DNA from: an uncultured Chlorobiota bacterium
Lineage (GTDB): Bacteria > Bacteroidota > Ignavibacteria > UBA10030 > UBA6906
Length of the DNA stretch: 64,000 bases
Assembly: GCA_900696645.1 (NCBI GenBank)
Contig: CAADGV010000005.1
Location: forward strand, 121,724-185,723
Reading direction: 5' to 3'
The notes under the pieces are model-generated. The model saw nothing but the letters and a program-made list of their open reading frames with translations. It made no database searches and had not been told where the DNA came from. How positions within the stretch are numbered: position 1 is the stretch's first letter; each line of letters opens with the position of its first letter. Shown one piece after another: positions 1 through 64,000 of this stretch. A program made the position numbers and the translations under genes.

Positions 1-1
1 T

Positions 2-772
2 CTGTATGTTCCCGCCATCACCTGGACTGCAGAACTCATCATACCTGTAGCGATGCCGTTTATCGTTTGGTCCGGCGCGTGGCTTGCGCTGAAACTTGTG
101 ACACGCAGGTTCCCAATTGAGAAGTCAACGCAGGCCGCCCTGCTTCTCACCGCCGGATTGGGCAACACGTCGTTTCTCGGATTTCCGCTCACGCAAGCAT
201 ACTTCGGCGATGAAGGCTTGCGCATAGCCGTCATTTGCGACCAACTCTCTTTCGTCGTTCTCTCAACACTCGGTGTCATAACGGCAATTCACGCATCGTC
301 CGGCGGCAAGGCCGACACAATGAAGATTGCCGGCAACGTCCTTCGGTTTCCTCCTTTTCTGGCGTTTGTTGCCGCCCTTCTCGTGCTGCGGTTTCTTGAC
401 TTCGAGCCAATACTTCCGCTGCTCGAAACGCTTGCAGGAACGCTGATTCCGCTCGCCCTTTTTTCCGTAGGATTGCAGATTCGCTTTTCGGAATGGAAGG
501 ACGATGTGCGCCACCTGTCACTCGGACTTGCATACAAGTTGATGGTTGCGCCGGCACTTGTGCTGGTTGTTGCTCTTCTTGCACAGGCGAAAGGAATCAT
601 AGCACAAACAAGCGTCTTTGAAGCAGCAACGGCTCCGATGATTACCTCGGCAATTCTCGCAACCGAATATCAACTGAATCCGCGTCTGTCAAATCTCATG
701 GTGAGTGTCGGCGTTCCTCTCTCGCTTTTCACGACGGCCTTTTGGTGGTTCGTTGTGAAGATGCTGCTGTAA
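2..772 (+). CDS. AEC family (auxin efflux carrier-like) transporter, 5' end cut by window
   Basis: The reading frame is open from base 2, so the true start lies upstream and the ATG at 53 is probably internal. About 257 residues remain of a family that usually has about 300. The visible part is very hydrophobic with repeated membrane segments. It carries features typical of the AEC/malate permease family: an early GLGNTSFLGFPL-like stretch, and a C-terminal half with an APMITSAILATEY stretch and a GVPLSLFT ending. Members move small organic anions across the inner membrane; the substrate cannot be told from sequence. It stands alone, followed by a 136-base gap. Confidence 0.85.
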   Translation: MYVPAITWTAELIIPVAMPFIVWSGAWLALKLVTRRFPIEKSTQAALLLTAGLGNTSFLGFPLTQAYFGDEGLRIAVICDQLSFVVLSTLGVITAIHASSGGKADTMKIAGNVLRFPPFLAFVAALLVLRFLDFEPILPLLETLAGTLIPLALFSVGLQIRFSEWKDDVRHLSLGLAYKLMVAPALVLVVALLAQAKGIIAQTSVFEAATAPMITSAILATEYQLNPRLSNLMVSVGVPLSLFTTAFWWFVVKMLL

Positions 773-782
773 TCCGGGGATA

Positions 783-815
783 ATGATAACCGCGAAGGCG
801 CTAAGACACGAAGAA
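783..815 (+). repeat. Eroded 'cgaaggcgctaagacacgaag' intergenic repeat
   Basis: The stretch aaccgcgaaggcgctaagac followed by acgaagaaaa resembles the degenerate short-period 'cgaag/cacgaag' sequences that are scattered between genes in many environmental bacteria. A related stretch lies near 3837-3905. I see no ORF or terminator hairpin here. The function is unknown, and its identity as a repeat family member rests on recollection and on the second copy. Confidence 0.4.
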
Positions 816-908
816 AAGCCGAAGCGATGCTTCAGCTGCGAATTGCATTTCCATCAACCGATTCATAGTTTCAATCAGAATTGAAATCCCCACGCTGCGG
901 AATATTTC

Positions 909-1781
909 ATGATAAAGCTGTGCCTTGCTTTCTTTCTCATTTTTTGTCCCAATCGTTCTATATCGCAGATCTCCCTTGTTGATGATCTTCAGAGAAAACT
1001 GACTCTCGACTCCCCTGCACAACGCATCGTCTCGCTGGCGCCGAGTATCACCGAAACGTTGTTCGCCATCGGCGCGGGGAATCAGGTTGTCGGCGTGACC
1101 GATTACTGCAACTACCCCAACGAGGCAAAGACGAAACAGCGCGTCGGCGGCGTTATCAACCCGAACATCGAGGCCATTATAGGCTTGAAACCGGATTTGA
1201 TCGTGCTGAGCATGGAGGGAAACGTGCGGGAGGATTTCAACAAGCTGACGAGTTTCGGCATTCCCGTATTTGTGACGAACCCGCGCAACCTCGCCGGCAT
1301 CTACACATCCATCTCACAACTCGGAACGCTTACCGGCCAACCGGCACAAGCAATGACTCTTGTGCATTCTCTCAAGATGCGCGCCGACTCGATTGTTCTC
1401 GCTGCCTTTTCTTCCAAAAGCCGCAAGACGTTGCTCTTTGTTTCTCTCCAGCCGATTATCGTTGCGGGACGGGGAACGTTTCTCGCAGAACTGATTGAAC
1501 TTGCGGGAGGGATGAACACCGCAGCGCAAACGTCGTCAACGTATCCCGCGTACAGCCGCGAGGCAGTGTTGAAGGACAATCCGGATGTGCTTATTTTCAT
1601 GTCAGGTATTCTTTCCAACCCCGCCGAGCTTTCTCAATTGTATCCCGAATGGAAAACATTGAACGCATTCCGGAGAAAGAAGATTTTTGTGATTGATTCC
1701 GATATTGTCTCACGTCCCGGACCGCGGGCGGTTGACGGACTTGAAATGCTGTATAAGGTCATCCAAGAAGGACACGAATGA
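909..1781 (+). CDS. Periplasmic ABC transporter substrate-binding protein, BtuF-like
   Basis: This 290-residue exported protein has a hydrophobic signal segment at residues 1-19. It is followed by the class III periplasmic binding fold of the cobalamin/siderophore/heme group. Visible markers are RIVSLAPSITETLFAIGAG near residue 40, GVTDYCNYP, NIEAIIGLKPDLIV, and the C-terminal RPGPRAVDGLEML. The first two are typical of BtuF (vitamin B12 binding). No permease or ATPase gene adjoins it, and no cobalamin riboswitch fits in the short upstream gap. The substrate (B12 or another corrinoid or iron chelate) is therefore inferred only. Its stop overlaps the next gene as ATGA, so the two are probably translationally coupled. 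Confidence 0.85.
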   Translation: MIKLCLAFFLIFCPNRSISQISLVDDLQRKLTLDSPAQRIVSLAPSITETLFAIGAGNQVVGVTDYCNYPNEAKTKQRVGGVINPNIEAIIGLKPDLIVLSMEGNVREDFNKLTSFGIPVFVTNPRNLAGIYTSISQLGTLTGQPAQAMTLVHSLKMRADSIVLAAFSSKSRKTLLFVSLQPIIVAGRGTFLAELIELAGGMNTAAQTSSTYPAYSREAVLKDNPDVLIFMSGILSNPAELSQLYPEWKTLNAFRRKKIFVIDSDIVSRPGPRAVDGLEMLYKVIQEGHE

Positions 1782-2467
1782 ACAAGAAGAAAAAGTCAGT
1801 GAAGAAACGGCGCGCAAGCGCATCGAAGAAACCCCGCCGCGCGCAACGGTCGAAGCGGAAAGTATTCATTGCCGTTGCGGGGAACATCGGAGCGGGCAAA
1901 TCGTCTCTCACGCAATTGCTGAGTCTGCGGTACGGATGGAAGCCGTTCTTCGAGTCGGTAGAAGACAATCCGTATCTCAACGACTTCTACGCCGATATGA
2001 AGCGATGGTCGTTCAACCTGCAGGTGTATTTCCTCTCCAACCGGTTCCGCAGCCACAAGGCAATCACCGAAGGACCGGAATCGGTGATACTCGATAGGGT
2101 GATTTACGAAGACGCCGAGATTTTTGCCCGCAACCTTTACGAGATCGGCAACATGGAGCAGCGGGACTACGAGAACTACGTTGCGCTGTACGACGTGATG
2201 ACGGAATATCTCCGTCCGCCGGACTTGCTGATTTATCTGCGTGCGAATGTTGACACGCTTGTGCAGCAGATTTTCTTGCGCGGCCGCGATTTTGAACAAT
2301 CCATCAAGAAGGAATACCTCGAACAACTCAACAGACATTACGAATCATGGATTGCCCGCTACAAAAAAGGCCCGCTGCTCGTCGTCGAGTCGGACGAGCT
2401 GGACTTCGTGAACAAGCAGGAAGATTTGGAACAGTTGGTGAGGATGATTGAGGGGAAGTTGAGATAG
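1778..2467 (+). CDS. Deoxynucleoside kinase (dNK/dGK-dAK family)
   Basis: The 229-residue product phosphorylates deoxynucleosides for salvage of DNA precursors. It shows the P-loop GNIGAGKSS near residue 39, the downstream FESVEDNPYL stretch, the DRVIYEDAEIFA segment corresponding to the DRS/ERS motif, and the arginine-rich lid RGRDFEQ. The start overlaps the preceding stop as ATGA. The first 28 residues are almost purely Lys/Arg/Ser/Ala and precede the kinase fold, which is unusual for this family. A later start would have to fall inside the fold, so the tail looks genuine. Base preference (dA, dG or dC) cannot be read from sequence. Confidence 0.9.
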   Translation: MNKKKKSVKKRRASASKKPRRAQRSKRKVFIAVAGNIGAGKSSLTQLLSLRYGWKPFFESVEDNPYLNDFYADMKRWSFNLQVYFLSNRFRSHKAITEGPESVILDRVIYEDAEIFARNLYEIGNMEQRDYENYVALYDVMTEYLRPPDLLIYLRANVDTLVQQIFLRGRDFEQSIKKEYLEQLNRHYESWIARYKKGPLLVVESDELDFVNKQEDLEQLVRMIEGKLR

Positions 2468-2604
2468 TCAAGTGGCTGGGCAAGTCGTTGCGCTGTGACA
2501 CCGGCACCAGTCCGGCCAAATGGACAATCATGGAGCTGGTGCGTAATATATGGAAACAGCATAACCACAGTCAGCTGCTTAATAAATCAAGGGGTCTCTA
2601 AACA

Positions 2605-3036
2605 ATGAAACTGATTGCCAAATTCGCTCTTCCGATCTTAATTGTGGCGATTTTATACTTATTGATTTCGGGAAACATGCTTTCACCCTCACCCTTCGTA
2701 ATTGCAATGCAGATATTAGCGGTGGCGTTAAGTATTTGGGCACGCAGAAGTTTTCAGGCAGGACAATTCAGTGTCGATGCAGAACCGAAGGAAGGACCAT
2801 TGTTGTCAAGTGGGCCGTATGCGTTTATTCGACACCCAATGTACACTGCGGCGTTATTATTGATTTGGTCAAGTATTTTTGGTCATTTGTCCATCTCTAC
2901 CGTGATTATTGGTTTGGTCGTCACAAGTGCTGTCTCTATTCGTGTTGTGAGTGAGGAACAGGTTCTGCATGCACATTTTCCTGACTATGCGGAGTACTCA
3001 CGTAAAACCAAAAGGATAATTCCATTCATAATCTAA
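2605..3036 (+). CDS. Isoprenylcysteine carboxyl methyltransferase/phospholipid methyltransferase family membrane protein
   Basis: The product is a 143-residue integral membrane protein with about four hydrophobic segments. It has the SAM-binding GPYAFIRHPMYTA motif near residue 70 and a late EEQVLHAHFPDYAEYS stretch. Both are hallmarks of the ICMT/PEMT superfamily, which methylates lipids or small hydrophobic acceptors. Bacterial members are mostly uncharacterised and the acceptor is unknown. Base composition is visibly more AT-rich than the flanking genes, and it sits alone between two untranslated gaps, which would fit recent acquisition. Confidence 0.8.
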   Translation: MKLIAKFALPILIVAILYLLISGNMLSPSPFVIAMQILAVALSIWARRSFQAGQFSVDAEPKEGPLLSSGPYAFIRHPMYTAALLLIWSSIFGHLSISTVIIGLVVTSAVSIRVVSEEQVLHAHFPDYAEYSRKTKRIIPFII

Positions 3037-3082
3037 TAATCAAAGATAAATGCAACGCAGCCTATCCGGTTGCTCAATCCGA

Positions 3083-3132
3083 CGTTGCAATCGCGGGTAA
3101 AAACGGCTTCAGCCCGCAGGAACACTGCAACG
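3083..3132. repeat. Imperfect inverted repeat / hairpin
   Basis: The arms CGTTGCA (3083-3089) and TGCAACG (3126-3132) are perfect inverted repeats. Inside them GCGGG and CCCGC can also pair. The structure lies in the gap between the methyltransferase gene and the 52-residue ORF and has no T-run, so it is not an obvious terminator. Function unknown. Confidence 0.4.
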
Positions 3133-3191
3133 AAGGTTAGCGCCAGTCCGTTACGCTGCCTGACAAGCTGAGATGAACGCAGGAGAAGTTG

Positions 3192-3350
3192 ATGAGCGAT
3201 ACAACAACCTTAATAGCCGCCCTGGAAAATGCTCCCGGTATTGAAGGACTGGTAATAGCGGCAGCCGTTGAGCGCGAAGGTGGTTTTACTGAACGTCTTT
3301 ACCGCGTGCGGACCGAGAATCGCTCCGGGAAATCCAACCGATCCACTTAG
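3192..3350 (+). CDS. Small ORF, 52 residues, possibly a truncated DinB-like N-terminus
   Basis: An ATG lies six bases after an AGGAG Shine-Dalgarno sequence and opens a 52-codon frame ending in TAG at 3348-3350. The first 16 residues, MSDTTTLIAALENAPG, resemble the beginnings of DinB_2/DinB-superfamily proteins, which are usually about 160 residues long. After that the similarity stops and the tail turns basic (VRTENRSGKSNRST). It may be a decayed or recombined gene fragment or a genuine small protein. The next gene is convergent and ends at 3370. Confidence 0.35.
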   Translation: MSDTTTLIAALENAPGIEGLVIAAAVEREGGFTERLYRVRTENRSGKSNRST

Positions 3351-3369
3351 TCCACACCGTCCACAATCA

Positions 3370-3831
3370 TCACGCCTCCTCCGCCCCCAGCCTCGCCAGC
3401 TCATCCGCACGCTCGTTCAGCTCGACGCCGGCGTGGCCTTCCACTTTGTGGAACTTCACGTTCAGTCCGTCGAGCAAATCCAGCAATCTTGACCACAAAT
3501 CCTTGTTTTCCACCGGCTGCTTCTTTGCATTCTTCCATCCATTCTTCTTCCATCTCACATACCATTTCTGGTGCATGCAGTTGACGAGGTAGGCGCTGTC
3601 GGAATAAACGGTAACGGGCTTGTCTTTTGCTTTGATTGCTTCAAGGGCCTTAATGCAGGCTGTCAGTTCCATCCGCTGGTTGGAAGTGTTGCACTCGCCG
3701 CCGTGAAGTTCCTTGATGTGATCTTTGTACTTCATCACAACGCCCCAGCCGCCGGCGTTGTTCGCCGATTGATTGCCCGAACAGGCGCCGTCGCAGTAGA
3801 TGATGATTGTATCGGACAATGATGCAGACAT
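3370..3831 (-). CDS. rnhA: Ribonuclease HI
   Basis: Cleaves the RNA strand of RNA/DNA hybrids, for example at replication primers and R-loops. The four catalytic acidic residues are in place: Asp in YCDGACSGN, Glu in QRMELTA, Asp in YSDSAYL, and Asp in NERADELA. The GHAG histidine loop is also present. The start MSASLSDT at 3831 gives 153 residues, close to the family norm of about 155. An upstream in-frame start at 3870 would add 13 residues encoded in repeat-like sequence and is unlikely. It is probably the last gene of the tmk-S41-tauE-rnhA run on the minus strand. Confidence 0.95.
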   Translation of the reverse strand: MSASLSDTIIIYCDGACSGNQSANNAGGWGVVMKYKDHIKELHGGECNTSNQRMELTACIKALEAIKAKDKPVTVYSDSAYLVNCMHQKWYVRWKKNGWKNAKKQPVENKDLWSRLLDLLDGLNVKFHKVEGHAGVELNERADELARLGAEEA

Positions 3832-3836
3832 TTTTT

Positions 3837-3905
3837 CAACACGAAGCCACATAGAACCATGAAGGTTCATAAAGAAACTTCTTGCAGTTCCGTGTCACTT
3901 CGAGC
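3837..3905 (-). repeat. Eroded 'cacgaag'-type intergenic repeat
   Basis: Read on the minus strand, this stretch runs from gtgacacggaactgcaagaa through gaaccttcatggttct to ggcttcgtgttg. It is a loose reiteration of the cttcgtgt/ggttc themes common between genes in environmental genomes. It resembles the shorter element near 783-815. It lies in the leader of rnhA and runs into the extended, unlikely start of that ORF. Confidence 0.4.
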
Positions 3906-3930
3906 CTTTGTGTTGAGAGCATTTTCCGGG

Positions 3931-4749
3931 TCAAAAGAAGAACATTTTCACGGCAATCGCAAGCAGGAATACGGCGTAGAGTTTTCTGAGATTATCCGCA
4001 TGTGTTTTGTGTGCCACCATCGCGCCGTACTTCGCCATGGGAACCGTGCCGATAATGAGAGGAATGGAGTGAACGTAATCAACAAACCCGATAGTGAAAT
4101 CGGAAATCTGCGGCGCATACACGTCGATCGTTGTCCAGCCCTTGACGATGTACCCGATTGTTGACGCAAGAGCCGTAATCACAATACTTGCGCTCGATGT
4201 CCCCAGCGCTTTCTTGAGCGGCACGCGCAGGAAATAGTACATCATCGGAATCGCAAACACGCCGCCGCCGACTCCCGCCAGCGATGACACAAGTCCCACA
4301 ATCAAACCAATAACACCTAATTTCATCGTGTTCCCGTCTATTCCATTGTCAACCTTCCCGGCTTTCTGTTCAACAAGCAGCCGTACTGCCGCGATGATCA
4401 CAACAGTGGCGAAGATTTGCTGCAGCGTTTTTCCCGCCAACGCCGCGGCAATGTTGGCCCCGATGATCGACCCGATGACGCTCGCCCCGCCCATGATGAA
4501 CACGATGCGCCAGAGGACGTTGCCGTTTTTGTTATGTTGATAGGCGGATGGAATGGATGCGAAGATGACGATGAGAAGGCTCGTTCCCAACGCAAGATGC
4601 GTAGCAACAAGCGACGAGATATTGATATGATGAAAATAGAACACCAGAATGGGGACGAGAATAATCCCGCCCCCGACACCGAAGAACCCGGCAAGAAACC
4701 CCGCGATACACCCCGCTATCAGCAAAAGAACAAGCGCGAGCGGATCCAT
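3931..4749 (-). CDS. Sulfite exporter TauE/SafE family protein
   Basis: The 272-residue product is an integral inner-membrane protein with about eight membrane segments. It has two glycine-rich repeats typical of the family, FLAGFFGVGGGIILVP near residue 20 and SSLAGVGGGVFAIPM near residue 160. Characterised relatives export sulfite or sulfonates, but many have unknown anion substrates, so only the family is assigned. Its ATG directly abuts the TAA of the upstream S41 protease gene, which indicates one transcript. Confidence 0.88.
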   Translation of the reverse strand: MDPLALVLLLIAGCIAGFLAGFFGVGGGIILVPILVFYFHHINISSLVATHLALGTSLLIVIFASIPSAYQHNKNGNVLWRIVFIMGGASVIGSIIGANIAAALAGKTLQQIFATVVIIAAVRLLVEQKAGKVDNGIDGNTMKLGVIGLIVGLVSSLAGVGGGVFAIPMMYYFLRVPLKKALGTSSASIVITALASTIGYIVKGWTTIDVYAPQISDFTIGFVDYVHSIPLIIGTVPMAKYGAMVAHKTHADNLRKLYAVFLLAIAVKMFFF

Positions 4750-6402
4750 TTAGCCCTTTATCTTGTGGGGATTCGCTTTGCCGTTCTTCAACAACGCAAG
4801 TGCAACGTCAAGCTGGCTGTCACCTTTCAGCGATGCGGCAATTCTTCCGGCTTCCCCTTTGACGCGAGCCATCATTTCGATATTCAATTCCCGTTCGATG
4901 TGATTACGGTAGCGGTCGAAGCCTCTGTTCTTTTCCTTTTCAAGAGCCGCTGAAAGAAGATCAAGATCGGCAAGAACCTCTTTGCTGTAATGCGAACGTT
5001 CGGCAATTTGCCGGAGTTCGTTCACTTTGCCGTCGCTTTCTTCCTTGTAGTCGAATTTCTGGTCGTCGAGATATTTGCGGAATTCCTTCATAACAGACTC
5101 GTTGACACCTGTAAACTCCGCTGTCTTGCGTGCGGAGAAGTACGTATTGGCAAACCGGAAGAATAACGACTTGCGGAACAACTCTCTCACCATCGGGCCG
5201 GGATCCGTTTCGGTGACGGATGAATCGGGAGTAATGCCGCCGTATTCGTACACGGTTCTGCCGCCTTTCGTCTTGAAGGCACGCTTCAGACTGTCGGGAA
5301 CGGTAGCAAAAACACCGTTCCTGTCCTTGTGCATATAGTCAATTTCCTGGATGCTTCGGCCGCTGGGAATGTAATAGCGCGCCGTGGTGACCTTCAACTG
5401 GGCCCCGTAATTCAACGGCACAATTGTTTGAACCAGCCCTTTGCCGAAACTTCGGGTGCCCACGACAATTCCCCTGTCAAGATCCTGAATTGCGCCCGCC
5501 ACAATTTCGCTTGCACTTGCGCTGCTGCGATTCACGAGAACAATCAGCGGCACGTCGGGCAACAGGGGCTCTTCCACGGAGTTGTATTGCTTTTCCGATT
5601 CGGGGCGGCGGCCCTTTGTGCTGACGATCAGGTTTCCTTTCGTTACAAATTTGCTGACAACATCAACGGCGGCGTCAAGCAAGCCGCCGGGGTTACCGCG
5701 TAAGTCAAGAACAAGCCCTTTGATTTCGCCCTTCAGCTTCAGCTCCTTCAGCGATTGCCGGAGTTCATCGCCGGCTTTTCGTGAGAAGCGTTCGAGCCGT
5801 ACGTACGCAATACCGTTGCCGATGAACTCTGCGTACGTCACGTTCTTCACCCGGATATCCTCTCTCACAACAACGAAGAGAATCGGTTTGTTCTCGCCTT
5901 CACGCTGGATGAGAATCTTGACTTCTGTGCCCGGTTCGCCGCGCATGTACGAACGGACTTCGTTTGAATTCTTGTCCGCCACCTTCGTGCCGTCGATTTC
6001 GATGATTTTGTCACCGGGGATTATCCCTGCCCGCTGCGCCGCGTGTCCATCCATCACGCTAATCACCTGAACAGAACCGTCGCGTGCCCCTATCGTAACA
6101 CCGATGCCCCCATACCGGCCGTTCGTCAGCATCTCGACTTCATCGCCATCTTCCTTGTCGATGAACACGGTATAAGGATCGAGCGTTCCCAGCATGCCTT
6201 TGATGCCCGCTTGCATGAATTTCTCGGGATCGACTTCGTCGACGTAGTTGAGGGAGATTTCCTTATAGACGCGTCCGAAGATGTCGATTCCTTTATTGAT
6301 CTTGAAGAAGAAATCGGTATCTACCGGAGGGCCAAACCCGACTGAAAGAACAACCGCACCAATAATCGCAGCACCAAGCACGAAATATTTCGTTCGCTTC
6401 AT
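4750..6402 (-). CDS. S41 family carboxy-terminal processing peptidase (CtpA-like)
   Basis: A secreted or membrane-anchored serine protease of 550 residues that trims protein C-termini in the periplasm. An N-terminal hydrophobic segment (residues 5-25) is followed by a PDZ domain (GGIGVTIGARDG to PGDKIIEIDG). The S41 catalytic domain then shows the Ser in SSASASEIVAGA and the general-base Lys in SFGKGLVQT. A long C-terminal extension of about 150 charged residues follows. The frame is open to 6621, but MKRTKYF at 6402 is preceded by an AGGAGA ribosome site and starts the signal segment. The extra 73 upstream residues overlap tmk and are not believed. It lies 55 bases after tmk and abuts the tauE-like gene. 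Confidence 0.93.
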   Translation of the reverse strand: MKRTKYFVLGAAIIGAVVLSVGFGPPVDTDFFFKINKGIDIFGRVYKEISLNYVDEVDPEKFMQAGIKGMLGTLDPYTVFIDKEDGDEVEMLTNGRYGGIGVTIGARDGSVQVISVMDGHAAQRAGIIPGDKIIEIDGTKVADKNSNEVRSYMRGEPGTEVKILIQREGENKPILFVVVREDIRVKNVTYAEFIGNGIAYVRLERFSRKAGDELRQSLKELKLKGEIKGLVLDLRGNPGGLLDAAVDVVSKFVTKGNLIVSTKGRRPESEKQYNSVEEPLLPDVPLIVLVNRSSASASEIVAGAIQDLDRGIVVGTRSFGKGLVQTIVPLNYGAQLKVTTARYYIPSGRSIQEIDYMHKDRNGVFATVPDSLKRAFKTKGGRTVYEYGGITPDSSVTETDPGPMVRELFRKSLFFRFANTYFSARKTAEFTGVNESVMKEFRKYLDDQKFDYKEESDGKVNELRQIAERSHYSKEVLADLDLLSAALEKEKNRGFDRYRNHIERELNIEMMARVKGEAGRIAASLKGDSQLDVALALLKNGKANPHKIKG

Positions 6403-6457
6403 GAATCTCTCCTCGTTGTGAACATACTGTTTCATTCTCAAAAATCTTCTTCGCCAA

Positions 6458-7084
6458 TCATCGGGCCAATGCCGCTGATTTCTTTTCAACGGCCTTCCGG
6501 ATTTCTTTTTGTATTGTCTCGATGGAAAGCATTCCGTCAACACGAAACCACCGGCCGGGGTCGTCAGCGGCAAGTTGATGATAGCCCTGCCGCACACGCT
6601 CATAGAATGCCCGTCCGGCACTCTCCATTCTGTCGAATGTCAGGCCTGCTTTCGTTTTCCGCCGTTCAATTTCCTCAATCGGAATATCCACAAGAATCGT
6701 CAGGTCGGGCATGGTTCCGCCCGTTGCAAAGCGGTTGATCGTTTGAACATCCTCAAGGCCGAGCCCGCGCCCGTACCCTTGATACGCCGTTGTGGAATCG
6801 CAATACCTGTCGCACACCACAACGTCGCCCCGTTGCAGCGCCGGAGCAATGACTTGCTGAACAAGTTGCGAGCGGCTGGCGGAGAACAGCAATATCTCCG
6901 CCGCATCCGACATTTCAAGATGATTCTTGTCGAGAAGGATGTCGCGGATTTTCTCCGATATGACGGTTCCCCCGGGTTCGCGGATGAAGTGGACGGTGTG
7001 GCGCTGTTGTCTCAATTGTTCAACGAGCAGTTTCGCCTGTGTGGACTTGCCGCTGAAGTCGAGACCTTCAAAGCTTATGAACAT
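6458..7084 (-). CDS. tmk: Thymidylate kinase
   Basis: Phosphorylates dTMP to dTDP, the committed step of dTTP supply. The 208-residue length matches the family. Visible motifs are the P-loop EGLDFSGKSTQ at residues 5-15, REPGGT near residue 36, CDRYCDST near residue 92 and the YQGYGRGL substrate-binding stretch. The P-loop has Phe-Ser where many homologues have Gly-Ala or Gly-Ser, a tolerated variation. The start ATG lies 183 bases from the divergent sigma-factor gene, so this gap should hold promoters in both directions. Confidence 0.96.
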   Translation of the reverse strand: MFISFEGLDFSGKSTQAKLLVEQLRQQRHTVHFIREPGGTVISEKIRDILLDKNHLEMSDAAEILLFSASRSQLVQQVIAPALQRGDVVVCDRYCDSTTAYQGYGRGLGLEDVQTINRFATGGTMPDLTILVDIPIEEIERRKTKAGLTFDRMESAGRAFYERVRQGYHQLAADDPGRWFRVDGMLSIETIQKEIRKAVEKKSAALAR

Positions 7085-7267
7085 TCGATATTCCTGACTT
7101 GAGAACCTTCCTGTTGTGGAGGATGGTGCATCGGAACTGACATCGTTCCGTGTCCCCGCGGTTCTTCATTCGATTTCAACATACGGATTTCATCTGCCTG
7201 AGTCAATTGCTACTTATGATGCTTTTCAGTAATTTCATGTCAAAATCAGAGTTTCCCTTTCCACTCA

Positions 7268-7966
7268 ATGGCAAAGCAAACGCGTCCGGCACGCCGCCCC
7301 CAACCCGAGCCCGCAACATCTCCTCAGGGACCCTCAGGCAACATCCCGCACAATCAGACGCTTTCAATCAAAGAACAACAGAAAGCGGAATCGCGCGCCG
7401 AAGATTCGCGTCTCATTCAGGCTGCGCTCAAAGGCAACAACACCGCCTACAAACGGCTGATGAAAAAGTATCACGATGCCATCTACAATTTCATCTACAG
7501 AATGGTGCATGACAAACATCAGGTGGAGGACCTGACGCAGGAAGCATTCATTAAAGCGTTCGGATCGCTGTCGAGTTTCAACGAGGAGTACGCGTTCAGT
7601 ACGTGGTTGTACAAGATTGCAACAAACAACAGCATCGACTATATCCGCAAGCGGAAACTGCAAACATACTCCATCGACAAGCCGATTGAGGCAAAAGACA
7701 GCGACTATTCGTTCGAGCTGCCGGATGATTCATACGAAACCGACAAGGATATGATCAGTGACCAGCGGGCTCACATGCTGAACGAGGCAATCAAAAAACT
7801 GCCGGAGAAGTATCGAAAAGTCATTCACATGCGTCATGTTGATGAGAAGAGTTATGAAGAGATTGCCATCCAGCTCAAACTCCCCATTGGAACGGTAAAA
7901 GCCCATATTTTCAGGGCAAGGGAAATGTTGTATAAATCACTTAAGGATCGAATCAGGCATTATTGA
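7268..7966 (+). CDS. ECF-type RNA polymerase sigma factor
   Basis: A sigma-70 family factor of 232 residues. A proline-rich, poorly ordered N-terminal tail of about 45 residues precedes region 2 (YHDAIYNFIYRMVHDKHQVEDLTQEAFIKAF split around residues 70-100, including the -10 recognition helix). A linker follows, then region 4 (PEKYRKVIHMRHVDEKSYEEIA and LPIGTVKAHIFRAREML, the -35 helix-turn-helix). Region 3 is missing, as in the ECF group. No anti-sigma gene with a cytoplasmic zinc-finger domain adjoins it. The next gene encodes an exported toast-rack protein 63 bases downstream, which may be co-transcribed. Confidence 0.92.
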   Translation: MAKQTRPARRPQPEPATSPQGPSGNIPHNQTLSIKEQQKAESRAEDSRLIQAALKGNNTAYKRLMKKYHDAIYNFIYRMVHDKHQVEDLTQEAFIKAFGSLSSFNEEYAFSTWLYKIATNNSIDYIRKRKLQTYSIDKPIEAKDSDYSFELPDDSYETDKDMISDQRAHMLNEAIKKLPEKYRKVIHMRHVDEKSYEEIAIQLKLPIGTVKAHIFRAREMLYKSLKDRIRHY

Positions 7967-8029
7967 CGTTTACCCCCTTGTTTCCATGCAACTATACGGC
8001 CCTCCCTGACGTAAGCTATACGTAGAGAA

Positions 8030-8911
8030 ATGAATACCTTACGGCAACATATCACCCCATACCTGCTCTGTGCTGTTGTTGTGTCGACAACCCAGGTGCA
8101 CGCAGGCGACTCCGGCAAGAAGGAAATCGGGAGAACAACCGAGCGGGAAATCAACGTCGTTCTTTCTGCCGGTTTCGGACGGGTCAACATCGAGCGGGGC
8201 GAAGCCGAGAAGGTCATTATTGCCGAGGGATATTCCAAAAAAGAATCATCCCTTCCGACAACGCTCAAGTACGATATCCGGAACAGAGTCGGGTATCTTG
8301 ATATCTCCCTCGGCGAAGATATTCAGGAATCAGGAGGGAAGAAGGGCACGTTCAAAATCTCAGGAATCGACGGCGGCACATGGGATCTCAAATTCAGCAG
8401 CGCCATTCCGATTTCCTTTGATGTGGAGTTGGGAGTTGCAAAAGGGGCGTTCGATATGACGGGCCTTCAGGTCAAGGATTTCAAACTCTCGGCCGGGGCG
8501 AGCGATGTGTTGCTCGTGTTCGACTCTCCGAACACATCCACGATTGACGAGATGAGCATCGAGTCGGGAGTCGGCAAGTTTGTCGGACGGAATCTCGGTA
8601 ATGCAAACTTCAAGAGCTTCCGGTATGAGGGCGGGGTCGGAGCGGCGACGCTTGACTTTGCAGGCCTGAGCCAGAGTGAAGTTGACATCGATGTACAAGT
8701 CGGGCTTGGAATCTGCACGGTCATTATTCCCAAAGACGCCGGAGCGCGTGTGTTCTTTGAGAAGAGCCTTGTCTCGCGGATCGACTTCGATTCGTCCATT
8801 CAAACAATGGGCGACAATCAGTACATCAGCGACAACTACAGAACCGCAAAAAGCCGGATGAACATCCGCATCGATGCCGGTCTCGGTAAAGTACGAATCA
8901 AAACAGAGTAG
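8030..8911 (+). CDS. Exported toast-rack/LiaF-like protein of unknown function
   Basis: The 293-residue product has a signal peptide (residues 1-25, ending near VHAG). A wholly beta-rich body follows with repeating Gly-containing strands such as LSAGFGRVNIERG, LGVAKGAFDMTGL, IESGVGKFVGRNLG, QVGLGICTVIIPKDAG and IDAGLGKVRIKTE. This is the pattern of the toast-rack N-terminal and LiaF C-terminal families, which sit in cell-envelope stress modules. The neighbouring ECF sigma factor suggests, without proof, an envelope-sensing role. It ends three bases from the convergent TPR/CHAT-like gene. Confidence 0.65.
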   Translation: MNTLRQHITPYLLCAVVVSTTQVHAGDSGKKEIGRTTEREINVVLSAGFGRVNIERGEAEKVIIAEGYSKKESSLPTTLKYDIRNRVGYLDISLGEDIQESGGKKGTFKISGIDGGTWDLKFSSAIPISFDVELGVAKGAFDMTGLQVKDFKLSAGASDVLLVFDSPNTSTIDEMSIESGVGKFVGRNLGNANFKSFRYEGGVGAATLDFAGLSQSEVDIDVQVGLGICTVIIPKDAGARVFFEKSLVSRIDFDSSIQTMGDNQYISDNYRTAKSRMNIRIDAGLGKVRIKTE

Positions 8912-8914
8912 GCC

Positions 8915-11494
8915 CTACCACAACGAGAATCCCGCCCACATGTGCGGGCTCGCGTAATCTGCTTTCCCGATCATCTCCAACAACGATTTCCTGTACGCAT
9001 TCTCCGCAGATTCTCCTGCAAGAAGATGTGTGTAGAAGAGTTCATTGAAGAACTTCTTCGCTTTGCGCGGGGGAATGTAACTGTTGATGATAATATCAGA
9101 AGCGCCGTTCATCATGAAAATGCCCGGCACCACGGGATGCAATCCTGCATCCGCCAGATTGGAAAACAGAACTATGCGAAACGGCGCAACCGCGAACATC
9201 TCTCCCAGCCGGTGGAAATGCGTCGTGCCGTACGCCGCCCCTTCCGACAATACAAAAAACGACAGTCCCGGATTCTCCGGCCGATAGTCAAGCTCGAACG
9301 ATGCGTGAAGAATATCGCCCTTCTCCTGACGCAAACGACTGAGCGAAGCCTCCCGGTCGAAGAAGACCCGCGCTTCTTTGTAGAATGCCTTCACATCACG
9401 CACTTCATACTCGGCATCAATCGGCGTTCTCCCCCGATTCCCGAACCCGACAGCAACAGGATACTGACCAAGCGGTGGTCGCTGCACGCCTACCCCGCCC
9501 CTTTCTGTTACATAGCGAATCGAGAATCGCCGGAGTGCATACTCTCCGGTGTAGCCCTCGCTTTGCAACGCGTGAATCGGAATGAACGGAAGACTGACGG
9601 GCAATTCTACAAAAAGGCTGTTCGCATTGGACGCGTGAAGAACAACAGGGCGGACAAATACAGCATAGAGCTTGCCGGAGAGTTCCCGAAGCCGACGCTC
9701 ACGCACGCGCAGATCGTTCTTGTTTGTTTCGGCATTCATCTGCATGAGAACGTCGAGATACTCATTCATGAGGGAGAGAAGTGATTCTTTTCCGATGGCA
9801 GAAATGTGCACGCTGCTTTTCGGTGTTGTAGTGATGGAAATATGCAGCGATTGTTGTGTTGGAATGTACGTCACGAGAGCGGCCCCGTCGGGAATCTGTT
9901 TCTGCAAGTCCGCAACAGAGGAACTGCGCACAGTCAGAGCGGGACGAAGATGAGGATTGCGGACAGCGAGCGAATCTTCCAGTTCAAACGTACGGATGCG
10001 GGCGCTTAGCAAGCGGCTGTGTACTTCTGCGCCAAGTGTCCGCGATTCGGCACGCATCATGAATGCCTTCGCGAGTTGCCGCTCGGCTCCGATTCGTGTC
10101 GCCCGAATGCGGGCCAGATCAGCGAGAGCGATATTCAGCCGCGCATCCCGCATCTTGATATTCATCGTGGCATACACTCGCAGAAGCTTGTTTTGCCTCT
10201 CCCTGTCGGCAACAACTGCCGCCTCCTCAGGCTTGCCCAGTCTGAACAACAATTCTATCAGCGATTCGTGTGGCGAACCATCCCGCGAGCCGTAGAAACC
10301 TGCCTCGCAGTCACTAAAAACATCACCTGTACCGGGCACCCACGAGGAATCAAATTGTGCAACCGCCTCCCGGTACAGCGCGAGAGCATCATTCAGCCGC
10401 CCCTTCTGCTGTGCATGGCTTGCCAAACATGCCTGCGCGTACGCGTTTGCCTTGGGAAGGCCGATGTACTCCAGCAGCGCCGCTCCGGCCCGGTAGTTCG
10501 CTTCCGCCTCGGCATTGCCTGTTGCGTCGAGGCAGTGAGCGAGTTGAAGCAAGGCATACGCCTCCGTCAGCCTGTTTTGAGAACCGATTGCTGCTCGAAG
10601 CGCTGCATTGAAAAACTTGTGTGCCTCTTCGTACCGCTTGCGGCGCAAGTGAATGTTGCCGACGCGAAGCAACATCTCTTCGCGCAACGCATCCGCTCCG
10701 GAAATCATATCCGTCCGGCGAATGCCTTCCGTGAACATTTGAAACGAATCGTTCTCCCTTCCCAACATATCATATGCGACAGCAAGCGAGAGGAATGTTT
10801 GAATTGTCAGCAGTGTATCCTGCGAACGAAGCGCATACGGCAATGCCGCTCCGAAATTCCTGACCGCCTCGCCGTAATCGGAACGCGAGATCGATGTGTT
10901 GCCGAACGCGGAATGAACGCGCGCAAGAATTGCATCATCCCCGATCACACTATATTCGTTCAGCAACTCGCCAAGCAAACGGCGTTCAAGCGCAAAATCA
11001 CCAACGGCTCGCGATACAGGAACCAGTTCCCATTTCAACAGCCGGGCACCCGCTGAATCCCCCAATGCTTCTTCGAGACGATGCTGATCCATCAATACAG
11101 AAAACGCCTGCCACTCTTCTCCTCGCACACGATGCATACCTGCCTGTCCGAAAATTGCTGCCCGAACACCGGACTTGTCGCCCGCACGCTGGTACAACTT
11201 TCTTGCTTGCACAAACAACGTCAATGCGCTGTCAAATCCCGCCGCCGCCGAATATGCTTCGCCTAAGAGCAAGGATGTTTCCGCTTGTCCGGGAATGTCG
11301 CCCGCCCGCTCATACAATCCCAAGGCTTCCCGAAGCAACCGTTTGGTTTCCGCATGATCGGCACGAGCCATTGCCTGCTTTGCTTTTGCAAAGACCTCTC
11401 CGGCGCGGAGCGACACAGGGGCATCATCGCGACTGCATCCTAAAGCAAACGCAAGAAGGATCAAGATAAATCGATATGCGCGGAACATTCTCAT
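8915..11494 (-). CDS. TPR-repeat lipoprotein with a catalytically degenerate CHAT domain
   Basis: An 859-residue product. MRMFRAYRFILILLAFALGC looks like a lipoprotein signal with Cys20 as the anchor. Residues of about 30-450 form many tetratricopeptide repeats (for example AETSLLLGEAYSAAAGFDSAL and VGNIHLRRKRYEEAHKFFNAAL). A helical linker follows. From about residue 560 the protein shows the CHAT (caspase-like) fold: LVTYIPTQQSLHISI, PIHAL, RRFSIRYVTE and a terminal PHMWAGFSLW. The usual catalytic His-Gly and the Cys of LSACETG are absent, with ILHASFEL and LFSNLADAG in their places. The frame is open to 11599, but a start at 11494 gives the signal. It lies 65 bases after thrC. Likely a scaffold or pseudo-protease at the membrane. 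Confidence 0.78.
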   Translation of the reverse strand: MRMFRAYRFILILLAFALGCSRDDAPVSLRAGEVFAKAKQAMARADHAETKRLLREALGLYERAGDIPGQAETSLLLGEAYSAAAGFDSALTLFVQARKLYQRAGDKSGVRAAIFGQAGMHRVRGEEWQAFSVLMDQHRLEEALGDSAGARLLKWELVPVSRAVGDFALERRLLGELLNEYSVIGDDAILARVHSAFGNTSISRSDYGEAVRNFGAALPYALRSQDTLLTIQTFLSLAVAYDMLGRENDSFQMFTEGIRRTDMISGADALREEMLLRVGNIHLRRKRYEEAHKFFNAALRAAIGSQNRLTEAYALLQLAHCLDATGNAEAEANYRAGAALLEYIGLPKANAYAQACLASHAQQKGRLNDALALYREAVAQFDSSWVPGTGDVFSDCEAGFYGSRDGSPHESLIELLFRLGKPEEAAVVADRERQNKLLRVYATMNIKMRDARLNIALADLARIRATRIGAERQLAKAFMMRAESRTLGAEVHSRLLSARIRTFELEDSLAVRNPHLRPALTVRSSSVADLQKQIPDGAALVTYIPTQQSLHISITTTPKSSVHISAIGKESLLSLMNEYLDVLMQMNAETNKNDLRVRERRLRELSGKLYAVFVRPVVLHASNANSLFVELPVSLPFIPIHALQSEGYTGEYALRRFSIRYVTERGGVGVQRPPLGQYPVAVGFGNRGRTPIDAEYEVRDVKAFYKEARVFFDREASLSRLRQEKGDILHASFELDYRPENPGLSFFVLSEGAAYGTTHFHRLGEMFAVAPFRIVLFSNLADAGLHPVVPGIFMMNGASDIIINSYIPPRKAKKFFNELFYTHLLAGESAENAYRKSLLEMIGKADYASPHMWAGFSLW

Positions 11495-11559
11495 TCTTTT
11501 CAAGTTGTGAAAAAGATAGAGAAGTTTGAGGGGAGATACAATCTGCGGTGCGGTGAACT

Positions 11560-12876
11560 CTATTTGTTGCCGCGGGTTCTGCGTAAGAGATTTTTCCACT
11601 CGCTGTATCGTGGGCGGATGGCGATGAAGTGAGTCGGACTGTTTTGCGCCGCCTGCAATGATACAGGCAGCGGCACATCAATATCAATCGCCTTCTTTAC
11701 AACGTCAGGGAATTTTGCGGGATGTGCAGTCGCAGCAACAATGATCGGTGGAGAGTTTGTCGTCCATTCAAGCGCCTTGCGTGCGGCGGCAACGCCAACA
11801 GCAGTATGCGGATCGAGAATTCGCCCGGTTGCATCATATGTCCGGCGGATTTCTTCAAGCGTTTCTTCGTCGGAGATGCTTACGGCATCGATATCTTTCT
11901 TGAGTTCCTGCACATCTCCGCGATACAATGCCTGCAGTCGGGAGAGATTACTCGGATTGCCTACATCCATCGCATTTGAATATGTCGGGATACTCGGCCG
12001 CGGCTCAAACTTCCCGGAGCGAAGATACTGCAGCATCACATCGTTCGCGTTCGTTGCAGCAATGAAATTGCGAATCGGTACGCCCATTTTCTTCGCATAT
12101 ACGGCAGCAGTCATGTTGCCGAAATTGCCGCTCGGCACAACAACCATCGGGTCGTCGTTCTGGTTAAAAAGCCTGCGCAGTTGAATCAATCCCCACGCAT
12201 GGTAAGAAATCTGCGGCAGCAACCTGCCAACGTTGATGGAGTTTGCGCTTGTGATTTTACGTTGATGCAGCAAATCACCGTCATTCAGCGAAGCCTTCAC
12301 AAGTCTCTGACAATCATCAAACGTTCCTTCCACTTCAACGGCTGTGATGTTGCCGCCGAGTGTCGTCATCTGTTGCTGTTGCAGAGGGCTGATTCTATTG
12401 GAGGGATAGAGAATGAACACCTCAACATGCGGCACGTTGTAGAACCCATGCGCAACAGCGCTTCCCGTATCACCCGACGTAGCGACGAGAATTGTGACAT
12501 CCTGTTGTTGATGTTCAAGGAAATGTGACATCACCTGCGCCATGAACCGAGCGCCGACATCCTTGAATGCAAGTGTAGGCCCGTGAAAGAGTTCGAGCAG
12601 GTAGATATTGTCCTGCAGATTCACAAGCGGAATGGGGAAATTCAACGCATGGGAGATGATTGCCGCGAGATTCTCTCTTGATATCTCGTCAACAAATGGT
12701 GAGAGAATTTCTGTTGCCGTTGATTGAAGTGTTGATTCGGAATTCTCTCTGAGGAGGCTTGCATCAAATGGCGGCAATGTTTCCGGAACATACAACCCAC
12801 CATCAGGCGCGGTGCCACTGAACAGCGCTTCGCGAAAGGTTGAGGTAGATTGACCAGTGACGCTGACGTATTTCAT
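11560..12876 (-). CDS. thrC: Threonine synthase
   Basis: PLP enzyme converting O-phosphohomoserine to threonine, 438 residues. The PLP-binding Lys lies in TLAFKDVGARF, and the phosphate-binding loops SGDTGSAVAHGFY and VPSGNFGNMTAA are present. The N-terminus MKYVSVTGQSTSTFREALFSG is that of the longer, ThrC-type enzymes. The frame is open to 13203, but the start at 12876 overlaps the thrB stop as ATGA and restores normal length. The upstream extension is an antisense-like shadow over thrB. The two genes are probably translationally coupled. Confidence 0.95.
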   Translation of the reverse strand: MKYVSVTGQSTSTFREALFSGTAPDGGLYVPETLPPFDASLLRENSESTLQSTATEILSPFVDEISRENLAAIISHALNFPIPLVNLQDNIYLLELFHGPTLAFKDVGARFMAQVMSHFLEHQQQDVTILVATSGDTGSAVAHGFYNVPHVEVFILYPSNRISPLQQQQMTTLGGNITAVEVEGTFDDCQRLVKASLNDGDLLHQRKITSANSINVGRLLPQISYHAWGLIQLRRLFNQNDDPMVVVPSGNFGNMTAAVYAKKMGVPIRNFIAATNANDVMLQYLRSGKFEPRPSIPTYSNAMDVGNPSNLSRLQALYRGDVQELKKDIDAVSISDEETLEEIRRTYDATGRILDPHTAVGVAAARKALEWTTNSPPIIVAATAHPAKFPDVVKKAIDIDVPLPVSLQAAQNSPTHFIAIRPRYSEWKNLLRRTRGNK

Positions 12877-13808
12877 GACCGGATGATCGTTGCCCCGCGC
12901 ATATTGATGCGTGAAATGAAAGCATCGGCTTTTGCGTTTGCAACTCGGGCAAACGTTTTCTTCATTGCCGCAGCTATTTTCTTCGCCGATTGAAGAGACG
13001 ATGCAACAGCAAACATCGCTGGTCCGGAGCCGGACAATGTGCAACCGAACGCGCCGGCTTCCAGCGCGGCGTCTCTTACTTCGTGAAATCCGGAGACAAG
13101 CTTTGCGCGAACCGGTTCGGCAACTACATCTTCCGTACTTCTGCCGACGAGGCTCGCATCGCCGCGGGCAAGACCCGCAACCAGCCCGCCGACGTTTCCC
13201 CATTGACGAATTGCCGATTGCATCGGCACAGTTGCGGGCAGCACACTCCGTGCATCTTCAGTTCTGACAACAAGATGCGGGTGAATAACCACCCATAGAA
13301 TCGTGTTACGAACAGGCAGCGCAACAACGTCAAGCGGAGTGTAACTACGGACAAGTTGCGCTCCGCCTAACAGCGAGGGAGCCGCGTTGTCCGCATGAAT
13401 GGAACCGCTGGCGAGGCGCTCACCCTCGAGAGCGAAGCGCAGCAGATCGACACGCTTCAGCGGTTTGGGAAGCAGCGCGTTTACTGCGACAACAGCAGCG
13501 ACACTGCTTGCCGCGGAGCTGCCGAGGCCCGACCCGACCGGCATCTTCTTGTGAAGCGTCAGATCGATACCGAAGCCGGGCTTGAACTCATCCAACATGA
13601 GTTGGGCAACGTGTGCCGCAACATTGCTCAAATCAGGCGGGACTTCTCTTGACGAAACTCTCAACGAAAAATGAAGTCCCGGCTGTTTGCTGCGTGAGGC
13701 AACAACAATATCGCCGGGCTTATCGATTGCGATGCCAATAACGTCAAATCCCGAACCCGCGTTGCCGATGGTTGCGGGGGCGAAAACGGTGATTCCTTTT
13801 GAGATCAT
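12873..13808 (-). CDS. thrB: Homoserine kinase
   Basis: GHMP-family kinase that phosphorylates homoserine, the step before threonine synthase. The start MISKGITVFAPATIGNAGSG at 13808 gives 311 residues. The ATP-binding motif PVGSGLGSSAASSVAAV lies near residue 90 and the C-terminal GCTLSGSGPAMFAV motif 3 near residue 255. Upstream in-frame codons to 13892 lie inside the gap and the preceding hydrolase gene and are not used. The stop overlaps thrC. No homoserine dehydrogenase or aspartokinase gene is nearby, so the pathway is split. Confidence 0.95.
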   Translation of the reverse strand: MISKGITVFAPATIGNAGSGFDVIGIAIDKPGDIVVASRSKQPGLHFSLRVSSREVPPDLSNVAAHVAQLMLDEFKPGFGIDLTLHKKMPVGSGLGSSAASSVAAVVAVNALLPKPLKRVDLLRFALEGERLASGSIHADNAAPSLLGGAQLVRSYTPLDVVALPVRNTILWVVIHPHLVVRTEDARSVLPATVPMQSAIRQWGNVGGLVAGLARGDASLVGRSTEDVVAEPVRAKLVSGFHEVRDAALEAGAFGCTLSGSGPAMFAVASSLQSAKKIAAAMKKTFARVANAKADAFISRINMRGATIIRS

Positions 13809-13833
13809 GTTAGATGAAGTCAGCGGACGGCGT

Positions 13834-14742
13834 TTACTGCAAGTACTTCTCGAAAAACTCCGTAATACGGCGGGTGTATTCTTCTCCTCCAACTTCCATC
13901 ATATCGTGGTGGCGGGCACCGGGAATGAGCCACAGGTCTTTCGGTTCATTGGCCGCGGCAAAGACTTTCTCGGAGTAGTTGTATTTGATGAGATTATCCT
14001 CCGTGCCATGCAGCAGGAAAACAGGAACGCGCATCTGCTTCACAGCATCGACGGGGGATACATCGTTTGCCTTGAAATCAGCAAGAAACTCAGAGCGCTT
14101 GATGACGATGTTGCGAAGATAATGCCACGGAAGCTTGATCATCCGTTTCTGATAATCATCGAACACCGTGCGCAGCGTTGCGAAGCCGCTTTCGGCAACA
14201 ACGGCATGCACGCGTGTGTCAATCGCCGCAACCTGAATGGCAACCGCCGCCCCCATCGACCAGCCGAAGAGGCCGATTTTTCCGACTTGAACATCTTTTC
14301 TTTCAAAGAGATAATCCAGCGCATGTTGGACATCGACTTTCTCGTGATATCCGTACGTACAGTACCTGCCACCGCTTTCGCCGTGGCGTCGCGAGTCATA
14401 CAGAAATACATTGTACCCGCGATCGTGAAATTCCTTCGCCATCGGCAGTCCGGCAATTTTGCTTTCGCTCACCCCGTGCAGAATGACAATGGTCCCGCGT
14501 GCCTTTGACTCCGCTTTGATGAGCCAGCAGCTCAGATCGAAGCCTTCTTTGGTTGTGAGATGAATATCTTCGTTCGGGAGTTCGAGATCGGAGGGTCGAA
14601 GGATCTTTGTCCGTTCGCGATACCATTCGGTGGTTCGCCGATGAGGCTGAAGCAGCAATACGGGACCGATGACCAGCAGAAGAAGCGAGACACCCGCCAT
14701 AAACAGCACAACCAGAATTATTAGCCCCAGCAGAATAGTCAC
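13834..14742 (-). CDS. Membrane-anchored alpha/beta hydrolase
   Basis: A 302-residue serine hydrolase with an N-terminal membrane anchor (residues 3-32) and the alpha/beta hydrolase core outside it. The oxyanion loop VILHGVSESK, the nucleophile elbow FGWSMGAA, the Asp-containing LHGTEDNLI and the His-containing PGARHHDMM give a full catalytic triad. It resembles the BEM46/FrsA-like group of unknown substrate. It lies 25 bases upstream of thrB on the same strand, so it may share a transcript, although no functional link with threonine synthesis is evident. Confidence 0.85.
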   Translation of the reverse strand: MTILLGLIILVVLFMAGVSLLLLVIGPVLLLQPHRRTTEWYRERTKILRPSDLELPNEDIHLTTKEGFDLSCWLIKAESKARGTIVILHGVSESKIAGLPMAKEFHDRGYNVFLYDSRRHGESGGRYCTYGYHEKVDVQHALDYLFERKDVQVGKIGLFGWSMGAAVAIQVAAIDTRVHAVVAESGFATLRTVFDDYQKRMIKLPWHYLRNIVIKRSEFLADFKANDVSPVDAVKQMRVPVFLLHGTEDNLIKYNYSEKVFAAANEPKDLWLIPGARHHDMMEVGGEEYTRRITEFFEKYLQ

Positions 14743-14936
14743 GCTCTGCGCAGCCCTTTGCCAATGAATGAATTTTCATAAATATAGGTACAGGGTGGAA
14801 GGGATGCAACAGAGATCGGTGACATGTAAAATTCGATGTGGCTCACGTAAGGCCATTAGACGAATCTTGGGCGCACCCGGATCATAGCCCCAAAATCGTC
14901 GGCAGTGTGCGAAGGCAAAGATTCAATCGAAGGGTT

Positions 14937-14996
14937 TAAGTTTCGGTGAAACTGCACATCGTGTTCGTTTTCCATTTCCTTCAGCACCGAAACTTA
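14937..14996. repeat. 12-base perfect inverted repeat with 36-base spacer
   Basis: TAAGTTTCGGTG at 14937-14948 is the exact reverse complement of CACCGAAACTTA at 14985-14996. No T-run follows on either side. The spacer is not itself palindromic. It could be the ends of a small mobile element, an operator or an RNA hairpin. Confidence 0.6.
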
Positions 14997-15048
14997 TAGC
15001 ATGCGGGTAGTGATTGAATCGGGCGTTACGATTTTGAAAGTTTCTTTG

Positions 15049-15074
15049 GACACTTTCTTTCAAAAGAAAGTGTC
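15049..15074. repeat. 11-base hairpin with TCAA loop
   Basis: GACACTTTCTT (15049-15059) and AAGAAAGTGTC (15064-15074) form a perfect stem closed by TCAA. It lies about 65 bases before the glycosyltransferase start and has no T-run on the plus strand. It may be a transcript end for leftover upstream transcription or a regulatory hairpin. Confidence 0.6.
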
Positions 15075-15139
15075 AACTAAGCGGGCATGCAACGGCTGGG
15101 CGGGTGATTAGAAAGGAATCTCTTCATATATTGCTGCAC

Positions 15140-16285
15140 ATGACAACAGAATCACACAAACAGCCCCGTATTGCCATCGTGCACGAGTGGCTTACCGGCA
15201 TGCGCGGGGGAGAAAAATGCGTTGAAGCGCTGTGCGAAGTTTTTCCCGACGCAACGTTGTTCACCCTCGTTCACGTGAAAGGCTCCGTCTCGCCGACCAT
15301 CGGAGCAATGCCAATCAGGACTTCGTTCATTCAGCATCTTCCTTTTGCGCAGAAACGGTATCGCCATTATCTGCCGCTCTTTCCGACGGCAATTGAGCGA
15401 CTTGATCTCCGCGAATTCGATATCGTCATCTCATCCAATCACGCCGTGGCGAAAGGCGTCCGAACCAAACCGGAGACGCTGCACATCTGCTACTGCCACA
15501 CGCCGATGCGGTACATCTGGAATTTGTATGATGAATATTTTGGAAAGAATTCTTCCGGTTTGTTGACGCGTGCAGGAATGAAACTGTTTGTGAATTATCT
15601 TCGGAGATGGGATGTACGAACGGCGAAGAATCCGCATTTTTTTATAGCAAATTCGCGGAACGTTCAGCAACGCATCAGCAAGATTTATGGAAGAGAGGCC
15701 GATGTTATCTACCCTCCTGTTGATACTTCTCTCTTTCAGCTTTCTGAAACTCCGGGCAATTACTTTCTGATTGTCAGCGCATTCGTCCCGTACAAACGTA
15801 TTGACCTTGCGATCGAGGCATTCAACAGAACGGGTGAGAAACTCGTCATCATCGGCAGCGGGCCGGACGATGAGAAGCTGCGTTCAATGGCAAAACCAAA
15901 CATCGAGTTTCTCGGTTGGCAGCCGGATGAAGTTCTCAGGAAACACTTTGCCGGATGCAAAGCCCTCGTCTTTCCGGGCGAAGAGGATTTCGGCATTGTG
16001 CCGCTTGAAGCAATGGCTTCGGGAAAGCCCGTAATTGCCTACGCAAAGGGAGGGGCGTTGGAGACAGTTCTCGACTCAGACGATCTAAAAACCGGCATTC
16101 TCTTTAAGGAGCAAACCGTGGAATCCCTCGTGGAGGCAATCCGAACTCTCAACAAAACAACCTTCTCCCCAAAGGAATTACGTCGTCATGCCCTCGGTTT
16201 CGACAGGGAAGTCTACAAGAAAAAGATGAACGAATATGTCTTAGGCCGTTGGAAATCCTTCAAACCCGAATCCCGCCAACCGTAA
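15140..16285 (+). CDS. GT4 family glycosyltransferase
   Basis: The product (381 residues from ATG 15140) has the two-domain GT-B fold. The N-terminal acceptor domain contains IAIVHEWLTGMRGGEKC, a GG-containing loop typical of mannosyl/glycosyltransferases in polysaccharide clusters. The C-terminal nucleotide-sugar domain holds SAFVPYKRIDLAIEAF, the GSGP loop and the retaining-enzyme signature EEDFGIVPLEAMASGKP. An in-frame GTG at 15104 would add 12 residues. It acts in the cytoplasm, probably on a lipid-linked glycan for surface polysaccharide, but the sugar is unknown. No other glycan genes adjoin it. Confidence 0.88.
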   Translation: MTTESHKQPRIAIVHEWLTGMRGGEKCVEALCEVFPDATLFTLVHVKGSVSPTIGAMPIRTSFIQHLPFAQKRYRHYLPLFPTAIERLDLREFDIVISSNHAVAKGVRTKPETLHICYCHTPMRYIWNLYDEYFGKNSSGLLTRAGMKLFVNYLRRWDVRTAKNPHFFIANSRNVQQRISKIYGREADVIYPPVDTSLFQLSETPGNYFLIVSAFVPYKRIDLAIEAFNRTGEKLVIIGSGPDDEKLRSMAKPNIEFLGWQPDEVLRKHFAGCKALVFPGEEDFGIVPLEAMASGKPVIAYAKGGALETVLDSDDLKTGILFKEQTVESLVEAIRTLNKTTFSPKELRRHALGFDREVYKKKMNEYVLGRWKSFKPESRQP

Positions 16286-16314
16286 ATCTGTAAATGTGTT
16301 AGCGGAATTCATCG

Positions 16315-17244
16315 TTGACATTCCGCCCTCTTTTCAGTATATTTTCGAGCAAATTTTTCGCAGGTGTTGGAGTGCCTCTTCTGGGGAACAATCGTAGAAA
16401 AAGATCCCGGTCGTACGAAGTCTTAATCGTTCCGCAGGGTGAAGGAGGCAGTCCGAGAAGCTTCAAAGCTGGCAGGGCGACACTTGCACTATGGGGGAGC
16501 GCGATAGTCGCGGTATTCTTCCTCGTTTTTCTCCTCGTGTTCCGTTTTACTCCGTTGGGTATTCTTGTTGGCGTAACGCCGGATGACGAAGCCCGAAAGC
16601 GCGCAGAGGAAGAAACCCGCACCCGTATAGAATCGCTGGCTGAAGAAATCGGCATTCTGAAAGACTATAACACTCAGCTTCGCAAAGCGTTGGGAGGGCG
16701 GACTGAGGCGGGCGGTTCTGTTCCAAGCCAACCGGAGTTGCAGACGGTTATACCGAAGCAACAGGAACAAACCGAGCCGCAAGAACCGGAAGTCGCAAGT
16801 CCGGCCCGCGTATTGCAGGCGGGCAGAACAGTAACAGAAACCGGCGGCGGACTAAGGGCAAGTTTTCCGCTTCTCACGCCGGTAGAAGGCATCGTGACGC
16901 AGAAATTCAATCCAGAAGAGAAGCATTACGGAGTTGACTTCGCTGCCAAACAGGGAACACCAGTGTACGCGGCAGCACACGGCTACGTGGTATTTTCAAG
17001 TTGGACGTACGAATACGGAAACGTCGTAATGCTCTCTCACGGTGATGGATACATGACGGTGTACAAACATAACAGTTCGATTCTAAAAACAACGGGATCG
17101 GTAGTGCGGCGAGGCGAGCCGATCAGCCTCGTAGGCAATACAGGAATTACAAGCACAGGGCCTCATCTCCACTTTGAGGTTATCAAAGACGGGCTGCCGC
17201 AAGACCCGATGGAGTTTTTGCTGGTTACGCACGCCGCCTTATAA
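16315..17244 (+). CDS. M23 family metallopeptidase (LytM-like), membrane anchored
   Basis: A peptidoglycan endopeptidase-like protein of up to 309 residues. The start is uncertain: the open frame begins with TTG at 16315, and in-frame GTG codons near 16368 are alternatives. A basic cytoplasmic segment is followed by one membrane helix (about residues 55-80), a coiled coil rich in Glu/Arg (85-125) and a Pro/Gln-rich linker. The M23 domain has zinc ligands in HYGVDFAA and HLHFEVIKDG. The next gene is a bactofilin. Paired M23 enzyme and bactofilin genes are known in cell-shape systems such as Helicobacter Csd1/CcmA and LmdC/BacA, which suggests a shape role here. Confidence 0.88.
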   Translation: MTFRPLFSIFSSKFFAGVGVPLLGNNRRKRSRSYEVLIVPQGEGGSPRSFKAGRATLALWGSAIVAVFFLVFLLVFRFTPLGILVGVTPDDEARKRAEEETRTRIESLAEEIGILKDYNTQLRKALGGRTEAGGSVPSQPELQTVIPKQQEQTEPQEPEVASPARVLQAGRTVTETGGGLRASFPLLTPVEGIVTQKFNPEEKHYGVDFAAKQGTPVYAAAHGYVVFSSWTYEYGNVVMLSHGDGYMTVYKHNSSILKTTGSVVRRGEPISLVGNTGITSTGPHLHFEVIKDGLPQDPMEFLLVTHAAL

Positions 17245-17325
17245 GATTTTGGTTGAAGAAGCGCCGCGACGAATGTCCGGTGAGCACATGTTGGACGGGG
17301 GGATAGAAGAAGAAAGGAGATTCAC

Positions 17326-17700
17326 GTGGGCGACAAGCAACAGAATACAGACCTGACGCTGATAGCGGCAAACACAACCTTCGAAGGCAAAATCAAAACC
17401 GAAGGCAGTATCCGCATCGACGGAAAGTTTATCGGAGACATTAATGCAAAGGCCAATGCTGCCGTCGGCCTCACCGGCCATATTGATGGAAGCCTGACGG
17501 CCCGCAACATCACGGTTGCCGGAAGGATTACAGGCTCCGTGGTTGCCTCGGAGAAGCTTGTCCTTGAAACCAAGTCGGTATTACAAGGAGATATCCGGGC
17601 AATCAAGCTTGTCGTCGATGAAGGGGCGATGTTCGACGGGAAATGCGAGATGAAACAAGGCGTCGCGCCCGGAACACCGGGGTTGCCGAAGAAAGATTGA
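17326..17700 (+). CDS. Bactofilin (polymer-forming cytoskeletal protein)
   Basis: A 124-residue product starting at GTG 17326. The central bactofilin beta-helix repeat region shows spaced Gly/hydrophobic turns: NTTFEGKIKTEGSIRIDGKF, GDINAKANAAVGLTGHIDG, ARNITVAGRITGSVVASEKL and VLQGDIRAIKLVVDEGA. It carries short disordered tails. Bactofilins polymerise without nucleotide and position wall enzymes at the membrane. It lies 81 bases after the M23 peptidase gene and only five bases before atpZ, so it is probably on the same transcript as the ATP synthase genes. Confidence 0.93.
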   Translation: MGDKQQNTDLTLIAANTTFEGKIKTEGSIRIDGKFIGDINAKANAAVGLTGHIDGSLTARNITVAGRITGSVVASEKLVLETKSVLQGDIRAIKLVVDEGAMFDGKCEMKQGVAPGTPGLPKKD

Positions 17701-17705
17701 ACGGT

Positions 17706-18011
17706 GTGAGCACACCACACAAGCCCGATGACGCCGGAAAGAACTCGCCCGCGAGCATCAGCAGAAATGTCGCAAGAGATTTTGGACCTTTCCTTACACT
17801 TGGCCTGCAGTTGGCAATCTCCGTTGTTGTGTTTTTCTTCATCGGATATTGGTTGGATGGGAAGTTCGGAACGTCGCCGTGGTGTACCATCGGCGGGGCG
17901 TTTCTCGGAGCGGCAGGAGGAATGATAAAGTTCATACGCGAAGCGCTTGCGTTAGGAAAGAAATCCGATGCTGCGCTTCGGAAACACGAGAACGAGAAGC
18001 GTGAACATTGA
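17706..18011 (+). CDS. atpZ: AtpZ/AtpI family F0F1 ATPase-associated membrane protein
   Basis: A product of about 101 residues starting at GTG 17706, five bases after the bactofilin stop. The frame is open from 17643 but the earlier part overlaps bactofilin. Two membrane helices (FGPFLTLGLQLAISVVVFFFIG and a second Gly/Ala-rich GGAFLGAAGGMIKFI) flank the conserved YWLDGKFGTSP turn. This is the signature of the small AtpZ/putative F0F1-ATPase subunit family that precedes atp operons and may help Mg uptake or c-ring assembly. It overlaps the next gene by 11 bases. Confidence 0.85.
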   Translation: MSTPHKPDDAGKNSPASISRNVARDFGPFLTLGLQLAISVVVFFFIGYWLDGKFGTSPWCTIGGAFLGAAGGMIKFIREALALGKKSDAALRKHENEKREH

Positions 18012-18393
18012 CCGGCGGTTTCCTATTCAGGTTGCTGTTATCTTCGCCGCCGGACTTGTTGTTGCAGTGGTTTTGCTGATGTCGACCGGGTCGCGGGAAA
18101 CAGCGATTGCTGTGATTGCAGGTAGCGTGTTAAGCACACTGAATGCGCTGGCGGGATTTCTGGCAATCGAGTACTCACTTCAGAAATCACATGCAACATT
18201 CATGAAGGCGGTTCTCGGGGGAATGGGAGTCCGCATGCTCGTCATGCTGGGCGTGCTGGTGTTCTTGATCAAGGTGGTGGAATTGCATACGGTTGCGCTT
18301 GTTGTTTCCGTGCTCGGGTTTTACGTCGTCTATCTCGTTCTGGAGTTGTTGTACATCCAGAGAAAAAGTTCTCACATAACTAGTCAGGATTGA
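18001..18393 (+). CDS. atpI: ATP synthase protein I-like membrane protein
   Basis: A 130-residue product starting at GTG 18001, preceded by GAGAAG. It has four predicted membrane helices spread over its length and a charged end. Its position directly before atpB and its size fit the AtpI family, a chaperone for c-ring assembly. Sequence similarity is weak, so the call rests mainly on place and topology. It overlaps atpZ by 11 bases and its TGA overlaps the TTG start of atpB. Confidence 0.65.
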   Translation: MNIDRRFPIQVAVIFAAGLVVAVVLLMSTGSRETAIAVIAGSVLSTLNALAGFLAIEYSLQKSHATFMKAVLGGMGVRMLVMLGVLVFLIKVVELHTVALVVSVLGFYVVYLVLELLYIQRKSSHITSQD

Positions 18394-19331
18394 ATTTGTA
18401 CGCGTTCTTTCAGGCAGCTCACGATACAACACATCTCTCAGCGCAGCAGGTTGCGGATACGGCACACGCCGCGGCAGCCGACGGCAAGATGTCGGTATCC
18501 GAGATGTTCAAGTACTTGTTCGAGCATGTTCAGGATAGCAACCATCTCGAACTTCCCTTTCTCGATATTCATCTTCCCCATTGGGATCCGATTGAAATTG
18601 CCGGGCTTACGCTTGATCTTTCTCCCACAAAACATGTCCTGTTTCTCTGGTTCGGTGCCGCGGTGTTGATTCTTCTCATGACTCTCGCCGCCCGTGCCAA
18701 CACGAAAAATCGCGTGCCGAAGGGTTGGGGAAATGTTGTTGAAGTGTTTGTGAAATTTATCCGCGACGAGATCGTCATCCCGAACATGGGAATGGCGGGC
18801 ATCCGCTACATGCCGTACGTTCTCACGACATTCTTTTTCATTCTTCTCATGAATTTGCTGGGCCTCATTCCGTACGGCGCCTCGGCAACGGGAAACATCA
18901 GCGTAACAGCAGGTCTTGCGGCCATTGCTTTCGTCATGATTCAGGTATCGGCGATTCGTGCGCAAGGGTTCGGTCATTATCTTGCTCACCTGACCGGGGG
19001 CGTACCCGTATTTCTCTGGCCGATCATGATTCCGATTGAGATTCTCGGCTTGTTCACAAAGCCATTTGCCCTGTGCATCCGTCTCTTCGCCAACATCACC
19101 GGCGGACATCTTGTGATCGTATCGTTGTTCGGGCTTATCTTCCTGTTCAACTCATGGGCAGTCGGTGTCACAACGGCAGCGTTTATCGTTGCTATCAACT
19201 TTCTTGAGTTGTTTGTTGGATTCCTGCAGGCATACGTATTCACGATGCTGACCTGCATCTTCATGGGGCTCGGCATTCAGGCGGGTCACGGCGAGCATCA
19301 CGGCGAAGCGGCTAACGAACACGGCCACTAA
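18390..19331 (+). CDS. atpB: F0F1 ATP synthase subunit a
   Basis: Integral membrane stator subunit that forms the proton half-channels. 313 residues, longer than the usual 240-270 because of an N-terminal extension of about 75 residues rich in His/Asp that precedes the first helix. The essential Arg lies in PFALCIRLFANITGGH near residue 228, and the last helices carry NFLELFVGFLQAYVFTML. The TTG start at 18390 overlaps the previous stop and has an AGGA upstream. The C-terminus is His-rich (HGEHHGEAANEHGH). Confidence 0.94.
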   Translation: MNLYAFFQAAHDTTHLSAQQVADTAHAAAADGKMSVSEMFKYLFEHVQDSNHLELPFLDIHLPHWDPIEIAGLTLDLSPTKHVLFLWFGAAVLILLMTLAARANTKNRVPKGWGNVVEVFVKFIRDEIVIPNMGMAGIRYMPYVLTTFFFILLMNLLGLIPYGASATGNISVTAGLAAIAFVMIQVSAIRAQGFGHYLAHLTGGVPVFLWPIMIPIEILGLFTKPFALCIRLFANITGGHLVIVSLFGLIFLFNSWAVGVTTAAFIVAINFLELFVGFLQAYVFTMLTCIFMGLGIQAGHGEHHGEAANEHGH

Positions 19332-19386
19332 AAAAATTTTGTAACTGGAACAACTTCATTCACTATCTACCATTAGGAGAAACACA

Positions 19387-19614
19387 ATGGAACATCTTGG
19401 TTGGGCATATCTCGCAGCAGGCATTGGCGCAGCACTCACGATTATCGGCGCGGGACTCGGTATCGGCAAACTCGCCGCGGCAGCAATGGAAGCAAGCGGC
19501 CGCCAGCCCGAAGCCGCCGGAGCCGTTCGAACATCCATGATTATTGCGGCAGCCCTCATCGAAGGTGCAACATTCTTCGCGCTCGTTATTTGCATTCTTC
19601 TCGCATTGAAGTAA
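19387..19614 (+). CDS. atpE: F0F1 ATP synthase subunit c
   Basis: A 75-residue hairpin protein that forms the rotor ring. Helix 1 contains the packed GAGLGIGKLA glycine motif, the polar loop is RQPEA, and helix 2 holds the ion-binding Glu in AALIEGATFF. The residue after the Glu is Gly and helix 1 lacks the coordinating Gln, so it looks proton-type and not sodium-type. A TAGGAGA ribosome site precedes the ATG. Confidence 0.97.
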   Translation: MEHLGWAYLAAGIGAALTIIGAGLGIGKLAAAAMEASGRQPEAAGAVRTSMIIAAALIEGATFFALVICILLALK

Positions 19615-19637
19615 CCATCCCTTAAGAAGGACCTATC

Positions 19638-20123
19638 ATGTTAGAAATCAATCCGGGACTGATCTTCTGGACGATTGTTACGTTTCTTGCCATGTTGTTC
19701 ATTCTGAGCAAAGTGGCATGGAAACCGCTGCTTCATGCGTTGACATCGCGTGAAGAACAAATCCGCACGGCATTGCTCGAAGCAGAAGAGGCGCAGGCCG
19801 AGGCGAAGAAGCTGCTTGAAGAAAACAAGCGCCAACTCGCCCAAGCCGAGGCTCACGCGCAACAGGCAATGCGTGAGGGACGTGAGATGGGCGAGCAGTT
19901 GAAAGCGGAAATTGTGGAGAAGGCCCACGCGAGCGCACGAAGCATGATTGATCAAGCAAAGGAAGAAATCCGACGCGAAAAGGATGCTGCGCTTCAGGAA
20001 TTACGCGGTGAAGTTGCCGATTTGGCCGTGACGGCAGCAGGCAAAATCATCGACGCCAATCTCGATGTGAACAAGCATCGTCAACTCGTTGACAACGTCA
20101 TCAAGGATATCAGGCCGAGTTAA
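19638..20123 (+). CDS. atpF: F0F1 ATP synthase subunit b
   Basis: A 161-residue peripheral stalk protein. One N-terminal membrane helix (residues 6-27, LIFWTIVTFLAMLFILSKV) is followed by a long uninterrupted helix rich in Glu, Ala, Lys and Gln that dimerises. The pattern EEAQAEAKKLLEENKRQLAQAE is typical. It sits between atpE and atpH, three bases before the latter. Confidence 0.95.
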   Translation: MLEINPGLIFWTIVTFLAMLFILSKVAWKPLLHALTSREEQIRTALLEAEEAQAEAKKLLEENKRQLAQAEAHAQQAMREGREMGEQLKAEIVEKAHASARSMIDQAKEEIRREKDAALQELRGEVADLAVTAAGKIIDANLDVNKHRQLVDNVIKDIRPS

Positions 20124-20126
20124 TGT

Positions 20127-20678
20127 ATGAAGAACATCCGGGTTGCACGGCGCTACGCGCAAGCGCTGATGATGACGGCAGACTCTCCAAAAGCAATCGA
20201 TCAAATTACCGCCGATCTTGATGTCATCAAGTCGGCTCTGAACATTTCTCGGGATCTTCGCCGGCTTATCACCAGTCCGGTCGTTTCGGCCGGAAAGAAG
20301 TTCGCTGTGCTTCGCGAGGTGTTCGAGAAACGTATCGGTACAACGACTATGTCGTTCATCGAACTTCTCACCGAAAAGCAGCGCGAGGGAATCCTGCCGG
20401 AGGTGATTGAGCAATACAAAGCGCTGCGCGATACGAAATACGGCATTATCAATGTTGATGTATCGTCGGCGGTCGAGATTTCTTCCCAACAGGAACAGAA
20501 CCTGTCGGAGAAACTCGAACACTATACAAAGAAGAAAGTGCGTGTTCGTTTCTCTCTCGACACGGCATTGCGGGGCGGAATTGTTGTCAAGATCGGCGAC
20601 ACCGTGCTGGACTCGAGTGTCAAGCGCCAGTTGGAGTTGCTGCGGGAGCAGTTCATCCACGGGCATGTTTTGAATTAG
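20127..20678 (+). CDS. atpH: F0F1 ATP synthase subunit delta
   Basis: A 183-residue stalk connector between F1 alpha and subunit b. The N-terminal six-helix domain begins VARRYAQALM, and the C-terminal part carries the conserved ALRGGIVVKIGDTVLDSSVK strand. Position between atpF and atpA matches the usual order. Confidence 0.95.
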   Translation: MKNIRVARRYAQALMMTADSPKAIDQITADLDVIKSALNISRDLRRLITSPVVSAGKKFAVLREVFEKRIGTTTMSFIELLTEKQREGILPEVIEQYKALRDTKYGIINVDVSSAVEISSQQEQNLSEKLEHYTKKKVRVRFSLDTALRGGIVVKIGDTVLDSSVKRQLELLREQFIHGHVLN

Positions 20679-20717
20679 AATTCCGAAGTTCACTAAAGAA
20701 TTACGAAGGCATACATT

Positions 20718-22274
20718 ATGGCAGAAGTAAGACCGGAAGAAGTCTCGGCAATACTCAGGAAGCAGCTTGCGGGCTTCGAGAAAGAAACCGATGTGTACGA
20801 AGTCGGCACCGTGCTGCAAATAGGAGACGGCGTTGCGCGCGTGTACGGGCTCTCAAAGGCCGTCATGAGCGAGCTTGTCGAGTTTCCGCACGGCGTGTTC
20901 GGCATGGTGCTGAATCTTGAAGAGGACAACGTTGGCTGTATTCTTTTCGGCGAAAGCAGCGAAATCAAGGAGGGTGATGTCGTAAAGCGGACAGGCCGTG
21001 TCGCTTCCATTCCGGTCGGAGAGGGAATGCTCGGGCGCGTCATCAACTCTCTGGGCCAGCCGATTGACGATCGGGGTCCGATCAAAACAGACAAGTTGAT
21101 GCACATCGAGCGGAAGGCATTGGGCGTCGTTGATCGCGCCCCCGTCAAAGAGCCGCTGCAAACAGGCATCAAGGCGGTTGACGGCATGATTCCTATCGGG
21201 CGAGGACAGCGTGAGTTGATTATCGGCGACCGCCAGACCGGCAAAACAGCGATTGCGATCGATACAATCATCAATCAGAAATTCACGCACACAGAGAAGG
21301 CAAAGGAAATCGGCATCAAGCCGGTGTATTGCATTTATGTGGCAGTCGGGCAGAAGAGTTCGACGGTTGCGCAGGTGGTCGACAAGCTCGAGCAGGAAGG
21401 CGCAATGGCATACACGACTGTAATCGCCGCAACCGCGACTGACCCCGCTCCGATGCAATTCATCGCGCCGTATTCAGGCGCTACACTCGGCGAGTATTTC
21501 CGCGATAGCGGTCGGCATGCGCTTGTTGTCTATGACGATCTCTCGAAGCAAGCACAGGCATACCGGCAGGTTTCGCTGCTTCTGCGCCGCCCGCCCGGAC
21601 GCGAAGCATATCCCGGCGATATTTTCTATCTCCATTCACGCCTGCTTGAACGCGCATCAAAACTGAACGACTCGCTCGGCGGAGGTAGCCTGACTGCGCT
21701 TCCTGTTATTGAAACACAAGCCGGCGACGTATCTGCCTACATTCCCACAAACGTTATCTCGATTACCGACGGCCAGATTTATCTTGAACCGAACATGTTC
21801 AACGCAGGTATTCGTCCTGCCATCAACGTTGGTATCTCGGTGTCACGCGTCGGTGGCAATGCTCAAATCAAAGCTATGAAGAAAGTTGCCGGGCGTTTGC
21901 GTCTTGATCTGGCCCAGTATCGCGAGCTCGAAGCGTTTGCGAAATTCGGCTCCGATCTCGACAAAGCCACTATGCAGCAGCTCCGTCGCGGTTCCCGGCT
22001 TGTTGAACTTTTGAAGCAGGGACAATACGTGCCGATGGCAGTTGAGAAACAGGTGGTTTCCGTTTATGCGGGAACCAACGGGTATCTCGACGAAATTCCT
22101 TTGCAGCACGTTCAGCGATACGAGAAGGAACTGCTCGAAGTGATGGAATTGCGCCACGCAGATCTTCTGGCTTCTATAGCCGAGAAGAAGGATCTGACCG
22201 ACGACATCGTGGCAAAATTGAAAGCGGTTCTTCTGGAGTTCACAGACTCGTTCAAAGTGAGCGTGAAGGCATAA
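20718..22274 (+). CDS. atpA: F0F1 ATP synthase subunit alpha
   Basis: The 518-residue non-catalytic subunit. The N-terminal beta-barrel precedes the nucleotide-binding domain with P-loop GDRQTGKTA near residues 170-178, the YDDLSKQA Walker B segment and the [22 protein letters not shown] signature. The regulatory Arg is in [14 protein letters not shown]. The stop codon overlaps the atpG start. The catalytic beta and epsilon subunits are not encoded anywhere in this window. Confidence 0.98.
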
Positions 22275-23158
22275 TGGCAACGCTACGCGAGATACGCGGA
22301 CGCATTGTCGGCGTCAAGAAAACGCAGAAAATTACCAAAGCCATGAAGATGGTGGCCGCGGCGAAATTCCGTCGCGCCCAGCGCAACGTCGTTCAAGCGC
22401 GGCCCTATGCGGCAAAAATGAAGCAGTTGCTGAATCACCTTTACACAAATCCGGAGGCTTCGGCACACCCCTTCATTCAGCCCCGGAACGTCAATGCGGT
22501 TGCGTTGGTCATTGTCACATCCGACAGGGGATTCTGCGGCGCGTTCAATTCGAATCTCGTTAAAACTGCTGAGCGGCTCATCAACGCAAACTACAAAACG
22601 CTGCATGAGCAGGGGAAAGTCAGACTCTTCTGCATCGGAAAGAAAGGGGCTGACTATTTCTCCAAGCGCGGACATTCCATTGCAGGAAAATACATCGGCG
22701 TGTATAGTAATCTTGTGTTCGGCGAGGCCCAGAAGGTCGCACGGGAGGTGATCGACGGTTACACGAAAGGTGAGTTCGATCGTGTTGACATTGTCTCCAA
22801 CGTATTCAAATCTGCAGCGCAACAAACGACTGTGACCGAGCAGTTTCTGCCGATTCCGGGCGACGCGTTTGACGGTGATGGTGCTGATTCGGTTGATTAC
22901 ATCTACGAACCGTCGGATATAGCGATTATCGATGCGTTGATTCCGAAACATCTCAATTTCCAGCTCTGGCGACTGTTGCTCGAAAGCAACGCTGCCGAAG
23001 AAGGTGCACGCATGACGGCGATGGAGAACGCAACAACAAACGCGAACGAACTGATCAGATATCTGCAGCTATCATACAACAAAGCCCGACAGGCTGCTAT
23101 CACGAGCGAATTGCTGGAGATCGTTGGCGGAGCGGAGGCATTGAAGAAGGCGGGGTAG
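22274..23158 (+). CDS. atpG: F0F1 ATP synthase subunit gamma
   Basis: The 294-residue rotor shaft. The N-terminal helix LREIRGRIVGVKKTQKITKAM and the C-terminal helix (MENATTNANELI and KARQAAITSELLEIVGGAEAL) form the coiled coil. The Rossmann-like middle holds TSDRGFCGAFNSN. It is the last gene of the operon, followed at once by a terminator; atpD and atpC would normally follow here in proteobacterial operons but are absent. Confidence 0.97.
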   Translation: MATLREIRGRIVGVKKTQKITKAMKMVAAAKFRRAQRNVVQARPYAAKMKQLLNHLYTNPEASAHPFIQPRNVNAVALVIVTSDRGFCGAFNSNLVKTAERLINANYKTLHEQGKVRLFCIGKKGADYFSKRGHSIAGKYIGVYSNLVFGEAQKVAREVIDGYTKGEFDRVDIVSNVFKSAAQQTTVTEQFLPIPGDAFDGDGADSVDYIYEPSDIAIIDALIPKHLNFQLWRLLLESNAAEEGARMTAMENATTNANELIRYLQLSYNKARQAAITSELLEIVGGAEALKKAG

Positions 23159-23179
23159 CGGAGTATTCACCGAAGTAAG

Positions 23180-23220
23180 AACAGCCCACTCTATTACAGA
23201 ATGGGCTGTTTTGTTTTTTC
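23180..23220 (+). terminator. Rho-independent terminator of the atp operon
   Basis: AACAGCCCA (23180-23188) pairs perfectly with TGGGCTGTT (23202-23210) and is followed by TTGTTTTTT. It lies between the convergent atpG and ftsZ genes, 21 bases after the atpG stop. The reverse direction lacks a good T-run. Confidence 0.9.
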
Positions 23221-23236
23221 ACCGAAGATTTACAGA

Positions 23237-24430
23237 CTAATCCATAATCCTTCTCAAAAATGCCGGCTTCTCCGGATCATTCTTGTCGATCTTCTCGCGA
23301 TCTTCCTTCGCCGAATCCTGTGCAGGCCGATAGGCAACCTGCAGGTCAACTCCCCGACGGGCAAATGCCGGAGTATCGTAGTTCTTCAACTCGGTGACAC
23401 CGGTAGGAATGCGTTCAACTGTCTTTGGCGTTTTCAAACCGGGACGAATGCCGGTCCCGACCGTCACCGAAGGGCGGCGGTTGAAACCTGTTGCAATTAC
23501 CGTCACCATAATATCATCCGTCATTTTCTCGTCGACCACAGCGCCGAGAATGACATTCACATCCTCGCCTGCGGCTCCATGAATGATTTCCGTTGCTTCC
23601 TCGATCTCAGACAGCGACATGTTGGGTCCGCCGGTGATGTTGACCAGCACGCCTTGCGCGCCGCCGATCGTCACATCCTCAAGCAGCGGACTTGAGATGG
23701 CTTCATGCGCGGCGACGGTTGCACGATTCTCGCCCGAGGCAACGCCGGTGCCCATTACTGCATCGCCCATCTCCTTCATCACTGTTCGAACATCAGCAAA
23801 GTCAACGTTGATGAGACCCGGAACGGTAATCACTTCCGAGATACCGCGGGTTGCGCCGTAGAGGACGTTATTGGCGACATCGAACGCAACCTGCAACGGG
23901 GTCGTCTTCTCCACAACCGACAACAGTTTTTGGTTCGGGATGATGATGAGGGTATCGACCTGTTTTTTCAGTTCCTCGATTCCCATTTCCGCCTGCGCAT
24001 TGCGTCGTTTGCCTTCGCAGTTGAAGGGACGGGTAACAATCCCGACCACCAATGCGCCGACACTCTTCGCGATGTTTGCCACAAGAGGGGCGCCGCCTGT
24101 TCCCGTGCCACCACCCATTCCCGCCGTTACAAACACCATGTCGGTGCCGGCAAGCGCGCGCGCAATTTCATCGCGATCCTCTTCAACAGCGCGGTGTCCG
24201 ACTGTCGGGTCGGCGCCGGCTCCGAGGCCGCGGGTAAGGTTCTTGCCGATTTGAATTTTGTTCGGCGCGGCGTTCCGCTCCAACGCCTGCAAATCCGTGT
24301 TGATCGCAAAAAAGTCCACGCCATGCAGACCCTTCGCAATCATGCTGTTGATTGCGTTGCCCCCGCCGCCGCCGACACCGACGACGCGAATCTTGGCACC
24401 GCGCTCGAAGAAATCATCGAGTTCGATCAC
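23237..24430 (-). CDS. ftsZ: Cell division protein FtsZ
   Basis: Tubulin-like GTPase that builds the division ring, 397 residues, start GTG at 24430 with AAGGAG upstream. It has the T4 loop GMGGGTGTGGAP near residue 105, the NTDLQAL and GVGGGGGNA nucleotide-binding loops, and NVDFADVRTVM for the T7 catalytic loop. A variable linker leads to the conserved C-terminal peptide PAFLRRIMD that binds FtsA. It is the last gene of the dcw cluster, 88 bases after ftsA; this gap probably holds an extra ftsZ promoter. Confidence 0.98.
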   Translation of the reverse strand: MIELDDFFERGAKIRVVGVGGGGGNAINSMIAKGLHGVDFFAINTDLQALERNAAPNKIQIGKNLTRGLGAGADPTVGHRAVEEDRDEIARALAGTDMVFVTAGMGGGTGTGGAPLVANIAKSVGALVVGIVTRPFNCEGKRRNAQAEMGIEELKKQVDTLIIIPNQKLLSVVEKTTPLQVAFDVANNVLYGATRGISEVITVPGLINVDFADVRTVMKEMGDAVMGTGVASGENRATVAAHEAISSPLLEDVTIGGAQGVLVNITGGPNMSLSEIEEATEIIHGAAGEDVNVILGAVVDEKMTDDIMVTVIATGFNRRPSVTVGTGIRPGLKTPKTVERIPTGVTELKNYDTPAFARRGVDLQVAYRPAQDSAKEDREKIDKNDPEKPAFLRRIMD

Positions 24431-24518
24431 AGGATATTCTCCTTATTGAATGATTGATAATTTGTAGAATTCGTTCTGTTCATTTTCCTTTTGTGCTCAT
24501 CATTGAAGGGAAGCCGAC

Positions 24519-25781
24519 TTACAATTCATCAAACCACGACTTCATCTTCTCAAGAATGTTTGTTTTGCCGATGAGCGGCATTTTCAACTTGCTTGTTGTC
24601 TTCTCGCCCGTGCTGGACGGTGTCGCAGATTCTCTTTCCTGACACTTGAGTCCGTGATACACAAGGCCGACCGCCGTGGCGTACACGGGGTTTTCAATCT
24701 CGCGAACCAACCCGCCTGCAAAGCCTGTCGGGATGCCGATCTTGACCGGCATGCCGAGAACTTCCCGCGCCAGCTCCGCCGTTCCCTTGATGAGGGCGCC
24801 GCCGCCGGTAAGCACAACGCCCGCCGAGAGATGTTTTGAGTAGCCGGAGCGCTTGATCTCCAGCGCGGCAATTTCGAAGATTTCTTCCATACGCGGTTGG
24901 ATAATTGTCGCCAGAAGTCGCTTGTCGATTTCAATCGGCTGCCTGCCGCCGACGCCCGGCAGAATGATCGGGTCGTTGTCCAGAACGGCAGGCACGTACG
25001 CGAAACCGTGATCCTTCTTCAGCTTCTCCGCCTGATCGCCGAGAATGCCAAGACCCTTGCGAATATCGTCAGTCACCTTTCTTCCGGCAATTCCGATCAC
25101 TGCCGTGTGCCTGATGGTTCGCTCTTCGAAGACGGCAAGGTCGGTCGTTCCGCCGCCGACATCGAGCAGCGCAATGCCAACCTCCTTCTCCTCGTCATCG
25201 AGCACGGCATAACTGGATGCAAGAGGCTCAAGCACCATATCTTCGACTTTCAGTCCCGCACGCTCGACACACTTGAAGATGTTTTGCGCGGCGCTGACCA
25301 GACCGGTGATAATATGAACATTCGCCTCCATGCGAACGCCGGACATGCCAAGCGGATCATACACGCCATCTTGCCCGTCGATGATGAATTCCTGCGGGAT
25401 GACGTGAATGATTTTTCTGTCGGACGGCAATGCCACACGTTTTGTATCTTCGATCAGCCGGTCGATATCCGATTGCGTCACCTCATGCTCGGGGCCGCTG
25501 ATGCCGATCACGCCGCGACTTTGAAAGCTCTGAATATGATCTCCCGCGATCCCGACAATGACCGACTTGATGTCGACACCCGATTGCGAGCGTGCTTCAT
25601 CAACGGCCGTGCTGACAGAGCGGATGGTCTTGTCGATGTGCGTGACAACTCCCCGCACAATGCCGTCTGATTGGGCACGCCCGACACCAAGAATGTTGAT
25701 GCGCCCATGTTCGTCCATACCCGCGACAACGGCACACACTTTCGTGGTTCCGATATCAAGTCCGACAATGATGTTACCCAT
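24519..25781 (-). CDS. ftsA: Cell division protein FtsA
   Basis: Actin-like protein that tethers FtsZ to the membrane, 420 residues. The start MGNIIVGLDIGTTKVCAV at 25781 follows an AAAGGA site; the frame is open to 25850 but the extra residues overlap ftsQ. The phosphate-binding loops GLDIGTTK and LLDVGGGTTD, the Asp/Gly-rich VVLTGGGALIKG adenosine motif, and a C-terminal amphipathic helix (KMKSWFDEL) that inserts into the membrane are all visible. Confidence 0.97.
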   Translation of the reverse strand: MGNIIVGLDIGTTKVCAVVAGMDEHGRINILGVGRAQSDGIVRGVVTHIDKTIRSVSTAVDEARSQSGVDIKSVIVGIAGDHIQSFQSRGVIGISGPEHEVTQSDIDRLIEDTKRVALPSDRKIIHVIPQEFIIDGQDGVYDPLGMSGVRMEANVHIITGLVSAAQNIFKCVERAGLKVEDMVLEPLASSYAVLDDEEKEVGIALLDVGGGTTDLAVFEERTIRHTAVIGIAGRKVTDDIRKGLGILGDQAEKLKKDHGFAYVPAVLDNDPIILPGVGGRQPIEIDKRLLATIIQPRMEEIFEIAALEIKRSGYSKHLSAGVVLTGGGALIKGTAELAREVLGMPVKIGIPTGFAGGLVREIENPVYATAVGLVYHGLKCQERESATPSSTGEKTTSKLKMPLIGKTNILEKMKSWFDEL

Positions 25782-25794
25782 AGATGTTCCTTTG

Positions 25795-26589
25795 TTAAGA
25801 GTGAGCGTCTCCGTTGTCGTGATTCCATCGAACCACGACCTGATCTTCAAATCGTAAATCTATATACAGCAACTCGTGCGCGCCTTGTGAAGCCACCACG
25901 GATTTCCAGAAGCCGTCGAACTTCACCAGTCTCGTTCCGACCTGCGTCCGTCCGAGAACGACCGGAATCCCGAATTCCGATGTATAAAAGACAAAATCAC
26001 CATTGTTCTTTACGTTGATCTCCGAAATATTCAGATACAACTCCTCGTCAACTTGTCGCGCAACGGAAAGAACATACAAAGCATCGAGCGTGCTCTTGTT
26101 GGTTGACTTCTTGCCCGTTACGATTACGCCTTCGCCCAACGAGCCCGACAACACCGGAAGGTCAAAGATATGCTCTGAACGGATCTGGGGAAGAATATAC
26201 CCCTCTTCATCCAGATAGTAGAGCTTGTCTGCCACCATTGCGGCTACAGGCACGCGTTCTTCGATGGTGATGCGAACGCGATTGGGGATGTCGCGAAGCA
26301 CGGCCACCGATTTTACATACGCATGTTTCATGACGCGCTGTTCAATTGTGTACAGATCCAATTCGAACAGCTTTGTATTTTCGGGCACCTTTGCCAACGC
26401 AAGGATATCCTTTGTCGGAACATTGCGATTGCCTTCAACGGTGACATTTTCAACCCGCCGGTCTTCTTTCCAGAGATTCGCCTGTATTGCCACGGCAGTC
26501 ACCATGATGACAAGAAAAGCCATCAAGAGAAAACTTCGCTTGCTGCTTTTTCCTGAATGCGCCCCGGATATGTTGCCCTGTTCCATCAT
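25795..26589 (-). CDS. ftsQ: Cell division protein FtsQ/DivIB
   Basis: A bitopic divisome protein of 264 residues. A short cytoplasmic tail and one membrane helix (about residues 19-38) are followed by a POTRA domain (VENVTVEGNRNVPTKDILAL to VRITIEERVPVA). The beta domain contains YYLDEEGYIL and a run of strands that bind FtsL/FtsB. It lies between the shortened murB and ftsA, 3 and 13 bases away, clearly in the same transcript. Confidence 0.93.
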   Translation of the reverse strand: MMEQGNISGAHSGKSSKRSFLLMAFLVIMVTAVAIQANLWKEDRRVENVTVEGNRNVPTKDILALAKVPENTKLFELDLYTIEQRVMKHAYVKSVAVLRDIPNRVRITIEERVPVAAMVADKLYYLDEEGYILPQIRSEHIFDLPVLSGSLGEGVIVTGKKSTNKSTLDALYVLSVARQVDEELYLNISEINVKNNGDFVFYTSEFGIPVVLGRTQVGTRLVKFDGFWKSVVASQGAHELLYIDLRFEDQVVVRWNHDNGDAHS

Positions 26590-26592
26590 GTG

Positions 26593-27123
26593 CTATGCTA
26601 CCCGAGCGAGAGCATCATTTTCGAAACCGATGAACTGCATATCCATCTCCGGTCGAACGCCGCATCGTTCTTCAATAATCCGGGACGCGTGCAGAACGAG
26701 AGCACAAACATCAGCGGCAGTTGCGTTGCCTGTAGTTGCGACATTGTTTCCAACTATCTCGGCTCCGCCGAGAATCAGCCCGTTCAATCCTGCCATATCG
26801 ATCAGCGCTTCTGCCGCGCCCGACTCGTTCGACCTGAAGATGCGAGCAGTTTGCATCATACTTTGCGCGTCATCCGGCTTACCGGACAGAATCACGGCTC
26901 CACGAAATCCCTGGTCCGAAACGACTGCGTTGGCAGAAAGCACAATGTGGGGAAAGCCGTTCTTTTGGAAAAACTTCCGCAACGCATCAACTTCGTCGGC
27001 AGACGTTGCATGCAACACGTAGTCGGCAGGCCCGCCAACGCGCAACGGACTGTAGCGCGCAACCGGATCGCTGAACGAAATCGAGCCGTGAAAGAATTGT
27101 TGTATGTCGGTCAGTGAAAGCAT
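26593..27123 (-). CDS. Severely shortened MurB-like protein (UDP-N-acetylenolpyruvoylglucosamine reductase remnant)
   Basis: A 176-residue ORF at the standard murB position between murC and ftsQ. Residues 24-75 match the start of MurB (RVGGPADY at 29-35 and VVSDQGFRG near 67-75). Residues 103-166 match its C-terminal domain (LIDMAGLNG, the GGAEIV turn, TGNATAADV, PEMDMQFIG with the acidic Glu159). The FAD-pyrophosphate GGSN loop is replaced by LSANA. About 110-150 residues of the FAD and substrate domain, including the catalytic Ser region, are missing. The frame is intact with an AAGGA site. It therefore looks unable to do the standard NADPH-dependent reduction. Either it has a new role, is a decaying gene, or the true MurB is elsewhere. 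Confidence 0.8.
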   Translation of the reverse strand: MLSLTDIQQFFHGSISFSDPVARYSPLRVGGPADYVLHATSADEVDALRKFFQKNGFPHIVLSANAVVSDQGFRGAVILSGKPDDAQSMMQTARIFRSNESGAAEALIDMAGLNGLILGGAEIVGNNVATTGNATAADVCALVLHASRIIEERCGVRPEMDMQFIGFENDALARVA

Positions 27124-27129
27124 TTCCTT

Positions 27130-28515
27130 CTAAGCCTTCTCCCCCTTCAGTTTTTTGATGAATTCCTCCCCGTACTTCCAGATATCGCCCGCACCCATTG
27201 TGATGATGATGTCGCCGCGCTTCTTCATCTTCATCAGGAAATCGGGTATGTTCTTTTTGTCGGGAACATAATGAACGTTCTTGTGTCCGAATTCCTTCGC
27301 CGTATTCGCGATAAGCTCGCCGGTAATTCCCTGTATCGGCTCTTCCCGTGCCGGATAAACATCCGTCAGCACGAGAACATCCGCGTTGAAGAACGACCGG
27401 CCAAAGTCTTCATAGAAATCTCTGGTTCGGGAATACAGATGCGGTTGAAACACACACACGACTCTGCGTCTCCATCCCGATTTCACTCCGGCCAGCGTCA
27501 CGGCAATTTCCGTCGGGTGATGGGCGTAGTCGTCAACAACCATGATACCGTTGATCTCGGCTTTTACCTCCCATCGACGGAATACGCCCGTGAACTTCTC
27601 GATACCGGTTTTGACTCGCGCAAACGGAACCTGCAACTCAAGCCCCACGGCAATAGCCGCAAGCGCGTTCTGTACGTTATGCTTCCCGGGAATTTGCAGC
27701 GTGATTTCGCCAAGCTCCTTCCCCTCACGGATAACAATGAATGTGGAGGCGTTTTCTTTGTGCCGAACATCCACCGCCTGGAGATCGGCCTGACCGTTCA
27801 AACCGTAGGTGATGATCTTCTTCTTGATCTTCGGCATGATCTCCTGCAATGCCGGCTCATCAAGACAAAGCACAACGAATCCGTAGAACGGAACTTTCGA
27901 TGCAAATTGTATGAACGCCGATTTGATATCCTCAAGATCGCGATAGCAATCAAGATGATCGGTTTCGAGCGTCGTCAACACGGCAACGGTCGGGGTGATG
28001 GACAGAAACGATCTATCGAACTCGTCCGCTTCGACAACGATGAACTCGCCTTTACCGAGCCGTGCATTCGAGCCGGCAAGCCCGTGCAACCTTCCTCCCA
28101 CAATCACCGTCGGATCGATGCCGCCCTCCATCAACACAAGGCTGACCATTGATGTTGTGGTTGTTTTGCCGTGTGTTCCGGCGATGCCGATGCCGTATTT
28201 CAAGCGCATAACTTCGGCGAGCATTTCGGCCCGACGAATAACCGGGAGTTTGCGTCGCTGCGCTTCGACAATCTCCGGATTATCGAGCGCAAGGGCGGAG
28301 GAATAGACAAGCACATCTACATCCGCCTCAAGATGCTTTGCATCGTGGCCGATGTACACCTTCGCCCCCAGCGAAGCAATCCGCTCGGTGTTGTCGCTTT
28401 CGGCTTTGTCCGAGCCGGTTATTGCAAACCCCTGGTCGATCAGGATTTCCGCGATACCGCTCATGCCGATGCCGCCGATACCGACAAAGTGAAGTTTTCT
28501 TATTGATCGAAACAC
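27130..28515 (-). CDS. murC: UDP-N-acetylmuramate-L-alanine ligase
   Basis: Adds L-alanine to UDP-MurNAc, the first amino acid of the stem peptide. 461 residues, start GTG at 28515. The N-terminal Rossmann motif HFVGIGGIGMSGIAEIL is diagnostic of MurC. The ATP-binding GIAGTHGKTTTTSMV lies near residue 110, with EADEFDRSF and the C-terminal DDYAHHPTEI. It lies eight bases after the two-TM orf and seven before the shortened murB. Confidence 0.97.
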   Translation of the reverse strand: MFRSIRKLHFVGIGGIGMSGIAEILIDQGFAITGSDKAESDNTERIASLGAKVYIGHDAKHLEADVDVLVYSSALALDNPEIVEAQRRKLPVIRRAEMLAEVMRLKYGIGIAGTHGKTTTTSMVSLVLMEGGIDPTVIVGGRLHGLAGSNARLGKGEFIVVEADEFDRSFLSITPTVAVLTTLETDHLDCYRDLEDIKSAFIQFASKVPFYGFVVLCLDEPALQEIMPKIKKKIITYGLNGQADLQAVDVRHKENASTFIVIREGKELGEITLQIPGKHNVQNALAAIAVGLELQVPFARVKTGIEKFTGVFRRWEVKAEINGIMVVDDYAHHPTEIAVTLAGVKSGWRRRVVCVFQPHLYSRTRDFYEDFGRSFFNADVLVLTDVYPAREEPIQGITGELIANTAKEFGHKNVHYVPDKKNIPDFLMKMKKRGDIIITMGAGDIWKYGEEFIKKLKGEKA

Positions 28516-28523
28516 GGTTTCTG

Positions 28524-29033
28524 CTACCTGTCAGTAAATCGTGGTTTGCTCCAGCGCGGGCGTTTGCGCTTCGGAACGTGTTGTGCAATTCTTTCCATTT
28601 CGTGAATCAATTCCTTTTCCTTCTCATATCTCCCGATTCTGATTCGAATGGCTCTGCGTCTCCCTTTGAGTTTGATCAGAACGACTTGAAATCTGCCGCT
28701 GGTTTGCACGAAACGCTCGCGGCCTATGTGCATCCATTCAATTTCCTTTGTGTGAAGAACGCGCTCGTGAAAGCGGTTCTTGAACGTAATGGAATTCTCT
28801 GCAACGACCACCCGGCGGTTACGGATGTAGTTCAATATCAGCGACCCAATCGACATCAACACGAAGAAGATGATGATGTAGAGAATCGGATCGTTCATCA
28901 CGTACCTGAATTCTTTTTCGACAAACGAACCGCGAATGCCGCCGTATGCTACAAGTGTCAGAAGATAAATCAGCGCGGACACATAGTAGAAATCGAGTTT
29001 GTACCTGAACACCTTTTCGTGGTGCGCTTCCAT
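28524..29033 (-). CDS. Two-TM membrane protein with a PH-like domain, unknown function
   Basis: A 169-residue protein lying between murG and murC. Two membrane segments (about residues 13-32 and 48-70) are followed by a cytoplasmic beta-rich region (NRRVVVAENSITFKNRF, HTKEIEWMHIGR, FQVVLIKLKGRRRAIRIRIG) and a basic helix (KEKELIHEMERIAQHV). This order is that of bacterial PH-domain-like (DUF304/YcxB-like) proteins, but no sequence family is certain. It starts one base past the murG stop and ends eight bases before murC, so it is made with the cell-wall enzymes. No role can be stated. Confidence 0.6.
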   Translation of the reverse strand: MEAHHEKVFRYKLDFYYVSALIYLLTLVAYGGIRGSFVEKEFRYVMNDPILYIIIFFVLMSIGSLILNYIRNRRVVVAENSITFKNRFHERVLHTKEIEWMHIGRERFVQTSGRFQVVLIKLKGRRRAIRIRIGRYEKEKELIHEMERIAQHVPKRKRPRWSKPRFTDR

Positions 29034-29034
29034 G

Positions 29035-30180
29035 CTACGCCTTTGCTAACCTCATTACTGCATCGGCAAGTGTTGATGCTGCTTCCCTCTTTCCCAGTGC
29101 CTTTGCTTTTTCCGACATTATGTTCCGTTTGGCCGTATCGGTGATCAAACCCGCCACTGCCGCAAGAAATTGATCTTTCAACTCCTTATCCCGAACCATC
29201 ACCGCCGCTTCTGCTTCAACCATTGCGCGTGCATTCTCTTCCTGATGGTTTGCCGCCGCAAACGGGTAGGGCACGAGTACTGATGCGAGCCCGACAACAG
29301 TCAGTTCCGCCAGCGTACTTGCCCCGGCCCGGCATGCCACAATATCCGCCGCAGCGTAGGCATACTCCATATTCTCGATGAACTTCAGCACTCTAACCCT
29401 CCGATTTGCATCCTGAGACAGTGACTCCGCAAAGGCAGCAATGCGTTCGAAGTCACCTTCTCCTGTTTGCCAGATCAGCTGAATCCCGAGCCGCAACAAA
29501 TCAGGGAGAGCGCGTGCTACTTCGTTATTGAGCGATGTCGCGCCGAGACTTCCGCCGAATACAAGCAATGTTGTGACCGCCGGATCGATACCGAACTTCT
29601 CTGCTCCGGCTTCACGCGAAACTGTTCCGAGCGTTGCCCGAGTCGGGTTGCCGCTGACCCGAACATTATCAAGGCGGCGCAGATATCGTCTCGAACTCTC
29701 GAAGCTGAGATGAACTTCGTCCACGCGATGCGCGAGACGTCGCGTCGTGACGCCGGGATAGCTGTTCTGCTCCTGTATCAGCGTCGGAATTCCAAGCAGT
29801 GTTGCCACGTACAATGGCGGCCCGCACACATAGCCGCCGGTTCCGACAACGACATCGGGTTTCATGTTCTTCATAAGAAAGAACGAATGCACAACACTCA
29901 CCGCTACTTTTACGGGAAAAAGAAGATTACCCGGTTTCAGGCTTCTTCTGAACCCGCTGATCCAAATCGGCACGAAGTTGTATCCCCGTTGCGGAACAAC
30001 CCGCGCTTCTATTTTGTGCTTCGTACCGATGAACGTAATTTCCGCATTCGGTACGCGTCGCTTGATTTCATCAGCTATTGCGAGGGCTGGGAACAAATGC
30101 CCGCCCGTACCGCCTCCGGCAAAACAAATTCTCACCCCTTTTCTCTTTCGTGAAGAATCTTCCGGTGTTTGAGATTCCAT
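29035..30180 (-). CDS. murG: UDP-N-acetylglucosamine-lipid I GlcNAc transferase
   Basis: Peripheral membrane GT28-family enzyme that makes lipid II, 381 residues. An unusual basic N-terminal tail of about 16 residues precedes the glycine-rich RICFAGGGTGGHLFPALAIA loop. The C-terminal domain carries LLVFGGSLGATSLN, the CRAGASTLAELTVVG stretch and VPYPFAAANHQEENA. Gene order ftsW-murG-orf-murC is otherwise canonical. Confidence 0.96.
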   Translation of the reverse strand: MESQTPEDSSRKRKGVRICFAGGGTGGHLFPALAIADEIKRRVPNAEITFIGTKHKIEARVVPQRGYNFVPIWISGFRRSLKPGNLLFPVKVAVSVVHSFFLMKNMKPDVVVGTGGYVCGPPLYVATLLGIPTLIQEQNSYPGVTTRRLAHRVDEVHLSFESSRRYLRRLDNVRVSGNPTRATLGTVSREAGAEKFGIDPAVTTLLVFGGSLGATSLNNEVARALPDLLRLGIQLIWQTGEGDFERIAAFAESLSQDANRRVRVLKFIENMEYAYAAADIVACRAGASTLAELTVVGLASVLVPYPFAAANHQEENARAMVEAEAAVMVRDKELKDQFLAAVAGLITDTAKRNIMSEKAKALGKREAASTLADAVMRLAKA

Positions 30181-30212
30181 GTGAGATTCTTCATCCTGAT
30201 CAGAATGTCATA

Positions 30213-31385
30213 TCAATACACCCGCCCGACTGCCGGCTCAGGCAGCGGAGGTTCCTTCTTCCCGAATCCCGGAAGCACAAACCGCGGATGCAAATCGGTT
30301 TGCGACGAGATGTTGAGCAACACCCCGACGGCAAGCGATGAGAACAAGATTGACGATCCGCCGTAACTCACAAACGGCATTGGCAAACCCGTTGTCGGGA
30401 GAATGCCGACGGTTACTCCTGCATTAATAAGTGCGTACAGTGTGATGGACGCTGTAATGCCAACGGCAAGGTAGCGACCGAACTCGTCCGGCGCGTGCTT
30501 GGCGATCTTCATTCCGCGCAACATGATTGTCAGAAAGAGAACAAGAATCAGAAGCGTACCGATGAGGCCGTACTCTTCTCCAACTATCGAAAACACAAAG
30601 TCTCCGTACGATTCAGGAAGAAAGAAATCGCGTTGCTTGCTTTCGCCGGGCCCGACGCCGAAGATGCCTCCGTTCCCGAACCCGATGATGCCTTGCCAAA
30701 GCTGGTAGTTGACTTTGCTTCCCGTTTCTTCGCCAAAGCCGATGTACGCCAGAATACGCCTCATGCGATACGGTGCGCTGAGCATATAGCCGATCAACGC
30801 GGGAAGAAGCGCAAGAATAGTCAGTGCCATGTGTGTGAGCTTTACACGCCCGATAAACAACATGACGAAGCTGAGCGCCAGAATCATCGAGCCGTTACTG
30901 AAATTGGGCTGCGCCAGAACAAGGACTGTTACAACGCCAATCCAGATGGTCACCGGCAGGAAGCCGGTCTTGAAATCTCTGATTCGTTCCTTCTTAGTCG
31001 AAAGAAGGGCACAGATGTGAAAGATGAGAGCGTACTTTGCGAAATCCGAAGGCTGGAAGCTGAATCCGCCAATCCGGAGAAATCGTGTGGCTCCCTTCAA
31101 TTCGCCACCCAAAGCAAGCGTCACACCCAGCAGTATCACTGCTACAATCAATGCAGGCTTTGTCAGTTTCTTGTACTTCTTGTAATCGATATTCATGAAA
31201 ACGATAATCGCCCCGAAACCGATAACGACTTTTACAAGGTGCAACAGCATCAGCTTCGAGCTTGATCCCCACTTCTCGAACGCCATTGTCGAGCTGGCGC
31301 TGTACACAACGCCGAGACTCAGCACCATCAGCATCAGCACCGAGGTCAATGTTGCGAGATCGATATGATTGCGTTTAGATTTCAT
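30213..31385 (-). CDS. ftsW: Peptidoglycan glycosyltransferase FtsW
   Basis: SEDS-family polymerase of septal glycan, 390 residues with about ten membrane helices. Visible family motifs are GATRFLRIGGFSFQPSDFAK (central loop with the essential acidic residue), SYGDFVFSIVGEEYGLIG, and the C-terminal GILPTTGLPMPFVSYGGSS. The start ATG overlaps the murD stop as ATGA. A Pro-rich tail of about 25 residues ends the protein. Confidence 0.96.
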   Translation of the reverse strand: MKSKRNHIDLATLTSVLMLMVLSLGVVYSASSTMAFEKWGSSSKLMLLHLVKVVIGFGAIIVFMNIDYKKYKKLTKPALIVAVILLGVTLALGGELKGATRFLRIGGFSFQPSDFAKYALIFHICALLSTKKERIRDFKTGFLPVTIWIGVVTVLVLAQPNFSNGSMILALSFVMLFIGRVKLTHMALTILALLPALIGYMLSAPYRMRRILAYIGFGEETGSKVNYQLWQGIIGFGNGGIFGVGPGESKQRDFFLPESYGDFVFSIVGEEYGLIGTLLILVLFLTIMLRGMKIAKHAPDEFGRYLAVGITASITLYALINAGVTVGILPTTGLPMPFVSYGGSSILFSSLAVGVLLNISSQTDLHPRFVLPGFGKKEPPLPEPAVGRVY

Positions 31386-32743
31386 TGCTGCAGGTTCATC
31401 ACAATCTCTTTGAATACGCGTCCGCGGTGTTCATAATTCTCAAACCAATCAAACGAGGCACACGCCGGCGACAGGAGAACAACATCTCCCGGGTGTGCAG
31501 CGCGGCGGCCCAGCAACACAGCCTCCTCCATTGTTGCGGCCCTGCTCGTCGGTTTCGATGAAGCAAATGCCGCGAGGACTTTGTCCGCCGACTCACCGAT
31601 TGCAACAATCGCCTTTACATATTTCTCGACAAGAGGAAGAAGGGGCGAATAATCATTCCCCTTGTCCCGCCCGCCCAGGAGAAGCACAATCGGCTTGTCG
31701 AAGCTCTGCAAAGCATACCAAACCGAGTCAACGTTTGTCGCTTTCGAGTCGTTCACATACGTGACACCGTCGAGTTCCCGCACAAACTCAAGCCGGTGTT
31801 CCACACCCTTGAAGTTTTTCAGGGTTGCCCGAAGTGATGCTGTCGGAATGTCCATCGCCTGTGCAATCAGCGATGCCGCCATTGCGTTCATCAGATTGTG
31901 CGAGCCTTTGATGCTGATGTCGGCAGCCTTGATCACTTCCGTTGTGTTGCCGCCGATTCTTGTCACGACGGTATCGCCCGAGAGGAAGCCCCCTTCTTCA
32001 AGCTGCTTCCGTGTGCTGAAGGGAAGACGTTTCACTTCAGGATGTATCCTTGTCTCGACATTTGTCCTGACGATCTCGTCATCATAGTTGTACACGATGG
32101 TGTCGCCACTCCGCTGGTTCTCGAACACCCTGCACTTCGATGCAACATACTTATCCATCGAATGGTCATAGCGATCAAGGTGATCCGGGGTAACATTCAG
32201 CAGTGCCGAAACCCTCGGCCTGAACGTCTCGATCGTATCAAGTTGAAAGCTGCTCACTTCAAGTATAACTGTATGCTGTTCCGTCATCTGTTCAACTATT
32301 TGCGAGAACGCGAGCCCGATATTCCCGGCTACTGCCGATGGCCGTCTTGCGTCATCAAATATCCTACCGACAAGAGCCGTTGTAGTTGTTTTGCCGTTTG
32401 TACCCGTGATTGCAATAATACGCCCTTTGCACAACAGGCTTGCAACTTCTATTTCGCCTACAATTTTCAGCCCTTTTGCGCGTGCCGCCTTCGCAATCGA
32501 AGCATCTGCCGGCACACCCGGGCTTAACACCAGAACATCCGCCTGCAGGACTTTCTCCGAATTCCCACCAAACTCGTACGCAATACCCCACTGCTCAAGT
32601 TCGGCAGCTGCCTGCCGCATTGTATCCAAAGGCGCTTTGTCGCTGAGAAAAACAGCGGCGCTTTGCGCTTTGAGTAACTTCGCTACGGCAATTCCGCTGC
32701 GAGCGCCTCCGATGACGCTGAATGTTTTTCCGCGAAACTCCAC
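31382..32743 (-). CDS. murD: UDP-N-acetylmuramoyl-L-alanine-D-glutamate ligase
   Basis: Adds D-glutamate to UDP-MurNAc-L-Ala. 453 residues. It has the N-terminal VIGGARSGIAVAKLL nucleotide-like fold, the ATP-binding IITGTNGKTTTTAL near residue 112, VLEVSSFQLD, NVTPDHLDRY and the C-terminal NDSKATNVDS signature of MurD. The stop overlaps ftsW. Confidence 0.97.
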   Translation of the reverse strand: MEFRGKTFSVIGGARSGIAVAKLLKAQSAAVFLSDKAPLDTMRQAAAELEQWGIAYEFGGNSEKVLQADVLVLSPGVPADASIAKAARAKGLKIVGEIEVASLLCKGRIIAITGTNGKTTTTALVGRIFDDARRPSAVAGNIGLAFSQIVEQMTEQHTVILEVSSFQLDTIETFRPRVSALLNVTPDHLDRYDHSMDKYVASKCRVFENQRSGDTIVYNYDDEIVRTNVETRIHPEVKRLPFSTRKQLEEGGFLSGDTVVTRIGGNTTEVIKAADISIKGSHNLMNAMAASLIAQAMDIPTASLRATLKNFKGVEHRLEFVRELDGVTYVNDSKATNVDSVWYALQSFDKPIVLLLGGRDKGNDYSPLLPLVEKYVKAIVAIGESADKVLAAFASSKPTSRAATMEEAVLLGRRAAHPGDVVLLSPACASFDWFENYEHRGRVFKEIVMNLQQ

Positions 32744-32747
32744 CGCC

Positions 32748-33872
32748 TCATCGTACCTTGAACGTTGCGAGACTGAGAATCATCAACAGTATCGCAACGA
32801 TATAGAATCGTGTCACAATTTTCGGTTCCGGCCATCCGAGCATTTCAAAGTGGTGATGCAACGGAGCCATTTTGAAGACGCGGCGGCCTTCCCCGTATTT
32901 CTTTTTCGTGTATTTGAAGTACACCCGCTGGATGATTACCGAAAGCGTTTCAACGAAGAACACCCCCCCGAGCGTCGGCAGTAAGAGTTCTTTCTTGATC
33001 AGAACACACATTGCCCCGATGGCTCCGCCGAGCGCCAGCGAGCCTGTATCACCCATGAACACTTGTGCGGGATACGCATTGAACCAGAGAAATCCCAGAG
33101 CCGCGCCCGACATTGCCGCGCAGAACACTGCAAGCTCTCCGTTTCCGCGCAGAAATGGTATTGTCAGATAGTTGCTTAGTACCGCGTTGCCCGAGATGTA
33201 ACTAATGACGGCAAGCGTGAGCGCAACAATTGCCGTCGTTCCGATCGCAAGCCCGTCGAGTCCGTCCGTCAGGTTCACGGCATTCGACGTCGCAACAATC
33301 ACAAAGATCACCATCGGCACGTACAGCAGCCCGAAATCGAACTCCATATTCTTGAAAAACGGAACGGTTGACGACGAATTGATTTTCCACAAATCCGGGT
33401 CGATCCAATGGGGATAGAAATAAATAATCCCCCCGACAACCAATCCGACAAACACCTGACCAACAATTTTGTATCTGCCGATAAGTCCCTTCGGTTTCTT
33501 CTTCACAACCTTCATGTAGTCATCCAGAAATCCCACCGCGCCAAGCGTTACAGTTACAAAAATGATAAGAAGGATGTAGACATTTGTCAGCGTTCCCCAC
33601 AACAGAGTGGGGATGACAACGGCAGAAAGAACAATCAGCCCGCCCATCGTCGGTGTGCCGGCTTTTGTCAAATGTGTTTTCGGTGCTTCGAGCTTCGCCG
33701 ATTCGCCGATTTGATGCCGCTTCAACGCGGCAATGATTTTCGGGCCGAGCCAGAACGCAATAAGCAACGCGGTAATTGCCGCTGCCGCCGCGCGAAACGT
33801 AATGAATCGAACAACTCCGAAGCCGGGCGGATGATACACCTTGTCGATGATGTCAAACAGGTACGTCAGCAT
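32748..33872 (-). CDS. mraY: Phospho-N-acetylmuramoyl-pentapeptide transferase
   Basis: Integral membrane enzyme joining UDP-MurNAc-pentapeptide to undecaprenyl phosphate to form lipid I. 374 residues with about ten helices. The first cytoplasmic loop THLTKAGTPTMGGL, the Asp-rich GFLDDYMKVVKK, NAVNLTDGLDGLAIG, FMGDTGSLALGG and the MAPLHHHFEMLGWPE motif (HHHFE histidines) are all conserved. It lies five bases after murF. Confidence 0.97.
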   Translation of the reverse strand: MLTYLFDIIDKVYHPPGFGVVRFITFRAAAAAITALLIAFWLGPKIIAALKRHQIGESAKLEAPKTHLTKAGTPTMGGLIVLSAVVIPTLLWGTLTNVYILLIIFVTVTLGAVGFLDDYMKVVKKKPKGLIGRYKIVGQVFVGLVVGGIIYFYPHWIDPDLWKINSSSTVPFFKNMEFDFGLLYVPMVIFVIVATSNAVNLTDGLDGLAIGTTAIVALTLAVISYISGNAVLSNYLTIPFLRGNGELAVFCAAMSGAALGFLWFNAYPAQVFMGDTGSLALGGAIGAMCVLIKKELLLPTLGGVFFVETLSVIIQRVYFKYTKKKYGEGRRVFKMAPLHHHFEMLGWPEPKIVTRFYIVAILLMILSLATFKVR

Positions 33873-33877
33873 TATGA

Positions 33878-35275
33878 TTATGCTCTGCTCTTCAATCGTT
33901 CTTGAAGAAACGTAACGATGTCCTCCATTTTCATGCTCCGCGAGCCTTTCACGAGAACCGCGTCGCCCGGCCCGACAAGCTCGGCAAGATACTCCGCAAG
34001 CATATTCTTCTGCTCGTAATGGAATTTGAACTTCACGGCTGCCGCATCATGAATATGCCGCGCCTGCTCGCCGAATGTAAGAAGGTATTCAACGGGCAAT
34101 GAGGATAGTGATTTCCCGACGCGGGTATGTTCTTGAAATGAACTTTCACCCAACTCCTTCATATCTGCCAGAACGGCGATTCTCTTGCCCGCGACCTGAG
34201 CGGCAGCGAGAACACGAAGTGCCTCAAGGGTCGAATCGGAATTCGCGTTATACGTGTCGTTGTACACGGTTACACCACCAAAGTCCAGAACTTCCATGCG
34301 CTTTCCAACGGGCCTGAATGATTCTAATGCCGACTTTATTTTTCCAGCCGGTACTTTGAACGCCAGCCCGACCGCTGCCGCCGAAAGCGCGTTCAGGGCA
34401 TTGTGTTTTCCCGGAATTGGCAAACGGATTTTCGTCTCTGTCTTCGCGCTTTTTGCACCAAAACTGAATTGCACGCAACCCCTTTCATCGACAGTCAGGA
34501 TCTTGCCGCGAACGGAAGCTACTCGCGTACCGAAGCCATACGTCACTTTCGTTTTCAGAGATTTCGCTTTCGCGACAACATGCTTGTCATCAAGATTGAC
34601 AAACGCAACGGAACCTTTGCGTGACGCCAGGTTTTTGAATAAGAAGGTCTCTTCTTTTGCCACGCCTGCCAGATTCTTGAAGAACTCCAGATGTTCGTGG
34701 CCGACATTCGTCACCAATCCGTGCGTCGGTTGAAGCATATTGCACAGATATGCGATCTCACCCGGATGATTTGTGCCGATCTCAATCACTGCCACCTGAT
34801 GCTTTGTTTCCAGCTTGAACAGTGTTTGCGGAACACCGATGTGATTGTTAAGATTACTCTCCGTGCTCAGCACGTTGTATTTTGTTCCGAGAACGCGTGT
34901 CACCATTTCCTTTGTCGTGGTTTTTCCATTGCTGCCGGCAATCGCAAGCACCGGAATCCCGAACTTCATACGATAGAGTCGTGCAAACTCTCCAAGCGCA
35001 TGAACGGTGTTGCGAACAATCAACAGCGGCATCGTCTTCACGGGGTCAATGCTCGCCGACGACTCGACTACCGCAATTTCACAGCCGCGCTCGAAGGCCT
35101 CGGCCAGAAATTTGTGTCCGTCAAAATTCTCCCCTCTGATCGCAAAGAAGACTTCTCCTTCCCGAAGCGACCTTGAATCGGTGGAGACGCCGGTGATTTT
35201 TCCCCTTTTCAACTTCTCTGCGTTGCGAAGTTCAATATGCGAAATGTGGCGGAGTTCGTCGGGAGAGAGTTTCAA
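33878..35275 (-). CDS. murF: UDP-N-acetylmuramoyl-tripeptide-D-alanyl-D-alanine ligase
   Basis: Adds the D-Ala-D-Ala dipeptide to the tripeptide precursor. 465 residues. The VSTDSRSLREGEVFFAIRGE N-terminal domain, the ATP-binding AIAGSNGKTTTKEMV near residue 110, IEIGTNHPGEIAYL and the NDTYNANSDSTLEAL C-terminal motif identify MurF. ATGA overlap with murE. Confidence 0.97.
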   Translation of the reverse strand: MKLSPDELRHISHIELRNAEKLKRGKITGVSTDSRSLREGEVFFAIRGENFDGHKFLAEAFERGCEIAVVESSASIDPVKTMPLLIVRNTVHALGEFARLYRMKFGIPVLAIAGSNGKTTTKEMVTRVLGTKYNVLSTESNLNNHIGVPQTLFKLETKHQVAVIEIGTNHPGEIAYLCNMLQPTHGLVTNVGHEHLEFFKNLAGVAKEETFLFKNLASRKGSVAFVNLDDKHVVAKAKSLKTKVTYGFGTRVASVRGKILTVDERGCVQFSFGAKSAKTETKIRLPIPGKHNALNALSAAAVGLAFKVPAGKIKSALESFRPVGKRMEVLDFGGVTVYNDTYNANSDSTLEALRVLAAAQVAGKRIAVLADMKELGESSFQEHTRVGKSLSSLPVEYLLTFGEQARHIHDAAAVKFKFHYEQKNMLAEYLAELVGPGDAVLVKGSRSMKMEDIVTFLQERLKSRA

Positions 35276-36777
35276 GTTTTCTCCCTCATGAATGATTGCA
35301 CTTCTTCCCGATCATCAAAATGAGATTTCGTATCGCCGACGATCTGATAGTCCTCGTGCCCTTTGCCTGCAATCAGTACAATGTCGTTCTTTTGTGCCAT
35401 CGTCAGGGCAAACGAGATTGCTTTGCGCCGGTCTCGCTCGACGTGAATCTGTTTTCCGGCTATACATCCGGCTTTAATTTCCCCAATGATATCATCCGGA
35501 TTCTCGCGGCGCGGATTGTCCGAGGTAATCACGGTGATGTCGCTCAATTCTGTTGCAATGCGTCCCATTTCAGGGCGCTTGCCCCTATCCCGATTTCCTC
35601 CGCAACCAAATACGGTGATGATTCTGCCTGCTTGTAACGAACCGATTTCACGAATCGTTTTCAGGCAATTCTCCAGCGCATCGGGCGTATGGGCGTAATC
35701 TACGATTGCAATCCATCCGTCCGGAGAAGCGAATTGTTGAAAGCGGCCGGGCACCGCTTTCAGGTTTGCAATCCCATTACGTACGATGTCATGATCTATC
35801 GATAACGCGATGCCGGCTGTGTATGCCGCGAGAATGTTCTGCACGTTGAAGTTTCCAATGAGCGTGGATTCCACTTTGTACGCTGAGCCTTGATAGTTGG
35901 CCGAGAACGACGTCCCTGTCAGATTCAGACTCACATGCGATGCGGTCACGTCTGCATTTGTGTGAATGCCGTATCGCAACGTTCGCGCTTTTGTATCAGC
36001 AACAATTTTCTGCCCTTCATCCGTATCGGCATTCGTGATTGCCGTTGCATTCTCGTGCAGTTCATCGAACAGAATTTTCTTCGCGTTGAAGTACGCGTCT
36101 ATTGTCTGATGGAAGTCGAGATGATCCTGCGTCAGGTTTGTGAAGGCGGCGGCTGTGAATGTCAATCCGAACACACGATCCAATGCCAGTGCGTGCGATG
36201 ATACTTCCATTACCGCCGCAGTGCAGCCCTTCTGCACCATTGTAGCAAGCAACCTATTCAGGTCAGGTGATTCGGGCGTTGTATGTGTAGCAGGAATCAC
36301 TTCGTCGCCAATTCTGTATTCGATAGTTCCTATCAACCCTGACTTCTCGCCGTTCGCTTCAAGAATCGAGCGGATCAGGTACGCTGTTGACGTCTTTCCG
36401 TTCGTCCCCGTGACACCGACAAGCCTGAGCTTTCGTGACGGGTGTTCATAATAATTTCCCGCAATCAACGCCAGCGACTTGCGCGCATTGCTGACCACTA
36501 TCTTGATCACGCCTGCATGCATGAAGAATGCATCGGGCAGTGCCGCATCGTTTTCGAGAACGACGACTTTTGCTCCGGCCGAAACCGCGTTGCCGATGAA
36601 AGCATGTCCGTCAACGCTGCCGCCTTTGATTGCCACAAACAGATCGCCCGGCCCGACTGCCCGTGAATCATATTGTATGTTGCGCACCTCAACATCGTGA
36701 GTAACAACCATTTTCCCGTACATTGTTTGGAACATTTTCTGTACGGGAACGCCGTCAAGCAGGCGAGAGAGTGTCAT
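35272..36777 (-). CDS. murE: UDP-N-acetylmuramoyl-L-alanyl-D-glutamate-2,6-diaminopimelate ligase
   Basis: Adds the third stem residue. 501 residues from MTLSRLLDGV at 36777, whose ATGA overlap with the ftsI stop decides the start; the frame is open to 36813. It has the ATP-binding GVTGTNGKTSTAYLI near residue 111, NLTQDHLDFH, and the specificity motif TSDNPRREN. DNPR is the meso-diaminopimelate type, so the cell wall is predicted to be DAP-based like that of most Gram-negative bacteria. Confidence 0.96.
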   Translation of the reverse strand: MTLSRLLDGVPVQKMFQTMYGKMVVTHDVEVRNIQYDSRAVGPGDLFVAIKGGSVDGHAFIGNAVSAGAKVVVLENDAALPDAFFMHAGVIKIVVSNARKSLALIAGNYYEHPSRKLRLVGVTGTNGKTSTAYLIRSILEANGEKSGLIGTIEYRIGDEVIPATHTTPESPDLNRLLATMVQKGCTAAVMEVSSHALALDRVFGLTFTAAAFTNLTQDHLDFHQTIDAYFNAKKILFDELHENATAITNADTDEGQKIVADTKARTLRYGIHTNADVTASHVSLNLTGTSFSANYQGSAYKVESTLIGNFNVQNILAAYTAGIALSIDHDIVRNGIANLKAVPGRFQQFASPDGWIAIVDYAHTPDALENCLKTIREIGSLQAGRIITVFGCGGNRDRGKRPEMGRIATELSDITVITSDNPRRENPDDIIGEIKAGCIAGKQIHVERDRRKAISFALTMAQKNDIVLIAGKGHEDYQIVGDTKSHFDDREEVQSFMREKT

Positions 36778-38942
36778 AGCAAAGCCGTCGCCACCAGGTT
36801 CTTGGGCTCGCATCGGACGCCGATACGGGTCCCGACTTTCACTTGTTCGCCTGCTCGTACTGATTGCGCCGTAACGGTGCCCGACCCTTCAACGCGTACA
36901 TCAAGCCGGGCCAACGTCAACCGGTTAAGCGCACGACGCAATGAGAGTCCGCGCAAGTCCGGTACAATTGTATAATCGCCCGCCACTGTTGCAGCAGTGC
37001 CGGTCGTGGCAAGCGTAACTGTTTCTCCTTTCGGTACTTTCACGCCCGGTGCAGGAGTTTGTTTGAGAACGACCGTTCCCTCTCCCGATGTTTCCACACG
37101 AAATCCCAACGAGGAGAGAACTGTTTCGGCTGCATCGAGTTCAAGAGTCCGGACATCGGGAGTCGCAACTCGTTCTTTGTCCGACAATGTCGGGATATGT
37201 TGTTGTGCGAATGTGGTTGATGTTGTGACCATCTTTTCCGCGATGCCCTTCACAATCGGAGCGCTCGCTACCCCTCCGTAGTATCCCAATGTTTTCGGAT
37301 TATCCAACATCACAAGACACACAACGTGCGGATCTTCCGCCGGAAACATTCCAACAAAGGATGCGGTGTAGCTTGACGTTGAGTACTTGCCGTCGAGGAT
37401 CTTCCTTGATGTTCCCGTTTTGCCGGCAATTGCAACCGCTTTTGTTTGCGCGCCGGTTGCCGTTCCTTTCTCTACAACTCCCCGCAAGAAACTCCTGACG
37501 GTATCGGCAGTTTGTTTCGAGATCACTTTTCGAATTGCCTGCGAGCGTATCTCGGAGAGTACTTCGTTATGCTCATTCAACACCTGTTTGAGGATAAACG
37601 GCCTCATGAGTGTGCCGCCATTCGCCAATGCTCCGTAGGCAGCTGCAAGTTGCAGTGGTGTAACGCCGACTTCGTAACCGTATGCCATTGTGTTCAGCGT
37701 TGTGCGCGACCATTGAACCGGCTTCTTGAGCTGGCCATTCACTTCACCGGGAAGTTCAAGTCCTGTCGGAATTCCAAACCCGAAATTGCGTGCTGTCGTG
37801 TACATGCGCTCTGCGCCAACAAGGTCCGATACCTTTGCCATCACGATGTTGCTGGAAAGTTCCATCGCATCGCGGAACGAAATGGTGCCGTATTTGTGCA
37901 CGTCGGTAATCGGGGCAGGACGGCCCTTCACAATATATTTTCCGTTTTCGGCGAAAAATTTCTGTTCGGGGGTGACGATGTTGTATTCCAATGCGGCCGA
38001 TGCCGTGACAAGCTTGAACACCGATCCGGGCTCGAATACGTCGGTAATAATCCTGTTCCTGCTTGCGGCCGCGTCGATAATCTGATGGCGATTTGGATTG
38101 ATTCCCGGGTAGCTCGCCATGGCAAGGACTTCGCCCGATTTCGGCTCGAGCATCACAACGAGGCCGCTTTCGGCATTGTTGCGCTCCACGCCTTTCCGCA
38201 ATTCTTCTTCTGCAATTGACTGGTAGTCAAGGTCAAGCGTAAGCACCACATTGTTGCCGTTCTTTGGCTCAAAACGCGGATAATCAACGGTCGGACGTTT
38301 GCGGCCGAGTCCGTCGCGCTGCATAATGATGTACCCGTCTTCACCCCTCAACTCTTTGTCGAACGTAAGCTCAATGCCGCTCAGGCCGTTGTTATCGATG
38401 TCGGTAAAGCCAAGTACCTGTCCGGCAACGTGATCGTAGTGGTAGATGCGTTTCGGCTCTTCCGTTTCGATCAATCCGTCAAAATCCTTTGCATTGATGC
38501 GCGATGATGTTTGCGGATTTACTCTCCGTTCAAGCCAGACGAAGCGCGAATTCTTCTTCCGTAGTTTGGCAAGATATTCTCCTCTCTTCGATTCCCCGAA
38601 CACGCGCGAAAGCCGTTCCGCTATCTTTCCTGCATCGTCACCCACAACCTTCGGATCAGCCGCATACGAAACAGCCATTGTGTTCGAAACGAGAATTCTA
38701 CCGTTCCGATCATAGATGTTGCCGCGTGAAGCGAGCAGCGGAACTCTAACTTCGTACTGCTTCCGGGCTATTTCCTTGTACCGAGCTGAATCAATCACCT
38801 GAATCTGCACGAGTTTCGCTGCCACAACTGCGAAGAAGACGAGAAGCGCCACTTTCAGCATCAGCATCCTCATCAACGACTCACGAGCCGGATCCGGCCG
38901 CTCTGCGGGCTGCTGTGGAGTATTTTGGTTCCTGTTAAACAC
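36774..38942 (-). CDS. ftsI: Division transpeptidase PBP3/FtsI with PASTA domains
   Basis: 722-residue class B penicillin-binding protein. A basic Pro-rich tail and one membrane helix (about residues 28-45) precede the pedestal domain. The transpeptidase domain has the active Ser in EPGSVFKLVT (SxxK), SSN and KTGTS. From about residue 590 to the end come two PASTA-like modules (TPDVRTLELDAAETVLSSLG and VPDLRGLSLRRALNRLTL). PASTA-bearing FtsI/SpoVD-type enzymes are usual in Firmicutes and also found in FCB bacteria. Four-base overlap with murE. Confidence 0.95.
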   Translation of the reverse strand: MFNRNQNTPQQPAERPDPARESLMRMLMLKVALLVFFAVVAAKLVQIQVIDSARYKEIARKQYEVRVPLLASRGNIYDRNGRILVSNTMAVSYAADPKVVGDDAGKIAERLSRVFGESKRGEYLAKLRKKNSRFVWLERRVNPQTSSRINAKDFDGLIETEEPKRIYHYDHVAGQVLGFTDIDNNGLSGIELTFDKELRGEDGYIIMQRDGLGRKRPTVDYPRFEPKNGNNVVLTLDLDYQSIAEEELRKGVERNNAESGLVVMLEPKSGEVLAMASYPGINPNRHQIIDAAASRNRIITDVFEPGSVFKLVTASAALEYNIVTPEQKFFAENGKYIVKGRPAPITDVHKYGTISFRDAMELSSNIVMAKVSDLVGAERMYTTARNFGFGIPTGLELPGEVNGQLKKPVQWSRTTLNTMAYGYEVGVTPLQLAAAYGALANGGTLMRPFILKQVLNEHNEVLSEIRSQAIRKVISKQTADTVRSFLRGVVEKGTATGAQTKAVAIAGKTGTSRKILDGKYSTSSYTASFVGMFPAEDPHVVCLVMLDNPKTLGYYGGVASAPIVKGIAEKMVTTSTTFAQQHIPTLSDKERVATPDVRTLELDAAETVLSSLGFRVETSGEGTVVLKQTPAPGVKVPKGETVTLATTGTAATVAGDYTIVPDLRGLSLRRALNRLTLARLDVRVEGSGTVTAQSVRAGEQVKVGTRIGVRCEPKNLVATALL

Positions 38943-38945
38943 AGT

Positions 38946-39437
38946 TTACTTGTTGCTGAACTTGTTCAGTTTGCTCTCATCAACATCAAAGGCTTGCGCC
39001 CGTTTCCGGGGATACGTCAAACCGAGCCGGGCTTTCGCTGTGTTGCCGATGCTTTCCCAGCCTGATTTCCGATTGATTTCCGCTTTCAGAACATTGTTGC
39101 TGTTGGAAATCTTATCGAACCGAGCCTGTAGTTGATGAACTTCAACCACCAGTTGATTCACGGTTATGATGTTGCCGATGTACACAACTATGGCGATGGC
39201 CGCGAGAAACAACGCCGTTACGATGTTGAACGTGGAACGCCGCTTCCTTCGCTCGACTTTCTTATTCTCCGGGCGAACAGCATACCCGGGAGTCTTCGAC
39301 TGCGGATCGCCGTTGTAAATTCGGCGCGCCGCCGGTTCCGGTGCGGGTCGTTGAGGCGTTCGCGCGGGGATGTTCGCCGCACCCGATTCAGCGCGATGCA
39401 GAAGTTCTTCCAAATCACCGGTGTGTTTTCGCTTCAT
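38946..39437 (-). CDS. ftsL: FtsL-like bitopic division protein
   Basis: A 163-residue protein placed between rsmH and ftsI where ftsL normally lies. A long basic cytoplasmic part (residues 1-70) is followed by one membrane helix (about 71-90) and a leucine-rich coiled coil (VVEVHQLQARFDKISNSNNVLKA). The tail ARLGLTYPRKRAQAFDVDE matches the FtsL C-terminal pattern of an early 'LG' segment. FtsL sequences are poorly conserved, so position and topology carry the call. Confidence 0.82.
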   Translation of the reverse strand: MKRKHTGDLEELLHRAESGAANIPARTPQRPAPEPAARRIYNGDPQSKTPGYAVRPENKKVERRKRRSTFNIVTALFLAAIAIVVYIGNIITVNQLVVEVHQLQARFDKISNSNNVLKAEINRKSGWESIGNTAKARLGLTYPRKRAQAFDVDESKLNKFSNK

Positions 39438-39457
39438 ATTCTCTTCGTTGCCTCAGT

Positions 39458-40381
39458 TCAATCCGGTAGTTTTTCCGCTGCCCTCATCTTTGCGCTGCGA
39501 GCCCGCGGGTTTCGTGCAATCTCTTGTTCGGATGCTGCCTGAGGTGTTTTTGTCAGAATGCGCAACCTCGGACTCACAACCGTGTCGGGCACGTACTTGT
39601 GTCCGGAGGGTATTTTCTCGCGTGCCTGCATTCTGAAGAAATTCTTCACAATGCGATCTTCGAGCGAGTGATAGGAGATCACCACCAAACGACCTCCGGG
39701 CAATAACAACTCCACCGCATCATCAAGCACGTTCTGCAGACTTCTCAACTCGTCATTGACTTCTATGCGGATTGCTTGAAACACCCGGGCAAGAGTCTTG
39801 ATGAGGTGTTTCTTGCCGACTGCGGATTCAATTACCGATGCAAGCCTCCCGGTTGTATCGATGTTTCTCCTGTCCGCTATGTGTCGGGCAATCCTTCGCG
39901 AATTTCTTTCCTCTCCGTATTTCCAAATAACATCGGCAAGCCGCTGCTCGTCGTACGTGTTCACGATATCCCATCCGCTTAAAGCCTGCCCGCGATCCAT
40001 CCGCATGTCAATCCTCTCATCGCCACGAAATGAAAATCCTTTCTCTTCTTCATCGAATTGAAAGGAGGATACTCCCAGGTCGAGAAGCAGTCCGTCAATG
40101 AAAAGGATGTTCCGCGCTGCCAACTCCGACTTCAAGTTCCGGAAATTTGAATGAACGAACGTTACCTTGTGCGACCATGGCTTCAACCGTTCCGACGCAT
40201 ACCGGATCGCATCGGCATCGGCATCGAAACAGAGAAGCCGACCGTCATCAAGCCTCTTGCATACTTCTTCCGCATGACCGCCTCCGCCGAGCGTTCCATC
40301 AACATAGGTCCCATTCCGTCGCGTGATGAACAAGCCCAGCGCTTCGTTCAGAAGCACCGGTGTGTGGTACGCATCGCTCAC
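39458..40381 (-). CDS. rsmH: 16S rRNA (cytosine1402-N4)-methyltransferase
   Basis: SAM-dependent enzyme (former mraW) that methylates C1402 of 16S rRNA, 307 residues. N-terminal HTPVLLNEALGLF, the SAM motif GTYVDGTLGGGGHAEEV, LLLDLGVSSFQFDEEEKGFSF and the C-terminal HSLEDRIVKNFF are diagnostic. Its start overlaps the mraZ stop by four bases. Confidence 0.98.
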   Translation of the reverse strand: MSDAYHTPVLLNEALGLFITRRNGTYVDGTLGGGGHAEEVCKRLDDGRLLCFDADADAIRYASERLKPWSHKVTFVHSNFRNLKSELAARNILFIDGLLLDLGVSSFQFDEEEKGFSFRGDERIDMRMDRGQALSGWDIVNTYDEQRLADVIWKYGEERNSRRIARHIADRRNIDTTGRLASVIESAVGKKHLIKTLARVFQAIRIEVNDELRSLQNVLDDAVELLLPGGRLVVISYHSLEDRIVKNFFRMQAREKIPSGHKYVPDTVVSPRLRILTKTPQAASEQEIARNPRARSAKMRAAEKLPD

Positions 40382-40830
40382 ACGTCTTTTTTCTGCAACA
40401 CTGTTTCGGCAACTTCTTCGTAGCTGCTCTCCTGCGCAGCAAGATACTTCTTGTATTCATCCGGGTTCCATACTTCGATATGCTCGAGTACGCCCATGAT
40501 CAGCACTTCGCTTTCTATTGCCGCAAACTGCAGGAGGTCTTTCGGGATTGTGATGCGCGATTGCCCGTCGAGCTGTGACTCAGCGGCTTGCTGCAACAAC
40601 ACGCGCATGAAAAAGCGGTGTTTTGCATTCGTTGAGGAGAGCGCCCGAATGGATTGTTCCAGCCTATTCCATTCGTCTTGGGGATAGATGAAGAGACATT
40701 TCTCAAAGCCGCGGGTAATGGTAAATGTGTCGTTGGCCTCGGGCGAAACGTACTTTCTCAACTTCGCGGGAATGTTGATGCGCCCTTTGTTGTCGATTGA
40801 GTACTCGTATGTGCCTTTGAATGCAGACAC
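40378..40830 (-). CDS. mraZ: Transcriptional regulator MraZ
   Basis: A 150-residue AbrB-fold DNA-binding protein that controls its own operon in other bacteria. Two MraZ repeats are visible: YEYSIDNKGRINIPAKLRKY near the N-terminus and SQLDGQSRITIPKDLLQF in the second half, each with the DxKGR-type signature. The start is GTG at 40830, directly preceded by AGAGGAAGAA. A three-box operator matching the MraZ binding pattern lies about 40 bases upstream. It is the first gene of the dcw cluster. Confidence 0.96.
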   Translation of the reverse strand: MSAFKGTYEYSIDNKGRINIPAKLRKYVSPEANDTFTITRGFEKCLFIYPQDEWNRLEQSIRALSSTNAKHRFFMRVLLQQAAESQLDGQSRITIPKDLLQFAAIESEVLIMGVLEHIEVWNPDEYKKYLAAQESSYEEVAETVLQKKDV

Positions 40831-40870
40831 TTCTTCCTCTTTAGTTGTTCAGCCAACAGCAGGGCGGAGG

Positions 40871-40895
40871 CCTCACAATTCCCCACAATTACCCA
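40871..40895 (-). promoter_or_regulatory. MraZ operator (three TGGGN-type boxes with 10-base period)
   Basis: Read on the minus strand: TGGGT, AATTG, TGGGG, AATTG, TGAGG. These are three TGGGN-like pentamers separated by five bases, exactly the direct-repeat layout to which E. coli MraZ binds. The last box has one change (TGAGG). It lies 41-65 bases upstream of the mraZ start, so the dcw promoter should be close by and the protein probably represses its own operon. Confidence 0.85.
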
Positions 40896-41038
40896 CCGTT
40901 GTGAGGTAAGATACGCAAAACAAACGTAAAGTCAAGTGAAAAATTGTGATTTTGGCTCAAAACAGCCAAAAAGTTCTGCGAATCGTCGTGGGTAGGTAGC
41001 TTTGGGGTTGGAGATTGGAAGAGGGAAAAGACGGCATT

Positions 41039-44000
41039 TTAGGTGGCAACGGTTTCTGTTTGAGATGGACTCACCACTTCTTCAAGCTCGTCAAGTATTG
41101 ATTCGGATTGAGCAAACGGGTTGCTCTTCTCAGATTGCCTGAACGAACATGTCAGAATGAGGCTCTTCCCATTCTGTCGGATGACAGCCCTTTTCTTCAT
41201 TTTCTGCCCGATATGAGTCATCAGCAATTGGAATTCATTCGACTCATAGAACAACGATTCGGTTTCGGGTGGAAATTCGATGAGTAGCACATTCTTTGAG
41301 ATGTTGACTTTTCGGAAACCCAATTTCGAGGCTTTGAGCCTGACCCGAACCAGATTGAACAAGTTCTCCACTTCGTCCGGATACCTGCCAAAGCGGTCAA
41401 CAAGCTCGGCAGCAATCTCACGGAGGGTGTCGTCGTCCCGAACCGCGTAGAGCCTTCGATAGATGACGAGCCGCTCATTATCGCTTTCAATGTATGAATC
41501 AGGAATTCTGACATCGAAATCCGCTTCAACAACAGTCTGATTCTCTGCCTCACGTCGTGCTTCAAGCCCGCTGAACAGATCCTGAAATTCCTGCTCCTTC
41601 AACTCCGCTACAGCCTCCTCCAGAATCTTCGTGTACATTTCAAATCCCATCGACTCAATGAAGCCGCTTTGCTCGCCACCGAGAAGATTGCCTGCGCCGC
41701 GAATTTCCAGGTCACGCATCGCGAGATTGAATCCCGAGCCGAGCTCGGTGAACTCTTCAACTGCTTGCAGCCGTCGAATTGTTTCGCGGGGCAATACGGA
41801 CATGGGAGGAATCAGAAGATACGCGTATGCTTGCACATTCGAACGCCCGACTCGCCCGCGTAGCTGGTAGAGTTCTGCCATTCCAAACCGATCCGCCCGA
41901 TTGATAATAATGGTGTTGACGCTCGGCATGTCGATGCCCGACTCGATGATTTTTGTTGCGACAAGAACATCGAACTTCCGTCCGAGAAATGCAAGCATTA
42001 CGTTCTCGAGTTCGTGGGCATGCATCTGCCCGTGTGCTTGCCGAAATTTTACGTTCGGCATCATCGTCTGCAATCGGGTAATGACCTCATCCATGTTGTT
42101 CACTCGATCGTGAACGAAAAACACCTGTCCCCCGCGCTGGATTTCCCTGAGAATCGCCTCGCGGATGTGATCTTCGTTGTACTGAGCAATATCCGTTGTA
42201 ACTGGCAAACGATTTAGCGGCGGTGTAGCAATAATGGAAAGATCGCGTGCGCCCATCAGTGAAAAATGCAGTGTACGCGGAATCGGTGTTGCCGTTAACG
42301 TGAGTGTGTCGACATTCGCTTTCATTTGACGGAGCTTTTCCTTCGCTGCAACACCAAAGCGATGCTCCTCATCGATTATCAACAGTCCCAAATCCTTGAA
42401 CTGAACATCCTTTGAAAGCAATCTGTGCGTGCCGATCACAATATCTGCAGCACCGGCTTTCAGGCGTTCGAGGATCTCGGTTTGCTCCTTTTTCGTCTTG
42501 AATCGGGAAAGCGCCTCGACTCGCGTTGCATATTTTGACAAACGATCGAGAAACGTGTTGTAATGCTGTTGTGCAAGAATTGTGGTCGGAACCAAAACGG
42601 CAACCTGCTTTCCGCTCATTACGGCTTTGAACGCGGCGCGTACAGCCACCTCTGTTTTGCCAAAGCCGACATCGCCACACACAAGACGATCCATAGGATA
42701 CGGGGCTTCCATGTCCTTCTTGACGTCGGCCGTGGATTGAGCTTGATCCGGCGTATCTTCATACATGAACGTAGCTTCAAGTTCTTGCTGCCAAAGCGAG
42801 TCTTTCTGAAACGCATAGCCTGGCGAGCTTTTCCTTTTTGCGTACAACTTGATAAGATCGCGCGCGATGTCTTTGACACGTTTTTTTGCGCGTGCCTTGA
42901 GGCGATCCCACTCGCCGCTGCCGAGTCGCGTCAGTTTCGGCACATGCCCCTCTTTCGAAGCATACTTCTGAACTTTGTTCAGGTAATTGAGATTGACATA
43001 CAGCGTATCTTTCTCCTCGTAAAGAAGTTTCACCACCTCCTGTTCAACATCACGGACTTTGATTTTCCGCAAACCATCAAATCGGCCGATGCCAAAATCG
43101 GCATGAACAACATAATCACCTCTACGTAACTGGTGCAGTTCCCGTTGGGTAATGCTTCTGAACGTTGTACGTCGCTGCTTTCCCCTTCGTTTAAGTCGGT
43201 TGAAGATTTGATGCTCGGTGAAAACAGCAACGCCTTCATCCGGCAGAATGAATCCTCCGTGCAACGACTCGAGCGAAAAATCAATGCGGGAAATATCGAG
43301 ATGATGCTCAGTCTCTCGAAGCGCCCGTTCCTCATCCTCAACGAGGGGTTCCAGTTGCGTTAGCAGGTCTTTCAGTCGTTCCTGCTCTGCTGTAGTATCA
43401 CTTGAAACAAAGACATTGTACTCTCTGGCCTGCAAGTCAGCAATGTGGTTTCGGAGCACTTTCACGCTTCCATTGATCGAGGGTTGAGAGAATGCCCCAA
43501 AATCAATTGTCTTTGTGCCGCTTTGCGTTAGCGTTGAGATATTGATTCGAGAGAACATCGCCATGAGTTCTTGAGTTTGCTTCCAGGCTTGCTTTGCCTC
43601 TGCCCCCATTTTTTCTAAGGAATCATCCATCTCTTTGAGCAATGCGTCTGGCTCTTCAAGAATGATGATTGCATTCGACTGAAGAAAGTCGAGTAGTGTT
43701 GAATAGGAGTTACCGTCCTCCGCTTGCTGGGAGTTCAGTAAATCCGGAACAATGCTCGCCGCGGAAAGATCTTTGATAGACCGTTGTGAGATTGGATCGA
43801 ATTCGCGAATTGACTCCACCCTGTCGCCCCAGAACTCTATCCGGACAGGATTCTCACCGATAAACGGATAGACATCAAGGATGCCGCCCCGAACGGAATA
43901 GTCTCCTTGCTCTGCAACAAATTGTTTCTTCTCAAAACCGAATTCCACGATCAGGTGGAGAAGACCTGAGAAATCGCAATCGCTGCCAACGACAATCTTA

Positions 44001-44431
44001 ATCTGCTTGTTCTGAAGAGAGGATGGATTGGGGAGTTTGCGGACAAGAGCATGCACTTGCGTAACGATAATGCGAGTTCCGGCGTCGAGCAAGGATCGGA
44101 GCGTCTCGATATCCTCGCTCATCGATATCGCTCTGTCGGCTCCATCTTGCCGTGATTTGGCGGCTGAGAACAAGCGGACAGATTGTTCACCCATTAAAAT
44201 GCCGAGATCATCTCTCAGTCCTGTTGCTGTTTCTTTGTCTGGTACCACACATACTATCTGGCGCTGGAGAGTTTCCGCCAGAGAGCAGACAAGGAACGAT
44301 CGCATTGAGCCGGCAAGCCCGGTAGCGTGAATATCCGCAGACGGCTCAGCAGACAGACGGGCGAGCAGACCGCGGGTCGTGCTGCTTTCTGAGATTATGG
44401 TTTTGATTTTCTCTATCATGTTGATTGCCAT
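41039..44431 (-). CDS. mfd: Transcription-repair coupling factor
   Basis: SF2 translocase that removes stalled RNA polymerase and recruits UvrA. About 1,130 residues. Order: N-terminal UvrB-like domains, a CarD-like RNA polymerase-interacting domain (YVVHADFGIGRFDGL near residue 440), the helicase motor with Walker A CGDVGFGKTEVAV and DEEHRFG, TATPIPRTLHFS, QLRGRVGRS, and the C-terminal TRCF domain (DFDVRIPDSYI). The frame is open to 44473. Candidate starts are 44470, 44431 and 44419; none has a strong ribosome site and 44431 is a compromise. It follows murQ on the minus strand. Confidence 0.95.
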   Translation of the reverse strand: MAINMIEKIKTIISESSTTRGLLARLSAEPSADIHATGLAGSMRSFLVCSLAETLQRQIVCVVPDKETATGLRDDLGILMGEQSVRLFSAAKSRQDGADRAISMSEDIETLRSLLDAGTRIIVTQVHALVRKLPNPSSLQNKQIKIVVGSDCDFSGLLHLIVEFGFEKKQFVAEQGDYSVRGGILDVYPFIGENPVRIEFWGDRVESIREFDPISQRSIKDLSAASIVPDLLNSQQAEDGNSYSTLLDFLQSNAIIILEEPDALLKEMDDSLEKMGAEAKQAWKQTQELMAMFSRINISTLTQSGTKTIDFGAFSQPSINGSVKVLRNHIADLQAREYNVFVSSDTTAEQERLKDLLTQLEPLVEDEERALRETEHHLDISRIDFSLESLHGGFILPDEGVAVFTEHQIFNRLKRRGKQRRTTFRSITQRELHQLRRGDYVVHADFGIGRFDGLRKIKVRDVEQEVVKLLYEEKDTLYVNLNYLNKVQKYASKEGHVPKLTRLGSGEWDRLKARAKKRVKDIARDLIKLYAKRKSSPGYAFQKDSLWQQELEATFMYEDTPDQAQSTADVKKDMEAPYPMDRLVCGDVGFGKTEVAVRAAFKAVMSGKQVAVLVPTTILAQQHYNTFLDRLSKYATRVEALSRFKTKKEQTEILERLKAGAADIVIGTHRLLSKDVQFKDLGLLIIDEEHRFGVAAKEKLRQMKANVDTLTLTATPIPRTLHFSLMGARDLSIIATPPLNRLPVTTDIAQYNEDHIREAILREIQRGGQVFFVHDRVNNMDEVITRLQTMMPNVKFRQAHGQMHAHELENVMLAFLGRKFDVLVATKIIESGIDMPSVNTIIINRADRFGMAELYQLRGRVGRSNVQAYAYLLIPPMSVLPRETIRRLQAVEEFTELGSGFNLAMRDLEIRGAGNLLGGEQSGFIESMGFEMYTKILEEAVAELKEQEFQDLFSGLEARREAENQTVVEADFDVRIPDSYIESDNERLVIYRRLYAVRDDDTLREIAAELVDRFGRYPDEVENLFNLVRVRLKASKLGFRKVNISKNVLLIEFPPETESLFYESNEFQLLMTHIGQKMKKRAVIRQNGKSLILTCSFRQSEKSNPFAQSESILDELEEVVSPSQTETVAT

Positions 44432-44508
44432 AAACGGCACAGCCCCGCCCGGCCTCTCTCGACTATTCATCAAGATGGCAAGGCGAGGTGCTATGCACTC
44501 GTCATTTC

Positions 44509-45429
44509 CTATTGTCGTCCTATCGCAACACGGACGAAACCGTTCGCTTGTTCAAGACACGTTTGCGCTTCGCTACGGGTCATGTTGTTTGCTATCATAA
44601 CGACAGCTGTCTTCACTTGCCCTCCGGCCTTTTCTAAATAGGACGAAGCCGCCTCGTAGTCTGCGTCTGTAATCATCATAATGATGCGTTTCGCACGCTC
44701 TACCAGCTTGTTGTTTGTAAGCTGCAGATCAACCATCATGTTTTCGTAAACTTTTCCGAGTTTGATCATCGACGCTGTAGTCAGCATATTGAGCACAAGT
44801 TTCTGTGCAGTCCCCGACTTCATGCGGGTCGAACCCATCAGCACTTCAGGTCCGACCTCGGGACAAATGGCGACATCAACATCAAGATTGAAAGATGCCC
44901 GAGGATTTGTTGTGATGTGGATTGTCCTTGCACCGAGTTCCCGGGCGCGTCCGACGGCGGCAACAACGTATGGTGTTCTTCTGCTTGCGGCAATTCCGCA
45001 CACAACATCGTTCGGTGTTACGTTCGCAGCATCGACATCGCGAATTCCGTGTTCTTTGTTATCTTCGGCCCCCTCTTGCGATCTGAACATTGCTGGCTCT
45101 CCGCCGGCAATGTGTCCGCTAACCAGTCCCGGCGGTGTTCCGAATGTTGGGGGACATTCCGACGCATCGATTACCCCTAAGCGACCGCTTGTTCCTGCAC
45201 CGAAGTAAAGAAGGCGACCTCCCTTACGGAAGCTCTCCACGATGATCTCAACAGCTCGCGCGATGTAGGGAATCTCCTTCTCGACTGCCAACGCAACGAG
45301 TTTATCTTCGCTGTTGATAAGCCTGAGAATCGAATCTGTTGATAGCAGGTCAATGTGCCGCGAGCGAGAATTCCGCTGCTCCGTAAGCAGGCCGGCAAGT
45401 TCCTCAGGAGTATGGTCAGGTGGTGTCAT
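44509..45429 (-). CDS. murQ: N-acetylmuramic acid 6-phosphate etherase
   Basis: Cleaves the lactyl ether of MurNAc-6-phosphate, giving GlcNAc-6-phosphate during peptidoglycan recycling. 306 residues with a SIS domain. Visible signatures: LLYFGAGTSGRLGVIDASE (sugar-phosphate loop), CPPTFGTPPGLVSGHIAGGE, and GSTRMKSGTAQKLVLNMLTTA. It lies 19 bases after rsmG. No anhMurNAc kinase or permease gene is nearby, so the rest of the recycling route is elsewhere. Confidence 0.95.
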   Translation of the reverse strand: MTPPDHTPEELAGLLTEQRNSRSRHIDLLSTDSILRLINSEDKLVALAVEKEIPYIARAVEIIVESFRKGGRLLYFGAGTSGRLGVIDASECPPTFGTPPGLVSGHIAGGEPAMFRSQEGAEDNKEHGIRDVDAANVTPNDVVCGIAASRRTPYVVAAVGRARELGARTIHITTNPRASFNLDVDVAICPEVGPEVLMGSTRMKSGTAQKLVLNMLTTASMIKLGKVYENMMVDLQLTNNKLVERAKRIIMMITDADYEAASSYLEKAGGQVKTAVVMIANNMTRSEAQTCLEQANGFVRVAIGRQ

Positions 45430-45448
45430 GCAATAGCGGACATAATGA

Positions 45449-46174
45449 TTACATTTGTACTATGACGAGCTTCTTGTCCTGTAAGCCAATCTCTTCGCTC
45501 CCACAAAAGACGAGGTCAATTATAGATATTTCGCTCTCACCCGTCTTGATCTTGGCTTTTCTAATCTCTTGTTCAAGGTCTCCTCCCTTGAGGGCAAGCA
45601 AGGTTCGGCTGCGAAAGTCCGCCCCCCCTGCGGTGCCATGTGAGGCCGATTGCTTTCTGGTCAGGAGAGGCTTTGACCACCTGATAAGGTCGGTGAGGGA
45701 GGCTACGGCCCGCGAGATAACCACATCGAATGGTTCAGACCTTTTGATGAAAGCGGGGTCCTCTGCTCTGCTGGTTTCGACCAGAACATTACCAAGTCCA
45801 ATAGTTGAAACCATCTGTTGGACAGCGTTTGTCTTCTTTGCAATTGAATCAAGCAGGCTGAAATTTGTGTCAGGCATCAGAATGGCAAGCGGTACACCCG
45901 GCAGACCACCGCCCGTACCGAGGTCTAGTACACGTTGGCCGGATGAGAACACTCTGAAGAAGAGTATGGAAATTGAGTGTAGAATGTGACTAAACCAGAT
46001 GTTCGTGGTATCGCTCCTTGAAATGAGGTTAACCCTCGTGTTACAGTCAAGCAATGAATCAGCGTACAATGCCAGCATACGTAGTTTATCTTCACTCACG
46101 ACAAGCCCGTTCTCGCGGCAGATTTTGACCACTCGGAGAGCTGGCTCAGGTATGGGTTGGGTATCATGTTCCAC
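45449..46174 (-). CDS. rsmG: 16S rRNA (guanine527-N7)-methyltransferase
   Basis: SAM-dependent RNA methyltransferase (former gidB), 241 residues. N-terminal helices with NTRVNLISRSD, then the SAM loop VLDLGTGGGLPGVPLAI and later SRAVASLTDLIRWSKPLL. The start codon, GTG at 46174, sits inside a parS-like palindrome (46167-46182). It lies six bases after mnmG, whose gene partner it usually is near replication origins. Confidence 0.95.
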   Translation of the reverse strand: MEHDTQPIPEPALRVVKICRENGLVVSEDKLRMLALYADSLLDCNTRVNLISRSDTTNIWFSHILHSISILFFRVFSSGQRVLDLGTGGGLPGVPLAILMPDTNFSLLDSIAKKTNAVQQMVSTIGLGNVLVETSRAEDPAFIKRSEPFDVVISRAVASLTDLIRWSKPLLTRKQSASHGTAGGADFRSRTLLALKGGDLEQEIRKAKIKTGESEISIIDLVFCGSEEIGLQDKKLVIVQM

Positions 46175-46182
46175 GTGGAATC
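46167..46182. promoter_or_regulatory. parS-like centromere site at the rsmG start
   Basis: TGTTCCACGTGGAATC matches the parS consensus TGTTCCACGTGGAACA at 14 of 16 positions, with the TTCCACGTGGAA palindrome intact. It spans the junction of mnmG and rsmG. ParB binds such sites to start chromosome segregation, and parS sites normally cluster near oriC, as here (about 6 kb from dnaA). Confidence 0.8.
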
Positions 46183-48058
46183 AACTCCGGAGGTGAATCA
46201 TAAGAACAGAAATATCGGCAGATGTCACTCCGCTAATCCTTGATGCCTGACCGAGAGATCTGGGCCTTACATTCGCGAGCCGTTCTCTCCCTTCCTTACT
46301 TATCGATTTGACACTGTCAAACACAAAGTCATGTGGAATGGCAATGCTCTCATTCCTTTTGAGATGCTCAATTTGCTCTTCCTGCCTCTTTAGATACCCT
46401 TCATATTTGACTTCTATCTCGACACGATCCATCGCCTCGCGGTCCGACAGGAGTGCAAGCATTGCATCGCTTTGTCCAATACTCTCAACCGACATGAGGT
46501 CGGAGATTGAGATCTCTGGTCTCTTGAGAAGTTTCCCCAACGTTTCGTTCTCGGTGATACTCTGGCTCCCTGCTCTCTCGAGCACCGGATTCACGACAGA
46601 TGGCCGAACGGAATGAACCGCGAGAAACTCCTTCGCCCTTTGAATCCTCCCTTCTTTCTGCCTGAGTCTCTTGATTGAGTCGTTCGGGACAAGACCAAAC
46701 TCATAGCCCATTTTCATTAGCCGGGAGTCAGCATTGTCTTGTCTTAGTAGCAGTCGGTATTCTGCACGGGAGGTGAATATGCGATATGGCTCATCCGTGC
46801 CTTTGTTGATCAGGTCGTCAATCAAGACTCCTATGTACGCTTCGTTTCTTTTTAGAATGAACGGGGATTGACCCCTTACAGCAAGTGCTGCATTGATTCC
46901 GGCCATGAGGCCTTGGGCCGCTGCCTCCTCGTAGCCGCTTGTGCCGTTTACCTGCCCGGCGAAATAGAGCCCCTCAACAAACTTTGACTTGAGGCTGTGT
47001 TCAAGTTGATGCGGTGGGAAGTAGTCGTACTCAACGGCGTAGCCGGGACGTAGCATCTTCACCCTCTGCAGTCCTGGAATCGTCCTGATGGCTCTTTGTT
47101 GGATTTCTTGAGGCAAGCTCGTCGAGAAGCCATTAACATAGACGATATCAGATTCATATCCTTCCGGTTCAAGGAAAATTTGGTGGCGCTCTCTGCCGGG
47201 AAATCTATAGAGCTTGTCTTCAATTGATGGACAATACCTTGGTCCAACGCCCTTGATCCTGCCTGTGAACATCGGAGAGTCATCGAAGCCTTGCTGTAGG
47301 ATTGAATGGGTCTTGCTGTTCGTATGGGTCAGAAACATTGAGATTTGTGGGTTCCTGATTTCCTTCGTTTGGAAAGAGAAGGGAATGGGGTCCTTGTCGC
47401 CTTCCTGATGCTCGGTTTCGTCGTAGTCGATGGAATGCCTATCAACCCTCGGGGGTGTTCCCGTCTTCAATCGACCCATCTTGAGACCAAGCGAAGCCAG
47501 TTTGTACGACAATCCGGATGAGGCGGGCTCCTCATATCTTCCTCCTGTTGAGGTATACCGACCCGTATGCATAATAGCATTCAGAAATGTACCTGTACAA
47601 ATCACTACCGCCCTGCAATCAATCCTCAATCCCCCGCCGGTAACTATTGCAGTCAGCCTCCTATTCTCGATACAAATGTCGACAATCGTGTCACGGATAG
47701 TTGTTAAGTTTTCTTGACCCAGTATTCTCCGCGCAGCATCACGGCTGTACCACTCCCTATCGCTCTGGCATCTTGGCGACCAGATTGCGGGCCCCTTTGA
47801 TTTGTTAAGCATCCGGAAGTGAATTCCGGTTGCATCGGCAATCTTTCCCATCTCGCCTCCTAACGCATCGACTTCACGAACCAGGTGCCCCTTTGCGGAC
47901 CCCCCTATTGCCGGGTTGCATGACATTCTGCCTATCGACGACAGACCCATCGTTACCAAGGCTGTGTTGCATCCCATCCTTGCGGATGCAAGGGACGCCT
48001 CGATCCCTGCGTGCCCTGCACCAACGACTACGACATCATATTTCGTATGGATTCTCAA
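46181..48058 (-). CDS. mnmG: tRNA uridine-5-carboxymethylaminomethyl modification enzyme MnmG
   Basis: FAD-dependent enzyme (GidA) that works with MnmE to modify the wobble uridine of tRNAs. 625 residues. N-terminal dinucleotide fold VVVGAGHAGIEASLASARMG, then CNPAIGGSAKGHLVREVDALGG and TGTFLNAIMHTG. The C-terminal helical domain binds MnmE. The start is TTG at 48058, three bases from a parS-like palindrome; no better upstream start exists within the 22-base gap to mnmE. Confidence 0.97.
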   Translation of the reverse strand: MRIHTKYDVVVVGAGHAGIEASLASARMGCNTALVTMGLSSIGRMSCNPAIGGSAKGHLVREVDALGGEMGKIADATGIHFRMLNKSKGPAIWSPRCQSDREWYSRDAARRILGQENLTTIRDTIVDICIENRRLTAIVTGGGLRIDCRAVVICTGTFLNAIMHTGRYTSTGGRYEEPASSGLSYKLASLGLKMGRLKTGTPPRVDRHSIDYDETEHQEGDKDPIPFSFQTKEIRNPQISMFLTHTNSKTHSILQQGFDDSPMFTGRIKGVGPRYCPSIEDKLYRFPGRERHQIFLEPEGYESDIVYVNGFSTSLPQEIQQRAIRTIPGLQRVKMLRPGYAVEYDYFPPHQLEHSLKSKFVEGLYFAGQVNGTSGYEEAAAQGLMAGINAALAVRGQSPFILKRNEAYIGVLIDDLINKGTDEPYRIFTSRAEYRLLLRQDNADSRLMKMGYEFGLVPNDSIKRLRQKEGRIQRAKEFLAVHSVRPSVVNPVLERAGSQSITENETLGKLLKRPEISISDLMSVESIGQSDAMLALLSDREAMDRVEIEVKYEGYLKRQEEQIEHLKRNESIAIPHDFVFDSVKSISKEGRERLANVRPRSLGQASRISGVTSADISVLMIHLRS

Positions 48059-48060
48059 TT

Positions 48061-48076
48061 CGTTTCACGTGAAATG
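48061..48076. promoter_or_regulatory. parS-like centromere site between mnmE and mnmG
   Basis: CGTTTCACGTGAAATG contains the perfect palindrome GTTTCACGTGAAA-type core and matches TGTTTCACGTGAAACA at 13 of 16 positions. It fills the 22-base gap between mnmE and mnmG. Together with the site at 46167 it brackets mnmG; both are within 7 kb of dnaA. Confidence 0.75.
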
Positions 48077-48080
48077 GGGG

Positions 48081-49475
48081 CTACTTTCCAATGCAGAACT
48101 TACCAAATATGTTGTTCAGGAGCTCATCGGACGAGATTTCCCCGACTATTTCGGCAAGTGAGTCAATTGCCATCCTGATATCCAATGCAGCAAACTCTCC
48201 AGAAACACCATTCTCAACGGTGTTGAAGGCGGACTTGAGAGCGGTCAATGCACGACACAAAGCATCCCGATGCCTGACATTCATGACCTGCAAACCGCTT
48301 GCTTCCAAGCCATCGTTGGCAACCATACTGAGCAACTTCTGACGAAGTGTACTCACACCGAAGCCTGTTTTGGCAGAAACCAACACTTCGTCAACGTGTG
48401 AGGCTATCATTTTCAATAACCCTGTCTCTATTCGCTTAGGCTCGCACAAATCGATCTTGTTATAGGCCACGATGACTCTATCGGGACGCTGAGCTTCTTC
48501 AAGAAGTGCCAGAGTCCCCTCCCTCTCTCTTTCCAAGAACGAGTCGACAACAAGCAACATTACGTCTGCCATCTTGAGTGCAGACCTTGCCCTCGCGACT
48601 CCTTCAATCTCCGCGGGATCATTGGTTTCTCTCAAACCGGCGGTATCATGAAGTCGAAACCATATGCCGTCTATCAAGACATTCTCCTCTAACGAGTCTC
48701 TCGTTGTACCGGGAATGTCGGTCACTATTGCTCTGTTTTCCGCTAATAGAGCGTTGAAGATGCTTGACTTTCCCGCATTCGGCTTGCCGACTATAGCCAC
48801 CGACAGACCATCACGATAGATCTTGCCTACTCTGTATGAGTCTATCATTTGTTCAATCTCGTTCTGAAGAAGATTGATCAGACCCAGCACTTCTTCACGG
48901 GGCAAAAGGGCAATACCCTCCTCGCTGAAGTCCAGCTCCAGCTCTATGAGTGAGCAAACGTCCAAAAGTCTACCTCGGATCTCGGCTATCTTCTGCGAGA
49001 ACTTTCCTTCAAGTTGATTCAAGGATATTCTCCGCGACGCTTCGCTTCGGGCTGAGATGAGACCGGCAACAGCTTCAGCCTGTGACAGATCAATCCTCCC
49101 ATTAAGGAATGCTCGCTTCGTAAACTCGCCGGGTTCGGCCTGTCGTACTCCTGATGAGACAATTGTATCGAGAACTAATTGGGAAATGTAGATCCCGCCG
49201 TGACAACTGATCTCAACTGAATCCTCGCCGGTGTAGGAGAGCGGCTTCCTGAAAACTGTTGCGATAATCTCGTCAATGTGATCCCCCTTCAAGTTTATAA
49301 GCCTGCCGTAATGTGCTGTATATCCGGCGGCCTCACTGAGGCTGGACTTGCCGCGGAAGAGAACATCTACTGCCGCTATTGCGTTTGACCCGGACACACG
49401 TATAACGGCAAGCGCCCCCTCGCCAAGTGGGGTTGCCCTCGCAACGATTGTGTCATCATGATAAACCCTGGCCAC
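48081..49475 (-). CDS. mnmE: tRNA modification GTPase MnmE
   Basis: Partner of MnmG in wobble-uridine modification, 464 residues, GTG start at 49475. N-terminal formyl-THF-binding domain (ATPLGEGALAVIRVSGS), helical domain, and G domain with VGKPNAGKSSIFN near residue 225, DIPGTTRDS, DTAGLRE and NKIDL. The C-terminal tail CIGK carries the conserved Cys. mnmE lies 134 bases after yidC. Confidence 0.97.
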   Translation of the reverse strand: MARVYHDDTIVARATPLGEGALAVIRVSGSNAIAAVDVLFRGKSSLSEAAGYTAHYGRLINLKGDHIDEIIATVFRKPLSYTGEDSVEISCHGGIYISQLVLDTIVSSGVRQAEPGEFTKRAFLNGRIDLSQAEAVAGLISARSEASRRISLNQLEGKFSQKIAEIRGRLLDVCSLIELELDFSEEGIALLPREEVLGLINLLQNEIEQMIDSYRVGKIYRDGLSVAIVGKPNAGKSSIFNALLAENRAIVTDIPGTTRDSLEENVLIDGIWFRLHDTAGLRETNDPAEIEGVARARSALKMADVMLLVVDSFLEREREGTLALLEEAQRPDRVIVAYNKIDLCEPKRIETGLLKMIASHVDEVLVSAKTGFGVSTLRQKLLSMVANDGLEASGLQVMNVRHRDALCRALTALKSAFNTVENGVSGEFAALDIRMAIDSLAEIVGEISSDELLNNIFGKFCIGK

Positions 49476-49551
49476 TCTACCCTTCTGTGATAAGCTTACT
49501 GAGTGATGGTGAACTTAAGAATTTCCATTCTGACTATCAATCAAACAGCAG

Positions 49552-49585
49552 CAAACAACAAAGGCTCACTGCATGCAATGAGCCT
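49552..49585 (-). terminator. Rho-independent terminator after yidC
   Basis: On the minus strand, AGGCTCA (49585-49579) pairs with TGAGCCT (49568-49562) around an inner, self-complementary TGCATGCA. A T-rich tract TTTGTTGTTT follows. It lies 24 bases after the yidC stop and before mnmE, so it probably ends the rpmH-rnpA-yidD-yidC transcript, possibly with read-through to mnmE. Confidence 0.8.
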
Positions 49586-49609
49586 CTGGTTCGTCTGAAT
49601 AGTCTTTGA

Positions 49610-51406
49610 TTAACGCTTCTTGATATCGGGCATATTCTTCGCAAGTCGCGCCAAGATCCCGCTCTGAGCTTTTTTCGGGTCAACCTTTCTCAGCGGCTCA
49701 TCGCCATGTTGTTTGTTTATCCAGAACTGCTGACCGATCGATAGCAGGTTGAATACGAAGTAATACAGGTTAAGGCCGGAGGGGAGACTGTTGAAGATAA
49801 GCATCATCATGATGGGCATAAGCCACACCATTGCTTTCTGTCTCGGATCGGTTACGGTTTGCTTCTGCTGAATGAACATTGTGATACACATTGCAAGGGC
49901 AACGCCGCTTATCTGGTTCATTCCAAACAGAGGGACTGTGAACGGGAGCTGGACTATCGAGTCAGGAATGGAAAGATCCTGAATCCACCAGACGAAAGGA
50001 GACTGGCGGAGTTGAATCGTGGAACTGAACACGTTGTAGAGCGCAAACAGAATCGGCATCTGGAGCAAGATTGGCAAGCAACCACCTGCCGGGTTGACGC
50101 CATACTCCTTGTAGAGATTCATAATGGATTTGTTCATCTGCTCGGGGTTGTCCTTGTGCTTCTCGCGCAGCTCGGTCATCATTGGCTGGAGTTGCTGCAT
50201 CCGTTTCATGGACTTCATGCTTGTCCTCGTAAGCGGATGTAGCACAATCTTGATGATCATCGAGAAGACGATGATGACGACACCCCAGTTGGAGATAAAG
50301 AGATGCAGGAAGTTGAACAAAGGTATTAAGGCGTACTCGGTTATCTGTCGAATGACCACCGGCCCAAGGCTCATGATCCGGTCGAGTTCCCGGTCCATTG
50401 ATTTTATCAAAGAGAAATCAAGCGGCCCGAGAAAGAGAGTGATTCTTGAGGCCTCGTTGCTTGCTCCTTTGAACGGCATTTTCAGCGCGAGACTGTAGCT
50501 TTCCTTCTCCCCCTTATCGGGCTGAGGCTCTCTTCTTCCCTCGATGTAAGCTCCCTGACTTGTTCCGCGGTCAGGAAACATTGCCAATGCAAAGTACTTG
50601 TTCCGCGCAGCAACCCAGTCGGTTACACCGGTGATGTCTTTCTTGACTGTCTCTGACTCGCTGGCTGCGTCAATCTCGGCCAACTCGCCACCCGACATCA
50701 CATAAGCATGGGCCGAATGGGATTCATCAATGCTGTTTCGTTCGGCGTATGGAAGACCGTGTTCCCAGATAATCTGATATTCAAAACCGGAAATCACATC
50801 GGCAACATTCTGAAAGAGATGCTCTATTTCAAGCTCGTATGTCCCGTTTCTGAATACGAAGCGCTTGACTATCTTCTTTCCGTCCCCGATAGGCAGCACA
50901 AGGTCAACCGAAAGCGTATCGGCCTCCTGAAGGGTTACTGTTTTCCAGGCAGAAAACTGGGCTTCAAAGAAAAGATTGCGAGTATTGATCTGTTTTCCAT
51001 CCTTCGAGAGAAATAGCAAGCTGAAATCCCCACCTTTGTCATAATCCACAAGTTGGACGGGGTACTGATTCCACGTTTTGTATTTGGTCAGCTCCCACTT
51101 TCGAACCAATCCTCCCCTTGTACTAATCTCTGCTGTGTAGAGATCCGTCTTGACAACAAGTATCTTCTCGGCACCCGTTGCTCGGGATGAGAAGAACCTC
51201 CCCAGTTGCTCCTGGGGTGCCTCCTCGGTTCGAGGTGGTTGCGTAGCTTGTTGCGCTGTCAGCCCCTGATCCGTTGCAGGTTGCGGAACTTGCGCCGTAT
51301 CCGGCAATGTCCCGCTGTGCGGTGGAGGCGGGGGAGTATTCGCCCACATCCACACCATCAACACAACGGCAATCAGCACAAATCCTATCGTTGCTTGTCT
51401 ATCCAT
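49610..51406 (-). CDS. yidC: Membrane protein insertase YidC
   Basis: Inserts and folds inner-membrane proteins. 598 residues. One N-terminal membrane helix, then a Pro/Gln-rich linker and a large periplasmic beta domain (about residues 75-340), typical of Gram-negative YidC, and the five-helix insertase core starting near WGVVIIVFSMIIKIVLHPLT. The hydrophilic-groove Arg lies in PLTRTSMKSMKRMQQLQPMM. NPAGGCLPILLQMPILFALY is conserved. The basic tail ends in KNMPDIKKR. Confidence 0.97.
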   Translation of the reverse strand: MDRQATIGFVLIAVVLMVWMWANTPPPPPHSGTLPDTAQVPQPATDQGLTAQQATQPPRTEEAPQEQLGRFFSSRATGAEKILVVKTDLYTAEISTRGGLVRKWELTKYKTWNQYPVQLVDYDKGGDFSLLFLSKDGKQINTRNLFFEAQFSAWKTVTLQEADTLSVDLVLPIGDGKKIVKRFVFRNGTYELEIEHLFQNVADVISGFEYQIIWEHGLPYAERNSIDESHSAHAYVMSGGELAEIDAASESETVKKDITGVTDWVAARNKYFALAMFPDRGTSQGAYIEGRREPQPDKGEKESYSLALKMPFKGASNEASRITLFLGPLDFSLIKSMDRELDRIMSLGPVVIRQITEYALIPLFNFLHLFISNWGVVIIVFSMIIKIVLHPLTRTSMKSMKRMQQLQPMMTELREKHKDNPEQMNKSIMNLYKEYGVNPAGGCLPILLQMPILFALYNVFSSTIQLRQSPFVWWIQDLSIPDSIVQLPFTVPLFGMNQISGVALAMCITMFIQQKQTVTDPRQKAMVWLMPIMMMLIFNSLPSGLNLYYFVFNLLSIGQQFWINKQHGDEPLRKVDPKKAQSGILARLAKNMPDIKKR

Positions 51407-51449
51407 TCAAATCATCTCCTAACGCGAATTCAATCTGTTTCGTCTTCAT

Positions 51450-51659
51450 CTAAGCCGGGTCATAGCCTCCGGGGTGAAACGGATGACATTTGCCAATCCT
51501 CTTTATTGCCAGGGTTGTTCCCCGAAGGGCTCCGTGTTTCGTTAGAGCATCAACGGCATATTGAGAGCACGTCGGGTAAAATCTGCACGTATTAGGTGGA
51601 AGCAGGGGAGAAATAAGAAGCTGGTATAACCGAACCATGAATGTGAGGAGCTTGGCCAT
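51450..51659 (-). CDS. yidD: Membrane protein insertion efficiency factor YidD
   Basis: A 69-residue protein with [21 protein letters not shown] and the C-terminal [15 protein letters not shown], the invariant Cys-rich motifs of the YidD (DUF37) family. It helps YidC-dependent insertion. It lies nine bases after rnpA and 43 before yidC, the standard order. Confidence 0.97.
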
Positions 51660-51668
51660 GATTCTTGC

Positions 51669-52043
51669 CTACAGTCTTGAGCTGATGATACGAAGGAACT
51701 CACCAATGTCACTCCGGACCTGCGACAATGAAACCCTCTCCGCGGGAACGTGTTTTGAACCTTTGTACGAAATCATGATGCCAATGCGGATATCTGACCT
51801 TGCGAGAGAATCGTCCAATTCTCCACGCTCTGCTGAAAACGCCTCCCGCATAAGTCGTTTGAGTCTGTTCCGTCGAACTGCATTGAGTTTTCTGGAGGGA
51901 ACTCTAAAGGCAACCTGGAATGCCTCATCACATTGCTGCAGAAGAAGATACGAGCAGCGAAGTATTCGTCCATCAAGTCGGTTTTCCGATTGCGCAATCC
52001 GTTTGAAGAGGGTTCTCCCGCGCAGGATTTCCGACTTCTTCAA
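51669..52043 (-). CDS. rnpA: Ribonuclease P protein component
   Basis: Protein subunit of RNase P, which trims tRNA 5' ends. 124 residues, rich in Arg and Lys. The diagnostic NAVRRNRLKRLMREAF motif lies near residue 55, after FRVPSRKL. Five bases separate it from rpmH, with which it is usually co-transcribed. Confidence 0.95.
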   Translation of the reverse strand: MKKSEILRGRTLFKRIAQSENRLDGRILRCSYLLLQQCDEAFQVAFRVPSRKLNAVRRNRLKRLMREAFSAERGELDDSLARSDIRIGIMISYKGSKHVPAERVSLSQVRSDIGEFLRIISSRL

Positions 52044-52048
52044 ACAAA

Positions 52049-52195
52049 CTATCTCTCGTCGCTCACGGTGAGTTTCTTGCGGCCCTTCGCTCTCCTGCGC
52101 GCAAGCACATTTCGACCGTTCTTGGTTGCCATGCGCTCACGAAAACCGTGGGTATTCTTGCGTTTTCGTTTGTGGGGCTGGAATGTTCTCTTCAT
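52049..52195 (-). CDS. rpmH: 50S ribosomal protein L34
   Basis: A 48-residue protein from [20 protein letters not shown], with the full L34 signature including [20 protein letters not shown]. The ATG at 52195 follows AGGAG. The open frame continues upstream to 52258 but those codons are not used. It is the first gene of the leftward rpmH-rnpA-yidD-yidC transcript, divergent from dnaA. Confidence 0.97.
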
Positions 52196-52681
52196 GGAAA
52201 CTCCTGATCTTGCTGATTGCTCTCTGAACGAAAAAAAGAGGGTTGCCGCGCATGGCAATCCTCATATTCCTCTGGCCTACTGTACTGTGAACCTAAAGGT
52301 AATCAACATGTTACCGAGATACAATAAAAATCTCGGCAGAAAAACGATTTTTAACTTGCTAAGGGCGTTGTGATGTGTTATAATTTCGAACGACCTTCCG
52401 CTCATTGCGGTGTTGATAACTCGTGGATAGCGCCTTGCTGATTTGCGAGCTGCTGTTTCAGAAACATCGCTCTTCACATTGGAAAGTCCGTAACTTCTAT
52501 TGGTTCTTCCTAATTGTTGAAATTCAATGAGTTAGTGGCGCGATGCTTGCCTTTTCTGCTGTTGATAACTGTTGAATAATCGATGAAAATTTCTGCCGCT
52601 AACTGTGATGGTGAATAGCTTTGTGGAAATCTTCTGAATATTTGTACATAACAGAACTTAAAGCTTATCCCCTATATCGTT
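52196..52681. other. Putative oriC part 1: rpmH-dnaA intergenic region
   Basis: A 486-base gene-free region between divergent rpmH and dnaA. It contains DnaA-box-like nonamers: TGTTGATAA at 52411-52419 and again at 52560-52568 (one mismatch to TGTGGATAA), CGTGGATAG at 52422-52430, and TTATCCCCT at 52665-52673 just before dnaA. Transcription strand switches here. Whether this or the region after dnaA melts first is unknown. It also contains the promoters of dnaA and rpmH. Confidence 0.65.
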
Positions 52682-54154
52682 ATGATTGACATCTTAGAAA
52701 CCACTGCTCATCCGACCGAGTTGGAACAAGCACAAAGCGTATGGTCGGCTTGCCTCAACATTCTCAATGAAAACGTCACCTCGCAGAGCTTCAAAACATG
52801 GTTTGAGCCGATCGTTCCCATGAATCTGAGGGGCGGAACGCTCACTGTTCAGGTTCCCAGCCAGTTTTTCTACGACTGGATTGAAGAGCATTTCGAGGGA
52901 ATGATAAACTCAACAATTACTCGAGTGCTCGGCAAGGACGCCTCCTTGACGTACGAAATTCTTAAGGAAGAGACTCCGATTGAAGCCGAACAGGAGGTTG
53001 TACTTCCTCCGGCGACAAGAGCAGAGAAGCGGACCTTTCCGCCCCAACCGGAATCATTCCGTCTGGGAAACGCTCCGCCGGCAAGTTCCCGGCAAAACGA
53101 CTCGGCCAACGGAAACTTCCAGACTTTCCTCAACCCGCGTTACACGTTCGATAATTTTATTAAGGGGGAGAGTAACCAGCTTGCCCGTGCTGCGGCAACT
53201 GCGGTTGCAAACAATCCGGGCGGCACGTCGTTCAATCCTCTTGTGATTTACGGAGGAACGGGACTCGGAAAGACGCATCTCATTCAGGCTATTGGAAATT
53301 ATGCCCAGGCACACAACAAAGCGCGGCGCGTAATTTATGTATCGAGCGAGAAATTTACAGTCGAGTTCGTCGAAGCAATTCAAAGCGACCGCATTAATGA
53401 GTTTGCCGCCTTCTACCGCAGCATGGATATTCTGATCGTAGACGACGTGCAGTTCTTCTCCGGAAAAGAAAAAACGCAGGACAGTTTCTTCCACACATTC
53501 AACGAGCTTCACCAACTCGGCAAACAAATCATTCTCTCGTCCGACCGGCCGCCGAAAGAACTGAAGGGACTTGACGACCGGCTTCTCTCACGGTTTCAGT
53601 GGGGATTAACTGCAGACATTCAACCCCCCGATCTTGAAACCCGCATTGCCATTCTCCGCTACAAGAGCATGAACGACGGCATTGAACTTCCGGGAGAAGT
53701 AATTGAGTTTGTGGCCGCCAATGTTACAACGAACATCCGTGAACTCGAAGGCTGCCTTATCAGTCTGCTTGCCAAAGCTTCGCTGGAAGGACGGGAAATC
53801 ACTATCGATCTTGCCCGTGAGGTTCTCAAGGTTGTGGTCGGCGATGTGAGATCACCTATCACAATCGAGGAAATTCAGCGTAACGTCTGCGAATACTTCA
53901 GCATTCCGGAAGACTTGCTCCGCGCCAAAACACGTAAACAGGAAATTGTGAACGCCCGCCAGGTGGCGATGTATCTCGCTAAGGAACTAACCAACTCGTC
54001 TCTGAAAACCATCGGACTTCATTTCGGGGGACGCGATCATAGCACGGTGATACACGCCTATCAATGCGTCGAAGATCAGATGAAGATCGATTCCAAGTAC
54101 AAGGCCAACGTCGATCAAATAAAACGCCGACTCGAGTTACGGGGAAAAGTATAA
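52682..54154 (+). CDS. dnaA: Chromosomal replication initiator protein DnaA
   Basis: 490-residue AAA+ initiator. Domain I (residues 1-85), a disordered Pro/Ser-rich linker (about 105-145), then the AAA+ core starting at TFDNFIKGESNQLA, with Walker A GGTGLGKT near residue 190, Walker B DDVQFFSGKE near 253, and the sensor II segment. The C-terminal HTH has the signature GGRDHSTVIHA near residue 450, which binds DnaA boxes. The gene is flanked on both sides by long intergenic regions. Confidence 0.98.
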   Translation: MIDILETTAHPTELEQAQSVWSACLNILNENVTSQSFKTWFEPIVPMNLRGGTLTVQVPSQFFYDWIEEHFEGMINSTITRVLGKDASLTYEILKEETPIEAEQEVVLPPATRAEKRTFPPQPESFRLGNAPPASSRQNDSANGNFQTFLNPRYTFDNFIKGESNQLARAAATAVANNPGGTSFNPLVIYGGTGLGKTHLIQAIGNYAQAHNKARRVIYVSSEKFTVEFVEAIQSDRINEFAAFYRSMDILIVDDVQFFSGKEKTQDSFFHTFNELHQLGKQIILSSDRPPKELKGLDDRLLSRFQWGLTADIQPPDLETRIAILRYKSMNDGIELPGEVIEFVAANVTTNIRELEGCLISLLAKASLEGREITIDLAREVLKVVVGDVRSPITIEEIQRNVCEYFSIPEDLLRAKTRKQEIVNARQVAMYLAKELTNSSLKTIGLHFGGRDHSTVIHAYQCVEDQMKIDSKYKANVDQIKRRLELRGKV

Positions 54155-54782
54155 TTCTGTTCATCTTTCGATGCAAGACGGTTGAAGCGTCGAATTTACT
54201 TCGATATCTGTCCGGCTAACTTCATTTTGCACAGAGTATTTGTTTCGCTGTACATAACATCTGAATAAAGAGTCTATACCAAGTATAGGCTCTTTTCATT
54301 TTTTCATCATTGATTGTGCAAAAGCTGTGTGCTGATGTGTTGAAGCTTCGTGAATGAGTGTAGAAGCCGTGTTCATTTCTGATATTCATTGTTGCGAAAA
54401 ATACTTTTAGACAACATGATGTTAGCTGAAGCATTGTTATGCACATACTATCAGTCTATGAACTACTTGAATATCTATCCGGTACATGAAGATAATAAAA
54501 AACTACGTCACACATAAAATTACTTACTAACAAATCAACACCCCTTATTATTACTCTTACTTTTTATATATGTACAGTTTATACTTATAATTACCACTTC
54601 ATTCATTTCTGAATACACCGCGATTTGATTCGGTTTCTTTTGCTTCTGTGTTCCTGTATCGCTCTGTAAATCAATAACTTAGGAAGAAATCAGCACTTTG
54701 AACTAATCAATATTTTGACTAAATTTAACAGTTATTTGATGTCAGCAAATCCTCTTCAATCTTCATTCCCAAGGAGATCACG
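54155..54782. other. Putative oriC part 2: AT-rich dnaA-dnaN intergenic region
   Basis: A 628-base gene-free region, strongly AT-rich from about 54460 to 54720 (for example ttattattactcttac). It holds a terminator for dnaA at 54269-54306 and a DnaA-box-like TTATGCACA (54437-54445, one mismatch). Its AT-rich stretch would suit a DNA unwinding element. No protein or stable RNA is visible. Short ORFs in it are shadows. Confidence 0.55.
54269..54306 (+). terminator. Rho-independent terminator after dnaA
   Basis: AGAGTCTATAC (54269-54279) and GTATAGGCTCT (54283-54293) form an 11-pair stem with one G-T wobble and a three-base loop. TTTTCATTTTTTC follows. It suggests that dnaA and dnaN are separate transcripts. 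Confidence 0.85.
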
Positions 54783-55901
54783 ATGAAATTCACCACTACG
54801 ACAGGCGAACTTCAACGCATACTTGCAAAAGTCAGTGGTGTTGTTCCGACAAAATCGACAATGCCTATTCTCGAAAATGTATTGTTTGATTTGCTAAACA
54901 ATCGCCTCACAATAACTGCAACCGATCTTGAAATTTCCCAGACTATATCACTTGATGTAAAGGGAACAGAAGATGGAAGGGTAGCTATTCCGGCAAAGCG
55001 TTTGCTTGATACGATTCGTTCATTCGGTTCGATGGATGATGTTATATTCACTGTTGATACAACGACAAGTAAAATACATATCAAAGTAGGAAAGGGTGAT
55101 TTCACTCTGACGGGAGAAAATGCAAAAGAATTTCCTGTCATTCCTCCGTTTGAAGGAAAGACAGAAATTTCTCTTGATTCAACTATTTTGAAACGTATTA
55201 TTCACCGAACTGTGTTTGCAGTAAGTACCGATGAACTGCGGCCGGCTATGATGGGAGTACTATTTCAACCAAAGGAAAAAGATATGCGGGCTGTTGCAAC
55301 CGATGGTCACAGACTTGTACGATATATTCACAAAATGAGTAAGACACCCGATTTGAAGCACGACATCATTGTACCGGCAAAAGCGCTGAACATTGTACAT
55401 AAGTCCGTTGAATCGGGAACAGTTAAATTGACTATGAGTGATACACATGTCAAGTTCAATTTTGATTCGACGGAACTTGTATCACGCCTCATTGATGAAA
55501 CATATCCGAACTATGAAACCGTTATTCCCACGGAAAACGACAGGGCGTTGACGGTCAATCGCGAGCCGATGATTGCGGCGTTACGCCGAGTTGCATTGTA
55601 CGCAAGTGCAACAACACATCACATAAAACTGTCGATGAAAAAGAATGCACTCACGATCAGTGCGCAGGATTTGGATTTTGGCGGTGAAGCAAAAGAGACT
55701 GTTGATGCTGAATATACATCCGATGATTTGGATATCGGCTTCAATTCAACATATCTGGTGGATATATTGTCACACCTTGAAGCAGAGCAAGTGACATTCA
55801 AGTTCAGCACGCCTACACGCGCAGGTATCGTATCTCCGTCCGGAGAAAAAGCGAATGAAGATGTGCTGATGCTGGTAATGCCCGTACGGCTCAACAATTG
55901 A
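54783..55901 (+). CDS. dnaN: DNA polymerase III sliding clamp (beta subunit)
   Basis: 372-residue ring-forming processivity factor. Three clamp domains follow each other; recognisable stretches are GVVPTKSTMPILENVLFD, DLEISQTISLDVKG, VFAVSTDELRPAMMGVLF and ATDGHRLVRY, and the C-terminal LVMPVRLNN pocket. The start at 54783 is preceded by AAGGAG. Codon use is more AT-rich than in the neighbouring gyr genes. Confidence 0.97.
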   Translation: MKFTTTTGELQRILAKVSGVVPTKSTMPILENVLFDLLNNRLTITATDLEISQTISLDVKGTEDGRVAIPAKRLLDTIRSFGSMDDVIFTVDTTTSKIHIKVGKGDFTLTGENAKEFPVIPPFEGKTEISLDSTILKRIIHRTVFAVSTDELRPAMMGVLFQPKEKDMRAVATDGHRLVRYIHKMSKTPDLKHDIIVPAKALNIVHKSVESGTVKLTMSDTHVKFNFDSTELVSRLIDETYPNYETVIPTENDRALTVNREPMIAALRRVALYASATTHHIKLSMKKNALTISAQDLDFGGEAKETVDAEYTSDDLDIGFNSTYLVDILSHLEAEQVTFKFSTPTRAGIVSPSGEKANEDVLMLVMPVRLNN

Positions 55902-55928
55902 CAGCGCGGCGAAAGAACTTCGCGGACA

Positions 55929-57077
55929 ATGAACGTTGAGTTTGTTCACCTGAAGAATTTCAGGAATCATGAAGATACAGTGATTGAATGTGGAGCCGGT
56001 ATCAACGCTCTTTTGGGAAACAACGGGCAGGGAAAAACCAACGTGCTGGAAGCGGTTTCGTATTTGAGTCTTACAAAAAGTTTCTATGCTGCCGGAGATG
56101 CAACGGTTCTGCAAATAGGCAAAGAACATTTTGAGATAGACGGAAAAATACAAACGGACGCACACATCGAGCATCGAATTCATGCTGCATACAATCGTTC
56201 GGGTGAAAAATCGTTTACCATCAACGGAGCCAGACCCGAAACGCTTGCCTCAGTAATAGGCCGCTTTCCTATTGTGGTGCTCTCCCCGGAAAACAACGCA
56301 ATAACATTCGGCGGGCCGATGGAACGGCGGAAATTCATCGACCTGCTCCTGTCGCAAATCAGTCGCAGTTACCTTGAAGACCTGCTGGAATATCGGCGTA
56401 CTCTGAAGCAGCGCAACCGGTTGCTTGGCGAAGCCAGAGCGGAACGGCCGCATCCGGCGGAGTTGCTTGAACCGTGGACGGCGAGTCTTGTTCATTATGG
56501 CGCACGCATTATCAACAATCGCAAAGCCTTTGTCAGCGAGTTCAGGGAGTATGTGAAGCGTGCATATCAGAATCTTGTAAGCAGTCCGGGTCACATACAC
56601 AGTGGAAACGAAAATCCGAATTTGTATTACGATTCACTTCCGGGACTGGAGAATCTGACAGGCGTCGATGCAATAATGGAGGCGATGAGAGATGAATTGG
56701 AAAGGAAGAATATCGAAGAACGCCGGCGAGGATCAACCCTTGTCGGTCCGCATCGCGATGATATCAGATTACAGATCAATGACATCAGCGTTCAGAGGTA
56801 TGCATCGCAAGGACAGCACAAAACAATGTTGATAGCATTGAAAATAGCCGAGTTTTTCTATCTGAAAGAACGCCGCGGCGAAGTTCCGGTTTTTCTGCTC
56901 GACGATGTTTTCAGTGAACTCGATGAAACCCGTTCACAACTGCTGTTGCATACGCTTTCTTCGCTCGGGCAGACATTCATCACAACAACGGACGAAGCCG
57001 TGTTTCACAACGCCGTTTCGTGGAACGGAACAAACAGAAGGTTTCGGGTCGAAGCGGGTTCGGTCCGCCCGTCTTAG
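55929..57077 (+). CDS. recF: DNA replication and repair protein RecF
   Basis: SMC-like ATPase that loads RecA at gaps, 382 residues. Walker A GNNGQGKTNVLEAV near residue 31, signature VGPHRDDIRL near residue 270 and Walker B PVFLLDDVFSELDETR near residue 318 are seen. The start follows the dnaN stop by 27 bases. A basic tail ends it. Confidence 0.96.
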   Translation: MNVEFVHLKNFRNHEDTVIECGAGINALLGNNGQGKTNVLEAVSYLSLTKSFYAAGDATVLQIGKEHFEIDGKIQTDAHIEHRIHAAYNRSGEKSFTINGARPETLASVIGRFPIVVLSPENNAITFGGPMERRKFIDLLLSQISRSYLEDLLEYRRTLKQRNRLLGEARAERPHPAELLEPWTASLVHYGARIINNRKAFVSEFREYVKRAYQNLVSSPGHIHSGNENPNLYYDSLPGLENLTGVDAIMEAMRDELERKNIEERRRGSTLVGPHRDDIRLQINDISVQRYASQGQHKTMLIALKIAEFFYLKERRGEVPVFLLDDVFSELDETRSQLLLHTLSSLGQTFITTTDEAVFHNAVSWNGTNRRFRVEAGSVRPS

Positions 57078-57108
57078 GGCAGGCAGATGTCCGGCGACGG
57101 GAGAACAG

Positions 57109-57438
57109 ATGCACAAGAGAAGCACAACACGACAGCACACTCCGCAAAAAACAAAAAAGCAGCCGGAGCCGTTTGCCCTGGCACTCGACAAATTCGTCCG
57201 GCAAGTCGGCATCACGAAGAAGATGAGACAATTTTCCGTCATCACGTCATGGGGAGAGATTGTAGGTGAGCAGATAGCCAGGGTGACTCAAGCAGAGAGA
57301 ATCGATAACGGCATTCTGTTTGTCAAAACTGCAACAGCTCCGTGGCGCAACGAATTGACGTTAAGGCGATTGGAGATTTTGGAGAAGGTGAACGCTGCGG
57401 CGGGAGCAAGGGTAGTCAAAGAAATTAGATTCCGGTAG
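57109..57438 (+). CDS. DUF721/DciA-like protein
   Basis: A 109-residue, strongly basic protein. After a charged tail it has the DUF721 pattern: QFSVITSWGEIVGEQIARVTQ, then DNGILFVKTATAPWRNELTLRR and EILEKVNAAAGARVVKEIRFR. In other bacteria DUF721 members (DciA) load the replicative helicase. The start at 57109 follows GGAG and trims about 68 residues of a longer open frame that overlaps recF. It lies between recF and gyrB, a usual DUF721 place. Confidence 0.85.
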   Translation: MHKRSTTRQHTPQKTKKQPEPFALALDKFVRQVGITKKMRQFSVITSWGEIVGEQIARVTQAERIDNGILFVKTATAPWRNELTLRRLEILEKVNAAAGARVVKEIRFR

Positions 57439-57443
57439 AATAG

Positions 57444-59471
<2,028 letters not shown>

Positions 59472-59495
59472 AATCGGGCAAATGACTATAGAGGT

Positions 59496-59726
59496 ATGAT
59501 CAAAAATCCGGAGGAAATTGTTCAAGCCGATTTGGAATTCGATCGCAAGCATCCGCTGACGGTTGAACAGAAATACAGGATTATAGAGGCGTTGTACCGA
59601 CTGGCAAAAGATGCAGGTCATTTCAATCCCAATGACACAAGTATTGACGTCGATGACATCAAACTCGCAAAGGTGTTGAATGGATATCTTCCACAACTTA
59701 CTCGGGAAGATCGCCAAAGCTTTTGA
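59496..59726 (+). CDS. Small hypothetical protein upstream of a nucleotidyltransferase
   Basis: A 76-residue acidic, mainly helical protein starting at ATG 59496 with an AGAGG site. It has an early EIVQADLEFDRKHPLTVEQK and a middle EALYRLAKDAGHFNP. No family is recognised. It overlaps the next gene by 47 bases, which, with size and order, is the pattern of a toxin-antitoxin-like pair. Its function is not known. Confidence 0.65.
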   Translation: MIKNPEEIVQADLEFDRKHPLTVEQKYRIIEALYRLAKDAGHFNPNDTSIDVDDIKLAKVLNGYLPQLTREDRQSF

Positions 59727-60252
59727 TCTGCACCAGCTTCCATACATGCTTATCGGCGGTCAGGCGGTGCTGCAATACGGGCGTCCACGATTGACTGAAG
59801 ATATTGATGTCACACTTGGCGTAGACAGTTCCTCGCTTTCTCTTGTGGTGGAGGCGGTGTCGGAGATTCCGTTGAGCCCCCGGGTTCGGGATGTTGAAGG
59901 CATGGTAATGAAGACCAACGTTCTTCCATTGGTTGACCCGGGATCCGGTGTCAAAGTCGACTGCATTTTCTCGTTCTTACCATACGAGAGGCAAGCCATC
60001 AACCGGGCAAATCGCATAGCGGTGAGTGGGCAGACTGTTCGTGTCGCGGCTGTTGAAGATGTCATTATTCACAAACTTGTGGCGGGCAGGCCCCGAGACA
60101 TTGAGGATGTGGTTGGAATTGTTAACCTTTCCGGCACCCGCATTGACAGAGAGTATCTCTTTAGTTGGCTTGATAGTTTCTCGGAGGTAGTTGGCAAAAG
60201 CCTGCGAACAGAGTTTGACGATATCGAGAACATACTGAAGAAAAAAGGATAA
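59680..60252 (+). CDS. Nucleotidyltransferase (AbiEii/DUF1814-like fold)
   Basis: 190-residue predicted nucleotidyltransferase. The NTase core motif GGQAVLQYGRPRLTEDIDVTLG near residues 26-47 has the two metal-binding Asp residues, and a third carboxylate is in VKVDCIF near residue 94. Then VAAVEDVIIHKLVAGRPRDIEDV matches the helical part of AbiEii/NTase-toxin proteins. It overlaps the small gene upstream and stops one base before the gyrA start, whose AAAGGA ribosome site lies in its last codons. The target (tRNA, protein or nucleotide) is unknown. Confidence 0.8.
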   Translation: MDIFHNLLGKIAKAFDLHQLPYMLIGGQAVLQYGRPRLTEDIDVTLGVDSSSLSLVVEAVSEIPLSPRVRDVEGMVMKTNVLPLVDPGSGVKVDCIFSFLPYERQAINRANRIAVSGQTVRVAAVEDVIIHKLVAGRPRDIEDVVGIVNLSGTRIDREYLFSWLDSFSEVVGKSLRTEFDDIENILKKKG

Positions 60253-62952
60253 ATGGCAACACTCAACGAAAAAATAGTCCCCGTTGACATAGAAGATGAA
60301 ATGAAGGGATCGTACATCGATTACTCGATGTCGGTCATCGTGGCACGGGCGTTGCCCGACGTGCGTGACGGGCTCAAGCCGGTTCACCGCCGCGTTCTCT
60401 TCGGCATGCAGGAGTTAGGTCTTGCGCCGAACCGTCCGTACAAGAAGTCGGCGCGTATCGTCGGTGAAGTCTTGGGCAAGTACCACCCGCATGGCGACTC
60501 GGCGGTGTACGACACGATGGTCCGCATGGCGCAGGATTTCTCGATGCGCTATCCGCTTGTGGACGGACAGGGAAACTTTGGTTCGGTTGATGGGGACTCG
60601 CCCGCAGCGATGCGTTACACCGAAGCGCGCCTCTCGCGCTTTGCGGAAGAGATGCTGCGCGATCTCGACAAAAACACGGTTGACTTCGCGCCGAATTTCG
60701 ACGACACGCTGAAAGAGCCGACCGTAATGCCGGCTCTTGTTCCCAACCTACTCGTCAACGGAACGAGCGGTATTGCGGTCGGTATGTCCACCAACATTCC
60801 GCCTCACAATCTGAGAGAAGTGATCGACGGCTGCATTGCCTACATCAAAGATGAAGGCATCACCAGCGAAAAGCTGATGAAGCTCATCAAAGCGCCCGAT
60901 TTTCCGACGGGCGGTATCATCTACGGCTATGAAGGCGTGAAGTCCGCATACCTCACCGGTCGCGGACGCATCATCGTCCGCGCTAAGGCAAACATCGAAA
61001 CGGATAAGAAAGACCGTCAAAGCATTATCATTTCCGAGATTCCGTATCAGGTCAACAAGGCCACGCTCATCGAGCGTATTGCGGATTTGGTTAACGAGAA
61101 GAAGATTGAAGACATCTCCGATGTAAACGACGAATCCGATCGCGACGGATTCCGCATCGTCGTCTCGCTCAAGAAGGACGCCAACGCACAGGTTGTGCTG
61201 AATAACCTCTACAAGCACACACAAATGCAAACCACGTTTGGCGTGATCATGCTTGCGCTGGTGGAAGGCCGTCCGCAAATTCTCAAGCTGCGCGATCTCA
61301 TCGAGAAGTTTGTCAAGCATCGCAACGATGTCGTTGTCCGCCGGGCGAAATATGAGTTGGATGCCGCAGAGAAGCGGGCGCACATTCTCGAAGGATTTAT
61401 CATTGCGCTCGACAACATCGACGCGGTCATCAAGTTGATTCGGGCCTCGCGGGATTACGACGCCGCGAAGAACGGTTTGATGAAGAAGTTCAAACTCTCC
61501 GAAATTCAAGCGAAGGCCATACTCGACATGCGGCTCCAACGGCTGACAGGCTTGGAACGAAAGAAGATTGAAGAGGAGTACCGCGAGACAATCAAACTGA
61601 TCGAGCAACTGAAGGCCCTGCTCGCCAGCAAGAAGCTGCAAATGCAGCTCATCGAAAAAGAACTTCTGCAAATCAAGGAGAAGTACGGCGACGAACGGCG
61701 TACCGAGATCGTGATGAAGGCGGAGGAATTCAGCATCGAAGACACAATTGCCGAAGAGGAAGTCGTGATTACGATTTCGCACAGCGGCTACATCAAGCGC
61801 TTTCCGGTGAGCGGATATCGCCGTCAGTCGCGCGGTGGCAGGGGGTCAACCGGCGCGGGTACGCGGGAAGACGATTTCATCGAGGCGGTATTCATCGCAT
61901 CGACGCATGAACATATCATGCTCTTTACTGATCAGGGACGATGTTACTGGCTGAAAGTATTCGAAATTCCGGAAGGCGGCCGGGCAACACGCGGAAAATC
62001 CATCGCCAATCTTATCTCGAAAGAAGCGAACGAGACTATTGTTTCATACGTTGCCGTAAAAAATTTCGAGGAGAAGCTCAACGTGTTGATGGTGACCGAG
62101 CAGGGCATCATCAAGAAAACGGCGCTGGAAGAATTCAGCAATCCGCGCAAAACCGGCATCGGCGCAATCGGGTTGGACAAGAAGGATAAACTCATCGATG
62201 TTCACCTGACCGACGGCAAACAGGATATCGTCATCGGCACAAAGGAAGGCGTTGCCATCCGGTTCCACGAACAAGAGGTTCGCGTGATGGGACGAAGCGC
62301 AGGCGGGGTGCGCGCAATCAAGCTTGATAAAGGCGATGCCGTTGTCGGCGCGGTTGTGCTGCGGCGAACCGGAGCGACGATACTCGTTGCTACAGAAGAC
62401 GGCTTCGGCAAACGCAGCGAAGTTGATGACTACCGCACAAGTCATCGCGGCGGCAAGGGCATCATCACGATGAAGGCAACAGAGAAGACCGGCAAGATGA
62501 TTGCCATCAAGGAGGTTGTCGATAAAGATGATGTGGTGATCGTGACGGCGAACGGTATTGTCATCCGCCAGCACGCATCGGATATTCGCGTTGCCGGACG
62601 CAATACGCAGGGCGTCCGCCTCATCAAGCTCACCAACGGAGACAAAATTTCCGATGTTGCTGCAGTTCCCTCGGAAGAAGAGGAAACAACGAACGGCGGC
62701 GGGGCTCCTCCCAAGGGGGTTGGAGACAAAGAGAAAGAGACGGATGACCAACAGTCGCTTTTCGACGACGACAGCGAAAAAAAAAGTCTGAAAACGAAGA
62801 AGGGCAAAGCAAAAGAAGCGGTCAGGGTTGAAGTGAAGAAGTCTTCTCCCAAGAAAGCAGTGAAGATGCCGGCGAAGCCCGCAGCAAAGAAACCCGCTGC
62901 GAAACCTCAGGCAAAGAAACCGGCGCTGAAAGGGAAGCCGAAGAAGAAGTGA
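60253..62952 (+). CDS. gyrA: DNA gyrase subunit A with a basic C-terminal tail
   Basis: DNA-cleaving subunit, 899 residues. N-terminal [23 protein letters not shown], catalytic Tyr122 in [11 protein letters not shown], and the GyrA-box variant QSRGGRG near residue 525 that enables DNA wrapping, followed by six beta-pinwheel blades. The usual end is near residue 810; here a tail of about 85 residues follows, first Gly/Glu/Asp-rich and then, from about residue 845, almost only Lys, Ala, Pro and Ser. The GyrA box argues for gyrase and against topoisomerase IV. The start follows the nucleotidyltransferase stop directly. Confidence 0.97.
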
Positions 62953-63033
62953 CCTGAACCGCCTCCAACCCGGACGGTTGAAGAGTTCTGTGAAATCAAA
63001 GAAATGTGATTTTCCATTCGGTACTTCGCTGTC

Positions 63034-63900
63034 ATGAAAAGAACCGACGGCACAATCCTCAACCATACGCAGCAGTTGGCTCTCGAAGCCTATACAAACC
63101 AGCTTCGACTCAGGAACTACAGCCCCAACACCATCAAGACCTATACAAGTTGGTTTGTCGTTTTTCTTACGCACTTTCCCGATCACAAACCATCCCGAAT
63201 CTCTCACCACGAAATTAAGGAGTTCTTGCTGCGCTACCGGAACAGCAACCATTGGAGCGCTACTGTACAGAACCAACTTATCAACAGCATAAAATTCTTC
63301 TACGAAAAGGTGTTGCGGCTTGAACACGCTGTGTATGACCTGCCGCGGGCGAAAAAGCCTCAACAATTGCCCACCGTATTCTCAGAATCGGAGATTCTCT
63401 CGATTATCAAATCCACGGAGAACCTGAAACACAAAACCATCTTGTGTCTCGCGTACGCCGCCGGTCTTCGGATAAGCGAAATCATCAACCTCAAGATTGA
63501 CGATATTGATTCAAAGAGAATGGTTATCACCCTCCGGCAGGCGAAGGGAAGAAAGGACCGGCAGGTGATGCTGAGTGAAAAACTCCTGGTAATGATGAGG
63601 GCGTACTATAAGAAATACCGGCCCAAAACGTGGATGTTCGAAGGGCAAGGGGGCGAACAATACAGCAGCCGAAGCATCTCAAAGGTTATGGAACACTGCA
63701 AGCAAAAGGCGGGGATTAGAAAAAAAGGAAGCATTCACGCCCTTCGCCATAGTTTTGCAACTCATCTTCTGGAAGGGGGCACCGACTTGCTCAGCATTAA
63801 AGAATTGCTTGGCCACAACAGCTTGCGCACCACGATGCTGTATACTCACGTAAGCAAAAAGCATCTGAGCAAAATACAAAGCCCGTTAGATAAGCTATAA
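63034..63900 (+). CDS. Tyrosine recombinase/integrase
   Basis: 288-residue site-specific recombinase. The N-terminal SAM-like core-binding domain (residues 10-95) includes YSPNTIKTYTSWFVVFL. The catalytic domain shows the family Arg in AAGLRISEIINLK (near residue 146), HALRHSFATHLLEGG (His and second Arg near 237-240), LLGHNSLRTT and the nucleophile Tyr in MLYTHVS near residue 270. It resembles XerC/D and integron-type integrases but lacks the extra helix of true IntI as far as I can tell. It is solitary, right after gyrA, and the following 100 bases contain a direct repeat. Confidence 0.88.
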   Translation: MKRTDGTILNHTQQLALEAYTNQLRLRNYSPNTIKTYTSWFVVFLTHFPDHKPSRISHHEIKEFLLRYRNSNHWSATVQNQLINSIKFFYEKVLRLEHAVYDLPRAKKPQQLPTVFSESEILSIIKSTENLKHKTILCLAYAAGLRISEIINLKIDDIDSKRMVITLRQAKGRKDRQVMLSEKLLVMMRAYYKKYRPKTWMFEGQGGEQYSSRSISKVMEHCKQKAGIRKKGSIHALRHSFATHLLEGGTDLLSIKELLGHNSLRTTMLYTHVSKKHLSKIQSPLDKL

Positions 63901-63907
63901 ACAGGAA

Positions 63908-63937
63908 GTTCCGAATAGTTGAACTTGGTTCCGAATA
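63908..63937. repeat. Direct repeat GTTCCGAATA, period 20
   Basis: GTTCCGAATA occurs at 63908-63917 and 63928-63937, beginning eight bases after the integrase stop codon. Such paired sites could be arm or core sites for the adjacent recombinase, but the repeat is short and may be chance. Confidence 0.45.
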
Positions 63938-64000
63938 TCTACAGTTTACGGTTGGCTTACAGAACCTTTTGGAGACAAAAGTTCTGATATTAGAATGTTA

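Follow-up and report, generated by a model that had tools for sequence, protein, structure and literature searches.

The shortened murB locus

In the dcw cluster of an uncultured member of the Ignavibacteria, the place between murC and ftsQ where murB would be expected is taken by an open reading frame (ORF) much too short for a complete MurB. This raises the question of whether the organism is missing a step of wall-precursor synthesis, whether the gene is damaged in the cell or in the assembly, or whether the product is a protein in its own right. We examined the locus in a window of 64,000 nucleotides, together with the rest of the genome (hereafter G000) and those of its relatives; all positions are those of the window.

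The ORF was confirmed at 26593–27123 on the minus strand, as originally annotated, where it runs from ATG to TAG and encodes 176 residues; its identity is given by a Pfam MurB_C match and by same-length orthologues in the genomes G002 and G001. Upstream lies murC (27130–28515, minus strand), a 461-residue ORF with 70–96% identity across the family and its sister family, and downstream lies ftsQ (25795–26589, minus strand), the gene order being the same in relatives. ftsA (24519–25778, minus strand; the listed ORF begins upstream, at 25850, and the ATG of MGNIIVG was chosen) and ftsZ (23237–24430, minus strand) were recognized from their ORF sequences, and the ORFs before murC, named by reading the sequences, are murG, ftsW, murD, mraY and murF. 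A 169-residue ORF resembling a membrane protein is situated between murG and murC (28524–29033, minus strand).

The stop codon of murC is 6 nt from the ATG of the short murB, the stop codon of which is in turn 3 nt from ftsQ, and, judged by this spacing, the short gene is presumably co-transcribed with ftsQ. The ribosome site of the short murB was overstated in the initial annotation, where it was called good: all that can be read in the sequence is a GG 2–4 nt 5′ of the ATG, and, therefore, coupling to the translation of murC is more likely. A clear ribosome site of its own could not be read for ftsQ either. The description of the frame as intact holds, and a frameshifted or split murB is ruled out, since the frame is open, there is no adjoining MurB fragment and the middle of the protein is absent altogether. 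An antisense ORF on the plus strand (26557–27117) was rejected as a conserved gene: a stop codon interrupts it in G002, and the substitutions are distributed in keeping with the minus frame.

Anatomy of the excised protein

The short ORF scores above the curated cut-off of Pfam MurB_C over residues 92–165 (32.5 versus 27 bits), but falls well short as a full-length equivalog: of the NCBIfam MurB models, NF010480 is matched in two separated pieces only (68.7 bits; cut-off 259), and TIGR00179 scores 38 against a cut-off of 144.5. The significant matches to solved structures are all MurB, with type II entries on top. For the alignment and residue map, we used as reference L080, an intact dcw MurB of Ignavibacteria.

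Three parts can be delineated. Domain I (residues 1–80, VGGPADY...SDQGFRGAVI; 26884–27123, minus strand) is defined by alignment with intact relatives, by the structural match of the model to 4pyt and by its dN/dS. Although the GGSN loop was initially reported as missing, only the motif is destroyed: the site of the FAD loop sits within the retained N-terminal part, shortened by two residues and degenerate, with SAN (in the present protein) or QST where relatives have GRGSN. The linker at the excision scar (residues 81–91; 26851–26883, minus strand) is recognized from the residue map against L080 and from its own dN/dS; what has been excised here is domain II, with its YRxS motif, and the first lobe of domain III, corresponding to about residues 81–217 of L080. 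Residues 84–176 of the short form correspond to the part of L080 from about residue 210 onwards, with ~130 residues gone, and the Tyr-Arg motif has left along with domain II in all three known short forms. The outer lobe of domain III (MurB_C, residues 92–168; 26620–26850, minus strand), defined by Pfam, alignment and dN/dS, has a three-residue deletion in the SEKH loop and a substitution at the proton donor. In MurB this donor, within GSxF, is Ser in type IIa and Cys in type IIb enzymes. The middle carrying the active Ser had been considered lost; in fact, the Ser position is still there, ARIF replacing the GSMF of relatives (Ser to Arg), with VRIF in G002 and VAMF in G001. In the C-terminal Glu region, PEMDMQF stands against LELEVKL, such that one Glu is kept and one changed, either of which may be the catalytic residue.

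In Pseudomonas MurB, domain I comprises residues 1–75 and 336–339, domain II residues 76–191 and domain III residues 192–335, and lobe 2 of the latter adjoins domain I (PMC3689657). By these limits, the two modules that the short form retains are in contact with each other in the parent MurB. With the motifs and domain II gone, the short protein probably does not bind flavin.

AlphaFold2, given a 21-row alignment, modelled the short protein with a pLDDT of 88 and a pTM of 0.81, values that are helped by the inclusion of full-length MurB in that alignment; the G001 orthologue folded without an alignment gave a pLDDT of 40. Overall, the short protein is likely to fold. Foldseek and VIA-align returned MurB as the best match, with Z up to 17.6 (4pyt) and 165 residues aligned; when domain I is taken by itself, further flavoenzymes, those of the vanillyl-alcohol oxidase type, are matched as well.

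The short form is homologous to type IIa MurB (Staphylococcus aureus 1HSK; Listeria monocytogenes 3TX1 and 4PYT) in domain I and the outer lobe of domain III, the predicted fold of the kept parts is the same, and the murC–murB–ftsQ place is that of the intact Ignavibacteria copies. Unlike these enzymes, it has neither domain II nor lobe 1 of domain III, and it is devoid of the GxGSN motif, the YR motif and the Ser donor.

A complete type I MurB at a second locus

A second complete murB was sought throughout the genome (4.2 Mb, 46 contigs, completeness 100), which contains exactly two MurB_C matches: the short ORF and a 355-residue ORF on contig C7. The latter carries GGGSN, YRRS and GSFFKNP, exceeds the curated equivalog cut-off (NF010478; 356.7 versus 231 bits) and has M. 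tuberculosis MurB as its nearest solved structure; its score and the greater length of its MurB_C region identify it as a type I enzyme. The organism is, therefore, not short of the MurB reaction, which refutes a missing MurB step; the conjecture that UDP-MurNAc is made by another enzyme is borne out insofar as this protein, on sequence grounds, can make it. In place of the dcw copy, the genome relies on this kind of enzyme, known from E. coli, P. aeruginosa and M. tuberculosis (5JZX) and encoded here at a separate locus. Type I MurB is not the ancestor of the dcw ORF, the better sequence matches of which are type II enzymes. Directly 5′ of the type I murB, and overlapping it, is an ORF that by eye is XdhC-like (L001 39–845 in G000; L008 36–833 in G001).

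Distribution among relatives

When related genomes were examined for a shortened murB between murC and ftsQ, G002 and G001 were found to carry one, so that the same short form is present in three genomes of one genus (176 residues in G000 and G002, and 174 in G001), with 81% (G002) and 44% (G001) identity to that of G000. The related named records are Ignavibacteria, and the G001 sequence is JACRFA010000220.1; for one of these two congeners, the short form is also present in a public record that carries a name (L079). That a normal murB was merely shortened by a sequencing or assembly deletion, which would have disposed of the matter, has a negligible probability: we found no point in its support, and the short form recurs, with diverged sequence, in two further independent assemblies from the genus.

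The dcw site could be classified in 20 of the 21 family genomes (that of G013 could not be read): the three above have the short form, four carry the gene at full length (G006, G011, G012 and G018) and 13 have none, ftsQ being the next gene after murC in these 13. Full-length copies at this locus in relatives had been named as a possible refutation of the shortened gene; they do exist in the family, but all four are themselves damaged. The Ser is replaced in three of them (by Ala, Ala and Phe), the YR motif is lost in three of the four and GxGSN is altered in three of the four, and they score 186–242 bits against the cut-off of 259, compared with 348 for the intact L080. Outside the family, intact copies are usual, and the intact dcw relatives there retain GxGSN, YRxS and GSxFKNP. 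Of the genomes read from the sister family f6, some have a type I MurB alone and lack a dcw murB, and the others have just an intact dcw copy. A type I-like MurB outside the dcw cluster is present in 20 of the 21 family genomes (19 with all motifs, and one cut by the contig end), including all three with the short form; the sole exception is G011, a 70% complete assembly. That the dcw cluster of the FBC group lacks murB is already known (PMC8871954).

Among 391 genomes of the class, no further clearly short MurB form was found, and three MurB matches in frames of 200–219 residues may be contig-edge cuts. As a query against the genome contigs, the single short protein gave no match, whereas an alignment query did retrieve relatives. 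A separate Ignavibacteria dcw MurB (L095 529–1356; 275 residues) has intact motifs and a shorter C-terminal part, which may be due to a sequencing error or to another shortening that arose independently. In a tree of dcw MurB sequences, the three short forms group together (100/99), their link to the damaged long copies being left unresolved by long branches; the murC tree is weakly supported within the family and gives no count of the independent losses.

Selection on the short form

As the excision is common to three genomes, it most likely predates their split, and, thus, the divergence between G000 and G002 measures selection on the short form itself. The dN/dS is 0.22 (95% interval 0.135–0.347; none of 2000 bootstraps gave a value of at least 1), and the substitutions by codon position number 17, 22 and 51. 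Constraint is concentrated on the folded parts: dN/dS is 0.15 for residues 1–79, 0.85 for the linker (residues 80–91) and 0.27 for residues 92–167. Of the neutral simulations taken to 0.5 substitutions per site (observed dS, 0.52), 1.4% retained an open frame. The antisense shadow ORF has a dN/dS of 1.4. Compared with its neighbours, the short murB is less constrained (murC 0.034 and ftsQ 0.087), and it ranks 47th of 50 ORF pairs between the window and G002, that is, among the highest values; the constraint is, therefore, weak. For the type I MurB, the dN/dS between G000 and G002 is 0.12; the identity between these two genomes is 81% for both proteins, and to G001 it is 44% for the short form versus 59% for the type I enzyme.

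The proposal in the initial annotation of a new MurB-derived, non-flavin protein is in keeping with these results, in that, by its sequence, the product has neither flavin-binding nor catalytic motifs and yet is under purifying selection; it is very probably a non-catalytic protein under selection. Purifying selection that persists after the loss of catalysis, which is seen here, is one mark of a pseudoenzyme, another being an expressed product with a non-catalytic function. The short MurB resembles pseudoenzymes in general in having lost catalytic residues with selection retained on the protein, but differs in that most of the cofactor domain has been removed too.

Origin and possible role

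The reading that we favour, and consider probable, is that a displaced MurB became a small non-catalytic protein that is kept for a candidate role. The type I MurB at the other locus would have taken over UDP-MurNAc synthesis, relaxing the old dcw copy (the order of events being our inference), and the original type IIa dcw MurB would then have lost its catalytic residues. In this genus, a single frame-preserving excision would then have removed domain II together with lobe 1 of domain III, leaving what is predicted to be a small folded protein that has lost the FAD site, the active site and the substrate cleft, and which would be translated together with murC and ftsQ and retained by purifying selection. 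It may act by binding a component of the cytoplasmic machinery for wall precursors or for division, a suggestion that we put forward tentatively, at slightly less than even odds. Mur enzymes are reported to tend to associate (PMC4929429) and, taken with the gene neighbourhood, this points to MurC, the type I MurB and the cytoplasmic end of FtsQ as candidate partners. The more specific idea that the remodelled MurB is a new small cytoplasmic protein linking precursor synthesis (MurC and MurB) to FtsQ is improbable on present evidence.

Counting against a kept role are the weak constraint and the disappearance of the dcw gene from 13 of the 21 family genomes; the gene is, therefore, dispensable over evolutionary time. 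Together with its decay in four others, this loss would also suit a slowly decaying relic, a functionless protein the frame of which survives mainly for translational coupling from murC to ftsQ, as would the weaker constraint relative to neighbouring genes, the very tight spacing and the indistinct ribosome site of ftsQ. We nevertheless regard a relic as rather unlikely. The dN/dS is well below 1, with constraint concentrated on the folded parts, and coupling by itself would not conserve amino acids; moreover, a length of 174–176 residues is maintained down to 44% identity, and several genomes without the gene have ftsQ directly after murC, so that the operon can do without it. Alternatively, the short protein could be an auxiliary subunit that stabilizes or regulates the type I MurB through inherited MurB domain contacts: the two co-occur in all three genomes with the short form, and the kept modules adjoin each other according to the domain description (PMC3689657). 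However, most family genomes have a type I MurB without any dcw copy, and the type I MurB of Pseudomonas is monomeric (PMC3689657), which makes such a subunit very unlikely.

Seen as a displaced enzyme kept in non-catalytic form, the dcw MurB illustrates the replacement of an essential enzyme in stages: it is intact in relatives and, within one family, is found motif-damaged at full length, domain-excised or lost. If the excised protein has a role, then dcw MurB does something besides reduction, and, if the link between MurC/MurB and FtsQ were true, the catalytic and structural roles of MurB would be separable. MurB is essential, and any role besides reduction is otherwise hard to test. A study cited in PMC8871954 reportedly deals with how important the location of murB is in the B. 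subtilis dcw cluster. Among the papers searched (for MurB with pseudoenzyme, truncated dcw MurB, and Ignavibacteria), none describes a protein of this kind. For annotation, the locus carries a warning, as the dcw 'murB' fragment here signifies neither missing wall synthesis nor a pseudogene.

A separate observation concerns G049 and G052, two genomes of the same order (family f5, genus g32; 97% and 99% complete), which are without MurB_C, MurC and FtsZ; all of their Mur ligases are missing except one FolC-like protein, and transpeptidase-domain proteins are kept. The gap reflects either one missing dcw contig or a loss of wall synthesis and FtsZ; their congener G051 has MurB_C, MurC, the Mur ligases and FtsZ in one dcw cluster. 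One of the transpeptidase-domain matches (G049:C80:24032–24973) lies inside a single open frame of 8601 residues.
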